The notes beneath the pieces were generated by a model. It searched no databases. It was not told where the DNA came from and saw nothing but the letters and a program-made list of their open reading frames with translations. Shown in pieces: positions 1-64,000 of a stretch of DNA of 64,000 bases; the first letter of the stretch is position 1, and the number at the start of each line of letters is the position of its first letter. The stretch comes from Tubiluchus corallicola. Its lineage: Eukaryota; Priapulida; Priapulimorpha; Priapulimorphida; Tubiluchidae. The stretch covers positions 204,147 to 268,146 of the forward strand of contig JAQGDQ010000327.1 in the NCBI GenBank assembly GCA_030141605.1. Reading direction: 5' to 3'. The translations under genes and the position numbers were made by a program.

Positions 1-611
1 AAAGCTGTTGCCAGTTTGAAAAATTAACGAGAAGGAGTTAAAAATGCAATCAACAAAATGGCTGCCAAGTTTTTGCACAAATTCAAACTCAAATTCAAAA
101 TAATTTATTGATTTAACAAATCATAATCACATAAATTGGCACACAGTTTTGAAATACAATATACAATCAGTAAAAATGTGAAAATGAAAAATGTGACGAT
201 GAAGGGAAACTTAAGAAGCCATGGCTTATGGGAGGCCTCCTATAAGTATTTTTTATAATAATTTTATGAAACAGTATACTTTAGTTGTTAGTGGTTAGTA
301 ATTTTGTGCACTACTATCCTAAGATTAAAAGATGCTCCCTGTTCCAAGGAAACATTACACAGTTGAGTAGTACAGATTGTACATGTTTGTGTGGTTTAAG
401 GACCCGTGAGTATAAGGACCCACTATGAACCCACCCCTATTTTTAATAATGAAATTAGTGGTGTACTATTGGTTACCTACCATCGCAAAGGTTGCGAGTT
501 TGAAACCACAAACAGAGAATTTTTCCCTGGAAAAAACACCAAAACACACACACTACAACACAAACGTGGAAATTAACATTATAAAGGTGGACTGTTGTGA
601 CCAAAGTTCTT

Positions 612-702
<91 letters not shown>

Positions 703-3700
703 CTGGTCCACATAACAAAAGTATTTATGCCATTAAGAAACACTACAATAGCGGAACTGTTGACTGAACTCATACCAGTGCTAGAGACGTTTTGTGGTGG
801 TTCTGTATGTACGACAAAGCTAGTAGATTGATGTCAATTCGCAAACGTTTTTTGAAGGCAATTTCTCCAACATGTGTAACAATATCATCGTTTGACTCGG
901 GTTGGAAGAGGTCCACTGAGCTGACATGGGAACTACAATAGACATTAAGACATGAAGCATGTCAACAACTTATTAGATGTTGCAGCCAGCCAGCCAGCGG
1001 CGTGCTGTAACAGAAAATTGTCCAAGGAAATCTTGTTTGCACAGCTCTGTGAAAATGTGGTGGTGAATGTGACAGATTGCTAAATGTGGTAATGTTATCT
1101 ATGTCATCTGTAATCAAGGATAATATGATCCATAAATTCTGGCTTGAACAGTTCGTTTTTTATTGCTGGCCTTTGGCAGCCATCTTGGCAACCATCTTGA
1201 AATCCCAAATAGGTAGTCTTATTTTTCGAGCCAGCAACAGCTTTTTGGGGATTCAGCATAGTCAAGTTGATAAGACTAATGGACTAATGATAATGCTCTA
1301 ATGGCGACCATTTTTTGAATAAAATTAACAGAAATGGATTGCTTAAAGCACAAGAAAACTCTACTTACACAAAAAAATTCGTCTTGAAATTTATACCACT
1401 TACATACTGCCTTTTTGTATATAGGCTTTGTGTCAGCAGTAATGCTGTATAAAACTTGTAAGTTTACACTCCTGTTAGGCACAGCCATTTTAATGGTGGT
1501 TCATCTGAAACAAGTTTAGATAACATTGCGTGAAATTTGAAAAAAATGAACAGAGCTTTCATAGCACACATGTCATCAACTAAGTAAAATTTTACATTTC
1601 CGCATCTTGTCAATAAGATTAAAAATACGTTTCCTGTTTGGTGATTGTGTGGGTGGAGGGTAAGCCATTTTTTGGGACATAGTTTAACAATGCCTTTTCT
1701 TCTCCTGATTTATGTGTGAGTATATGACGTCATGTAATGGCGCCGTCGGAACAGTATTGCGGGAGATTAAAAGTGAAAGCAAACAAATATGAGTATGATA
1801 TATGCATAAAATTGGTGTAAAGTAATATAATTTTTAAGGAGATTTTTCTGAAACCTACTTCAGGTTCCCGTTTTCTTGTGCTTTATGTCAAACTGTCCCG
1901 GAATAGATGTTGCAATTGCTTCTTAAAGTTAATTTTCTGGTAATTTTTCAAGCAGGCAACAGCATTTTTCGAATTCAGCATAGGCTAATTGACTGACTAT
2001 GTTGCTCACTTTTAGAAAAAAATCCCCGCAGAACATTATAGAAGCACATTTTCAAGATTTGAGCTTAGACTACAACAGCATTTTACTTTTATAATGTTCA
2101 CGTGCGTCCATGTACCTTACTGTCACCTGCTGCCATCTATATAACAAAAAGAAAAATTACACGACGTCTCCCTTCTTTAATGTTTCAAAACTGCAAAATA
2201 TACAGGGCTCAAGAAACTTCAGCAAGAACTATCACATTGAGAAGTGTGAACTGAATTAAAAAGTATGCCTGTATCTTAAAACACATTGAGATACAGAACT
2301 AACAAAATTATTCGTTAGGAACGTTCGTTACTAATGAAAGTTCGAATACTGAATTGCCTAGTTACAACTCAAATATGTGTTTTGGCTTTTGCAGCACGAC
2401 CCAAAAGAATAACAATTACTGGTTTGCCAGACTGATCAGTTTTGCCTTGGCTAAGGATGTCTTGACTATAACTTGCAATACCTTCATTACTATCATTAGA
2501 AACCAAACGGAAAGAAGATTGAAGTTTTTATCTATGAAATAAGCAAAATACCAGTCACCTTTTGCAGCACTCTAGTCTTGACGAGTTCTGTCTGTAAGTG
2601 TGGTGGAGTCACTTGTAACAAAGTCAAGACGGATATCTTTACTAAAAAATTAATGCAGGAAAGTAAATAATTAAAACTTGGATAAGAATTTTAAATTACT
2701 ACAAAACTGCAATTTTCACAACATGTAATACGTCGGTTCATTTTTTACTTTTTCTCCCCCAAATATGCCATTTTGCATGCGTCTGAAGTGTTAACTGAAG
2801 AGGTGAGGTTGTACTGCCATAACAAACCAGGAAATCAAAACTGTCACACTTCTGGATGCATCCTTTAAGTGTCTTGCAGCTTTTTCAGGCCTAAAATATA
2901 TAGACAATCACATCTGGAGTAAGAAGTGAGCATGCGATTTGAATAAGTTTTTAATCCGAAATTGATTTGAACCTAAAATTATGAATTCCAACAATTCACC
3001 ATTTCCACGGCATACTTTCTTTATCATTTAAAACGTCTGAAACATCATGCAATTAGCACAATTTTGACCACTCTCTGAGCACATTTTCTAATAAATTATT
3101 GGTTTTTACTGCAGAATAAATTCAAGTAATCTTTGGGAGACTGATTTTTATTTGTTATTCAAAAATTTAAACGAAACCTTACAAACTGAATTCGTTTCGG
3201 ATTCCAAATGTTGAAATTCAGTTTGGTTCAAGCTCGACAGACAAAAATTCAATTTGATTCGTATTCGTTTTCTGATAGAGAATGCTCATCCCTAATGCTG
3301 AAGAGGTCAAATGCTGAAGATCGAGCTTCCCTTCTACTTTACTTTTTTCGTGATTTCAAATTAACACTCATTCGTTACATAGCTTTAGTGTTGTAATTAA
3401 TAACGAATGAAAGAACTATCTAATGAGGAGAAATGAAACTTGGTTGAGATTTATAACAACTTACGTAAAGGAGCAGCAGTCGTAAACATGATGCAACAGA
3501 GAAGTAAACTGGAATAAAACAAAAATACATTCACAAATAAAACATAAATATGTATCATGTATACCTGTACATCAGATTGAAAAAGAAAATTAAACTAAGT
3601 TAGCTCTTAGTGGCACTATGTACACTATGGTGGTAACTTAATTTCCACAAGATGAGAAACATTGAGTACATGGATTTGTTGCACAAGATAAGCTCATGCA

Positions 3701-3780
3701 GCCTAATTTTTTGTGTATGTTACATTTGAATTTATTCATGACCTGATCTATCTGTGTATATTCTAATTATCTGTTTGCTT
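1..3780. other. Gene-free AT-rich stretch
   Basis: No open frame here carries a recognisable motif, and no splice-consistent coding exon was seen on either strand. The only clear structure is the (GA)n tract listed separately. Two places (about 1195-1320 and 1945-2000) share short words such as gcaacagc followed by attcagcatag, which suggests two old copies of one dispersed repeat, too diverged to delimit. It could be intergenic DNA or the far intron of the zinc transporter gene that lies to the right on the minus strand. Confidence 0.6.
615..698. repeat. (GA)42 dinucleotide microsatellite
   Basis: An uninterrupted GA run of 84 bases. The apparent open frames across it (Arg-Glu or Leu-Ser dipeptides) are artefacts of the repeat. 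Two more GA tracts occur in the window, at 30350-30652 and 31982-32004. Confidence 0.98.
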
Positions 3781-3799
3781 ATACTGATGTTTTTTTCTG

Positions 3800-4810
3800 A
3801 TTTTATTTATTTATTTATTAAATATATCCACAATGATCATTACAGCATTGTACACAAAAGTATTTAATAATATATTTATTATTATGTGCACAAGATGCCA
3901 AGCCGCAAATGACCCGTGGGGTACTCAAGAAGTAATTACTTGTTTAGAGTATCCCAAATGAATATGGACTGAGTGTAACAGTAAAGGAGTAGAAAGAAAG
4001 GTTAATAGAGAATAGAAACAAGGAGAAAGATGTGATGGTATCTGTATGAAGTAACATGAACTATAGAAATGTAAAAATTGACATAGCCAGCAACACAATG
4101 GATTCCGACAGGGACAGCAGTGTAATTAATCAAATTGATTTATTCTGTATAATTAGAAAAGATTTCACTTTTAAAATTTCTTTTGAAGTTATTTATAAAT
4201 AGAGAATTTTTTATGTATTCGTTGATGTTATTCCAAAGTCTAGGGCCAGTGTTAGTGATGAAGTGCCTTGCCATGTCAGTCCTGCAATACTTAATATGAA
4301 ATTCGTTAAATCTTGTTGAGTAATGTCTTATGTTAATAGATAATGGGTTTAAAAAGAAAGCGGGGTGAAGTTTATGTTTGGTTTTGTAGATGTACACAGC
4401 GGCATTCAGGTTTATTAGATCATTTAGCATTAGGATAGAATAATTCTTAAATTAGTGGTTTTCACTAAGGCTTTAAGATCCTTGTTCAGTAATTTCTAAT
4501 CTGGCTAAGGCGTTGTCATATATCATACAAAGATTATCATATTTAGTTTCCAAAGATGTTTGTCCTGCCTTAAGTTCCTTCAAACCAATTTGTATTTTGC
4601 CCATTTCAGACATCATTTCTGCTCTAAAGTTTAACAATTCAGACAAAAGGTTTATGTCAGTATTATATTTCATTTTACCTTCATGTTGTCTCCCTTACTT
4701 GCACTTTTTGACATCGTTGCAGTTGTAATTTCTACAGTTGATTCATGACATTTTGTTTCCATAAGTGATTTTGACTTGGATCTTGTTGTAATGGACATCA
4801 CATGCCACCA
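3800..4810 (-). mobile_element. LINE copy with its middle deleted (ORF1 start joined to ORF2 end)
   Basis: Read on the minus strand, about 4790-4473 encodes the start of a LINE ORF1: a basic serine/lysine-rich leader, then a coiled-coil-like segment containing LETKYDNL. The same words (LETKYDKL) occur in the intact ORF1 at 52670-53584. Only about 40 bases later, 4430-4140 encodes the very C-terminus of an ORF2 of the CR1/L2-like type, with the signature RTDMARHF then GPRLWN. The same signature is at 60012-60257. So more than 3 kb of ORF1 and ORF2, including the endonuclease and reverse transcriptase, is missing. Downstream on the minus strand an (AATA)n tail lies at about 3800-3822, as expected of a LINE 3' end. 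The copy cannot mobilise itself. Exact 5' edge uncertain. Confidence 0.75.
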
Positions 4811-4814
4811 TTTA

Positions 4815-5219
4815 TAACTTTACTGATCGAAAATGCACCATCGTAACATGAACTTCGAACTTGATCACGTAATATTTATAAACATGAGATTTATCAGTAT
4901 AAATATTATTCAAGATCGTTTAAGTTCTTATATAGGTAACATGACTGGCTTCATGTGCGTGTATGTAAACTTAAAACATAAAATTTTTGCACTCAGTCTT
5001 ATGTTATAAGCTAGCATGGGAGCGAGCGTAAAAGACGTGCGCTCGCTGCAAAACCAGTTTGACCATTTGACATCTTTTAATATAAAGTCCCTGGGTGGAG
5101 TGTGCGCCATTTTATTCTTCTGGCAGAATTCGATTTTACGTGTGATAAACATATTATAATTTTAAATAAATCTTTTTGTATTAGATAATTGCAATTTATC
5201 CGTGATTATATTTATATTT
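4815..5219 (+). other. Candidate 5' LTR and leader of BEL/Pao element 1
   Basis: This gene-free stretch sits directly before a primer-binding-site-like sequence and the gag start, where a 5' LTR is expected. It holds an AATAAA at about 5165 and a TATA-like aatataaa at about 5078. I found no matching copy after the integrase (19.7 kb), so the LTR call rests on position alone. Confidence 0.3.
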
Positions 5220-5238
5220 TGGTGCCTAACTGCCGGGA
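5220..5238 (+). promoter_or_regulatory. Possible tRNA primer-binding site
   Basis: The sequence begins TGGTGCC and continues to GCCGGGAA. LTR-element primer sites start with TGG (complement of the tRNA CCA end), and TGGTGC...GCCGGGAA resembles the complement of a glycine tRNA 3' end, with mismatches in between. It lies 23 bases before the gag ATG. Without a second LTR this stays tentative. Confidence 0.3.
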
Positions 5239-5260
5239 AAAGGGAAACTTTCTTGTGAGT

Positions 5261-6640
5261 ATGGCTGAATGTGACAAAATTAAACACTCTAAAAGTAGAT
5301 AAAAAGGTCGGGTGAAGACTGGCATAAAATAACTGAAAGAGGTTGTGTCTAGTGAAACGTCTAATGTTCAGCAAAAATTAGAGAACCTTGGAAAATATAT
5401 TGCCACCTTTAATGAAGCAGAAGTGCAACTAGATTTATTTAGAAGGTGAGAAGTTGAACAAGTGATTACAGAGGCAAGTGAATTAATCAACACAGCATAA
5501 TTTATTTCTGCTCGGGCATTAAATTTGCTAAAACCAGATTCAAGACCATGTAGTCCTAGTGATTTCCAGGGACATGCAAGCTATATCAACTAATAACTCA
5601 GTCGGTGCAGAAGTCACAAATGTAAAACTACGTAAATTGCACCTGCCAACTTTCAGTGGTTACCCATTAAAGTTTTGTGAATTTTGGGACATGTCCATTG
5701 CGTCCGTGGATGCTAAACCTATATTAGACGTTCATAAACCTGTTTACTTGAAAAGCTTACTTAAAGGTGAAGCTGCTCACGTGATAGATGGCCTGCCGCG
5801 TGTAGACGGCAATTATAAGGAAGCTGTTGCTTTGCTAAAGAAGAGATTTGGTGAAAAAGATGCAATCGAGATGTCATTATTAAATAAACTGTGGCAGTTA
5901 GATGTGGCTGAAGCCCATTACTGATTCAAAAAATACTGAAGTGCAGGGAAATTTTGTAGACGAGCTTGAAGTTGTTATAAGAGGCCTCACTGCAATGGGA
6001 CTTAGTACAGAAGAATTAGATAAAACCCTAAAACCTCTCTTTCTAGCAAAAATTCCATATGACTGGCGTGTTGAATGGGAACGAATGAGAAGGCATGAAG
6101 ATGACACAACATGCTTTGTAAAGTTTCGACGGTTCATGAAAAGCGAAGTTGATATTAGACAAAGGCTGCTTTATATACTCGTCATAGAGAGTCTAGTGAA
6201 TATAGTCGTTGTGCTGGGTGTAAGAATTTAGGTGTGAGGAGCACCCTTGATTCAATTTCAGTTCTTCAGTCTAGTGATTTTAACGAAAATACTTAATAGG
6301 CACCTTCAGCTTCAAAGAATTCCCATTGTTTACTATGCGGTGGAATTCAACATATGTGGCGTGATTGTGCTGCCCTTGCTACTATGACTTTGCAAGAGCA
6401 AAAGCAAAAGTATGCCGAGCAGCACCGTTATTTTTTGTGTCTTGGTTTAAACCACAGAGCTGATACTTATCGTAAACCTCCATGCAAGCGATGTAGTAAA
6501 CGGCATCATTATTTATTGCGCAATTCAGTTACTGGCAGCTCCCAGGTGAGTCCTTATGTTACAAGAGGTTCAAATGCTTCTGATGCAAATATTGATTTCC
6601 ATCAGTTCATTTACAGTCTTTTGGTACGAATGTTATATTC
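5261..6640 (+). pseudogene. BEL/Pao element 1: decayed gag (DUF1759 domain and zinc knuckles)
   Basis: The start chosen is ATG at 5261 (MAECDKIKHS...), giving a coiled-coil-like leader broken by several in-frame stops. From 5559 comes a gag core of the DUF1759 type (LPTFSGYPLKFCEFW ... YLKSLLKGEAAHVIDGLP ... LLKKRFG), continuing after a frameshift near 5900. At about 6330-6530 are the paired cysteine/histidine knuckles (CLLCGGIQHMWRDC, then CLGLNHRADT, then CKRCSKRHH) that follow DUF1759 in BEL/Pao polyproteins. In such elements the product packages the RNA into cytoplasmic particles. Stops and at least two frameshifts make this copy dead. It continues directly into protease and RT. Confidence 0.8.
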
Positions 6641-6643
6641 TTA

Positions 6644-7040
6644 ATGACTGCCACTGCTGTTTTGGAAGGTGCCAAATCGTCAATAACTGTTTGTGTTTTA
6701 ATAGATGTTGGTGCCACTACCTCTCTTATTTTATGTGATGTTGCAGAGCGAGCAGGCTGTGAAGTTATAGGCGACCGTAACCTTTCGTTAGCTATTATGG
6801 GTGGACTTAGCACACCGCAACAGAAATGCCACATTGTTCATGTTAAACTTCGAACAACTTCGAATCTTTAACGCCACCACCGAAGATAAACTAGTGAGAC
6901 CCTTTCCAACATGTTCTGAGGGTGATTGGTTAGGAGACTTAAAGGGCATGATCCTAGGTCATCCTGAGATTCTTAGTGGCAATCCACGACAAATTCATTT
7001 GCTTGTTGGTAGTGATGTTTATCAGCAAATAATGGGCTGA
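6644..7040 (+). pseudogene. BEL/Pao element 1: aspartic protease domain (DUF1758-like), broken
   Basis: The motif LIDVGATTSLI matches the active-site loop of retroelement aspartic proteases (usually DSGA; here DVGA). A frameshift near 6850 moves the frame to the ORF ending at 7040, which carries the downstream protease segment ending in HLLVGSDVYQQI, typical of the DUF1758 region that links protease and RT in BEL/Pao. Just after it, the words AVDSIFGWILHGPC can be read in a third frame. In an active element this enzyme matures the polyprotein; here the reading frame is lost. Confidence 0.75.
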
Positions 7041-7379
7041 AAGCATTCCTTTACGCTGCAAAACGGCCCCACAGCTGTTGATTCAATATTTGGGTGGATT
7101 TTGCATGGTCCCTGTACCGGAAAACAGAACAAACATGATGGTGATTTAGTTTGCTGTATGCAAGTGATTGATGAATCTGCACCCGTAAATGATCTGGCAG
7201 CGATTCTAGTCCTTAGACGGTGTTGATAGTCCTACTGATGAGCTTTTCAGTGTAGTGATTCTTTAGTATGGCAGCACTTTCAAAATAAGATACTTTGAAG
7301 ATGGACGATAAGCTTCACTATTAAATAACTGACAGTCTGCTGAAATACGAAGGTGTAAATTAGAATCTAAGTTGACTGT

Positions 7380-8482
7380 GAAATTGCACGTGCAATATGA
7401 TTTAGAGATAAAATCTATAATTCAGTTGGGTTTTGGAAAACCAGTGTCACATTTAGCCTACAGTATACTATTTGCCTCAGCGACCCGTTGTTCGTGAAGA
7501 TAAGGAAACAACAAAGATTCGACCTGTTTGCAAGTGCTAAGGGTCCTAGTGGTGTGTCTTTAAATACATGTTTTAAGATCGGTCCTAATTTAATGCCTGA
7601 GCTACCAGATATTATGTTGCAATTTTGTGCCAATCCAGTTGGATTTTACAGTGATTTAGGAAAATGATTTTTAATGATTGCAGTGTCTGGCGAAGATCAG
7701 AATGTTTTGCAATTTTTGTGGCATGGGAGTGAATATAAATTTGTGAAGCTTCCGTTTGGTGTATCCAGTTCTCTTTTTCTTTTGATGGCTACCATTGCTA
7801 CACATTCAGATTTTGAAGGCAGCAATCTTTCAGCTGAGATGAAACGTTGCATGTACATGGATAACTATCTGAATGTTGCTATAGACAGTGAACAAGCATT
7901 AGTGAAGATTAAGCGTACTATAAATGTGATGCAACAAGCTGGCATGAATTTGCGAAAATGGCACAGTAATGATCAACAAGTCAAACAAACCCTGCTGACA
8001 GAGAGTGAATTTGTAAAAATTCTAGGCTTGCATTGGAATACTAAGTTTGGTACATTAGCTACAGCAGTACGTATGCTTGATGCAAATATAACTAATGTGA
8101 CGAAGCGCCATATACTCAGTGTAACTATACCTTTGTTTGACCCTTTAGGAATGGTCTGCGGAATATTGCTAGGTGGGAAATTAATTCTCTAGGATCTTTG
8201 GAGAAGTGGCATAGGTTGGGATGCATGTATCGTTAAAGCAGTTTGATTCATTTTGTGTGCAACTTAGGCAACTGTCTGACCTTAAAATAGCATGGTACCT
8301 TAATGTATGTAGTAATTACTCTGTACATGTGTTCACTGATGCTTCTGTCTTAGGCTATTGTGCTATATGTTATGTTCGCCCTGAAACTGACTGCGAAGTA
8401 CAAGTTTACTTTGTGTTAGCTAGAACTAGAATTAACCTGTAAAACAAATTACTTTTGCCTCGCTTAGAACTATTCAATTCAA
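7380..8482 (+). pseudogene. BEL/Pao element 1: reverse transcriptase and start of RNase H
   Basis: The frame at 7674-8192 holds the RT palm: FVKLPFGVSSSLFLL, then CMYMDNYLNV (the catalytic box, normally YVDD, here YMDN), then AGMNLRKW and the linker IPLFDPLGMV. A stop near 8193 and a further frame at 8221-8442 give the RNase H start (FTDASVLGYCAICYV ... LARTRINL), then a stop, then LLLPRLELF at about 8450-8475. The coding sequence breaks off there because a minus-strand LINE is inserted; the rest of RNase H reappears at 18.73 kb. Upstream of 7674 the RT fingers are scrambled by stops. Confidence 0.8.
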
Positions 8483-8690
8483 TTTATTTATTAACTCCGC
8501 AAGTATTATCAAAATACAGTAGTAGAAATAGTTTAGTTTAGTTTAGTTTAGTTTATTCACCGTAATGATTTCACATAACATAAGTAGGCAACGATAACTA
8601 TATAACTAACGAAATTAAAATTTAACTACAAAACAAAAAATCATATACAGAGGGCAAATTTCTTTACCGAATCAACAAAAATATTGCGTT

Positions 8691-11600
8691 TTAATGTAGG
8701 GGCACAATAGTTCTGCTCTCATACGTCTTAACACATCTCCAACAATATTTCATTAACGACGTTAAATTTGGGGAGTGCATAAGGTTATAAATGCTAGAAA
8801 AGTTCAACTCAGAATGTTCAATTCGTAAATCTTCTGTCACCGGACATCTCAATAAGACGTGGGCTTCTGTTTGAACTTCTTCCCCACATGTACATAATCT
8901 GTCTTCTCTCGGTATTCTGGACCAACGTCCGGTTTTTATCATGAGATTATGCGATGACGTCCTAAGTCTGGTAAATTCAACTCTTTGGTAGTCCGGGATT
9001 TCAGATTCCATATCATTATAGACTTTATGAGGTTCTAAACATGGGTTGAGTTCTATAAATGTCAAAAATTTTGTTCCCGTTTTGTTACGAATTTTTGCCG
9101 GAACATCGTCTTTGATATCAGTAGAAAGGATTTTTTGGAGGTACTTGTATCCTTTGGTATTGTTAGTTTTACATAAATTCCAAACAAACATAAATGGATC
9201 ATCCACCATACCAGTTCTTTGACTTATCAGTTTCAATAGCAAATTTCTTTGTGACTGCTGTATTCTATTCTGGAGGCTGGGAATTCCAGCTTCCGCTAAA
9301 CAAATCAAATTTGCCGTCGTTTTCCGGACTCCAAGTAACGCTTTTACTGCTGTCATGTACACAGTGTCCAAATGACCGTACGTGTCACTGAGCCAAGATT
9401 CACTACTATACAATAATGCGGGTAGAAATGCAGCTTCGAACACTTTCATTTTTATCCATATCGGGAAGTCTACGTTTTTTGATACAAAGGCAATGAACTT
9501 CCATAACTGGCCTTGTTTACCAGTACAATGTTCGTCAATTGAAGACTGGACTTTTCCATCTTGGGTAAATGTGGCTCCGAGGTACACGTACTTCTCACAA
9601 TTTTTAACTTCGATATTGCGAACGATCATAGTACATTTATCTTCAACGTCACCGTTGATTACCATAAACTTTGTTTTAGAAGCATTTATTACCATTCCGT
9701 ATTGTTCGCAAAAGTCCAGTAAAATGGAAAATTTGTATTCGGCCTTCTCTCGAGTCGTCGCTAATAATACCGTGTCGTCCATGAGCAGCAATGAGTGCAG
9801 CCAGCCCAAATATCCATCAGGATCACATCGACGTTTTAATTCTCTAATTATTTTGTTTACGTAACACGTGAACAAAAAACAGCTGGTTGGGCTCCCCTGA
9901 CGTACTCCAATCGCCGCACCAAGAATAAACTTTGTGTCCGCGTACAGTTCAGCAATCGCAGCTAACATCGTTCCGCCACATCCAAGCGACTTCAAAACTT
10001 CGAGTGAGGCTTGTCTAGGCACTCTATCGTAAGCTTTAGAAAAATCAATATAGGTAACATATAATTTAGTCCACATCCAAGCGACTTCAAAATTTCGAGT
10101 AAGGCTTGTCTAGGCACTCTATCGTAAGCTTTAGAAAAATCAATATAGGTAACATATAATTTAGTCCGCTTAGATTTCGCATAATTAATCAGTAATCTCA
10201 ACGTTACAATGTGCTCTGCACATCCTCGACCGGGCTGCGCACCAGCTTGTTCCCGCTCCGGACGGTACCACTTCTCTAATCGCTTACACAGAATGACGTC
10301 ATACAACTTAGCTAAAGTGTCCATGATACTAATACCCCTATAATTTCCACAATCAACTTTATTTCCTTTTTTAAATAAGACGATTAATCGCGAGAACACC
10401 CATCCTGCTGGGACATGAACAGTTCGAAATATTATATTAAAGAGTAGCGTTAAAAACATTATCCAGTTCACTGGCAGCCATTTTATTATCCCAGGTGGGA
10501 CTCCCGACGGTCCACCGCTCTTATCGATTTTTAACAAGCTAATGGCATCATCCACCTCAGTAGGAGTAAAAGGATCATCCAAAATAGGAATATTCGGGCA
10601 GTCATTTACACCATCAAAACGTACAGGTGGTGTATCCGACGGATTCAACAAGTTCTCAAAATGACTTTTGAATTCTTCATCTGTAGGCTGCTGTTCACAA
10701 GTTTGTTCAAAGTTTTTCACGGTTCCGTTCCAATCTATCTTACTCCATATTGTTTTTGAATCATTACACTTCCCAAGTTCGCTCCAATTAGGTTTCGCAA
10801 CTTGTTCTTGCTTTCTACGGTTATTTGCTGCATTATTTCCACAACCATACAGTATCTCGTTAATTCGAGACGTTATTTGGCTCACGTCGGAATCTACTAT
10901 ATCGAAGATGTCAAATGGATCGGGTAGATTTTCTACAAACTTCGCCTGATCGATTCTATCACAACGCAGTTGCCTATTCGGTTTTGTAGCATCAATGTCA
11001 ACTTTACCCAACTCAGCCAGGCGAGCTATGATATTTAGCGGATCAAATGTGTCTAAAGAAAACGAAGCGGTAATAGGCGCATGGTCAGAAGGGAGAGACA
11101 GATTTTCCTCCACTAAAAAAGATCGTATGGTCGGAATAAGGTTCGGCGTAATAAAACAATAGTCCAGCTCCGATATCCACTTTTTTCCCTGCCGGTACGT
11201 TGGCTTTGACGGGTACCGCGTTCCACTAATTTTCAAACCATTCAACAGTATCATTTTTGAAAATGCACTGCAACCAGTTTCGCATTGTGATTAGGATTAT
11301 TTAACAGATCCGTTACACCTTCATACGACGAACAACATTTCAGCTTTTGATCCGATATAGCCTCTAAGAATTTAGGGCGCAAATATCCGAAATGGCAATA
11401 CAAGTCACCGATGGCGATCACTGACAAATCAGGATTCCTATTCAACTCGCCACTAATCCGGGACAGACATTCGGTGGTTGCGTACGGAGAATCACTAGGG
11501 GCAAGATAGCAGCACACAATCATCAAATTCGGTAGTGATCTCAGTTGCAACGTAATGAAGTCTGAGGTGGTACAATCTATTCCGTGTATATCATATTTCC

Positions 11601-11865
11601 ATCTATCACTAACCATCACCGCACAACCTCCACGATGACTATGTTCTCTATTAGTTTGAAAGCAACTATACCCAGGTAACTTTAACAAAACAGGTGTCTT
11701 AATTTCATTTAAGCAAATTATATCATAGGACTGTAAATGTATATCCAAATTATCCAGTTTATTTTTGGCGCCATTTATGTTCCATGAAAATATGGATAAA
11801 TCAATAGAATTGTTCAATAGTTTATCGTTGCCACCCTTTAAAAATCCCCAAAACGAGGTCGCCAT
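8691..11865 (-). pseudogene. LINE-1 ORF2: AP endonuclease + reverse transcriptase, frameshifted
   Basis: From ATG at 11865: the endonuclease (FSWNINGAKNKL, ICLNEIKTP, GGCAVMVS, then IAIGDLYCHFG in the place of GDFN). A frameshift near 11254 is followed by the closing endonuclease motif LPSDHAPI. RT follows with NYRGISIMDTLAKLYD, the QPGRGCAEHI box, VTYIDFSKAYDRVPR, GVRQGSPTSC and LLMDDTVLLA, where the catalytic box reads LMDD. The C-terminus ends in a CTCGEEVQTEAHVLLRC knuckle (C-x-C...H...C). A 95-bp tandem duplication at 9976-10165 repeats the SKAYDRVPR segment and shifts the frame. In a working element this protein nicks target DNA and reverse-transcribes the LINE RNA. The long intact stretches (461, 420 and 204 codons) suggest a fairly young copy. 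Confidence 0.85.
9976..10165. repeat. 95-bp tandem duplication inside the LINE-1 RT domain
   Basis: The block from 9976 to 10070 recurs at 10071-10165 with only two or three base differences. Because 95 is not a multiple of three, it breaks the RT frame, producing two overlapping open frames that each carry YIDFSKAYDRVPRQA. Confidence 0.93.
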
Positions 11866-12647
11866 CTATCTACAACAACATCATCACATAAAATCAATCG
11901 TTTATCTTTATCGAAAATGACGTCTTTGGTCGTATTTGCCGGGTCTTTTTGCCATTTTTCGAAATTCGCATATAGACGCCCCCATTCCCACCTAACGGCG
12001 GGATTGGAGTCCTTACGTACTTTAAGGTTCGCGAACTGATGACCATGTTGCGATATATCTCTCATTTTTGTAACCGTTTGGTTACGTATACTCACGTTTT
12101 CCAACTTCACCAAAATCGGTCGGGCATTCTGTTGATCAACACGTTTCTTTCCGATGCGCTCTACTATAAAATTTCCCATATCACAATCCGATGTTACTGC
12201 CATCAAAGACACTTTGTCTTTGTCAGTGGATTTATTCTGCCAAACCTTTTCCGGTACTCCCTGTATTACTAGGTTATTCGAGCGCTGCCGACTGTCCGCT
12301 TTCTCTAAGTAACGTACTTGATCGTCTATAGCCGACCAGATCATTTTGTTTTCTTCTTTTAGTGCTTGATTTTCCTTTACCAAATGGTCTATCTTTTCAT
12401 CATATAACTCTAATTTTCCTCGATTCGGTTAATTGACGTCAAAGTCGTGATATTTAGCTGCTTTATCTCAGCGAGTGATGGTTGGTCACTGTCCTCAGTT
12501 CCATCGCTTCCCTCACCGCGGCACTTCTGTCCCAGGTAGACTTGCCAGCAATGCTTCTTCCAATACTTTAGCTAAACTTGCTTTCATTTTGAATTTCCGT
12601 TCCAGAGCCGTAGCGTCTAATCCTAGGCATTCATCGAGCTCAGCCAT
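11838..12647 (-). pseudogene. LINE-1 ORF1: coiled-coil / RRM-like RNA-binding protein, frameshifted
   Basis: The start is ATG at 12647 (MAELDECLG...). Two small frameshifts follow, one near 12535 and one near 12410; in the restored reading an acidic linker leads into a heptad-like segment (LYDEKIDHLVKENQALKEEN). Then comes ADSRQRSNNLVIQGVPE, the hallmark entry to the RRM-like domain of L1-type ORF1 proteins, and a C-terminal domain ending RWRPRFGDF. The stop lies 28 bases inside the start of ORF2, the usual overlap for coupled LINE translation. In working elements this protein coats the LINE RNA. Confidence 0.75.
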
Positions 12648-12659
12648 TATCCAATGTTA

Positions 12660-13600
12660 AATACGGAAATCACTCACGTGAATCCAGGTCACTGGTGAAT
12701 AGGTGAAACAAGCAGGTTTCACGCCAAAAAGTCTAAATTCACCACTGTATCTGATAAAAACGAAAAACGTTTTATCACAAAAACTCGGAACTGCTGCTTC
12801 AAAGAAATTTGAAAGTGTCACTATCACCTTTCTTGAGTTTTCACAATCCTGTTGATATAACTTGGTATAAAATTTGCGTACAAAAAATGACAAAAATCGC
12901 CAAAACGTGGGAGACCCAAAACCTACGTGTGCGCTCACTACATCTCACTACATACATAGTCATGCAATACTATGTAATACATACATACACAATACATGCA
13001 ATACTATGCAACAAAGGAGAAGGCCAGCGAAGAACCCATAGGTTATCTAGTCAGATACCCTTAAATAGGTAGGATTAAATAAAATTAATTTTGGCACCGT
13101 TCTCAATTTAAATTTAAATTCTGTTGACGTATGTAATAGGCAATTAAATGATGGGAAACGCAATACTGTAGAACATTATAATTTAAATAACCAAAAATTT
13201 ACAATTCTAAAATGCTGTGAATATGCGAAGCAAACAAAATAAAAATAACTTAAGATTTTTAACATAACAGAAAATGCATAATTTGAGCATTAATTTCAAA
13301 ATCCGGCAAAAAACAAAAAACAGTAGAATGATCAACCAAAGATGTCGAGAAGAAGAATATAATAAATTAAACCAAGGAAAAATAAGGCAAATATAAATCA
13401 TACAAAACAAAAAAAAAACAGAAGCAAATAAGAAAAAGCAAAACTGAAGTGTTGTAATAATAACATCAATGACTGAAGCTGTCGAGAAAGAGAATATAAT
13501 AAATTAAACAATCGAAAAACTAAATCAACTGTAAATAAGACAGAATGAAATCAAAATATGGCAAAAACTTAAAGTGTCCTAACAATGAAAAAATGTATAG
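12660..13600. other. No gene seen; simple repeats and LINE flanks
   Basis: This stretch lies between the 5' end of LINE-1 and the 3' end of LINE-2, both on the minus strand. It contains a catac/atgcaatactatg-rich patch at 12945-13012 and an imperfect 137-base-period duplication around gtcgagaa...aatataataaatt at 13344 and 13481, probably in the 3' UTR of LINE-2. No BEL/Pao coding words were seen here. Confidence 0.5.
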
Positions 13601-13637
13601 GTATTCCAAGTACATAAGTAAAATATCTCATTCATTT

Positions 13638-16600
13638 TTACCCTGCAATAAGTTGTTTTCTATAGTTTAGAATTAACTTATTGTAGTTACTTGACTTTAA
13701 TTGATCAGATAATGAATTCCACAGTGAAGATCCTTGGTGTTTTAAAGAATTCTGGCCTTTAGATGAATTAAATCTTTCAATAAAATAAGATTAGGTAGTA
13801 GCAAACCTAGTAGAATGGTGATGCATGTGACATGCTAAAGTATAATAATTGCTGAAGAGATCCGGGAGTGAATTATTTTTGAATTTATATACAAACTTGA
13901 CCAGTTCTAATTTATACAGATCATATACTTTTAGTAGATTTAATTGCAAATACAAAGGTGCTACATGTTCTCTTTTACTAGTAAATGTATGAGTTTGATA
14001 ATCTTGTTTTGTTTAGAAACCAATGATTTTAAGACCGACGCTGAAGCACTACCCCAGACAAGAATGCCATAACCTAGCTATGGCTTGACAAGAGAAGAAT
14101 ATAAGAGTCGTAATGCATTTACATTTATGTAGTGTATTCTAGCTAAAACACACCTTGATTTGCTAATTTTGTTGATTATATGCTGTACATGTGTTTTCCA
14201 AGTAATTCTACTATCTATAAATATACCAAGATATTTGATTTCTTGGATAGATTGAATATTACAACTGCCGATACTTTGCTTAAACTATTGTTATGTTGCT
14301 TGTTTCCAATTAACATATATATATATATTTTTTTTTATAATTTATCGATAGCTTATTTGCTTGCATCCATTTATTAATTTTGTCCAGTTCCACATTCACT
14401 GAGTCTTCTAATGTTTTGATATTTTGGTGTGATAAAAATAGGTTTGTATCATCTGCGAACAATCTGGTGTTAAATTGCAAACAAGATGGCAGATCATTAA
14501 TATATAAAAGAAATAACAATGGACCCAATGTAGAACCCTGTGGGACACCACAGGTTATATAAGCAAGTTTAGACTCTGATGAGTCAAAAGGTAAGACGTG
14601 GAAGAGGACATCTCCTGACACCATAACTTATACAAAAATAACAAAATGTCATGTTGTACCGTGTCGAATGCTTTCGATAAATCTAAAAACATAGCACAAG
14701 TAGTTTTCCCCTTATCAATATTCGCTAAAAAGTTTTTAATTATTCAAAAATCTTTGATATGGGTGATGTAACGTGCCGAGGGTTATTTGGTTTAAAAACA
14801 AAATAACTACTGTCACTATTGTAACGTTTTGAGGGCTATTGCATTCCTAATTTTTATATAATGATCAGGAAAATATACTACATGTATTTTCACGGGTTCG
14901 TCTGCTGTTTTTTTAAGGCTGTCTAGTTGAAAACAAAACAAGATGAAACATAAATTTTAAAGCTATAATTATTACAAAAGAAGAGTACAACAACAAGTCA
15001 ACAATAAGAGCTCAAAATTACTAGTAGTGGCTTGCTGTGAAAACCCCCAAGGAAAAATGAGGATAGGAAAATGAATGCGCATAACTTATCTGAATGTTCA
15101 TGACGATGTTGTGCACAACTTGACGATCCTCCCAACATTACGATCCTCCATGAGCCATAACAATGCAGATGACGCCAGCTAATCAACAGCTTCCAGCAAC
15201 CCTCTTGTAGTCTACAACACCAACGTACCAACCGCTGACTGGAATGGAATAACATCACACTTCTGTGGCTTCACCAGCACTTCAGACCATGTAATAGCAA
15301 CGAAACTGAGAAAGACAGGCTATACAACAGGAACACTGTCCTTTTGGCCAAAACAACACTTAGCTCAGCTCTCCATGGTAAAGAAGTTACATCACAGATC
15401 GTGTACCAGCCTTTTCAGACAAATACGTTAACTACAGGTATGCTGGAACATGCCTACTGGTCAGACCAACAACGAACGTCTGTACCAGTGAACAGTAGCA
15501 ACTCAACTGTTCAGAACAGGTATTGCTTTTCCTGCATAAGAAAACGAAGGACTCCAACAGGTAAGCACAAACCATTTTAAGTGACAGGGGTGAGGAGGTG
15601 ATGAAACGAAAGAGCACATACAGCAGTGCAAGCCAAGCAAGCCATTTACTATCAAAATTAGCAACATGCACCTCACAGGTGATAAAATAGATATTGGCCT
15701 ATATAATTAGTGGAATTAATGGGAGAATTGTAAATCGGGATTATTTTTGCAATTTTCAACATCACAGGATAGATAACGTTTTCATTTGTTGAACAGCATA
15801 GTTAATAATGGAGTAATAACGGACTGTGAAATTTTAAAAAATTGATTCGAGATGTTTTCGGGTTCTGCTGATTTATTGGTTTTTGATGCAGCAATAGCAG
15901 AAGAAACTTCATACTCGATAATTGGCGCAAAAAAGGAGTTCTGATTAAGCATTCTAAGGAAAAAAATCACATGTTATTGGAGTAGGTGGTACTGATTTAC
16001 CATATCAGAACCAACTGATGCAAAGTAATTATTCATGAATTCACAGATAGCAATGGGTTCCGTAATCTCAGCATGATATGTTACTAGTTTGGTTGGAGTT
16101 ATGCGCTGCTTGTTTTGTCCATTGATCAAATCATTCAATGTTGCCCAAGTCTTTCTAATATTAGTTTTATTATCATGTAGTAAAGTACTATAATAATTTC
16201 TTTTGGCTACATTTATGAGACGATTAAGTTTATTAGAAAATTGTTCATATTGATTAATTTTTAAGATACTATTTGTAGTCTTACAGTCCTTGTTTAATCT
16301 ACCTTTTGTTTTTATTGACACAAGAATACCTTTACTTAGCCACGGCTTAGAGAAAGTTACTTTTTCAGTTCTTGACAATGTCTTAAGTGAGGCATGTTTA
16401 TTAAGAACTTCTTCATATATTTGAAAAAAAGTAGAGAAGGCAGAATTAGTTGGCACGTTGGAAAAGTCAACAGCATCGATCTTATTTTGTAAATCCTCCA
16501 GAAATGAATTCAAGTTAAAATTCCGTTTATTCCTGATTTTAATTTTCTTTTTAACAATCAAGTTACCAATATTTTTAATAATAGCAAACACTGGCAGATG

Positions 16601-17677
16601 ATCCGACACTTCATAGAGTGTAATACCAGATGTAATTGGATTAGATAAATTATTTGTATATATATATGGTTAATAAGTGTCTGAGAATGTTTGGTTATTC
16701 GAGTTGGTCGTGTTACTAATGGAAAAAACTGATTAGAGTAAAGTAAATTCAAATAATCTGCAATGAATGTTTTCTCTTCCTATTTGCACAAGAATAAGAT
16801 TAATATCGCCACAGATATAACAAGTCTTTCCTGACTTGTTAATGGCTGACAATATAGAGTCCATCTCGCTGTGAAAATGATGGACATTGGTATTTGGGTG
16901 TCGATAGATCACACCAAATGTGATTGGTTTCTTTTTACCAGGTACTTCAACATCAAGCCACTTATCCTCAACTTGTATATGAGATTTTTGAGTAATACTA
17001 TTACCATTCTTATTTCTGTATTACAATTAATTTTGTACTCATCTTTTACTGTATACCTCAAGCCCGATTTAAGATAAATAGCTACGCCACCTGCGCAAGT
17101 TTTAGAATCAACATGCAAGAAAGTATAGTTAGGTAAACTCGTTATAAAAGATTGATTAACTTCATTCAATCTTGTTTCAGATATTCCAATAATATCGGGA
17201 GGAACAGTAAAATGCATGAGTACTTCAAGCATATTAGAAAATGTCTTCTGAATACTATTGGGATTGAAATGTACTATTAATAAATCATTATTGGACTTTT
17301 TTAAATTAGAATTTGTCTCTAGTGCATGTAAATTATAGTATTTACTATCAAACTTGGCAAGATGTGCATCAGGATCAGCATTATCCCATTTTGGTTTTGC
17401 GAGTGAAGGAAAATCAATTAAAGAAGACAGACAGTATACATTTGTTAGATTTGAAAACAGTTCGCATAATTCAGCATCATCAATACACTGAAACGGCAAA
17501 GATTCATTTATACATTTAAAAAAAGTAATTAGCGGAAGACGGAGCATAGTGATATTAAATTCATTCACACTCAACATGGTACACTTGAGGTGTACCCACA
17601 TGTTACAAACGTCACAAGAGATACATTTTTGATTTTTTACAGGGTTTACAACAGGATACGCAGGGAAATTTTTCCAT
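13638..17677 (-). pseudogene. LINE-2 ORF2 (CR1/L2-like): PHD-type finger, endonuclease, reverse transcriptase
   Basis: On the minus strand, from ATG at about 17677: a cysteine-rich finger split by a frameshift (FPCVSCCKPC, then CDVCNMWVHLKC), as found at the N-terminus of CR1/L2-like ORF2 proteins. The endonuclease follows (LLIVHFNPNS, PPDIIGISETRLNE, GGVAIYLKSGL, then MSDHLPVFAII). RT motifs are LKIAKIIPIY near 15760, FLDLSKAFDTVQH near 14690, then GVPQGSTLGPLLFLLYINDL and RLFADDTNLF at 14310-14624, with the C-terminal GSSLWNSLSDQL near 13700. The stop is at 13638. Many stops and frameshifts plus a 0.9-kb foreign insertion near 14.76-15.70 kb show that it is old. Confidence 0.85.
14765..15700. 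other. Insertion of unknown origin inside LINE-2
   Basis: LINE-2 RT reads IIPIYNSPINS at about 15710-15770 and resumes with NFLANIDKGKTT at about 14720. The roughly 930 bases between do not encode the expected hundred or so RT residues. The only open frames inside are 60-90 codons long on both strands and carry no recognised motif. The segment is somewhat less AT-rich than its surroundings. It may be a non-autonomous element that replaced part of the RT; no terminal inverted repeat was evident by eye. Confidence 0.45.
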
Positions 17678-17733
17678 TAATTAATTATGCTAGAAAATAA
17701 AGTTTGTGATGCATTAACACCTTGTAGTGAGTT

Positions 17734-18590
17734 TTAAAGTTTACCTAGGTCCTCCTCACATTGAATTTCAATGACTTGGCTTGAATCATCTTTCCGTAAG
17801 AACATTTTCCCGTATTTTGTCCAGCAGTACTTCATTTTGTGGTCCTTAGCATAGTCCCTACATTGTTTGTGTAGTTTTCTCCTTTTATTTATGTAGGATT
17901 CATTTGTGTAGATCCGGTTATCAGTATACGATGCATAGTCAAGATTTTTAGTGCTTCCAGCATTTCTTCTAGTACCATAGAGTTCATCCCGTTTGTAGCG
18001 TCTTGTGAACTTTACAATAATTTGTGGAAGCCTTCAATTTTTAGGTGCTGCCAGTCTATGTGATGTACTGATATCTTGAGGGTGCAATTCTACTCCCATA
18101 TTTCTGGCTACGCTTAGCACTATGTCATTTGTAACTTCATGAGGAATTCCAACTGTCTCCAATGTGTCTCGTCTCATGTGAACACTCATATTGTTCTAGT
18201 TTGTCTAGTTCACTTTCCGTAGCTTGTAGTCTGTTTTGTAATGTTTTAACAGTGGTTTTCAGTACCTTGTTTTCGTCTCTCAAATGTCTTGTTGATATTT
18301 GTTCAGTTGTTCTTGAAAGCCATCAAATTTGTGGCTTCGAAAATCTTGCGATTTGGTTTCCTCAGCAACTTCTCCCATAAGGTCATCAATCCCCACAACT
18401 TTGCTACGTCAGTTGCTTCTGGAATCTTTCTACAAATTTTTGAATGTCTGGAGTAGGCTGCACTTGTCCAGCTAAAGTAGAGGCTCAATCCAAGGTTATT
18501 TCCGACCCGATCTAAACATAAATCTACAGATGTTTTGGTTGCCTGGCGTGTTAATACTCCTACTCGATTTGGCATTAGTCTTTGCAAAGT
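17734..18590 (-). pseudogene. LINE-2 ORF1, heavily decayed
   Basis: Read backwards from the stop at 17734, the frame shows CEEDLG preceded by MFLRKDDSSQVIEIQ, then NESYINKRRKLHKQCRDY and, after frameshifts, PQIIVKFTRRYKRDELY. These words align with the C-terminal half of the intact ORF1 at 52670-53584 (CEEDL, FMRANEKMESFEIK, KKCVDYKKQRG, PIIVKFTRRSVRDNIY). ORF2 starts only 57 bases downstream. The N-terminal half (about 18590-18200) is recognisable only as a coiled-coil-like stretch. Confidence 0.75.
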
Positions 18591-18734
18591 AAAATCTGTT
18601 TGAATTATATGCTATTCCACTTAATTTTAACATTTTTTTTGTCTTTTTGCGGTAATTTTAAAAAAACACAACAGCCATGTACGACAGCTCAGCCAACTAA
18701 ATGTTTGTTCACTGAGGTTTCATGTTAGCAATGG

Positions 18735-19722
18735 AGAATACACAACTGTATCTTTGAACGGATTCAATGAAGCACTGCATTGGATAAATGGTGATTGATC
18801 GAAACGAGATTCTTACGTCAGATCCAGAGTGAAGAGTGACTTGATTCCAAAGGAGGCTTGGGGTCATGTGCCTTGAGCAAAATCCAGCAAACTTGGGAAC
18901 GATACCAGTGACTATGAATCAACTTCTTCTTTCCATGTGACTCACAGGCCCTGCTTGGTTATACCTGCCTCATGCTAAATGGATGTGAACTTTGCTTTGG
19001 AAGACCCCAACATTAGTGTTCAGAATATCACACAAGTAACTAACGTTAGCTGTTTTCGTAAATTGTGTAAATTGAGTGACAGCCTGGATGATGCATTTTG
19101 TATCTAACTTGAGGAAACTAGCTAGTGATAGACAGCTCAGTGATGTGATTACTGCTGATGAATTGCGTAATGCTGAGAGATTATGGTGGTTTTCTGTACA
19201 ATAGATTCATCATGCAACTAATATAAGGTATTTAATTAGGATAAACATGTGAAAAGGGATTCAAAGCTGTATTTACTTGTGCGCCTCTTCCTTCTACTTG
19301 TATTACTTCTGAAGGGGCATTTGGGGTGTTTGGCCTTGATTATGCTGGACCATTTCATATTGCTAAAGATGAAGTTGAAACTCGACCAAAAGCCGTATGT
19401 TGCAATTCTGACTTATTCTACTACATGTGCTGTACATTTTGAACTGGTACACAGCTTATCAGCAGAGGATGTAGTTGACATGCTAAAGCGGGTTTTTGGT
19501 CGATGTGGCTATCCAAAGCACATCATAAGTGATAATGCTACTACTTTCAAGAATGAATTAGTTCAAAAATTTGTAAGTGATAAAGGTACAATATGGCAAT
19601 TTAATGTGCCCCGTGTTCCCTGGTGGGGTGGTTTTTTCAAGAGAATGGTCCGGTGTCTTAAAACTACATTGAGAAAAGTGCTGGGGCGTGCAAGTTTGGG
19701 CTTCACGATTCACCCGCCATAA
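18735..19722 (+). pseudogene. BEL/Pao element 1 resumed: RNase H end and integrase
   Basis: After about 10 kb of LINE insertions the Pao reading continues. EALHWINGD, a stop, then SKRDSYVRSRVK is the RNase H C-terminal region; AWGHVP followed by a stop and AKSSKLGNDTS stands where the usual HVPSKLNPAD-like box lies. The integrase core is read from 19249-19722: YVAILTYSTTCAVHFELV, then IISDNATTFKNE (the catalytic SDN segment) and VPRVPWWGGFFKRMV. Several stops lie between. It belongs to the same element as 5261-8482 by strand, order and non-overlapping domain content. Confidence 0.75.
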
Positions 19723-20251
19723 GGAAGCCGAGGAGTAACCTAGTTAAAATAAAGTTAGTCGTTGAGTTGATATGAAAGAAGAAAGTTTATTGCATCTCCA
19801 CGAAAAAATAAATTGAGCATCATGGCAATAGGAAGAGTTCTTGTTTTTTGTATTACTGTCATCTCAAAAGTCACCACGACAATTGGCGCAAGGAAACCCG
19901 GGAATACTACGAACACTTAGATTCGTTTATTAGAAAGCACTTCAAGTGCAAAATAAAGACTATTTCAGCACAGAAAAGTAAACCGGCATCTACGTACGGT
20001 TTTACCTGGCTTCCAGCATTTGGGCTACAACTTTTGTTAGCGAAATCTATTTGGACTATGAACGACAATCAATGTAATATTATCCCGCATTCGTACGCAC
20101 CTTTGAAGATGGTCTTAGCTGTCAGGTTTTGAAAAGACTGCGCGTAATTAATGGGTGAATACGTGAAGTAGTCTGAGCCAACAATGAACTATTTTAGTTG
20201 CTGAAACCTGTCGATTAACATCGAAGTTTGACTTTATTGAGGTGGTTCATC
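19723..20251 (+). other. Spacer between the two BEL/Pao elements
   Basis: This should contain the C-terminus and 3' LTR of element 1 and/or the 5' LTR of element 2. An open frame at 19848-20132 (94 codons, HYNW-type composition, no known motif) cannot be assigned. No repeat of the 4815-5219 sequence was recognised. Confidence 0.35.
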
Positions 20252-20520
20252 ATGCCAAACAAGGATCAAAAACCAGAAGGAAGTGTCCCAGCTAGCGCTA
20301 TATTAAACAAGCATATACAAAGGCGAGGAAAAGTTTGCAAGAGCAAATCTAGCTAGCTAACGAACTGGTGCGAAAAGATGAGTCAACTATTTAGAAAACT
20401 CAAAAAAATCCAACATTTAAGCAGCAAGTTAACAGGTCCTGCTCTTAGTGCAATAGAAGGTTTTTCACTCAGAAACGAAAACTATCTGCTTAAAAGCATT
20501 TTTAGTGGGCGAATATAAAC
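20252..20520 (+). pseudogene. BEL/Pao element 2: gag fragment
   Basis: From ATG at 20252 (MPNKDQKPEG) the frame reads into a basic leader and, with one stop and a frameshift, LTGPALSAIEGFSLRNENY, the conserved DUF1759 gag stretch. It then loses homology at about 20520 where another LINE begins. The RT of apparently the same element resumes at 23209 on the same strand, so this is the left half of a second, independent Pao copy. Confidence 0.65.
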
Positions 20521-20559
20521 TGCACTTATTTCAGATGGGTTTCCTGTAAGAAGTTCATT

Positions 20560-20850
20560 ATTTTGTACTGTTCTCAACCACTGTACTTTACAAATTTATC
20601 AGCTTCTTTCTTACTGTATGTAAGATTTGTTCATCAACACATACATCCAAAGGAATCTCATTTCGAGCAATTTCGACACCTTTAGCAATACTTAGGAATG
20701 ATTTGGCTCGGGAAACATGCTTTGCTAAAGAATACCAGCAGCTACACCATGACTAAACAAGCTGTCCACCCCTTTGTACCTCTTGTTTAACTAAATCTTC
20801 TGCAGACTGCTTTAATACTTCTTAAACAAATTTACTAACTGATGTAGAAA
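20560..20850 (-). pseudogene. Unrecognised old coding-like stretch
   Basis: On the minus strand one frame reads SAEDLVKQEVQRGGQLV, a stop, then about 55 residues including SLAKHVSRAKSFLSIAKG and EIPLDVCVDEQILHTVRKKL before the next stop. The length and mixed composition suggest decayed coding sequence, but I do not recognise the family. It lies between the Pao-2 gag break and the C-terminus of LINE-3, so it may be LINE 3' sequence or an older insertion. Confidence 0.25.
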
Positions 20851-20889
20851 ACCAAATAGGTATTGGTGGCAGCTGCATATTAACTCTAG

Positions 20890-23200
20890 TTCCTTTTGAG
20901 GAGGGTTGTACTTATGCCCGTGGCTGTTTTCATTATGTCATACATGAGTTCCTCAGATGTGTGCCTTTGTTTATCTATATCTTTGTATGCTGTCGTCACA
21001 GCATACAGTAAAGTTGGCAGGACAATTACTTTTGCTAAGTTTATAATTGCGTCTATTTTAGGCCTTTATATTTGAAGCACAACTTTTTGATTTTTTGCCA
21101 TTTGTGTCATGCTGTTTGTTTGACCTCGGCTACATGACTGTTAAAATTGAGCTCATCGTCTATGTTTAAGCCTAGTACTTTATTTTTATCCGTGTAGTTA
21201 ACCTTTTATTGCCAAACCTAAAAAAATTGGGAGGGATTGGTTCGTATTTTAAATTAGACGATGGCTTATATATCACAGCTTCTGTCTTATTGAACGCACA
21301 ATTAATATTCATGCGCCATCGCCTACACCATTGAAACACTTTACCTCAGTAATTTTGTGCTGATACATATGCTTCGTACATAGGCTGCCACACAGAAGGT
21401 GCTATCGTCTGCATATTTAAATTTTGTAAAGTTATCAAATTCTTCAGTATCATTTAACATATCTGCTACAAAAAATAAAAATAAAACTGGAGATAACACT
21501 GAACCTTGTGGTAGCCGCACATGGCATTGATATGGCTGAGATTATTAACTTTAAAACATATTTTACGTTCTCGCAAAAATGACACAATCAGCTCTAGCAA
21601 CCTACCCTGGGATGCCTTACTGATATAGTTTCCAGATCAAGCGACCTAACCATACACTATCAAAGACTTTTTTAAAATTGCAATATACAGCCAAGCTGCC
21701 TTTTTTCTGAACCATTTGGCTTTCAATATTCGCAATTAACCTGATAAGGTAGCGAGTTGTACTCCTCCTTTCCTAAAACCTCCCTGCTGTATGTCTAACA
21801 AATTATTTGTGCAAAAAACCTGTCACAGTCTACTTTCAATGAGCTTTTCAGCTAGTTTGCCATAGTATGATGTGATAGTTATAGGCCTGTGGATACTAGG
21901 ATTACTATAATCTACTTTGCCTTGCTTTTTAAAGAAAATAACCTTATCATTCTGGCAGGTCCATATTTTAGTTTCCATAAACAAATTAATGAAGTTCACA
22001 GTTTTGGCCTAGAAACCCATATGGCGGATCATTAAAGGATGACATCCATCTATGTCCACGCTCTTGTTTGAGCTTTTTACAGCTAGGTTGATTTCTCCCA
22101 TTGTGAAGTCACTGTTGAACCATGTCCTGTCTGCATGCTGGTCTACGGGCTGATGGGTAAAACTTTGCACTTGTTGAAATCATCTATCGTCAAAAGTAAC
22201 TGCATCTATGTGTGATCACGTAAAGAATGTGTGATGTAAAATTTCACATTTTCCCTCGTCATTAATGTGATATCTGTTTTGCACTTTCAGCGTCTCAATG
22301 CCAACATCTGATTTCATGCCAAAAAGTTTTCTGTGTGTTTTCCAAAATTCTTTACCCTGTACTATGTTTAAGTTTGTGGTGTTCACATTAATCAACTCAC
22401 TTAGCACTTCCCTTTATTGCTTTTCAAACTTTCCTCCACATTCAGGTATGCTGCTTTACTAGGCAGATCTTTTGCGGGTCTTTTGATAACTGCGTGATTT
22501 CATTAGTCCAGTATAGTTTGCTGTGCTCTGTAATAGTTTTGTCTGCAGGATTGCTTCATTTGTCGCTTTTACCTTTACCAGCAAGAAATTCCAGGCACTA
22601 GAAGGGTCTCTTTCTTGCAAATGTGTTCATAGCGTTTGAAAGTCACTACGTATATTATTTTCTAATATATGCGACCAGTAAATCAATCCTCATTCTTGAA
22701 GTCATAGGTTTGGCGAGCATTTGCTGTGGTTTCCTTGTTGCATCTAATTGTTGTTATCACTGGATAATGGCCCATTAACGATGCCCCGCTAAAAAGTTTG
22801 ATGTCTTTGTCTACCATTTGCGACACAATACGCGTAGTTAACCCTCATGAAGCCTCATTAGATCAATTGTGCTATAACCCGTATGCGATGCTATTTAAAT
22901 GTTGAGTCTCTCGAGTTACTATTTCAAATTCACCATTGCTATTAATTTCCCAGTTTTGTAACTATTTCCCATGCACGTTATCTATTGCATCCCATAACAC
23001 AATGTGCGCATCAAAATCCGTTACCATGTAGTGGAGTCCATGTAATCTGGTAAAATCAATAACTTTTTTGTAGTCACTTAAAATTTTTCAGTTCTGGGGA
23101 ATTTGGCTTTATGTACACTGAGCATACCAAAAACTTGAATGCTTTCGTAATAATGACAACCCATATTGAGTTCTGAAGGGAACACTGCTACTTCCTGATT
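20890..23200 (-). pseudogene. LINE-3: decayed non-LTR retrotransposon ORF2 inserted in BEL/Pao 2
   Basis: On the minus strand, 23150-22450 shows an AP-endonuclease-like segment (DFDAHIVLWDAID in place of the usual GDFN, and the final GHYPVITTI). RT is clear near 21530-21390: LPQGSVLSPVLF and FKYADDSTF. The C-terminal part at 21200-20890 reads KVLGLNIDDELNFNSHVAEV and, after stops, a region like LPTLLYAV. Frameshifts and stops occur every hundred bases or so, so this is one of the oldest LINEs here. The ending resembles jockey/R1-like elements more than RTE. Edges are approximate. Confidence 0.7.
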
Positions 23201-23208
23201 TATGTGGC

Positions 23209-25593
23209 TTGTTGTTGCAGTTTCATTTAATAGGCATTGTAAGTGACATCGAAAAAGCATTTTTGAACGTTGGTCTAAATTATGAAGATAGGAATGTCAG
23301 GCGATTCCTGTGGCTAAAAAATGTCAACAAACCCCCCTCAGAGCCGGGTAATTTGCATATATTCCGCTTCTGTTGTGCCACTTTTAGGGCTATAGGTAGA
23401 ACATTCTTGCCCTCGGGTACAGTGACTCATCATCTCAAACAAAAAGAACAGAATTTCCTGTTGCTAAACATATTTTGCGTGACATTTATGTCGACAACTT
23501 TATTTCAGGAACTTCCACTTTAGATGAAGCCAAAGTTCTTTACGTTCAGAGTAAACTGTTGTTTTCGTCAGCAGGCTTCAACCTTAGAGAATGGGGGTCG
23601 AATGGCGCAGATTTTTTGCATAGTATTTCAGTCTGTATTTTATATAAGATTGTATAAAAATCAAGCGTTATCAAAGTTTTAGGACTTCTTGAAACTTGCA
23701 AAAGTGGCACGTTGTCTATTGCAAAGGTAGGCCCTGATCTGTTGTTACAGGCTAATACAAAGATACAGGTATTCAAATCTCTAGCAAGCCTTTTTGATCC
23801 ATTAGGCATCGTAAGCATTATAACTGTTAATGTAAAATTGCATTCTGTATTCGATTTGCATCTTCCAAGATGTATCTTAGTGTCTAACGTAGGTGCATGT
23901 GGGTCTAACGTAGTATTTCATATATGTTTCACAGGTGCTTCTGAATCTGCTTACTGCGCAGTAGTTTATTTAAGAGAGACCAACACGGAATCTGATTTTT
24001 ACTGCTGTCAACTTAATTTTTGCTAGAATGCGCCTTGCAGGAAAAAATATTTCGATTCCTAGATTGCTTGCTCTTTTGATTGGGATGAGGGCATTAAATT
24101 TTGTACAAACACTTCGTGTGAACATAACCACGCGTATAATATTTACAGATTCGTTGTGCATACTTTATTGGTTGCAAACTCCTAAACAGCTGTCGATGTT
24201 CGCCGAAAATCGCATTCGTGAGATTCGAAAGCAGGTACACACTCAGTTTCGATACATTCTGTCTCAACTTAACCCTGTGGATGGTGCTACTAGGTCAGGT
24301 ATGTCACTAAAATAGATTCGTTTTAGTTACCCTGCCCGCACTTTCTCAATAAAAATGAAAGTAACTGGGCCTGAGAGTCAACTGCCACCTCTAGAAGGTG
24401 AACAACTGACAGATGTAAATAGCGAATTGAGAAAAGGCAGTAGCACACTTTACGAGACGCAGTTTTTAACACTCAATCAGCCCAGTCAAGTGCATGATCT
24501 GTCTATGTTTGATATATACCGATTTTCTAGTCTAAACACCACTTGCGGGTTCTATCATTTTAAAGGGAAAAGGTGTACTAAGGGCCCTAATGAACACTCT
24601 CGTGCTAAGTTAAACTAGATATAACACGTCGAATGGCAAACATACGTAGATACTGAAGGACGAGCGGGGTAGCAGTTAACCCCAGCATTATAACAGCTGA
24701 ACATTACTTTAGATGAACAAGATATTATCAGATGCTTAGCTAGGTTACAAAATGCTAATCTCGCACAAGGTGTCTCTAGACCCATTCTCCTATCTAAAAA
24801 CAATCAGTTTACACTTTTATTGGCAGAACATGGACACAAACTAAACCTTCATGCTGGCGTATCGCAGATGTTAGCATTATTATGTAACAAGTTTTGGGTG
24901 CCTTCTGGGAGGGAACTGGTCAAGAAAGCTTTAAAACTTAAGAAAATGTAAGGTGGCACCTATAAGTTACCACCAATGCTAGACTTACCCCCAGAAAGAG
25001 TTCAAAAATCTAACCCCTTTACACATGTAGGCCTCGATTACATGGTCCCCCTTTCAGTCAAACATTGCATAATTGGGAGTTGCAAACTATTTTATAAAAA
25101 AAGCTTATGTTTGTCTATTCACCTGTTTAACAGTGAGAGCAGTACATTTAGAACTCATCTTATCTGGACTTATCTGCTGAAACATTTATTATGTGTCTAA
25201 GACTTTAAACTATGTGCCAGTGTACACTAAATCCGAATTGGATTCCGATTATACTCCCAACAGGTGCAATTTTCTGGCCAGCATCTTTTCGAAATCTGGA
25301 AGAAAGGCGCTAGTTATTTAGATTCCTTTTGCAAAATTGGGCGGAATGAATATTTGCTCAGCCTCCAAGAAAGAATAGAGCACCAAGTATGCCAAAATCA
25401 TGTTAAGTCGAAACTTGAGCCTCGTGTAGGTGATGCAGCATTGATTGAAGATTCACTTCCCTGTGGACAGTGGAAAGTAGGGAAATTTGTTAATCTCATT
25501 ATTAGTAAGGACAGTAAAATCAGAGCTGCTAAAGTTCGTACTAGTAATGACAATATTCTGACTCAGTCAATTGTTTTGATTCTGATTCTGCGT
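23209..25593 (+). pseudogene. BEL/Pao element 2: RT, RNase H, integrase remnants and C-terminal domain
   Basis: In order: SDIEKAFLNVGLNYEDRN (RT palm), FLWLKN, a PSGTVTHHL stretch, then DIYVDNFISG (catalytic box, D to N at its last position), AGFNLREWGSN, SLFDPLGIV, the RNase H words GASESAYCAVVYL, ISIPRLLALLIGMRAL and IIFTDSLCILYWL, then LNPVDGATRSG. Integrase-like SNPFTHVGLDYMVPLSVK follows at about 25005. The frame 25264-25596 ends with RVGDAALIEDSLPCGQWKVG...KIRAAKVRTSN, the DUF5641-like C-terminal domain of BEL/Pao polyproteins. Stops break the frame throughout. Confidence 0.8.
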
Positions 25594-25599
25594 TAATTG

Positions 25600-27284
25600 T
25601 TTCTTATTGAGTGTCCTAGGTCAGTTTGTGCAAGTGCAGATGCAAAAGCACTGATCCAGCACAGCATCAGCCCATTGAACCCTTGCATAAAATTTTACCC
25701 AAACATGCTGCTTGTGGAAAAATTAAACAACAGGCAACACGTTTGTAATTTTGTCAAAAACGTTTGATGTGATTGTTTAATTTTGTGTGACAAACACGTG
25801 GCATTTAACATGCAAAAATGGCATAGATTTAAAGTTAAGCTTTAACTTTAACTTATGCTTTGTTAGAATTTACTAACCAAAAGCATTCTTATGGATCCAT
25901 TGTAGTTATGCCCACCTATATTATATAGTGATTGCCAACTTGTTTTCCTGAGTGCTTAAACATATTCGATTTGGCCAATCAGATATGTGTTATGTATTGT
26001 ATCTTTGTGCATTGTTATTGATCCTGCATTATTTGAATTAGGTTTGTGTTAAAAGAAAATTAAAATATGTTGAGTGCAATATAAGTTAGAAAATTTTCCT
26101 CTTATTAGCCTACATGTAGTACATTCGAAAGCTATAGTGTGGTAAATTTATAAGGAAAACTCTGGTGCGAACCTGTGGTCTCTGTATGTTGGCAGAAGTG
26201 ACACTATATTTTCATTGTGTTAGTATTTTGTTTGTACATATTTTATTTTTTCTAGTTTGCATATTTTGATTTTGTTTCAAAGTGAGTCATTACTTTACCT
26301 AGCATGTTGATGTGTGAGTTTCACGTTCCCTTTTGCTACTGCTACAATTTTGGTAACACTATCATTACATTGCGTGCGTGTTATTTTCTGAGTTGATAAT
26401 AGAAAGAAGAGTATTTAATTTTGTTGACGTCTTGACATATTTGGATGATTATTTTTTGGACATTTTATACGATGACTTCCACTATCAATGTTTAGTAGTA
26501 ATAATACGAATTTGAGTAGTTTGTGTATTGTAATTCTAATACACACTTTTGGGAGCTCCACTATACGTCAAATCGTCATAACATCTTGGAGTTTGGGAGC
26601 ATTGTTGAACCTTTCGGACTGACGGGCATGCCTTGTAAGTTCAGACAGTCCTATTTATAGGGTATTTAACAGAAACACGTCTCGATACAGGGCTCGATAT
26701 AGGATCGCTGCACAGCAACTGTAAATGCATATTTATAATCTGTTAAAAACAGCTTACTTCCATAATTTCGAAACAGTTCTTTGCGACATCTTGATAGTCA
26801 TACCTAGAGTGCGGCCACTTAACATTTGTTTTTGAAAAATTCGTTTCAATCCAAGAAACTATAGATTTTTCAAAGAAATGTGTGATGCATGATCCGCGAT
26901 CTACAATGTATGATATGCATTGACTGTTGCTATGTGTCTGTGAATGCTGAATATCAACAAGGCTCACAGTGCTCTTTATATCATTGTTGATTCTTGAAAA
27001 TTGGAAGTAATAATTTATGACAGAGAAGCCATTTCTCTGTCACCACTATACCACTATACTGCTAGACAAAAAAATTCAAAAGAAAACACAGGTTTTTTGG
27101 TGTATATCATTTTTGAAGAAATTGCAACTGGATGAAGAACAACATAATTATACCTTTCTTCTACCACAAAAACTTAAATGGAAGAAATATATTGTGTATA
27201 GATCCTGAAGTGACTAAAACTCATCTTGCCAGGCAACCAGTGAAAATGGCCACCAAAAATGTGAAAAGTTCCTATTTCACCTAA
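25600..27284. other. No gene seen; possible Pao-2 3' LTR region
   Basis: This AT-rich stretch follows the last coding word of BEL/Pao 2. A 3' LTR is expected here but no second copy was found to prove it. The patch 26560-26710 (holding tatttataggg followed by tctcgatacagggctcgatatagg) looks promoter/LTR-like but is unproven. Short open frames (60-75 codons) carry no motifs. Confidence 0.35.
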
Positions 27285-27325
27285 AGCTAATGATACATCT
27301 GCGTTCGCGACTCGTGTGCGCATGT
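27285..27325 (+). repeat. Left terminal inverted repeat of PIF/Harbinger
   Basis: Begins aGCTAATGATACAT and continues CTGCGTT...GACTCG...GCGCATG, matching the right end in reverse complement with a handful of mismatches. Preceded by TAA. Confidence 0.9.
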
Positions 27326-27575
27326 AGCAGCTGGTCGCGCCTCAAATAGATATACTTGCTCTCAAGTTTTAATGATACACAAAATGCGTTCGCAGCTTGA
27401 GATGTGCGAGTGCTTGCGAGAAGTAGAAAGCCCTTCTATTTTTCTATTTTTTGAGCAGCTGCTGCTCGCATCCGTGATGTCAGCAATGCAGCAGCCAATC
27501 ATCTGCCGAGATGACGTCACTTTTCTACAGTTGTCTGCAAATAGCAAACACTCGCTTGACACAGAAAAACAGAAA

Positions 27576-28814
27576 ATGGTGAGCAAAAGTGAAAGCGATT
27601 TGGCTTTGGTAGAACTCATTCAAGCCAGGCCTTGTTTGTGGAATTACCCACAGAAGAATATAGAAACCACACTCTCGTCATGAAGGCAAGGGTGGAAATT
27701 GGCTCTCAGCTAAACTTTATTTCAGGTAAAAACGTTAACTATTTATTTAATTAATAATAATTTTCTGCAGCAGGCTAACTATTGAATCTTTGGCTCTGAT
27801 GATAAAATGTTTAACTCACCAGTTGGTGAACACCCAATTTATTGAGTCCTTGGCTCTTATGATAATAAACGTTTATGGCAAATGAGCTGCGTAATTTACA
27901 TATTTACCTAGCTCCAAACAGTTCTGTGTGTAGGTCTTGGTCCACTGCAGTTTTATTGGTATTAATTTCGACAATGCCCTGAACAATATAAATAATGATG
28001 ATGATGGTGATGTTGTTGTTGTTAATGTTGTTGTTGTTGTTTCTGGAAACACTGGCAGTGGCGTCAATGACAACTTTAATGACATTTTGTTTTAAAAATG
28101 TTTTGACATTAGTGCTGATGATTAGTGCTGCATTGCTTTTGCACTTACACATTTTATTTTTCCTTTGCCAGTTGATGCACTGAAAAAAAGTTGGAAGGCA
28201 CTGAGGGACACTTACATTCGGAATAAAAAAATAACAAACTCCAAAAAGAGTGGAGCGGGTGCAGGAGACATTTATCAGCCAAAATGGCGCTTTTTGCAGT
28301 TATGAAATTCATTGACACAGTGGAAGACTTGAGGGAACATTCTGTGCATAATTTGCCTGGTAATTTTGCAGATACGACATGCAGTGATGACCTCTGCTGC
28401 AGTGAGGATGAAAATGAATTAATAATGAATCAGTATGAAGACATTGAAGAAGTGCAAGTTGCTAAAATGCAAATTGAGAAGCCCTTGCAGGACGGTGTTA
28501 AGAAACTAAGAGAACGTCAGAAAACCAAAAGAAGGGAATTAGAAGAGGCTGAAAATGAAATTATGAAACAAACTTTATTAGCTTTAAATCCACCTTCGGA
28601 TCCAAATAAAGCAATTGGGGAGTACATTGCCATGGAACTGTCGAATTTAAATGCTGAGCAGAGAGCACTTGCAAAATTATGAATTCAGGAAATTCTGTAT
28701 TCGGCTCAAACTGGTCAACTTAAGCCAAATTCGCCACCAAAAATGCCACAGTTTGATGCAGACTTTCCACATTACTGTGGACCATTGCCTTCTTTGCCTG
28801 AGCAGTACCAATAA
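27576..28814 (+). pseudogene. PIF/Harbinger accessory gene: MADF (Myb/SANT-like) DNA-binding protein, two exons
   Basis: The start is ATG at 27576 (MVSKSESDLALVELIQARPCLW), the typical entry to a MADF domain. Exon 1 ends at 27725 before GTAAAA; exon 2 begins at 28172 after a pyrimidine-rich tttgccag and reads DALKKSWKALRDTYIRN in phase. The C-terminal part (to 28814) is BESS-like (NKAIGEYIAMELSNLN). In PIF/Harbinger elements this second protein brings the nuclease to the terminal repeats. Defects are a frameshift after WNYPQ near 27650, a one-base shift after KWRF near 28290, and TGA at 28680 where arginine would be expected. A GAT/GTT-rich microsatellite lies in the intron (27993-28041). Confidence 0.8.
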
Positions 28815-28915
28815 TATGTTTCTTGTATAAATGCAATCACCATTTACAAAAAAAACGTCTATTATTTGCTTTAATTATTTTAATTACTATACATGTGAAA
28901 AAATATAAAAAAACA

Positions 28916-30070
28916 TTAGCTGCATATTGACAATTGTCCATTGAAATAACCACAAAAATGAGTTCGGATAATTCTTGCACCCGTTGATGTTCTGTTGCTT
29001 CCTTGCCTACAAATATTTTCAAGCTTAATTTCTTGAGAAGTGCTGGTTTCGTTTATGTCTTCAGAAACCATGTATGCAGCAACTTTTCCACGTAGCAAAT
29101 TGTGCAATGCACAGCTTGCCCAGATAATTTTTTCAACTTTCTCTGAACTTAGCAATATTTGTCCCTGAAAAACTCTAAACCTCTGTACCATTATACCAAA
29201 TGCATTTTCGTAGGTTCTTCTAGCTCAGCTGAGTCTGTAGTAGTATATCCTCTTTTCATCTGACAGCGTCACAGTTACTATAAGGCTTCATTATGTTTTC
29301 CTTTAACAGAAACGCATCATCTGATACAATAAAGTATGGCATTTGGTCAGCATCATCTTCATCATTTGATAGTTTTCTCTTCATTGGTATGTTGATTCCG
29401 CTCGATTCCAAGACTTCAGATAATGGAGATACCTGAAAGGCTGAAAATACCAGCGTCATTCATTTGTCCGTTATAGCCCGTGTCTAAGTCAATGAATTTG
29501 TAATCTGCGTCAACAAGTGCAAGCATGACAACACTGTTGAAGTTTTTGTAATTAAAGTAAAGTGAGCCACTATTCAGTGGTGGTTTTATGCTTTCCATCT
29601 AGTGCACCTAGGCAATTTGGAAAATTTCACCTTTCCTCAAATAACTGTGAATTTTTTTCCACTTATTGACATCATTAGTAAATTTTAAATAGTCTTTTGA
29701 CAACACATGCACCAAAGCATCACACGTTTCAGGATCAATGCTGCCAATAGGCATTCTGTGCACACGAAATACATATTGTAGGTCAGAAAATGTGCCCCCT
29801 GTAGCTAAATATCACAGAGTCATTGCTAGTCTTTCTGCAGGTGACACACAATATCGAAATTAAGCATTCTGACGCTCAACGAAAGGCCAAATCAACTAAT
29901 TCACTGAATGTTTGAACATCCATTTATAATCACAAGGTTGTAAATCAGGCAACAGTTTGTGATAAGCGCCGTGTTTATACTTCTTAGCTAGTCATTCGTG
30001 CTGCCAAATTATCCTATTTCTTCTTCTCCTTCTTTTTCATCTAAACAATAATCATCAAACAAACAATTTT
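28916..30070 (-). pseudogene. PIF/Harbinger DDE transposase, decayed
   Basis: Reading the minus strand from about 30070: an N-terminal patch (HGAYHKLLPDLQ...WMFKHS), SPAERLAMTL, TGGTFSDLQYVFRV, then LGALDGKH with the first catalytic Asp near 29600, NYKNFNSVVMLALVDADYKFID with the second Asp near 29500, MPYFIVSDDAFLL, and RRTYENAFGIMVQRF with the catalytic Glu near 29210, ending ALHNLLR and a variable tail with stop at 28916. All three DDE residues survive, but at least four frameshifts or stops separate them. This is the DDE_Tnp_4 nuclease that cuts at TWA sites. It is convergent with the MADF gene, leaving about 100 bases between the two stops. Confidence 0.82.
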
Positions 30071-30213
30071 TTATCTTCCATCGTCCGTAGTTAACGAGAT
30101 AACACAAATTCCCACCAAATAAGCAAGTACTGTATTTCTAGCATCACGCGCGTATGTGCCAATCCCATTGCTCTAATGTATCACCTTCAGCAGCGTGTGT
30201 TACCCGAAACACT

Positions 30214-30254
30214 GAATGCGCATGCGAGTTTCTAACGCAAATGTATCATTAGCA
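30214..30254 (-). repeat. Right terminal inverted repeat of PIF/Harbinger
   Basis: Ends ...AACGCAAATGTATCATTAGCa and is followed by TAA (30255-30257). It is the reverse complement of the left end apart from scattered mismatches, including the outermost base. Confidence 0.9.
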
Positions 30255-30344
30255 TAAGCAATGGTGGTTTTCCATCTGTGTATTGCTGCATGATGCGTAT
30301 TTGGATGACATTAATAATAAACTTCAGAGCCTAATATGCAGTAA

Positions 30345-30652
<308 letters not shown>

Positions 30653-30653
30653 T

Positions 30654-31201
30654 AAGTGAGGAGACTAAAGGAATATAGAAAGTTGCATCTTTGTTGCTGG
30701 GATTTAGTCATTTTAAAGGGATGTGAGAATAATTAATAAGCAAGTAATTCAATGCTTCACATTTCAGTATTTCAGTCTAGTTTACAGGGAGATTTTAGTA
30801 GTTTCTTAATTAATTAATTTCCTAAGTTAATTAGTTTCTGGAAAAAATGATGTCTAGTGACCCTGCTTCATGGCATGATGAATCAAGGCGATATAAAAAA
30901 TAGACCAGTTTCAGTCACGGTCACATAGCGTATCCAGATACAGATATAATGAAGTGTTTAATTTTTAGTAGATTAAATTGAGCCATACTCTATTAATAAG
31001 CCAAGTATCTTTAGCTGATTATAGTACAACACAGCCGAGAAAAAGTGGCGACAAACAAAAATTGGTGACAGGAGGATAAACAGATAGACTGGCAGAATCA
31101 ATAATTGTATATTTACCAGCTTCGTTGGGACAACTGTAATAAGCCCAATTAAGCAGTACTTCACTAATGTGTAAAATAATATATACTATAGTACAACTAA
31201 C
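30654..31201. other. Intron or 3' flank of the zinc transporter gene; nothing recognised
   Basis: On the minus strand this lies just past the donor site of the last exon found. I checked the three minus-strand frames for the sixth membrane segment and C-terminal domain of a ZnT protein and did not see them. Open frames of 60-70 codons here are hydrophobic but carry no ZnT motif. Confidence 0.4.
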
Positions 31202-31352
31202 CTTAAGCCAGGATCTATTAGATATTTCCATTCATATTCCAACTTCCATATAGCAACTCCACTAATTATGACAAAAACCGAACCCAAAGCATCACCAAGA
31301 ACATGCAGGAACACCCCATGCATATTTAGCTGTGACGCTTTCTTTGAGCTCC
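31202..31352 (-). CDS. slc30a1: Zinc transporter (ZnT1/SLC30A1-type), coding exon 4
   Basis: The exon starts at 31352 after tttttatag and ends at 31202 before GTTAGT. It encodes SSKKASQLNMHGVFLHVLGDALGS..., the fifth membrane segment of the cation diffusion facilitator family. HVLGD supplies the His and Asp (HxxxD) that, with the HxxxD of segment 2, form the membrane zinc site. The segment continues VFVIISGVAIW and a short loop YLIDPGLR. The first two bases complete the codon opened by exon 3 (A|GG), a strong proof of the model. The exon ends in phase 2. The next exon, with membrane segment 6 and the cytoplasmic C-terminal domain, was not found in this window. Confidence 0.92.
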
Positions 31353-31927
31353 CTATAAAAATCAAAGCATTAATTGTTATACGATGGAATTTAACTAACT
31401 GCTTACTAGTGCTTAGCATGAACTTTTTAGGGCAACTATGAATTTTGCCAATACAGAATTGTGTAGCAAGCAATGAATTCATAATGACTCATTCCTATTC
31501 TATGTATGAATATAAAATATTAGTATAAACAGCTACTACTACTACTTCAGCTGTATCGTTCCTTCAACAGTTAATCTATATCTACTATAAACTACAGCAT
31601 TCTACTCAAGAACCAAGTTATCAAGAATGAATGTTTTTGATTGTTTCTGACTGCCATTTTTTATTAATTAAAATCATATTTTTTTCAAATGTTGTTCCAA
31701 ATTTTCTGTTTATTATTAATCATAGTAGTAATTAATCATAACAGTAAATCTCAGAAGCCACTGGATTGCACAAAAACACCTGTATAGAAGCCACCACTAT
31801 ACATGCACAGTGTACAGGTTAAGCCTAGAAGTAGTTTGCCCCCTGAGCCTTTGTCACGGACTAATATAAGAACAGCTCAATGCCAGAGTGTAATGTTATG
31901 GGTAGTTTTACTTGTTTGTTTGTTAGT

Positions 31928-32004
31928 ATGTATATATATATATACATAGTCTATATATATATATATATATATATATATCGGGAGAGAGAGAGAGAGAGAG
32001 AGAG
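31928..32004. repeat. Compound (TA)n-(GA)n microsatellite
   Basis: Two TA blocks split by a short catagtc interruption, then cgg and a pure GA run (31982-32004). It directly abuts the LINE fragment that follows. Confidence 0.95.
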
Positions 32005-32565
32005 CTTCTGGCAACAGAAGACGACATATCAAGACGGAAGATAATAGTATTATTCAAAACTCAGAAAGGTTTTTGAGAAAGAATAGGAAGATTTCTTTGA
32101 AAACAAAAATTAGAATATTCCCAGCTTTAGTTGAAATTGTATTTCTGTATAACTCTGAGTTCTGGACATTAAAAGTAAATCACAAAGCTGAAATTGATGT
32201 GTACCAAACATTTTGGGTAAAAGTGCCAAAGAAAATCTCAAAAATACAATCTGCATGAAAAAATAAGAACCTTGGACAAGAAAAATAAAAAGCTGCCATC
32301 TGACATGGATTGGAAATATGCTTAGACTACCTGATTATAATCCTGTGAAGATAACTCTTCAACAAGCAATAGAACCAGCCAGAAAACCTGCAGGAGGACA
32401 AATGCTAACATATTTAGATTTTGCACAAAACGATTTAAACACTTCAGCACTGATCCTTAGAGATAAATGCACTTGGGACATTGCAGTGAGAAGGGAGTTC
32501 TAACATAAAGAGAAGAACAGAATCATGTTTCTGGATGTGTCTGTTGGATGATGATGATGATGACA
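31995..32565 (+). mobile_element. RTE-like LINE 3' fragment (C-terminus and tail)
   Basis: The plus strand encodes ISLKTKIRIFPALVEIVFLYNSEFWTL, then (after a frameshift) CHLTWIGNMLRLPDYNPVKI and a stretch ending IAVRREF. This is the usual C-terminal region of RTE-type and related ORF2 proteins (chain ending in Y-GSE-WT, then G-H-RM-like words). It ends with TGATGATGATGATGA at about 32549, a typical RTE-like 3' tail. RT catalytic motifs are absent, so the copy is 5'-truncated. It lies in the intron upstream of exon 4 of the zinc transporter, antisense to that gene. Confidence 0.7.
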
Positions 32566-33202
32566 TTTGACTAATACTAAAAGTAATTTTCGGCCAAAGT
32601 TGAAATTCGAATCATTTCAAAGTTTTTATCATCAAAGCTAAATTTAGTACAAAGTATGGTGATATAAAGTTAATATTATGATATTAACAAAGAGTCAGAA
32701 AATTGTGAGCCACGTAATTATAGGCATATTTAGAGGAAGTACTATGTGTTTGAAGCAAGCAATAAGATTAAATTGTTGCAGGCATGCCTCAATATTAGTG
32801 GTGCTTTTGTTAAAATTCAGTGAGTGTAAAGATAATCTAGTACAAAGGTTCAGCTTTTCAATGTGCATTAAAGTAATGTACATCATATATCAATATAATG
32901 GTAATATCTGCATATCTTAAATATTCAAGTTCAGGTTCAGTACCTCTGACCCCATTCTTACAGGGAAAGACTTAGGGTAATTGACAGACATAGTGAGTTT
33001 AAAACTGCTTGATGAATAGCTTCTATATAGCAGCCAGAAAAATATTTTGAAATGCAGTAAAATGTGTTTGCAGGCAGTGTTCCACTTCCGAAAGCAATAT
33101 GAAATGATACTATTACAATAATTTGTGTTGGTAATCACAATATTTCAATTCAAGTTAACAGTAATACAGTGATTGTCAAATCACTAAAGATGAAAATATT
33201 AC

Positions 33203-33439
33203 TTATGTGACTGTGCTCATGCTTCGTTTGTTGTGATAAAACATCAGTGGTTTCCATTATGCTTGTATTAGACCTTCTCAATATTTCATCACCAGTTAAT
33301 GTGCCAAGATACTTTAACGTATCGACATCCTCCACAACAACAGGAATCTTGCCCTCTTTTTCTTCTCTCTCAATCTGTGCCATATATTCCTCAGCAGTGG
33401 AAGCTTGGCAAGTATGCTCATGGTGAGGATGTCCATGTT
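33203..33439 (-). CDS. slc30a1: Zinc transporter (ZnT1-type), coding exon 3: histidine-rich loop
   Basis: The exon starts at 33439 after ggcttttgtag and ends at 33203 before GTAATA. It encodes the cytosolic loop between membrane segments 4 and 5, opening HGHPHHEHTC and closing TKHEHSHI, with an acidic middle (EREEKEGKIPVVVEDVDTLKYLG). In ZnT proteins this loop is variable and histidine-rich and helps to gather zinc. Its first two bases complete a lysine codon (A|AA) with exon 2, and its last base starts the arginine codon finished in exon 4. No motif other than the His clusters is conserved. Confidence 0.9.
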
Positions 33440-34930
33440 CTACAAAAGCCATATTTATAACCTCATTAACAATGTAACTACACTTACAATGTTTTCTTTA
33501 CATTTTTGTGGTTATTTCAATTAGATTAGAAGAAAGCAACTGTTAGCCTCTCTATAGTCAGAAAAACTCCACACATGCATGAACATGCTTCACTGATGTT
33601 CAATGTCTTTTACCTGAAAAATTGATGCCTTAGCCCTGAGTGCTTCAAACACTGACATCTCACTACCCAATAAGAGAGACTGGGGGAAAACCAATGTTGC
33701 ATGGGCCACATTTGATTGTGCAAAGTGTGAGGGCAGTGATGAAAATCAAATGGGTGCATTCGGAATTTACTAGAGTACTGACTGAGCGCATACGCATACT
33801 GTTTAACTCTAGCTAAATGAAAGCTTTTAGAAGTTTATTGAGGATTGATTAATGCTTTTTGCCACATTAATAGTATAGATCATAGCACTTAAAGTCATTC
33901 CATATTATAATACCCCCGTTATAATGTCAACCTCACCTAACACCCATATTTTTGGTAAAACAAAATGTTTATATTTGCATAGACATGTATATATTAATGC
34001 AAGTCATTATAATGCCAACTTTTTTAGAGTTCCAAAGTAGGGACTACAAAAAGTATTGACTGTATTTGCTGATCATTTATAGAAACTTTGAAGCTCTCTT
34101 GCAATGTATTAAAAATGTAGTTTAATCTCCAGCCAAACGTACCACAGTCATAAATAGAATTCATCATAATACCACTATTTATCATTATCGGCTTTTTACT
34201 CTGTTATTCTGATTCAGCACTTTTAAAAATATCTGTCTCTTATTTGGCAGTACTAGTCAGCTGGTTATTTCTGATCAACGAAAGCTAGCCGATCTAACTT
34301 AAATTGCATAAGATGACATTAAATGCCTATACCTAGCTTAATATAGTTCAACATTTTATGTTGCCATGGACATTAAAGATTTAATTGACACAGTTAGGGT
34401 TGTTTGTTGAGCCTAAATTAAGTATGAAGTACCCATGTTGTTTAATCTTATTTATTTCAAGATTTAAACTAGAGAAATATATATATATATATATTGCAAA
34501 AACTGCTGTATACATGGCTTGTCACTTTAAACACTCACCTTTCAACTTTCTAGGCTTGTCCCAATTAATTATGCATCTTGTATTTGGCTTTTTTTGTAGC
34601 AAGAGGTTTAATTGTTTAACTGATGGCATTTTACTATTTTTATTCTTCCATTCCTGTTTTATATTTAAATGTTTGGATTCTTTTAAAAAAATTATTCGGT
34701 TTTATACTACACTGAGACTCTCTAAAGCAAATGTGCATTATAATGCATAACACATTCTGGATGTCTGGTAAATGCTGTTTTAGTGTTTTTTATTTGATTT
34801 AATGGCCAGACCCAGTGGCTATAGTTATACATTATTCTCTTTATTGTATACTGTATACTGTCAAGCGATATACTGTATTATTCTCTTTTACAGATACTTC
34901 AGAGTACTTGTTTGTTCGAAAAATATAAAT
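33440..34930. other. Intron 2 of the zinc transporter gene
   Basis: An AT-rich intron (runs on to 35777) without recognisable coding words. It holds a (TA)n at 34475-34494. The right part carries a copy of the TIR repeat family described at 34935. Confidence 0.6.
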
Positions 34931-34934
34931 CAGA

Positions 34935-35675
34935 CTGCATGGTAGAAATGGCACAGGAAAAAATATGACACAGGAAAAAAAAGCAGAAAACATGGCACAT
35001 ATGACATTTTGATACAATTGATTTCTATAATAAAACTAGAATGCAGACCTCAGTAGGAAGCAGACCTCTGACAAAGCCGAACAATCTCAAGTTTATTCAT
35101 CTGATTCTTTTGATTAAAAAAAAAACAAAAATAAACAAGCAAACGTATCTGTATTGGTATTACATAGACTAACAAAACTCAAAAAATTAATTTTTTAAAC
35201 AGAATTATAATCAAAACTTCACAAATATCCCACATAGTGTTTACTTACTTTACTTTAACAATTAATTTCGGCATTGGTAATAGACTGACATATATGCATA
35301 TTTACATACCAAGTCAGCTTATAAGGCCATACACATTAATAAGCAAAGGTTATAGACAGCATTACACTTTCTCTGTGACCTCCACAAAGTGCTTCACGAA
35401 TGTTTTTTGCATGTGGTGTTCGGTCAAGTTTAATGGAAAAGAGCGGGCAAAAAATGCCCCTTTTGGAAACTGATACCTGCCTTCTCCATAAAGTTTTTGA
35501 ATAATAGGCTTAGTGCTATAACATACAAAAACCAATCAGACAAACGAACTATGTTGAAGCATAACTTCCTTGGCAGAAGTAAAAATAATTAAAATAATTA
35601 TCCCCCCCCTGAATAACCCTAACCATAAAGTCATATTTTACCATGTGTGTCATTTTTCCTGTACTATTTATACCT
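34935..35675. mobile_element. Non-autonomous TIR repeat, copy A
   Basis: The left end reads ATGGcACAGGAAAAAATATGACACAGG and the right end, in reverse complement, reads AGTACAGGAAAAATGACACAC, so the two ends are inverted repeats of one motif. The interior (for example catagactaac..., ggtaatagactgacatat, acttccttggcagaagtaaaaataa) reappears in reverse complement at about 41530-42380. There is no coding capacity. It looks like a MITE-like element about 0.7 kb long lying in intron 2 of the zinc transporter gene, just downstream of exon 2 on the coding strand. Confidence 0.65.
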
Positions 35676-35777
35676 ACATTCAATCAGGCATGTGCCAAAT
35701 TCACATATCAAATATCAAGTATGAAAAGGCCTCTGATATGAATGCATAGTATGTATGAATGCAAGGTACAGACTTAC

Positions 35778-35994
35778 TATGGAACAGGAACAGTCCAACG
35801 ATATTGAGAAACAATCCTCCAGCTCCAATACTAAGCATAAGTACAGGTCTTTCTATTGGTTCTATGTCACTCAAGAACCTTTTCATAGCCTCAGTAAAAA
35901 TAATGAAACACAATGATACCAGAAAGACGGAATTGATAAGAGCACCAACAGTTTCCATCCTATACATTTCATATATTTTGTCGAAATTTTTCAT
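35778..35994 (-). CDS. slc30a1: Zinc transporter (ZnT1-type), coding exon 2: membrane segments 3 and 4
   Basis: The exon starts at 35994 after cttgctcag and ends at 35778 before GTAAGT. It encodes METVGALINSVFLVSLCFIIFTEAMKRF (membrane segment 3, matching the VGALVNAVFL stretch of the family) and PVLMLSIGAGGLFLNIVGLFLFH (segment 4). The preceding linker KNFDKIYEMYRM replaces the usual TFGW-R-E stretch, a divergence worth noting. Exon 1 ends in phase 0 and this exon starts in phase 0; it ends in phase 1, fitting exon 3. Confidence 0.92.
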
Positions 35995-36835
35995 CTGAGC
36001 AAGCTATAAGAAAAACATTTGACATGTTTTTATCACAAAATAATGAAATAATGTTAGTTTTATATAATGGGCATATTAAGATTCAGTCAAGTTTAATCAA
36101 CACATAGCAGGATCAATATAATGAAAAAAAGCCCTACCCCAAAAAATTGCAGCAAAACGTTTTTGCAGTTGTTTTGTAGTATTTGGTCCAAGGAATAACA
36201 TATCCCAGTTAGGCCAAAATTTGAGCACTGCAAAGGGTGTAATTATGATATCAAAAATATGGCTGTTTGGCTGCCACTTGACCAAATTAAATGGATATTA
36301 AATGGATATTCAGACTGCCAGAATGGTGAAAAAATGCTCATTTTGATTCAAAAGCAAGAAACTTTGCACAGTGCTAGAGCTCATTAAGGTGATTAATTTT
36401 GATTATGGAGTTAATCGGCCGGAATTTTCAAGATGGCCGACTATATTAGCTTACTAGGGCTATAACTTAGCTGTCAGAGCACACAGGATAATGATTTTGG
36501 TGTCTAAATATAGGTTTTCAAGGTCAACGAATGAACATCTAATGCTTATATGCTGCTATAATATCACCACATTTCAAGATGGTTGTTAAGATAGCAGCAA
36601 ATGTTCCAGAAAATGACAAAATTGCTCATTTTGCTTTTAAAGTATGAAATTTTCCAAAATGCTAAAACCCATCCATCTGAATAATTTTGGAAGTGGACCA
36701 ATTGAAAACTATCCAATATGATGCAGCATTTTTTGCTTACCGTAGGGGCACCACGGCATCGAGAATATGTGCCAAAAATGGCTGTAAACATTTTAATGTC
36801 ATAAAACTCTATCATAAAACAATTTTAATGTCATG
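35995..36835. other. Intron 1, gene-free part
   Basis: Non-coding. It carries fragments such as gatggccgac and gattttggtgtc that look like old dispersed-repeat sequence, plus a small direct repeat (tttaatgtcat at about 36792 and 36823) at the broken end of the LINE that follows. Confidence 0.5.
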
Positions 36836-38995
36836 TTCTCTACATTTTTCTTGCAGCTGCCGCACTGCAAAGATCATATCAACTGTGCTGCGTCCCTGTC
36901 TAAATCCACACTGACTTTCAGGTGGCAGATCTTTCTCTAGGTGTGCGTTGAGACGATCTAGCAGAATTCTTGCCAGGATTTTGCCAGCAATCGATAGGAG
37001 CGAGATGCCCCTGTGATTGTCACACTGCTGTCTGTTTCCTTTCCGCTTATAGAGGTGGATGATTGTGGCATCTTTGAAGTCTTGTGGTAGTTTTTCTTGT
37101 TTCCACATAAATTGGAACAGCTCCGTCAGTTTCGTCTGTAGTTTAGGGCCGCCGTTTGCATATATTTCAGCTGGGATGGAGTCAGCGCCTGGTGCTTTGC
37201 CGCTGGACAGGCTCTTTATGGCTTTCTCAACCTCTTTCTCTGATGGGGGATTTTCAAGAGATCTGTTGGTAGGGACTTGGGGTAGTCTTTCTATGGCCTC
37301 ATCATTTATTGAGGATGGTCGATTTAGAATGATGTTGAAGTGTTCAGCCCAGCGTTGGAGAATCTTATCATTTTCAGTGAGAAGGGTTGATCTATCGGCA
37401 CTGAGAATTGGTGTTGTGCCAGACTTGGACGGTCCGTAAATAGCTTTGATAGCCTGATAAGAGTTCTTTTGATCCTTTCTGTCTGCAAAGGTTTGAATTT
37501 GGTCAGCTTTTGCACTTAGCCAGGAGTCCTGCATGGCTCTGACCTTCTTTTGGCATTGGTGAAGGCAGTTTTCTTTGCTGGACACTTGGGGTTGTTTATA
37601 AAAGCTCTGTGACATTGGTGCTTTTCATTTAGTAGGGTCTGGATGTGATCGTTGTTTTCATCAAACCAGTCTTGGTGTTTTCTGGTGCAGGGCCCAATGG
37701 TTTCTAGTGCAGAGGAGTAAATGGCATCACTAAGGGCTTTCCATTGAGTTTCAGGGTCTAGATAACTACTATCCAATGCCTCTAATCTATCGTCCATTCA
37801 TGAGTGATTGCCTGACGTTTTCCATTTTCAGCTTGGAGATATTCAGCCGCTTGGGTGCCCGTTTTCCCTGCGGTCTTCTTGAGGGGTGGATTCTGATGTT
37901 TAGTTTGGACAGTATAAGCCGGTGGTCTGTCCAACATTCTGCACCGGACATTGCCTTTGTCACTCTGACATCTTGTTTGTCTCTCTGCCTGACGATAAGA
38001 TAATCTAGTAGATGCCACTTCTTTGAACGTGGGTGTTTCCATGATGTTCTGTTTCGGTGGGGAAGACGGAATACAGAGTTGGTGATGAGCAACTCATGGG
38101 ATGCACAAGTTTCCAGAAGCAGAAGTCCATTGCTGTTGCAGTTACCGGTGCCGTTCTTTCCTAAGATGCCTTTCCATGTGTCATGGTCTTTTCCGACTCT
38201 GGCATTGAAATCACCTAGTATGAGTAGTTTATCTGCTCGTGGGACTGCAGAGGTGGCTTCATTTAGGTCGCTGTAGAATTTTTCTTTGGTGGCCTCTGGG
38301 TTTGTCATTGTGGGTGCATATGCACTTATGATGGTGGCGTGTCTCTTTTTTGACAGTGGCAGTCGTAGTGTCATTAGTCTTTCGTTGAAGCCTTTTGGTG
38401 GAGATTTCAATGTTTTTAGCAGAGATGTTTTGATGGCAAAACCCACGCCTGCCTCTCTGTCCTCATCTAGTTTTTTGCCAATCCAGAAGAAGGTGTAGCC
38501 TATTTTGTTTTCTGGCAGTTGTCCCTCTTCAGCAAAGCGAGTTTCGCTGAGTGCAGCTATGTCGACATTATGCCTAGCCAGCTCGCTAGCTATGAGTGCT
38601 GTTCTTCTGGCTGGTCTGTGAGATCCAGTCTTGTCTTGCAGAGTGTGCACATTTCATGCGCCAAGTGTTAGCGGTTTTCTCCGCTCGTTTCTTTCCTTTC
38701 TTTGTTTCTTAGCGCTAGGCTGGGATCCCCGCCAGTCGCGGCATGCTAGCCAGGGTGAGGTGAAGCAGGCAATGTTTGGTGCACTTTTTCTAGCCCTTTC
38801 CCCATGCTAAGAGGGGAAGCAGTGCAATCCTGAAAAGGGCTGCTTCGTCACTCAGGTGGCTGCCGAATTCCAACGCTGCTTTGGTTCGGTGGAAAGCGAC
38901 CCTATGGCCTGAGCCGCCTATGTGCAGAAGAGTGGCTACGGCTACCAGTGTATCCACACCTACCGCTTCGCCATGCTGTCCATCGCCGCAGGACT
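36812..38995 (-). mobile_element. LINE-4: GC-rich, 5' half kept, 3' half missing
   Basis: On the minus strand, about 38995-38650 is a GC-rich 5' leader. 38650-37787 is an almost intact AP endonuclease (ALSETRFAEEGQL, GYTFFWIGK, GVGFAIKTSL, LILGDFNARVGKD, WTDHRLIL) of the kind often mislabelled craniofacial development protein 2-like. After a frameshift near 37790 and another near 37560 come the linker and RT start: GKAPGADSIPAEIY, DATIIHLYKRKGNR, NHRGISLLSIAGK, CGFRQGRSTVDMIFAVRQLQE. The sequence stops at HDIKIVL, before the RT catalytic boxes. There is no 3' UTR or tail. It lies antisense-free (same strand) in intron 1 of the zinc transporter gene. The composition is near 50% GC in an AT-rich setting. 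Confidence 0.85.
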
Positions 38996-39159
38996 TTTTG
39001 TAGGTATAGGGGGTAGGGATGAAGTCATGACTTGCGCGTTAATTTGATTAAAGTGAGGGAGAGTTGCGCAATGTCGTCAGCACAGAGAAGCATGCAATAT
39101 TTCTTATGTTGATTGTATGTTTGGTAAGGGAATACCAGATACTAATGGTAAAATTCGAA

Positions 39160-39295
39160 TGCAAGTAAAAATGGCACAGGAAAAAAATTGACACAAATAG
39201 AAAAGTAGGTAAAAATGGTAAAGATAAAATGGCACAGGAAAAAATGACATTGTAAAAATGGCACAAATGCAAAAGCAGATATATAGTGCAGATGA
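39160..39295. repeat. Array of tggcacagg-aaaaat-gacac subrepeats
   Basis: Three or four imperfect copies of atggcacaggaaaaaa(t)tgacac with intervening aaatagaaaagtagg. It is the reverse complement of the array at 42385-42625 and matches the ends of the TIR repeat copies A and B. The two arrays may be the long ends of one larger element (39.16-42.63 kb). Confidence 0.75.
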
Positions 39296-39299
39296 TTAG

Positions 39300-41030
39300 T
39301 GTACCAAATTTTCAAACTAACACAATAAGAATTGATTTTCCAAAGAAAACTAGAGAAAAGAAATCTTCAAGTAAACCAGTCAGAAACAGAAGAATATATT
39401 ATAGCAAGAGCTGATAATCAGTCTTGGAAAAAGTGCAAATACATGGGCACTTTTGGAACACCGAAGATGATATTAAAAGTAGAGAGCAACAAACAAATTT
39501 AATGCTTGTTTTCCTTCTGCACAATAATGTATTAACTAGCAAGAAATGAAGTCTTAACATAAGACTTCAATTATTTAAGATTCTGCTTAGAGCAGAAACT
39601 TCTTGATTTACCCCCGGTTTTTATTTTATTTATTTATTATTATTATTTGTCAAGTTTTGTTTCTTTAATAACTCAAGCGTGCACAGTGCTAGGGCCACGA
39701 AACTCACAGGACACACTCCCCACATAGGGGGATTTATGTTAGTATTTTAGTATATCACCCTTGGGTCAAACGTCGTGTAACGGGCAGGGCTTCTTGTTTT
39801 TTTCGTTAGGCTGAATCTCCTCCTACAGTTTTCGAGTTAGGGCCACAATTTTTGGTATGTGGCTAGGTGGTGTCGAGTTTTTGTGCAGTTGGTGTCGAAT
39901 ATGAGCCATTTACAAAGGGGAAAAATTTCTGGTAGGGGGCAAAGAACCAAAATCAAGGGGGTCGGGGACACCAATACTTCCAGTTTCGACATTTTGCTAA
40001 TGTGATGTATGTGGTAAACAAAATGTTTTTATAGTAATTTTGGACAGTAGATTATATGACTTTTCAAAAGACCAGCGGTTGCTATGGTGTACAAAGTCTT
40101 AATTTGGCAGTTGCTAGGGTGTAAAAATAACCATTTCTTCCAAAACATATAAAGTACATATTCTATGACAACTTTGAGGCCAAACAGATGCAACATACAG
40201 AAAACACTGTAATGCTAGAGTTCTCGACACTGCCAAAATTTTGGCCCACCCGAGGTCATCCAAAGGACATCAACAGGGAATATCTCAATCATATTGAGTA
40301 ATATATCAAATTAAAGCATGGGGTGAGGCGGGTTTGACACTAACAAATGTTGGCCCACCTGGAGTCACCTAAAGGGCATCTGCAGGAAATATGTCTACAT
40401 GTTGTGTAATATATCAAATTATTGCTTATGCAGAGGTGATTTGACGTGGTTAATTAAAACGTCAAGATTTGTTGACAAATGGCTTAATTGTCTTTATTTT
40501 GCCAGAACCTTTTGTCCTTCAAATAAATGTCGCAAACAATTGTGTAATAATTATAGGGTACTATAAGCTTAGAAACTCTGTACTAGAATCATAACTTTAA
40601 GGATCTGCTCTGGGCCTATTTAGGAAGCTCCGAAATGCAAAATTAATGGGAAGACAACAGCACAGCAGCATGTAACAATCCAGGGCATCATAGTTAGTGG
40701 CCCTATCACTAGGCACTATCAGAATTTTTTGACACTAATGCATTTGTCTACTAGTAAGATGTCACGGCAGTGTGATAACATATGACCCCCAATAAGCCAG
40801 TGTGCTTTTGTGCTTGAAAAATCATTCTACAACATGTCATACAAGTTCGTTGTGGTTATTGCAAATTTTTCTTCAGGGGACCTACACAGTCACTGACGGC
40901 CTAGTTAATTAGTTTGAAAACAATTTTTTTTGTAAATACAAAACAAAAGCTGTCAGTAAAGCATCTCCTGTCATAGAAGTAGAATCTTACCACAGTTTTT
41001 GACACAGATAAAAATGTCCACTAGTTAATT
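39300..41030. other. Gene-free part of intron 1 with a 109-bp imperfect tandem duplication
   Basis: No coding words seen. The block starting tggccca at 40242 recurs at 40351 (period 109) with substitutions; both contain the words ggcatc/ggacatc and taatatatcaaatta. The rest is AT-rich without structure that I could name. Confidence 0.5.
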
Positions 41031-41430
41031 GCTTATTTTACCAATAATGTGTACAACAATGAAACTTGGGGTTTAACGATTGCTCAAGAAAAGCAGACTG
41101 ACACAATTCATAGAAGTCTTCTAAGGAAAGTTTTAAAGATAAGATCACCATATATAATCAAAAATGAAGATTTATACACCTGAACAAAAGAAATTTCTTG
41201 GAGTTCAAAAGTCAAGATCTGAAGATTAAGATGGCCAGGACACCTTCCAAGATTACCAAATGAGGGCCAGTAAGAATTGCCTTAAAGGAAGCCTTAAAAC
41301 TTTGCAAAACACCACCTGGCAAACCAAAAACAACCCGGATAGCTAAGATGAATAAAGATTTTGAACAAAATTCAAGCAAATCTATCTTTAGGAGTAGAAG
41401 AACTTATGCCGTTAACTGCAGATAGTAGTG
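41030..41430 (+). mobile_element. LINE ORF2 C-terminal fragment
   Basis: The plus strand reads NNETWGLTIAQEKQTDTIHRSLLRKVLKI, then after a stop and a frameshift RLRWPGHLPRLPNEGPVRIALKEALK. This is the same C-terminal region as in the fragment at 32.1-32.5 kb (YNSEFWTL..., WIGNMLRLPDYNPVKI). The RT core is absent. It is old and 5'-truncated. Confidence 0.65.
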
Positions 41431-41499
41431 GGTGGAATACTTTAATAAATGTTGTTGAGTCAATGCCTACAATAGGCGGAATGAGACTTTGAAGAAGAT

Positions 41500-42174
41500 A
41501 AAAATAGTACAGGAAAAAATGACACACTTGGTAAAATGAGTTTAGGGTTAGAATTACTATGGGGGACAATTATTTTAGTTATTTTTACCTCTGCCAAGGA
41601 AACTATGCTTCAACATAGTTTGTTTGTTTGTCAGGTTGTTGTCTGTTCTGGCAGTAACCCTATTACACAAAAACTACCAAACAAATTTCCTTGGAACTTT
41701 GTGGATAAGGTGGGTAGAGGGTCCAAAATGGGAATGTTTTCACTGAGTCTTTTTTGCAGAACTTGACCAAACACCACTTACAAAAAATATTCGTGAAGTA
41801 CTATGTGCAGGTGTGAGAGGGTGTATTTTGTACTTCTTTTTTATCTCCGCCAGGAGAAACAACTAAAGTTAGTTACAGGTTCCATTTCACGAAATTCTCA
41901 CTTGTAGCTGTCTATGGTCTTTGCTTATTAATATGTATAGCCTTATAAACTGATTTGGTATGTAAATAAACATATATCTGTCAGTCTATTACCATTGCCA
42001 AAATTAATGGCTAAAAAGGTAGATAAGCACTATGTACAATATATTTTGTAACAAACAAAATATTTTGTGTTTTTGCCATATATATATATATGGCTTATGT
42101 AAAATATTTATTTTACATAAAAATGTAAAATAAAAGTAAACAAGCAAACATACAGAAAATGTACCTGTTTTGAT

Positions 42175-42210
<36 letters not shown>

Positions 42211-42380
42211 ATCAAAACAGGTACATTTTCTGTATGTTTGCTTGTTTACTTTTATTTTACATTTTTTAATCAAATTAATCAAACAAATAAGTTTGATTTG
42301 GATTGTTCGGCTTTAGCAGAGATCTGCTTCATACAGAACGCATTCTAGTTTTTTATAGAAAACAATTGCATTAAAATATC
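41500..42380. mobile_element. Non-autonomous TIR repeat, copy B (inverted relative to copy A)
   Basis: Starts with agtacaggaaaaaatgacacac and continues as the reverse complement of copy A: tttttacctctgccaaggaaactatgcttcaacatag, then ttaccattgccaaaattaa and gattgttcggctttagc. Compared with copy A it has gained a 148-bp perfect palindrome at 42119-42266 and smaller palindromes just before it. It lies in intron 1 of the zinc transporter. Together with copy A it flanks exon 2 in opposite orientation. Confidence 0.65.
42119..42266. repeat. 148-bp perfect palindrome with (TA) core
   Basis: Base-by-base checking shows that 42119-42192 is the exact reverse complement of 42193-42266: unique arms of 60 bases each (including caagcaaacatacag and gtacctgttttgat) around a 28-base TA core. 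Two smaller perfect palindromes lie just upstream: gccata...tatggc (42075-42094) and gtaaaatatttattttac (42099-42116). The transcript of either strand would fold into an uninterrupted hairpin. Confidence 0.97.
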
Positions 42381-42384
42381 ATAT

Positions 42385-42625
42385 GTGCCATATTTCTATA
42401 CTTTTCCATTTGTGCCATTTTCACCTCTGCCATTTTTATACATGTGCCATTTTAACCCACTTTTCCATTTGTGCCAATTTTTCCTGTGCCACTTTGATAC
42501 CTGTGCCATTTTAACCTACTTTTCCATTTGTACCATTTTCACCTGTGCCATTATTAGACCTGTGCCATTTTAACCTACTTTTCCATTTGTGCCAATTTTC
42601 CCTTTTTTATCTGTCATTTTTCCCG
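42385..42625. repeat. Minisatellite of gtgccatttt-type units
   Basis: Tandem, imperfect units built from tgtgccattttaacctac, ttttccatttgtgccatttt and cacctgtgcc, with a higher-order period of roughly 60-65 bases. It is the reverse complement of the array at 39160-39295 and forms the outer edge of TIR repeat copy B. Confidence 0.85.
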
Positions 42626-42629
42626 CACA

Positions 42630-43908
42630 CCAGTTAGTTCAGTTAGAAACAGCATATCCTGAGCATGACATTGCATTGGAACATACAGTAAAATGTTTTG
42701 AACAGCAACCATGGTTAAACACATGTTTAACACTAAATGGTGCCAAGTGTGAAAACAGAAAGATCAAATTGGAATTTTTGGCATGGTTTTCTCTGTCCTC
42801 AAGTTTGGCAAGTGTTTTCCTAGACTAACCCACTCAAATTTTTGGAAAGTGGTGTGCACATCTTCTAGAAAAAAATCAACTTTTAAAACTGTTTCAGCAA
42901 GTTGGAAAAAATAAACATACTCCCAGAAAGATGACAAAATGTTCTATGAAATTGAATGTTTCAATTACAGGGATGCGTGCTTAATGAAATGGGAAGGGTA
43001 TGTTTCAGAGATTTTTTTCAGTGTTCCTATGTGGAAGTTGGTTCCCAGCTAATAACTGCATACTATTTGGAACAGCACTGTCATTGCCTTTTAGGAATGC
43101 GTACTGTTCAGGGCAACGCCAGAGGGAGGAGCATTAAGAAACTGGTGTTTTTGCCAGTTTTTTTGCAAAACTTATACAACTGATATCTGAAGAAAACTTA
43201 TACAACTGATATCTGAAGGTATTGCTACAGAAGGGTGCTATATATCATTGGAAAGAGCTTTCAGTGTAGGCTCTAACAGACATAATTCGGTTTCCCGGGA
43301 GCTTTACAGCTCACTGCAATGAGTACTTTTCCAGGATTTTTCAAACCACTAAATTTAGGATAACTACCGTCTAAAAAACTGGCTTTTGAAACTGTTTAGG
43401 TGACTTGGAAAAAATAAGCAGTTTAATCATACTCAGAAAGTGCATAGAATAGTCTATAAAGTGTAAATATTTCGTATAGAGAGATGCCTACTTAACAAAA
43501 TGGGAAGGGCTCGGAATATGTGGCTGTTCTGGGCATTGCTGTCATCCAATTTTCTACTGTTTTTAGGGACAGTTAGAAATATTTGTAAACCTACTCATCT
43601 CTAAAGGAGCATTAAGCAAAAACTTTTTAGAATGCTTGCACATTATTGGCTGTGAGCAAAACAGATTTGTGGAGTTTGGCGATAATATAATAACAATCTG
43701 CTGGCATTTGAAAATTTCAATAAGTCTGCAAAAAACCAAAGTTTTTTCGTAGTATATCCTTGATTTTTGTCATTTTTCTTATTTATTATTATGGTTATGC
43801 AATACTTGCAAGTTAATTTGCAAAAAAATATAGATTAAAAGCAGCAGGTGATGCAGCAGTGCAGGTTGGACTTAGTGAAGCTTATATTTTAGAAACGATT
43901 ATACATAC
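42630..43908. other. Intron 1, part nearest exon 1
   Basis: AT-rich, no gene. It contains a perfect 26-bp tandem duplication at 43167-43218 (aaaacttatacaactgatat...). Two short stretches about 480 bases apart (42870-43000 and 43365-43500) share words such as ttttgaaactgttt...ggaaaaaataa and look like old duplicated sequence. Confidence 0.55.
43167..43218. repeat. 26-bp direct tandem repeat, two copies
   Basis: The unit aaaacttatacaactgatat + ctgaag occurs twice without mismatch at 43167 and 43193. Confidence 0.95.
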
Positions 43909-44085
43909 TCTTATTGCAAAAAATCCAATTAAAAGTGCAAAGACATCACTCATCATGTGAAACGCATCAGCAATGAGAGCCATTGAATTGGTTAGCAGGC
44001 CAACAACAATCTCCACTAGGAAGAAGCTTACTGTTAGCACTAGCATAGACACAAGGCGGCATCTCTTTCCAGTATAGCGCCCCAT
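43909..44085 (-). CDS. slc30a1: Zinc transporter (ZnT1-type), first coding exon
   Basis: ATG at 44085 opens MGRYTGKRCRLVSMLVLT, the characteristic start of ZnT1/ZnT10-type transporters. Membrane segment 1 (MLVLTVSFFLVEIVVGLLT) and segment 2 (NSMALIADAFHMMSDVFALLIG) follow. ADAFHMMSD gives the HxxxD half of the membrane zinc site; His rather than Asn favours zinc export as in ZnT1. The exon ends at 43909 before GTATGT in phase 0. Upstream, tttattgcag at 44106-44097 looks like an acceptor, so a separate 5' UTR exon probably lies to the right. The four exons give about 260 residues; ZnT1 proteins are usually near 500, so the C-terminal domain is missing here. Confidence 0.93.
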
Positions 44086-44109
44086 TGTGTATGTCTCTGC
44101 AATAAACAA

Positions 44110-45895
44110 TATCCTGAATTTTGTGAAAAATACAAAATGTGTGCCAAATAAATTCTTAACAAAATCTCGCCGATATGCATTGGAAATACCCTAGTTGAAA
44201 CAATAGCCTAATTATGGCATTATTACCATTACAATCACCAATGGCAACATGATTATCAGTGTCACATAATCATTAAAATTGTCATTCATTTTCATCCTTG
44301 TCATCAGAATCAACGACATTGATGGCAAAAAACAATATCAGCAATAAATTAGGAAGAGTAAATTAGCAAGTAAACACCCAGCTCCCTGTTATTACGATTC
44401 GCACATCTGTAAGAAATTTTTTAAATTTTAAATTTTTTCTACAGTAGCCACATTGCCAAAACCATGTCTTCAGTACTGAACGTACATTTTCATTAAATGA
44501 ACCAAAACCAAAAATATTCTAGGGTGCCACCAAACCGCAGCTTAAAAGAATGATTGGGAGTGGTGCCAAACCAAATTCCTAATAAAATATTAAGTACCGA
44601 ACCGATGCCAAACCGAATTTTCTTTTAATTCTAATTGAGAAGAAATATAAACTCTGTAATATTTTTTTGTTTTAAGCTAGTGGTGATTGGTCAATTGTGT
44701 ATAATTGTTATGATTACTAAATCTATGTTTGTTTAACATTATGAAGTAATGTATTTTAATACTTAAAAGTATTTTAAAAACAGTCCCAATTCTTTCAAAA
44801 AGCTGCTCAAACTATCTTGTATAACCAGTAATCGTTCTGATTACTAAATCTGTGTTGGTTTAAAGTAATGTAGTAAAGTATTAAGTATTTTAAAAGTAGC
44901 TCAAAATCTTTCAAACCATTCAAACTATTTTGTATAATCAATAAAAGCAGTACTTAGTACTGCAGTAGGTATAGCAGTGCAATAGTATAATTGTTTAATT
45001 GTTAGAGTTCTCGTTTTATTTCTTCCTGTGGAAGCCAATACGTTGTATATAGGTTACAGGCAATGTGTGAAATCGGGTATTCTGCAGAATGTATAGACAT
45101 TTTATAGATTGACAAAACAAACCAGGTAAAGTGTCTAAAATAATTCCTTCTACAATTTCCCTAAAACAAACCAGGTAAAGTGTCTAAAATAATTCCTTCT
45201 ACAATTTTTCTAGGTATTATATATAAGTCAAATGCTTGTCCTGCAAAGTGTGTAATTATTGGATTCTTTATATTTTTCCAAGGCATTTTATATAATGGCA
45301 ATTTTTTTTGTGTGAATTTGAATTCAGTTGGTTAGTTAGTTTGATGGTAGATAGATGAACGGATGGGCGTACAGAGACAGAAACACAGAGATGCAAGCCT
45401 TATGGCCTGCTATACCGGCATTACATTATAAATTGCTTTAATTTAAAGGTCTACTTTTAAATTATTGTGAAAATTTCATTCCCCTTACATAAAATTTCTA
45501 TTATTAATCTCTTCCTGATAGCACCACTCATAGCTATTTGAATTGTGCTCAACATGCAAAATTGCAAAAAAGATTTTAACAAAAACAGACTTCATAAATC
45601 CATATGCATGTACTGCTAATAGACTTTCTACGCACAAATAAGTTTACGAAAAATTTTCCTAAGAACTCCAATAAATCTACCCTCATGATTACTAGATACT
45701 GAAAGTGATCCACCTAAGTGAAAAATAGTGACATTGGCCCCAACCACCAGCTTAATTAGCACGTTAGGTAATGGCACATTCAGAGAAGAGTGTTTTCTCT
45801 TGCTAATCCTAACTTGTCAAGTAACTCGCCAGAATGTTCAGATTAGAGAGCCAAACATGAAGCTCGCTACTCAAACCCATCTTCCTGGCCTCATC
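44110..45895. other. Intergenic or 5' intron; tandem duplications only
   Basis: No gene seen. An imperfect duplication of period about 127 is anchored by gattactaaatct at 44712 and 44839. A near-perfect 49-bp duplication lies at 45117-45214. The stretch around 44450-44620 has words such as accgaaccgatgccaaaccg that look like old dispersed-repeat sequence. Confidence 0.5.
45117..45214. repeat. 49-bp tandem duplication, two copies
   Basis: aaacaaaccaggtaaagtgt and the following bases recur after 49 bases with one or two differences at the end of the unit. Confidence 0.93.
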
Positions 45896-45899
45896 GAAG

Positions 45900-48268
45900 A
45901 TCTTTACGATCGGGCGTAGCGGGTGGCAACGGGTCCGTAGCAAGGCTATGCCGTCTGGGGTTTTCTACTTCTTGAGGTCCAACCATGGCGGACAGGCTTG
46001 CTGCCGACGGTGAACGGCCGTGTCCCGGCTAAGTGAGGGAGCTCTGGTAACCCTGTGGGCGTGGTGGTCTCATCCCCGAAGAGACAGCCCCTCCGGACTT
46101 ACCGGCCAGTGGCATGCTAACAACTCGCCCTGGTGCTATATCTTGTTGTTTTCGAAACCAGTATAAGTACAAACCCGACCGGATTCTCAGGATTTGACCC
46201 TGGTATGATTACGGAAAATTCCCAACGATTGACGGAAAGGAGACACTTACTTACGGCAAAAACCAGTACTCGGATTGGCTCATGGAATGTACAGTCATTG
46301 AATGTGTTTGGCAGGCTGGAGGACCTAATATGTCAACTTGATGAATATAAGGTCGCTATCTGTTGCTTGAGTGAGGTACGGCGGCGGGAGTTTGGCAAGG
46401 AATGCATCGGTGATCACACCATCCTCTACTATGGATCGGACGTGCGGCACGCAGTGATACTCGCCGGAAGGAGAAGATCAAGCAACACACATCCGGGCCG
46501 GACGCTGTAGTTACGGGGCTTGCGAAGGCGGAATTGGAGCACTGGTGGAAGTCCAAGGCCAAGGAGCTAGAGTCAGCTAGCCTCAGAGGCGATATGAGGA
46601 AGATGTGTGGAGTACTTCGCCATGCGACCAAGAAATCGTCAGTTATTAGTGAGCGAATACAGGCTGCTGATGGACAGCTCATAGATAACTTGCTGGCCCG
46701 GTCGCGAGAATACTACTCGGAGCTGCTGAATCATGCGCCACCAGCTGAACTAGATCATGAGCTAGACGGTCTTGTGCTGAATGCTACCACCTCACAGCTG
46801 ATTTCTAGTGGTTCCATCACTGTCCACGAGATCCGCAGAGCAGACCACTGCCTAAGGAGTGGGTGGAGTCGCTTCTGATTCCTCTATTCAAGAAAGCTGA
46901 TAAGATGATGTGTAAGAACTAAAGAAGGGATATCTCTAATATCTATAGTCGGCAAACTGTACGCCACCATTCTCCTCCGGCGGCTCAAGCGTCATCGGGA
47001 ATCGACCACACAGTAGGAGTAGGCCGGTTTCCGCGAGGGCCGAGGCTGCCGAGATCAAATCTTCACACTTCGTCGCATCGTTGAGCAGCACTTGCAATTC
47101 CAACAACCTTTTGTGGCATGTTTCGTTGACTTCTCAGCAGCCTTCGATTCAGTTGACCGAGAGCGTCTGTGGAAGTTGCTTGCGCTAGACGGTGTCTCTG
47201 TTTCGATATTAGGTCCATCTATGCCGGCAGCAACAGCAGAGTCCGGGTGTACGGCCACCTCGGCAAGCCATTTGATGTAATCACAGGTGTCCGCCAAGGA
47301 TGCCCATTGTTCGCCATGCTCTTCAACTTCGTCATCGATCGAATTATGCACATGAGCTTCGCCGGGCTCGGTCACGAAGGTATCCAGGTGTCAGTCGGAC
47401 AGTCCCTTGCAGACGTGGACTTCGCAGATGACCTAGCATTGTTAGCAGACAACTCTGAAATCATGAATAAGTTCTTGGATATCCTTTCAAAGAATGCAGC
47501 ACTTTACGGCCTAATAATTAATGTCGAGAAAACAAAGGCGATGTACATCGGAGCAATGATGTCATACAGCTCCACGGGCACACCATCGAGCTGGTCGAAT
47601 CCTTTGCTTACCTGGACAGGCAAATCTTGAACGATGGTTCTTGCTCGATGGAGATTCATCGGCGGATCGGTTTTGCCTGCAATACTTTTTGGGACCTTGA
47701 CAAGTTTCTTTGGCAGCAACCCGCAATATCCATTGAGACTAAACTCCGCGTGTTCAAAGCCAGCATTCTATCCACGCTGATGTATGGCAGCGAAACCTGG
47801 ACTAGCCCAACAAAGGACGAAAGACGTCTTAACTCATTCGAAACCAAATTACTAAGGCGCGTTTTCGGCATTAGCTATTCAGATCACATTACGAACGCCG
47901 AGGTCTACAGACGTGCGGGTCTCATCGGCTCATTCGCAGAACGCATCAAACGTCGCCGTCTGGATTATCTGGAGCACGTCGCTCGTATGGCCAACTCCCG
48001 CCTACCGTTCACCTCCATGTTCGAGCCGACGCCGGCGGCAACAACACGCCGCTGCACGTGGAAGTGCTGCAGAGGAGGTCAACAAAAGCATTTCTGGCAT
48101 CAAATCAAGCACAATATTGTGTCTCCTCTTGGGCTGGACCACTACCACCAAGTTTCCGATGATCACACAGAGCTGTTGTCGTACTGCGAGGATAGGAAGC
48201 AGTGGTGTGCGATGGTTCAGGATGCTACCTATGCTGGCCTGCCTCCACCTGGTGGGGGCAGCAAGTAA
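45900..48268 (+). mobile_element. LINE-5: GC-rich LINE with internal endonuclease deletion
   Basis: A GC-rich 5' leader (45900-46130) precedes 46133-46510, which encodes the first third of an AP endonuclease (RIGSWNVQSLNVFGRLEDL ... ICCLSEVRRREFG ... HTILYYGSD). The second half of the endonuclease is missing: the sequence passes straight to the linker ELEHWWKSKAKELE at 46534. The RT follows with small frameshifts: LISIVGKLYATILLRRL, GFREGRGCRDQIFTLRR, VACFVDFSAAFDSVDR, GVRQGCPLFAMLF and VDFADDLALLADN, then TLMYGSETWTSP and the C-terminal RRRLDYLEHVARM. The catalytic FADD box is intact. The stop is at 48268. The relatively long open frames and GC bias suggest a young insertion. Orientation is opposite to the zinc transporter gene. 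Confidence 0.85.
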
Positions 48269-48289
48269 GCAAGTGCGCTGCAAATTACT

Positions 48290-50440
48290 CTTCAACAGTA
48301 AGTGTTAGCTGACACTCTTTTCTTTATTCACTGCGTGCGATATCAAGAGCTCGTATAGGCGTTCACTGTAGACAGTAACTCGAAACAACTATCGGACAGT
48401 TTGCAGTAACTTGCTGACAGTAACTTGCAAATCAATTTAACAGTTCAGAGAAAAAACTCGCGACAGAAAACTCACTAGTCTGAATGAGTCGTTGTATGCA
48501 TTTCATATAAAAAATATAAAATATATAAAATGTATAAAATATCTAGCAAAAGTTCCATTCTACAGAAATTGTTCATTTTTACTCATTGTCAAAGTATATT
48601 TACACATCATAAATAAATCCTAGCTACTAAACAAAAAGTCTAGACAAAGTATGGAATTTCACACTTTTCCCAAAATGCACAGGCATTATATGAAATCCCT
48701 AGAAATTTTATAAAATGCCTGAATTTTATACATTGCCTGTAACACATATACAATTACAGCACTGCCATGTTATTTCGCATTGATATGACTTATATACCGA
48801 TGGTGCATCCCATTCTTCGAGTTATCATACAGAAAGCACAATGGTGGCTGTTGTGCCGTGTTTGTCTACTATCACTTTTTTCGAATGATTTTTTTTCTAA
48901 GCAATATAGGGAATATTTAGTTTGTTTAATGTAATTTTCACCAAAATTTAAGTGACAATTGTTAAAAAAGTAATTTCAGTATACTAAACGTTTAGGAAAA
49001 AATATGAATATTCGTTGCATCCTTAGCTTTGAATAAAATGGGATACTGATTCTCATTTTCTCTAAAGCACATAATGAATTAGAACTTTCAACTAAAAATC
49101 CAAACAAACTGTCAATGATAATTCCTGTAGAGTTCATAAAATTCAATGCACTTTAAAAATTTAGCCATGGCAGTCACCTTTGGAAGCTTCTTGGCAGTCA
49201 CCTTTGGAAGCTTCTTCACCACAATGAACTGCTTAGAGATTTCACTGGTTGTTGACTAATTTAGCTGCAAAATAAACAACATTCGTATAAGAAATGAATT
49301 GTCCATAGCTAAAGGCACATTCCGTATAGAAAGCTTTCTTGCCAAATAATTCACAAGTGTGTTCAGACCAGACAGCAAATATTGTTGCAAGTTACAGAAG
49401 TTTCGAGAGTAACTCTCCGAGGTGCACAAACTAGAGAATAACTCACAGGAAATCAAACTGCAACAACTGTCGGAGAGTTTTCAATAACTTTCCAACAGTA
49501 GCCATTTATCTGGAATATTTTTGGCTTCTTTTAGCCTTTGTTCTGCATTGCTTGTATTAGTGTGCAAAATTATTTTACTCGATTCTTCTGGGTGATTATC
49601 TTTATCTGTTCATGCCCAACTGTTACCCCATATGGTAGAACAATATATTAAGTGTGCAAGATGGTAGTATTATAAGGCAAATTTGCTATTGACACACTTA
49701 TAAATGGTAGTGTTTTTTAGAGACCGCCGCTTTCTGAGCTATTTTGCCTTTTTATTTTGGAAAATGATCGTGTCACATGAGGTGTTTATCTATTATGACA
49801 CCAAGGTATTATTCTTGGTCGACTTCTTGTTCTATTCACCAAAATTTAACATGAGTACAAATATTGCAATAATTTAGCTAGTATTATCTATGTTCATTGT
49901 TTGTTTGGTGTGCTTTAAAATGTGTAAAAATGACCAGTAAAATCAAATAGTGAGACATAAAATGATGTGTGGTTATTAATAACAAGTTCAGCAGCAATTG
50001 TACGCATTTTAACTGTATCTCTTGCAATATCCACCATTATGCATGGACATGATCAGCTGCAATGTTCATTCATCTGCTAAATTAAGTGAGTTATACTATA
50101 CTTGTTTCCAGTTTTAATTGCACAATCATACAGATGTTTTACAAGTTCGGCAGTCACCAATCAGGCGCTGGGCGAGAATTCCCCCCCCCCCAAAGTTCAA
50201 CTTACCAAGCTGAGTAATTTGAGCTCCAGATCACAGAATCACGTAACACTGCTAATGAGCGTCTCGCACCCAAGTGAACCGGTGTCCAAGAGTCTTCTTT
50301 ACGTATTCTAGTTACGATCTAATTATAACAGGTTGACGATCATGAGAGAATGACCAAGATCATTAATGTTCTAAGCCTAAGGTCTACATTTAGTTAACTT
50401 CAGTAAAGCAATCTATAGTTAAACAACAACAACAATAATA
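48290..50440. other. No gene seen; small tandem repeat and repeat-like patches
   Basis: The part next to LINE-5 (48300-48480) contains repeated cagtaacttgc words that also occur, altered, at 49390-49505. A perfect 24-bp duplication lies at 49168-49215. A C11 run lies at 50186-50196. Short TAA/CAA repeats at 50424-50450 probably form the 3' tail of the minus-strand LINE fragment at 50.8 kb. Confidence 0.5.
49168..49215. repeat. 24-bp tandem repeat, two perfect copies
   Basis: tggcagtcacctttggaagc + ttct occurs at 49168 and again at 49192. Confidence 0.95.
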
Positions 50441-50811
50441 ATAATAATAAAATATACACTGATTTTTTGCGCAAAAATGCTCCGGTTAACTGACAAAGTA
50501 AAATGTGTCAAAGATCAGTTTTGTGAATTATACTGTGCCTTCTATAATAATGCACTGTGCACCCGATTTGTTTATTGTCGATTTACCTGCGTTTCTATGA
50601 GAGCTTACGCTGTGGGATATAGTGCGAGAATTAGCAATTCACTCGTTACGGAATGAACGAGCAGCGGATAGGAGAGTCTGCCATCAACAGGTTGGGTGCG
50701 CCATGGTTTAGATTATAAGCACGCAAACGACTAATGAACAAATAAAATGATTAGTCCGACAGTTACTGTTCTGGTAGCCAATTAGGTGGCACAATACTCG
50801 CGGATTAATAA

Positions 50812-51240
50812 TTATTGCCGAACTGCGTTCATAGCTCTGATTTCCCAATTAAACACCGCCCGATTTGAAGCGTGAACTGTTTCACTATTAAGTGAATTCC
50901 AAGGGACCACAATACGAGAAGAGAAGAAATGAGTTCTGATATTAGTGCGAGAGTACTGTACAAATAATTTAGAATTGTGTCCACGTAAATCACGTAGTGG
51001 TCTAGAAAAAATTTTTTCACTACGCAAAATAGAACTACCACTAATGACTTTATAACAGCTAATAAGAGCTATTAAATCGCGGCGTTGTTCAAGAGAAGAT
51101 ACAGAGCCGGGTTGAACAGAACATCTTCAGTGAGTTTTATCTAAAGCATTTTTAAGAGTAACATACTGTGGTGACCAAGCAATGCACGCATATTTCAGTA
51201 TTGGCCTAACTACAGCTTTATAAAGGTATACTTTCCTTTC
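50812..51240 (-). mobile_element. CR1/L2-like LINE ORF2 C-terminal fragment
   Basis: On the minus strand: VYLYKAVVRPILKYACIAW, SSLEQRRDLIALISCY, PLRDLRGHNSKLFV, NIRTHFFSSRIVVPWNSL. This chain (RPILEYA-like, then RRDL, then TNIR..FFS.R...PWNSL) is the standard C-terminal end of CR1/L2-like and jockey-like ORF2. The RT catalytic core is not present. Repetitive caa/taa at 50424-50450 may be the 3' tail. Confidence 0.75.
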
Positions 51241-51294
51241 TGTGTGTTAGAAAATAAAGAAACCGAAGGCATAGAGTAGTTTTAAATGGTGTAA

Positions 51295-51440
51295 TACCTT
51301 CCCGGAGAAATGTATCCAGTGGAATTCCTCAAGGGACTTTGTCGGGACCTTATTGTTTTCTTATTTTTATCAATGATGTTACCGAGTGTGTATCCCCTGA
51401 CACACGTATACGACTGTTTGTTTATGATATAAAACCTGTT
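51295..51440 (+). mobile_element. LINE RT fragment
   Basis: The plus strand reads SSGIPQGTLSGPYCFLIFINDV and then RIRLFVYDI, corresponding to the GVPQGTVLGPLLF and FADD boxes. The catalytic box is mutated to VYDI. It is a short remnant, about 50 residues, on the strand opposite to its two neighbours. Confidence 0.7.
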
Positions 51441-51479
51441 GTATTAGGCACGTCATTTTTTTAACATTCTTTCTCTTAA

Positions 51480-51660
51480 ATCCTAGGCGTACTGCACTGT
51501 ATGTCTGTGGCTCAGGCCACATGTGCATCAAAAGCTGTTTATATTTTAAATGTATTTATGTTATCGCAGATTCTAATATGTAGTGGAAGGCTATTCCAAA
51601 CAGTTGGAGCGGCATGGGAAAGGGATACGCGCACCTGAGGTTTTTAAGTGGTGCTGAAAT
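51480..51660 (-). mobile_element. LINE ORF2 C-terminal remnant
   Basis: On the minus strand: RVSLSHAAPTVWNSLPLHIRICDNINTFK, then a stop and TAFDAHVA. APTVWNSLP...FK..LK is the terminal signature of CR1/L2-like ORF2 proteins. Only the last 50 or so residues survive. Confidence 0.65.
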
Positions 51661-51664
51661 CTAG

Positions 51665-52600
51665 TTTTTTTTGCTGGATTAATGATGTGTTTAACTGTCA
51701 TTAGGTCGGATTTCTTTGATTTTAGAATTTTGTTTGGGGCCGACTAAATGAAGCACAGCGGGATGAAACGGAAACATGGCAGAATATAGCATGTGCGATC
51801 TTAAATCAAATTAGTTCGGCAGGCTATTGGGGTACTATCATGATATTAGCCTTTGGCCCGTGAGACAGATATTAATATTATTAATGCAATGGATCTCTGA
51901 GGAAGAAATAGTTGCAAAACCGCGTGTTTAGACGACATCAACCTTTACTCCGTCAAACTCTGGTAATAGTTATTTTACCGCTCTTCTTATAATGGTAGTA
52001 CAATTGTTCAATTAATTGCCCACGGGAGCTTTGGCTGGGTCGGAATGGCTATGACAAATACAAGAATGACCTCAGATTGCGAAATACGCGTTGTCTGATC
52101 TCCCTAGTTTACTAGCTGGGCTACGTAATAAGCCGCTTCAGTGTTAATATGGTCTGTGTCAGATTCGTGCAACAGATAGCGTGTTTACAGGTTTGCAAAA
52201 CTTTGAAGTATTTTCCGTTGGTACAAATCAATGTAAGCGCTACACTAACAATGGTATATACGGTTTATTAATTTAACAGCTTTTGATCGAGCCTGGGAGC
52301 CGTCGAGGGGTCGAGGAACGCGAAGACGGCCGAGCAGTCAACCTTCGTATGTTATCAATTTGCAAACCGAGATATTTTATACTACTATTTTGTGTTAAGG
52401 TTATGTCGCCAATTTTGAGTCCCAATGTGGAAGAGTCCTGTTGTGAAAAGTTCCTGCTAATTAACTAGTATTAATTGGTATTCCAACCTGAGCGGACGTG
52501 TTTATACGCTGCTACGCTGGTAACGCTCACCTGTAACATGTTTTAAAATTTCGAAATCTTGTGAAGGCCGACTGATTTGCCGATAAAAATGTTGAAAATA
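51665..52600. other. No gene seen
   Basis: Mixed non-coding sequence leading up to the ORF1 gene; it probably includes the 5' UTR of that LINE (from about 52500). Open frames of 60-70 codons show no motif. Confidence 0.45.
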
Positions 52601-52669
52601 TAAGTTAAAATTTTTATAATGCTGCAGTTTTGATACTTGCCGTTATATGAGCAGAAAGTTAATTGTGAT

Positions 52670-53584
52670 ATGCAAACAAGATCAATGACTAAATCTAAAA
52701 CGGAAGTGAAAAGCAAAAAACAACCTGTATACAAGCCGACAAACAAAGAAAGCACTTCAGCAGCGATGGAAAATAACGATGTGACTTCAGGAATGTTTTG
52801 TTCGTTTTTGTCAGAGGAAAACGAAGGGACGACTACAACCCAAACCGAGGATGACGCTGTAGCTCAAGGTAAATCAAATCGTTCAGATGATAAACTTTTA
52901 GCTGCCATTCTTCAAAGTAAAGCCGAAATGAATGAACAATTTGCAAAAATTTCTGCTGAGTTAATAGAAGTTAAAACGAGACAAAAATCTCTAGAAACCA
53001 AGTACGATAAATTGTATTCTAAACTAGAGAATAAGGCAGTCAGGATTGATAATGCAGAAAAAATCAATAAAGAACTTGAGGCTAACCTTAATGATGCTCG
53101 TAGACAAATAGCCGTTTATAAATCCGAAATTGATAACTTGGAACAATACGTACGCAGGGACTGTCTGTTATTTTACGGCCTCCCAGAACAAAAAGAGGAG
53201 AACATTTATAGCATCATCAGCCGTATAATTACGAGCATGGGCTTGCAGATAAATGATATGGATATTAGTGCAGTACACCGCATACCGTCAGAAAAAGGGG
53301 TGCCGCCGATTATAGTGAAATTTACAAGAAGGTCAGTCAGGGATAACATATATAAGCAAAGGAAAAACCGTCCAAGACTTGGTGATATAGGGTTTTCGTC
53401 CAACAATCGTGTCCAGATAGGGGAATGTCTCACTCCGGCCAGGAAGGCATTGTTCAAAAAGTGTGTTGATTACAAAAAACAACGAGGCTATAAATTTGTA
53501 TGGACAAATCAAGGAAGAATCTTTATGAGAGCTAATGAAAAAATGGAATCCTTCGAAATAAAATGTGAAGAGGACTTAACCTAA
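52670..53584 (+). CDS. LINE ORF1 protein, intact, 304 residues
   Basis: The start chosen is ATG at 52670 (MQTRSMTKSKTEVKSKK). A basic/Ser-Thr leader is followed by a coiled coil from about residue 85 to 175 (SKAEMNEQFAKISAEL ... NKELEANLNDARRQ), then YVRRDCLLFYGLPE, an RRM-like domain (VHRIPSEKGVPPIIVKFTRR), and a C-terminal domain ending MESFEIKCEEDLT. This is the ORF1 layout of CR1/L2- and L1-like elements; the protein trimerises and binds the element RNA. Decayed relatives in the window are at 17734-18590 and 4473-4790 (both minus). It is the only undamaged LINE ORF1 here, so it may be recent. The only ORF2 material downstream is a PHD-like fragment at 54.8 kb. Confidence 0.88.
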   Translation: MQTRSMTKSKTEVKSKKQPVYKPTNKESTSAAMENNDVTSGMFCSFLSEENEGTTTTQTEDDAVAQGKSNRSDDKLLAAILQSKAEMNEQFAKISAELIEVKTRQKSLETKYDKLYSKLENKAVRIDNAEKINKELEANLNDARRQIAVYKSEIDNLEQYVRRDCLLFYGLPEQKEENIYSIISRIITSMGLQINDMDISAVHRIPSEKGVPPIIVKFTRRSVRDNIYKQRKNRPRLGDIGFSSNNRVQIGECLTPARKALFKKCVDYKKQRGYKFVWTNQGRIFMRANEKMESFEIKCEEDLT

Positions 53585-53589
53585 TTTGA

Positions 53590-54810
53590 ACTGTTGCAGA
53601 TTCTGATTATACTTATGTTCGTCTTTAACGCTAATCAAGTAAACAGGTATCTTTCTTATTTTAAGTTTCTTTGCCGTTTGTCAGATTGCCCGTTCGCCTA
53701 ATACAGTTCACGTGTGTACTAATTGTGTGTGCATGCCTGCGGGTGTATGTTATGTATTATTCATAATTGCAAGTTTATTTTGTATAAGTGAGCGAAAAAT
53801 AGCTCACATTTTTTTTGTATGGTAACTAGAAACATTTATCGGTACAGTCGTAATGCCTATGCAGGTTGGTACTGTAAGTGATTACAAAACTATGGATACC
53901 ACCGAGTAATAATTACAAACAGCTTAGTGTGGTTCAATGAAACCAGTTTTTTTGTCCGTATGTTAATTGATAACCTTGACTACATGGGTAAATGGTCCAA
54001 TGAATAAGCGATTCGTAAATGGTTGAGGACGAGATTTTGTCACGTATCAAGTATTTAATATATTAACCTGTTTACAGAAACTGATTACAGATTACCTTGA
54101 AGTGAAAACTTTAACGTACCTGGGTATAATCTATCACATTCACAGGTATGCTGCCTTGATTGCGAAATTGTGTTTTACCAATGAAGACAACAAGGGATGT
54201 TTTTGCATAGACCTATATATTCATTATCAATATAATAAATAATAATGAACAAGCACTGTTAGACACTAAATGAAACGTGAGCGTGTAATATTTTTAATAC
54301 AGAAGTGACTCTATTTTTTTGTATGGCGAGACAGCTTAACGTAAATTTATGCCTAAATTCATGCTTAACTCCATATTAAATTTAACCCTTTTTAGAAAGA
54401 TATGCATAAATATTAGTTACTTTGTTTCAATTTTCACTTATTAGCAACATGGATATGTAATTAAACTGTATTAATGCTACGTATCGCGATTAGTTAATAT
54501 CTGGCAAGTTATTTTCTGTCTATATATCATTAACAGTCAAATTTAAGTGGAACCATATTTCTAAATATGAGACTATTTTTGTGTACTTTAATGTATAATC
54601 AAAGAATTCGTACTACATCAATAATCCAAAATACATGTGCAAATTATATGCTCCAGGATATATTAATTTGATAATTTGAAGCAATTATTTCATTTATCTT
54701 TTTTTAAATCAAAGTGAAGATATAGGCAAATAAGTCGGCCCTAATTACTACCTTAGTCTTTTTGCATTTTTTTCTTTTTTAGCAATTACTCACCCTCTTT
54801 ACCTACATCA
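53590..54810. other. Spacer between LINE ORF1 and the PHD-like ORF2 start
   Basis: About 1.2 kb, AT-rich, no coding words. In the related LINE-2 (minus, 17.7 kb) ORF1 and ORF2 are only 57 bases apart, so this gap probably contains an insertion or joins two copies. Confidence 0.5.
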
Positions 54811-54815
54811 TTCAT

Positions 54816-54983
54816 ATGATAACATTCTCATGTCCCGCTTGCGAGAAACCTGTTAAACATAACCAAAAGGCTCTAGGATGTGACAACTGTTATAGGTGGA
54901 TTCACCTAAGATGCTCACCGTTATCTGTTGACGATTATAATGACCTGGCTACAGATGATAATGAATGGTTTTGCCATCTTTAA
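54816..54983 (+). pseudogene. PHD-type finger: start of a truncated LINE ORF2
   Basis: ATG at 54816 gives a 55-residue frame: CPACEKPVKHNQKALGCDNC, then WIHLRC, then EWFCHL and a stop. Spacing C-x2-C, C-x2-C, H-x2-C and W-x-C matches a PHD finger lacking only its last cysteine. The same finger opens ORF2 of LINE-2 (CDVCNMWVHLKC). The stop falls just where the final cysteine should be, and a fold-back sequence begins a few bases later. No endonuclease or RT follows. Confidence 0.7.
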
Positions 54984-54989
54984 AAAGAC

Positions 54990-55120
54990 CTTTTTAAAAA
55001 CCCTGATGTATAATGTAGAATATAAAAGCTGATTATGACACATAACATTTATCATTTACTGTTGTATGTCATAATCAAGTTTTATATTCCAAATGATACA
55101 TTACAGTTTTTTAAAAATGT
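54990..55120. repeat. Imperfect fold-back (inverted repeat) element
   Basis: The arm 54990-55043 (tttttaaaaaccctgatgta, gaatataaaa, gattatgaca) matches 55065-55120 in reverse complement (tgtcataatca, ttttatattc, tacattacag, ttttttaaaaa) with scattered differences; the loop is about 20 bases. It may be a small MITE. Confidence 0.75.
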
Positions 55121-55264
55121 CTACATCTAAGAATGACTCCTGTAGGGGAGTCAAAATATCATGACTGAAAATTTTTAAATTATCTCTATATCTGTTCATT
55201 TTTGCTCAGGTAAAACAGTTTTATAGAAAATGTATTCTAAATATAAATCAAACAGTTTTTCCTG

Positions 55265-55516
55265 CTATATAATTTGTGGAAAATAAACCCACGTTGTAGT
55301 TGGTTTCACGTCTACCGTTGGTTTTTCTCCTGAAGAAATTACACTAACTCCAGGCATTCTTTTTGGTTCTTCTAGTTTTTTCACTCCCGTGCGTTTCGTA
55401 TAACAGCAGACCAGTACGAACGCAATGAGTCCAACGATCAATACCAAGCAGAGTAATACAATGGTTATGATCAGATTTTGGTTTGGTGATTCTCTCACAG
55501 GTTCTTGTATAACTGG
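55265..55516 (-). CDS. Terminal exon of an unknown single-pass membrane protein
   Basis: The exon begins at 55516 after ttccataattgcag (a good acceptor) in phase 0 and ends with a stop at 55265; 83 residues. A short stalk (PVIQEPVRESPNQN) leads into one hydrophobic span (LIITIVLLCLVLIVGLIAFV), then CCYTKRTGVKK, the positive-charged inside flank expected of a type I protein, then a 45-residue cytoplasmic tail rich in Pro, Ser, Thr and Val ending WVYFPQII. No domain in the tail is recognised. Earlier exons must lie further right, either within introns interrupted by the transposons at 56-62 kb or outside the window. It could be the tail of a receptor or adhesion protein; I do not assign one. 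Confidence 0.6.
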   Translation of the reverse strand, partial: PVIQEPVRESPNQNLIITIVLLCLVLIVGLIAFVLVCCYTKRTGVKKLEEPKRMPGVSVISSGEKPTVDVKPTTTWVYFPQII

Positions 55517-55529
55517 CTGCAATTATGGA

Positions 55530-56863
55530 AAGCATTTTGATAAAAATTTAGCATTTTTCAGACGACTGCAATGAAGTAATGCAAAGTTTTCACACTGACA
55601 AAGTAAACTAAATTCAATGTTTTTAACTAAATGATCAACTATGATTGTTCATCAAATTCTTACTAGCTATACGTTGTTAATGATTTTGTATTTTACCATA
55701 CATGGTAGTCAACCATCTGAATTTTTATACTTTACAAAATTCACTTGTAAAGATTCATCAAGGTGAGGTAAATAGCAAACTGATCACAATGTGTGCTTGG
55801 TAACTGAAGTTCAAGAATGCACAAGCTGATCATTAAATGGAAGAGTGACTGCCAGGCTCACTACTTGCTCTTGCTTTCGTTTACCACAATACTGATTCTG
55901 ACTGTCTACCTCATTGAGAATGGCTGCATTAACATACCATTGTGGTTAAAGCACCTCTGCTATTGTCTAGTCTTAACTAGGATAATGAACTAGATTCCCG
56001 TCTTGCTACAGCCATCCAAATTGAGTAGACCAGTGGGCCTGAATGCAAGAAACCAATTTGCAGTGTATTGATTTGTAAAACTTCGCACTTTATCAACCAC
56101 TCTTTTAGCTTATTTTATTATTTTTAATGCATTTTATACAGCAAAGTCCAACAAGCACCTAGAACTACAAATTATTCTGCGAAAATCTACCAAAGGCCCT
56201 GCAAAAAATTTTGCGTATAAATACACTTATAATCAAAAATATGCGAACATCCTACATAGTCCTCATTCATAACGCAAAGCGAGCAGCAGCTTTTACTGAA
56301 TTAAAGTTATAAACAGAGTACAATAGAATGACGTCAGAACAATGTAAGATGTCAGCAGTTTTCCAAGCGAGAATTGCCAAAAATGGAACCTCCAATCAAC
56401 TCGTCGTAGCTCCTTTTGGTAGAGGCGTCCCAAAACGTAGCCCACATTAGCTTGTAGCCCAGTTCCTCCTCTTTCTAAAGAGCTATGTATCTCCTTCTGA
56501 GAATCCCACCAGGCCCCGCTAGAATAATTTTTCTACAGGCTGGGTCCAGGAAAATGCTTGTAGCGGGTATTAGTGTCTCCCGCTAAATCTAAATATGACT
56601 TTTACACCCACCGTTGAATGGCTATCTTACCATTACTGACACCGCCACCAGCACATTCCCATTCTCTAGAAATAAGCCGTATAATTTTTGCAAAAAACGG
56701 GCAAAAAAATGGCCATTTTTGGAGGTTCTTCGCCCTTTGTTCTAACCAGTTAACCCCTTCAAAAAATAAGCCCCCAGGTGCAAACCTATGGGTGAGGACC
56801 TTTCATTTGACATATAGATCATCGAGAATGGTGCCGTCGTCGGAGCCATAACCTCTTCGGCTT

Positions 56864-56900
<37 letters not shown>

Positions 56901-56970
56901 GCATGTATATATAGATATATATGCTATATATTTACATTATATTAGATTATATTATTTAGATTATATATAT
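55530..56970. other. No gene seen; intron-like, with a (TA)n tract
   Basis: Probably intronic to the gene whose last exon is at 55265. It carries repeat-like sequence at 56390-56850 (words such as gggcaaaaaaatggccattt and catttgacatatagatcat) and a TA tract at 56866-56888 just left of the P-type transposon. Confidence 0.5.
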
Positions 56971-56974
56971 TATA

Positions 56975-57037
56975 CAAGGACTACTATACTACAGGACGTG
57001 CACGCTGAAATCTCTGATTCGGCTAGCGGAGGCGATC
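56975..57037 (+). repeat. Left terminal inverted repeat of the P-type element
   Basis: Starts CAAGGACTACTATACTACAG and includes gattcggctagcggaggcg. It pairs with 59683-59745 over 63 bases with four mismatches. Confidence 0.95.
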
Positions 57038-57364
57038 AATACTTGCATGAACGTAATCTATAAATAGTGCGCTTTAGAGAGTAGTGATCTTGGAAATTAA
57101 AGAATGGGTGGATCGGTAGATAGCGAGTATTATTTTTCATTTAATTGGTTCTTTACATTACGGGAGAAAAGTACCAATTGTTTATTTTATGTATCAAAGG
57201 AAATTAGTGTTCATTTTTACTTCTTAAATAGCGCACTACTTTAGGCGTAAGTGTGTTTTACCGGAAGTAGTGCTTTGTCATTGTTAATGTGTCTGCTTGT
57301 GTTTGTTTTTTTGTGGATTATTTTCAAAATTTCTGGTGGATTTTATACATCTGTGCTCAGCAGC

Positions 57365-59366
57365 ATGCCTAACAAGTGTGGTGTTGTTAAATGCAAAGGT
57401 AACTATGACACGGAGAACAAGTGTCGTGTGTTCAGACTGCCAAGAGATCATGTAGAAAAACAGAAATGGCTAAGTGTTCGTCCCCCACGCGAAGGCTTTG
57501 TTGTTGATCCAACGAAATTTTTCATTTGCGAAAAGCATTGACCATTTGATACTCAAATGGTCAAAATTCCAGGTGGTCACACCAGGCCAGTGGATCCACC
57601 CAGTATTTTCAACGTTCCAACATCATGCTTGCCCACTCCAAAGCCACCACCTCGCCCTCCAAAAACTGAGGACCAGCAGCTGAATTATTTCTTTAAAAAG
57701 GATAAAATAACTTCTCTCAATGACTTCACTCCTGAGAAAGACCTGCATAAGACGTATCAGAACCTCATTATATCTCGCACACAAGACAAATTTGTGTGCA
57801 TGTTCATGGAAGAGGACCACAGTCAATGTTATATGTCAATTATTGTTCACAATAAGCCTACCTTGTGTTCCCCTCTTACTCTGTATGCTTTCAAAAACGG
57901 GATCAGTGTGCCATTAAGTAAAATCCTCAGTCCGAACAATGGGCTGTCCTCTTACTCACAATTTTTCGCGGTTGTGAATTCTGTTGTCAACCACATTCAT
58001 CATGTTGATGATATTGTCAACAAAGTGACAAAGTCTCTTGAACTTGAACTAGCTCAAAATCGAGAACAATCTCCTAGTGTTAATGCTAAAGCCAAGAAGC
58101 TCAAATTTCTAACACGACAGCTTCGACTATTATGTGATAAGATTTTCACAGTGTCTGATTATTGCTTTGCAATAGAGTCATTTCCCCATTGCAATTACGA
58201 ACAACTGCGTGACTTGTCAGAGATTATCGTTTGACAAGAAAACTGTTGGCTCATTTGCTGAAGTAAAAAGTCTTTACAAAGCTGAGAAAGACAATGTGCT
58301 CAAGTCAACACCTTTGACATATTCTGCAGTCTTCCCATCGAAACTTCAGCTCCAGAATGTGCAACATGTCCTGAGGGTGTTCAACGATCGTGTCGTTGCA
58401 TCGCTGAGACTTCGAGGAGCCCAGGACACTGCAGAATTCATTCAGCAAGTGCTACGCTGGTGGAATGTGGTAAATGTTTCTGCCAGAGGTCAAGACACGA
58501 GGATGAGAGACCCTGATCGATCTGCTCAACAAGATACATCTGATACTCTTCAGTCGTTGTTGACTCTGTTTAAGCAAACCGAATCAGGACACGGACCAAA
58601 TAGAATTGAATGCCTGACACATGATACGCGAAAAGCTTTGATTCAGACCACGGAGGGACTCCTCGCTATCTGTAGGCACTTGTTTTCTGTTGGATTTCAC
58701 TACGTATTATTGCGTGAACTTCAGAGTGACAGAACAGAGGGTGAGTTCTCAGTTTACAGGCAGTCAAGGGGGGCCAATGCATTCATGCAAGCTGGAGATG
58801 TCTGTTCAGCATTCAAGCGGAGACTGGCGCGTTTCTCTGCATCATTCCTGGAGTTTGTGGACACAGACACATCATCCGAAAGCCAGTTGCACACATGCAA
58901 TGGGATTGATTTCGAGGATGCCAAAATTATGGAGATTTGTGTTGACGAGACTCTTTCCAAAACTGAACTGAACGCGTGTTCATATGTCGCAGGTTGGTTG
59001 GAGAGTAAGTGCCAAAATGACATTTCTTTTCCCGAGGATGAGCCTCTCCTTTCTGAGGAAATGAAAATGTTCACTGAAGAAGTGTCTAGGGGAGGTCTTA
59101 CAGTGCCCCACACATTCACGTTCGAATTCGTAACAACTGGCTTGTGTTTTGTGAAGAAGTCAACTCACACAGTCTGCTGCCGCAACAAGCTCATGAACAT
59201 CCTCTCCATAATCAATGCCTACTTTGATTTTGGAGAATTTTCAAGAAATGCTCTGAGACGCCTGGCGAATGTACTGCTGCATGGACTACACAATTTGGAG
59301 AAGGATCACCAGCAGAACTCAGCCCTTTACCAGACCTCCATTAAGAAGGCGCGACTAGCCGACTAA
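57365..59366 (+). pseudogene. THAP-domain P-type transposase, internally deleted and interrupted
   Basis: ATG at 57365 (MPNKCGVVKC) opens a THAP zinc finger: C-x4-C, then W, P and CEKH, then IFNVP near residue 80. An in-frame TGA at 57539 stands right after CEKH where the family has tryptophan. The same frame continues (57542-58234) through a linker and a stretch like FLTRQLRLLCDKIF. A frameshift near 58210-58230 leads into 58209-59366: VKSLYKAEKDNVL, VFNDRVVASLRLRG, LLRELQSDRTEGEF and YRQSRGANAFM, the C-terminal part of P-element and THAP9-type transposases. The RNase H-like region carrying the catalytic acids between the two halves is absent, so this copy cannot cut DNA. Confidence 0.85.
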
Positions 59367-59682
59367 TTGTCGCAAACATCTCTGTAAATGGTGAGTGCAA
59401 TAATTTCACGTATTCTAATTTACACAGAGGAACCTATGAATGAGTTTATATAGTCCTGACAAAATGGTGCAGTCTGTTTATTCTCTATAGAAAGTGACAG
59501 GTAATCTTCGGGACACAATGAGTTGCAGATATGGTGTGTTTTTTTTGGGGGGGATATCATAGGTACCACTGTTTTTAAATTACTAGATGAATGAGGAATA
59601 TGTTCTATGTGTATTGTGGCATGCTATATGTCACCATGGGGGGTAAATATGTCCAAATTATTAGCACTAAATGTTAAAAATA

Positions 59683-59745
59683 GATCGCCTCCGCTAGCCG
59701 AATCAGAGATCTGACCGTGCACGTCCTGTTGTATAGTAGTCCTTG
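59683..59745 (-). repeat. Right terminal inverted repeat of the P-type element
   Basis: Reverse complement of 56975-57037 with four mismatches; ends ...TATAGTAGTCCTTG at 59745. Confidence 0.95.
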
Positions 59746-59789
59746 GTATCATCTCATATATTAAGAAATTTCTGAACACCGAACATCTT

Positions 59790-60661
59790 CTAACATTATA
59801 CAACAGTTTAATATTATCATATTTAAATTACTGCACAACATTATGGGGCTTTACTTATACTACAAATTTAGAATGCTTAAGAGTTTTACAACGAAAATTT
59901 TTACGTGTCATCTTCAAACTAGACAAAAGGAGCACAATTACTACTACACATTTTAAGCAATGTCAAATATTACTTCTGGATGATGTTATTAATTTTAATG
60001 GATGTATATACATGTATAGAACCAACAACAACTTATTTCCAACTTTTTTTGAAAACCCAGTCAAGATAAATGTAAAAAAATACAATACCAGACATAATGA
60101 ATATATACCAAGACGTTGTAGAACAAATATGGCGAAACACTTCATTAGCTATATGGGACCAGTTCTATGGAACAGACTAAGCCGCAATTCGAAATGTAGT
60201 CACTCCCTTTTAACTTTTAAAAAAAACGTCAGAAAAGAAATATTTCAAAAGTACTAAGAGTAACACAATTTGATAATGGTAATAACCTGCATTTTTCCTA
60301 CAGTAATCTTAATATAACGTGACTATGTTTAACAGGATACTGAACACTTTGTAACCATGATCACAGTTTTTCTTAGTTCTCGCTCCATTTCATCTTTCAT
60401 TCACTACTCCCCCCCCATTTTTTTTAAGATTTCCACATACAGTTTGGCCTGTCAAGCTATGCTTTTAGGCAACTGTATGTATCAAAATTATTCTGCAATG
60501 AAATTTGCACATGTATATCCCGCATTCTGTAATTTCTCGATAATACTGCATTTATTCATATTTATATTTATATTTACTTAAATGGAAAATTATCTGCATT
60601 TTAATGCTAATTGTAAGATGCAATGTGGAAAATGAATAAACTCTTGAACTCTTGAACTTAT
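59790..60661 (+). mobile_element. CR1/L2-like LINE 3' fragment with tandem tail
   Basis: A continuous plus-strand reading passes LILSYLNYCTTLWGF, LRVLQRKFLRVIF, LLLDDVINFNGCIYMYRTNNN, then RRCRTNMAKHFISYMGPVLWN and a Lys-rich end with stop at 60257. A 3' UTR and a tail of CTTGAA units (about 60637-60659) follow. It belongs to the same family as the minus-strand copy at 3.8-4.8 kb. It begins close to the right end of the P-type element, so only the last 160 or so residues are present. Confidence 0.8.
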
Positions 60662-60824
60662 ACTTAGTTTTGGTGTAATTAATTCAGATTTTGTTCGCTT
60701 TCATCCAGTCATGAAAGTTTTTTAGTTCGTTGTTAATGATAAGTTGTAAAGTTAAAGACTTGTGCCATCAGCGAAAAGACGAGTATTAAAGTCAGTAGCA
60801 AGAGACAGGTCATTCATATTGTAA

Positions 60825-61030
60825 CGTACAGCGGATGGCGCCGATTCTTTCGCCTTAGCATAGCTGTGGAAAAAACGTAAAAACGCACCTGCCAGTGCTA
60901 GGCCACAACCGACTAGGCCATTCCATGCCAACCTACTTGTACCTGCTATTCAACGGCTTCGTAATGGATCGAACTATTACAATGTAGAGGGGGATCGAAA
61001 TTAAATGGTATTTCGCCCCCGTAACACTGC
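60825..61030. repeat. Dispersed repeat, copy 1
   Basis: Starts gtaacgtacagcggatggcg and ends ttcgcccccgtaacac. It shares agcggatgg, cgcacctgcc, gactaggccattccat, ggcttcgtaatggatcgaac and acaatgtagag with 61445-61755 in the same order and orientation. Confidence 0.85.
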
Positions 61031-61380
61031 CCTCCTCTACAGAACCAGAACGAACCAGAATGAAGCACGCAGAAGAAATATTTTTTTATTGAAAAGCAAA
61101 TTTACAAATATCAAAGTTTACAAATATCAAAGTAATACAAAATTTCTGTTACAATTTGGTAAAACACGGTAAAACAAGCACGCATTAAACTTCAACGTAC
61201 CTGCTAATATGGACTCTGAGAGCTCCGATTTTTGAACAATCAATAAGACGTGTTGAAAACGCACACAAGACTACAGCTACCGGCGACGATGAAAGAAATC
61301 CGTCGTACTGCACATTGGTTCTGGCAGTTCCATGTCATAGAGGCTGTTCGGTGATGTGCTGCTGCAGATCTAAGGTTGCA

Positions 61381-61391
61381 GGTTCGAATCC
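61381..61391 (+). promoter_or_regulatory. Perfect RNA polymerase III B-box (possible tRNA-derived SINE)
   Basis: GGTTCGAATCC fits the B-box consensus exactly. The flanks do not form a proper T stem (gcagg against ccact) and no clear A-box was found 30-60 bases upstream, so it is not an intact tRNA gene. It lies between the two direct repeats, followed by a C15 run (61421-61435). Confidence 0.4.
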
Positions 61392-61444
61392 ACTGGGGAT
61401 AGCTTAGGATTACCCCCCCCCCCCCCACCGTACTAGAACCCAGT

Positions 61445-61755
61445 ATAACACAGAGCGGATGGTGCTGATGCTCTCCGCCGTTGCATAGTTGTTAAGAAAA
61501 CGTAAAAAAGCAGTAGTAAGAGTAAAATTACACAATTAAGTAACATCTAAATATCTAATCCATTGTGCTCCATGCCGGTTGTCATTACGGAGCAGGTCCT
61601 GAGGTGGAAAACGCACCTGCCCGTCAGCCCACGAAACTGACTAGGCCATTCCATACCAGCTACTATAGCTGATATGCAATGGCTTCGTAATGGATCGAAC
61701 CATCACAATGTAGAGAGGGGTCGAAAATAAATTGCATTTCGCCCCGGTAACACTA
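61445..61755. repeat. Dispersed repeat, copy 2, with internal insertion
   Basis: Same family and orientation as 60825-61030, but with about 100 extra bases in the middle (about 61505-61605). Ends ttcgccccggtaacac. The pair encloses 415 bases that include the B-box. Confidence 0.85.
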
Positions 61756-62290
61756 TAGATAATGAAAAGCAGTGGCCCAAGAGTGGATCTTTGAGGTACA
61801 CAGCAGTTTAAGTCTAGTAAGTCAGAACATGTATTGTTAATAGTGGTGAACTGTTGTCAATTAATTAAGCTTCAAAGAGATTCAACACAGGGCCTCTGGC
61901 CTCTAATTCCATAATAATGTAATTTATGTAGTAGAATATCATGTTAGACTGTTACAAAGGCTTTAGATAAATCTAAGAATATTGCAAAAATGATTAGTTT
62001 TTTTGTATAAATTTAGAAGCATATTTTCAAAAAACTCAGAAGTAGGTAATGAAGCAGAGTAAGTTTTGCGACAACCAAATTGAAATTTTGTTAGTATATT
62101 ACGTGAAGAGAGAAATAATAAATAATAATATACAAATAATATTTTCAAAAATTTTGGAAACTGGCGACAGGAGAGAGACTGGACGATAATTTGATAGGTT
62201 ATTTGGCGAATCATGTTTATAACCTGGTTTTACTTTTGTTACTTTTAGACATTTAGGAAAATTTCTTTCAGAAACTGCGATAGTAGTGTA
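61756..62290 (-). mobile_element. CR1/L2-like LINE RT fragment
   Basis: On the minus strand: FPKCLKVTKVKPGYKHD, NLSNYRPVSLLSPVSKIFENII, FGCRKTYSASLP, then after decay LLGPLLFII near 61770. These are the RT finger and palm boxes; the catalytic DD box is not seen. The fragment ends abruptly at about 62290, exactly where the compositionally different right-edge segment begins. Confidence 0.75.
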
Positions 62291-62296
62291 AAACAC

Positions 62297-62700
62297 CCCT
62301 AAAAAAGTGCGAAAATCCGCGAAAACCCCTAAAAAGTGTGAAAACCCGCGTGAAAGTGCGCACGTGACCGAAATCTACGAAAAAGCGCGAAAAACAAAGA
62401 AAAACGAAGAAAAGGCGTGTGAAACGAGGGAAAAATTTTGCAGTTTTTCCCCTCCCGCATGGCTTTATTTGGATCGAATGACCTTGAACTCTAGGTCACG
62501 TGACCAAAGTTCATTGACCCCTAGATGGCTTCTTTTTTGACGCCCCATTTTAAACCGCGCGGAAGCGCGCGAAAGCGTGTGAAAGCGCGTGAAAGTGTGT
62601 GAAAGCGTATGAAAGTGTGTGAAAGAGTGTGAAAGTGTGTGAAACGAGGTAAAAAGTGTCTCAAACGAAGAAAAAGGGAGAAGTGGAGTTCCCGCCGAGG
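62297..62700. repeat. Array of about 10-bp gtgaaagcg-type units
   Basis: Two blocks: 62297-62430 with gcgaaaa/cccctaaaaa-like units, and 62556-62662 with regular ten-base steps of gtgtgaaagt / gcgtgaaagc. It is G/A-rich on one strand and unlike any neighbouring sequence. It marks the left border of the segment that holds the TBP-like gene. There is no coding sequence. Confidence 0.8.
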
Positions 62701-62909
62701 ACTAATTAGTGCTAATTGGTGCTAATTGGGGAGCCCGCTGGCTGCCACCCCTCCGTCGCGTGCAAGCGTCCGTCCCGGGGGTCGGGGACCCCCTGCAACC
62801 CACCCCTCCATCGCGTGGAATCGTCCACTGCAGGCAATGAGGGAAATCTTTTTCCCGCCACTCGCACAGTGCCGGCCCTTTTCCGCGACCACTTCTCTCA
62901 CGGGTTTAG

Positions 62910-62953
<44 letters not shown>

Positions 62954-62956
62954 GTG
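62701..62956. repeat. GC-rich direct repeats and (TG)n tract
   Basis: gctaattggtgctaattgg at about 62707-62729; a 26-base block beginning cacccctccgtcgcgtg at about 62746 recurs as cacccctccatcgcgtg at about 62802 (about 56 bases apart) with few changes; then a TG tract at 62911-62956. The stretch is markedly richer in GC than the window average. Confidence 0.8.
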
Positions 62957-63007
62957 GAGATTTATTTCAAACGTCAAAGTTCGATAAATGCATTTTCACA
63001 AATCTTT

Positions 63008-63013
63008 TTTATT
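63008..63013 (-). terminator. Poly(A) signal AATAAA downstream of the TBP-like gene
   Basis: On the minus strand AATAAA lies 115 bases past the stop of the TBP-like frame, with an A/T-rich environment. It fits 3'-end formation for that transcript. Confidence 0.5.
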
Positions 63014-63127
63014 GATAGATTACAAAAATTTTTTTTACATTTTTTATGCAAAATACATACGTGCTAAAACTAGATTATTATTATGGTGACATTTTACGTT
63101 TTTTTCGCAAATTACAGTAAAACTACA

Positions 63128-63745
63128 CTAATGAGTACATGGATTGTCGTCGATGTGATACAGGCAAACGTTATTGTTGTTAAAAACGAATTCGTTAAAT
63201 TTGCGGAAAACGCGAGAGAAATCCTCGACGTTTGTCCCGCCCATCATTATTATGCTTCCGGTGTGAAAAATGTTCAGAGTAATTTGCTCGCATTTACAAG
63301 TTAGTTTGGGAAGTAGCTCCACTTCGTAAAACACTTCTCTAAAAGAATGCGTCGAAGGACGAACGAGTTCTTCGTACAGTGCACCCAGTTTCAATCTGCA
63401 GCGAATTTTGGCTCTGGCGGTGATGGTGCGAATTGCGATCCCGTCGGCGGGCGTCAGTCCGAGACCTTTCGAGAGTTCTTCGATCGCATTTCGTAGTACT
63501 TTTTCCTCGGAAAAACCGTTGGCCACCACGGAGCCGGAGGCAAAAATCATCAGCGTCCCGCCCAGTCGCTTTAGCAGAAGCATTTGCAGTTTCCTTTCGT
63601 AGCGTCTTCCGCCCGTTCTCCGCTGGAGTTCGTTCAGATCGAAGCGCTGCGAGAACGAAGCCGTGGCGATGATGTTGACCATTTGGACTGACACGTTAGA
63701 ACGTAGTTGGCAATCGTTTTGGACGCCCGAATCGCTCTGCCTCAT
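63128..63745 (-). CDS. TATA-binding-protein-like protein, 205 residues, intronless (virus-like)
   Basis: Start ATG at 63745, stop at 63128. After a 21-residue leader the protein shows two TBP repeats. Repeat 1: VNIIATASFSQRFDL (TBP has an NI-ST-N start), RYERKLQMLLL, LMIFASGSVVANG (TBP: IFSSGK-V-TG), EEKVLRNAIEEL. Repeat 2: IRTITARAKI, FYEVELLPKL (TBP: YEPELFPGL), LNIFHTGSIIMMGG, VEDFSRVFRKF. The total length equals the bare TBP core. Several DNA-intercalating phenylalanine positions are replaced, so it is far from cellular TBP. Role by family: recruiting RNA polymerase to promoters. It overlaps the upstream frame by four bases (ATGA). The lack of introns, tight packing and raised GC favour a large DNA virus origin; a divergent host paralogue cannot be excluded. 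Confidence 0.82.
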   Translation of the reverse strand: MRQSDSGVQNDCQLRSNVSVQMVNIIATASFSQRFDLNELQRRTGGRRYERKLQMLLLKRLGGTLMIFASGSVVANGFSEEKVLRNAIEELSKGLGLTPADGIAIRTITARAKIRCRLKLGALYEELVRPSTHSFREVFYEVELLPKLTCKCEQITLNIFHTGSIIMMGGTNVEDFSRVFRKFNEFVFNNNNVCLYHIDDNPCTH

Positions 63746-64000
63746 CCGTTGCTCTGCCAACGTATGGCGGGCGGCGGGTGCTCGCTTTCCAGATCCTCTA
63801 CGCGTATGACCACGCGATTTTTGGGGAGATGTTTTTTGACGAAATCGTACATCTCTGCTCCCTTGACGTAGGTGATCCTGCCTCTGGTGGTCTGTCGTAG
63901 AATGTTTTCCAATTCTGCGTACTCGATCATTCCCTCCTCCCACGAGATGCTGTGTATGTGTCTGATTAGGTAGTTGTAGGTGGATCGCTTGTGCTGGGGA
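63742..64000 (-). CDS. C-terminal part of an unrecognised protein, runs off the window
   Basis: The frame is open from the window edge (about 63999) down to TGA at 63742, giving at least 85 residues. The visible part includes NYLIRHIHSISWEEGMIEY, LENILRQTTRGRITYVKG and a basic/acidic end with KNRVVIRVEDLE. The stop shares bases with the ATG of the TBP-like gene. The pattern W-E-G...YVKG...V-ED-E reminds me of uncharacterised nuclease-like proteins scattered in invertebrate genomes, but this is a weak impression; I assign no function. Context: likely the first gene of a compact two-gene transcription unit. Confidence 0.65.
   Translation of the reverse strand, partial: PQHKRSTYNYLIRHIHSISWEEGMIEYAELENILRQTTRGRITYVKGAEMYDFVKKHLPKNRVVIRVEDLESEHPPPAIRWQSNG

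Follow-up and report, generated by a model that had tools for sequence, protein, structure and literature searches.

A diverged TATA-binding protein gene predicted to belong to Maverick-type elements in the genome of Tubiluchus corallicola

The right edge of the stretch analysed here (the window, i.e., 64,000 nucleotides of Tubiluchus corallicola contig JAQGDQ010000327.1, hereafter C692) holds a gene for a protein resembling the TATA-binding protein (TBP), and the question it raises is what kind of genome such a gene belongs to. The original prediction saw in it an integrated, perhaps undescribed, large DNA virus of an invertebrate. We consider it highly probable that the window instead breaks off within a Maverick/Polinton element (adintovirus-like), of which it shows the left end, represented by its TIR, a diverged TBP gene and, overlapping the latter, an accessory ORF on the minus strand.

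The TBP-like gene at the window edge

The features at this edge are the following:

62290..62899, no strand: TIR of the element, recognised by similarity to the TIR of locus L026; the outermost ~80 bases are missing in the window copy
62900..63127, no strand: non-coding spacer from the TIR to the TBP stop, with a TG repeat and an A/T-rich 3' flank, common to other copies
63128..63745, minus strand: TBP-like ORF, 205 amino acids plus stop, with both TBP repeats and with Pfam, NCBIfam and PDB TBP matches
63742..64000, minus strand: 3' part (85 amino acids) of an accessory ORF (~170 amino acids elsewhere), cut by the contig end

The TBP-like ORF is intronless (205 codons at 63131-63745, stop at 63128-63130), and its stretch has a GC content of 50% versus 37% for the whole window. 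Pfam TBP (PF00352) matches it in two stretches with 75.2 bits (cut-off 22.9, E 3.6e-21), bearing out the homology that had been proposed for both repeats of the 205-residue protein; PDB TBPs match with E-values down to 8e-9, and ten archaeal-type NCBIfam TBP models also match, each below its own cut-off. The predicted AlphaFold model, obtained from a two-sequence input, is poor (pLDDT 37.6), and the Foldseek search with it, in which ranks 1-26 are all TBP-bearing chains with TM-scores of ~0.3, is mostly carried by sequence. The similarity lies far beyond chance, and the ORF is best read as a real, strongly diverged TATA-binding protein.

As contig C692 (268,146 bases) terminates exactly at window base 64000, the upstream ORF is partial here; in full-length copies elsewhere in the genome it has 170 amino acids (ORF170). 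It matches no Pfam, NCBIfam or PHROG family and has no relative among 5.77 billion proteins. The compact, ATGA-coupled gene pair described earlier at this edge is present insofar as the TBP gene is intronless and the 4-base overlap exists in the window, the pair itself being cut by the contig end. The TIR assignment comes from an 89% match between C692:266436-267045 and the TIR stretch of L026 (713 bases, of which positions 80-686 are covered).

The host's own TBP (on C1461) is 92% identical to human TBP over 163 positions. The element TBP shares 23-24% identity with this host protein (173 aligned positions) and is separate from the spliced TBP-like gene on C315, the only further Pfam TBP elsewhere in the genome, the exons of which we take to read as TBPL; the expectation of a diverged TBP that is not the host's is thus upheld. 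Pairwise identities, the sole measure of relatedness used here and one applied to few comparable sequences, amount to 29-30% with E. cuniculi, 26-27% with human and 25-27% with Sulfolobus TBP, and given that these and the value for the host are similarly low, the origin of the element TBP cannot be told; it may ultimately have been captured from a host in the distant past. Among the same 5.77 billion proteins the TBP has one relative (P0001, 59% over 69% of the query), which carries a TBP domain and comes from an unrelated 1.9-kb contig. Scans of IMG/VR with the element proteins and the host TBP, which reach close relatives only, found no relative.

Two other stretches of the window lie to the left of the TIR. 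A THAP-type domain (Pfam THAP 23.2 bits, cut-off 23.9) followed by two long ORFs occupies 57257-59366 (plus strand) and has the look of a P-element-like transposase, and 61906-62247, shortly after which the TIR starts, is 64% similar to positions 1318-1657 of L010, a LINE-like reverse-transcriptase locus.

The parent element and its affinities

Mavericks are regarded as viruses that integrate and that have their kin among the adenoviruses. On contig C1626 (loci L029 and L034) the same TIR, TBP and ORF170 are followed, gap-free, by Maverick-type ORFs, with at least 12.6 kb of the element seen before the contig end cuts it. The order of ORFs after ORF170 is:

Start (L029/L034): ORF without ATG; 337-codon ORF (minus strand)
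Next: P-loop ATPase-like ORF; basic ORF; 265-aa ORF; integrase with chromodomain
Next: ORF in the minor-capsid position; small basic ORF; ORF in the MCP position; adenain-like protease (plus strand)
Last: C-terminal part of a PolB-like ORF (minus strand), running off the contig

The integrase (L029:8419-9513) scores 63.9 bits with rve and 26.1 bits with Chromo, both over the Pfam cut-offs. The protease ORF matches Peptidase_C5 (adenovirus endoprotease) with E 0.0043 and 0.0071, under the 21.3-bit cut-off, and the P-loop ORF matches best AAA_14 (E 0.0013) and then FtsK_SpoIIIE (E 0.0051), all under the cut-offs. The MCP-position ORF has no Pfam or PHROG match, and for the PolB-like piece Pfam gave nothing with E-values of up to 10. 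The capsid and minor-capsid labels reflect size and position, these ORFs having no family match, and together with the PolB label they also lean on motifs taken to mark these proteins. DNA_pol_B_2 (PF03175) matches the genome only on C2073, not on C1626; this C2073 match (G000:C2073:2310-3176, minus strand, 39 bits) lies in a 688-aa open frame, which may represent the polymerase portion that the TBP-bearing Maverick, or another one, lacks.

None of the 11 pieces translated from C1626 contains an internal stop, and a search of the genome with the MCP (18 rows) recovered the full query length without stops on C1626 only. A second, older case of a TBP near an MCP is the decayed locus on C1757, where an MCP relic (340436-341158, minus strand) and a TBP relic (346688-347133, plus strand) are separated by 5.5 kb, in mirror image of the C1626 layout (6.4 kb). 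What is complete in view is the left end of one Maverick only, as C1626 stops inside the PolB-like ORF. The two TIR arms of L026 are 96% identical (729 columns), those of L024 94% (848 columns); the ends read AGTAG(G/T)ATAGATGTT (starting AGTAG(G/T)ATAGATG), with many different flanks beside them. Neither L024 nor L026, the two loci for which a single non-palindromic stretch contains both ends, showed a 6-bp target-site duplication, a weak test in that these loci may be rearranged or misassembled.

Because C1626 joins the TIR, TBP and ORF170 with an integrase, a putative protease and other Maverick-type ORFs, we assign the TBP to a Maverick, and the TBP family appears to be a component of Mavericks/Polintons, virus-like mobile elements that are dispersed across the genome. 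An intronless and repeated TBP homologue in an animal genome could also be a host TBP/TRF paralogue that was retroposed or that multiplied like any other host repeat. We regard this as very improbable, since a host TBP so close to the human one shares little with the element protein, the spliced host TBP-like gene is a separate locus, the copies have their TIRs in common, as well as an upstream ORF for which the searches made turned up no cellular relatives, and on C1626 the TBP adjoins the integrase and putative protease.

The C1626 element resembles Mavericks/Polintons (adintovirus-like) in its long AGTAG TIRs, rve and chromodomain integrase and mid size and, as putative further likenesses, in an adenain-like protease and an ATPase-like ORF. 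According to PMC8097293, vertebrate Mavericks carry the end motif (AGT)2 and the order INT-minor capsid-PW-MCP-protease, with the ATPase placed with PolB; compared with these, the order on C1626 is alike (INT-minor capsid-small basic ORF-MCP-protease, capsid labels by position), whereas its ATPase sits with the integrase module, on the integrase strand. A further difference, here from known Mavericks, is the TBP gene itself, next to which, at the left TIR, the element carries another two or three accessory ORFs. Term searches of PMC8097293, PMC11071308, PMC10120064, PMC10328495, PMC12220804 and PMC11071296 gave no mention of a TBP in the elements these sources describe, and literature searches with a scope that left out the founding adintovirus description brought up no publication that describes a Maverick/Polinton with a TBP, which does not prove its absence in print.

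Larger viruses do encode TBPs. The earlier statement that nimaviruses carry one is correct (wsv303, listed in PMC10871703), and two other sources place TBP in 59% of mirusvirus genomes (PMC10132985) and in a megavirus (PMC11464507). On this ground the window gene could be a remnant of a large DNA virus that has integrated here (nimavirus, nucleocytoplasmic virus or mirusvirus), a reading to which we give hardly any credence: an element of the same family has Maverick-type genes, order and TIRs within 12.6 kb, and the IMG/VR scans, within their reach of close relatives, were empty. Of the proposed large virus, what stands is an integrated virus-like genome, albeit a mid-sized one of Maverick type. 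Its proposed nucleocytoplasmic-virus or nimavirus origin finds no support. The element that bears the same TBP has a Maverick-type integrase, a putative adenain-like protease and an ATPase-like ORF, in Maverick gene order and with long AGTAG TIRs; the neighbours seen beside the TBP on C1626 are Maverick-type. The element TBP is like those of nimaviruses (wsv303), mirusviruses and the megavirus in being virus-encoded, according to the sources cited, and unlike them in that those genomes are large and the present one is a Maverick.

Copies, relics and assembly artefacts

A protein search of the 343.5-Mb assembly with the C1626 copy as query gave 73 genome matches to the TBP, 40 of them at 93-100% identity; the remainder comprises relics (41-78%), pieces of copies that are in the count anyway, and the host TBP (C1461, 29%). 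Not all near-identical rows are separate copies: 13 of the 40 have equal score and represent one shared 342.6-kb right part, and C2254, discounted here, duplicates both TBP copies of C354. Copies on C2 (minus strand) and C2033 that are split by frame breaks were included. With artefacts removed first, our own count comes to about 28 distinct young TBP copies in the genome.

The shared right part was recognised at nine head-to-head TBP loci, in which the right half and flank are identical across the 2,841 bases compared, and subtracting the TBP match end from the length of the contig leaves 342,642 for all nine contigs (C14, C2159, C2200, C1781, C1850, C2066, C2271, C2 and C2185). This is a single right part glued to many left contigs, i.e., an assembly artefact. 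The 342.6-kb stretch, joined through the element and repeated in these nine contigs and at the starts of C457, C628 and C2254, inflates gene counts. The head-to-head TBP pairs, ~1.6 kb apart, were considered as a palindromic element or hairpin-ended virus, which we rejected for most of them on account of the identical right parts and the constant 342,642. The 185-aa ORF at the head-to-head join is partly an artefact of the join, and its empty protein search hence says little. Palindromes on C354 and C2254 have arms that are 97% identical; the one in L022 (C354:34000-43999), with arms of 1.38 kb and a TBP in each, is possibly a true inverted duplication of the element end.

The short derivatives L024, L025 and L026 have one internal junction each, all three of them different and each with 8-10 shared bases as read by eye. 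Given the 342,642-base right part attached to at least nine different left contigs, and contigs that break repeatedly at one point within the upstream ORF, all short and palindromic TBP copies might be pure assembly products, the true family consisting of one or a few full-length elements. This seems improbable to us, as the left flanks differ, the copies differ by point changes, and the shared bases at the L024, L025 and L026 junctions, again by eye, are too short for ordinary k-mer misjoins.

Selection, translation and likely role of the element TBP

The TBP frame is open in 21 of 25 aligned copies and broken in three (L020, L031 and L032), while L027, which starts mid-gene, was not judged. 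Among the young copies (n = 23, L032 and L027 dropped), pN/pS is 0.50 (0.24-1.13) for the TBP beyond the overlap and 0.14 (0.04-0.42) for the upstream ORF, as against 1.53 and 0.97 in shifted frames; within the overlap with the upstream ORF the TBP frame gives an uninformative 1.09 (0.27-9.51). Compared with relics, the decay of which itself raises the ratio, the TBP has a pN/pS of 0.36 (0.24-0.52) for L037, 0.52 (0.39-0.68) for L036, 0.49 (0.30-0.78) for L032 and 0.75 (0.50-1.12) for L035; by frame, the L032 comparison gives 0.45 in the correct one versus 0.88 and 1.24 in the shifted ones. Because three of the four relic comparisons have bootstrap limits below 1, we conclude that the TBP protein was selected, and purifying selection on it is the pattern to which these ratios point.

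How its translation starts is less obvious. The ATG of the ATGA overlap is private to the window copy (two of 41 rows holding the site, i.e., the window and L009, the 41 rows including overlapping loci and artefactual duplicates), and the coupling, on which the original prediction partly leaned, is no feature of the family. In the family the TBP frame is open upstream, up to 342-344 codons, and young copies other than that of the window have no in-frame ATG ahead of the first TBP repeat. The relic L036 has an in-frame ATG near the site, and P0001 starts only at a methionine within repeat 1, which may be a gene-calling effect. Frameshifting or splicing as the start was looked for by eye, yielding no slippery site and no convincing splice pair. 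In the relics L035 (C1846) and L032 (C387) the TBP match or frame is lost right after '...ELSK' between the repeats, either an old intron or a chance coincidence. A 94-codon open frame without any ATG (L029 4703-4987, minus strand) lies directly upstream of ORF170 and overlaps it; preceded by a splice-acceptor-like pyrimidine tract, it is possibly a spliced exon, which would be unusual, Mavericks being described as intronless.

With cellular TBP and TBP-like factor the element protein shares the two TBP repeats; it differs from cellular TBP in its low identity to that of the host, in an altered DNA face of the first repeat and in the young copies without an upstream in-frame AUG. Of the four DNA-kinking phenylalanines, at what we take to be their positions, three are retained by the family, and by P0001 as far as it extends, and two by the window copy, which also lacks the one in ELFP (it reads ELLP where the other copies compared read ELFP). 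Conservation is poor on the face of the first repeat and best in the second repeat (YEVELFP, IFHTG), in P0001 too, and YE.EL, presumably the TFIIB-contact region, is kept in the element family.

The likeliest role of the protein would be that of an element-encoded initiation factor for the element's own promoters. The putative TBP would be made when the element is expressed, bind promoter DNA of the element and bring in host TFIIB and RNA polymerase II there, by which the element may gain its own promoter choice. The poorly conserved first-repeat face, the one replaced kink phenylalanine and the better-kept second repeat could also suit a protein that is made and yet is no activator, e.g., a decoy of host TFIIB or TAFs, a repressor of host transcription or a tether of the integrase to promoters. 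We hold this to be rather unlikely, as ordinary DNA binding would also fit with selection on both repeats.

Continuing with the initiation-factor role, we tentatively postulate that an animal Maverick lineage has for a long time carried a TBP of its own, which serves it as a private initiation factor. This would make it a virus of middle size that integrates and recognises promoters in a step of its own, and internally deleted derivatives, with little beyond the TIRs and the TBP end, may now be its most numerous copies. The locus also cautions against taking every viral-looking TBP in an animal assembly as the sign of a large virus. A captured and selected TBP would offer a handle on Maverick transcription, as one can map the sites that it binds in the element, and the element TBP would add a mid-sized class of viruses to the TBP carriers, i.e., nimaviruses, mirusviruses and giant viruses.
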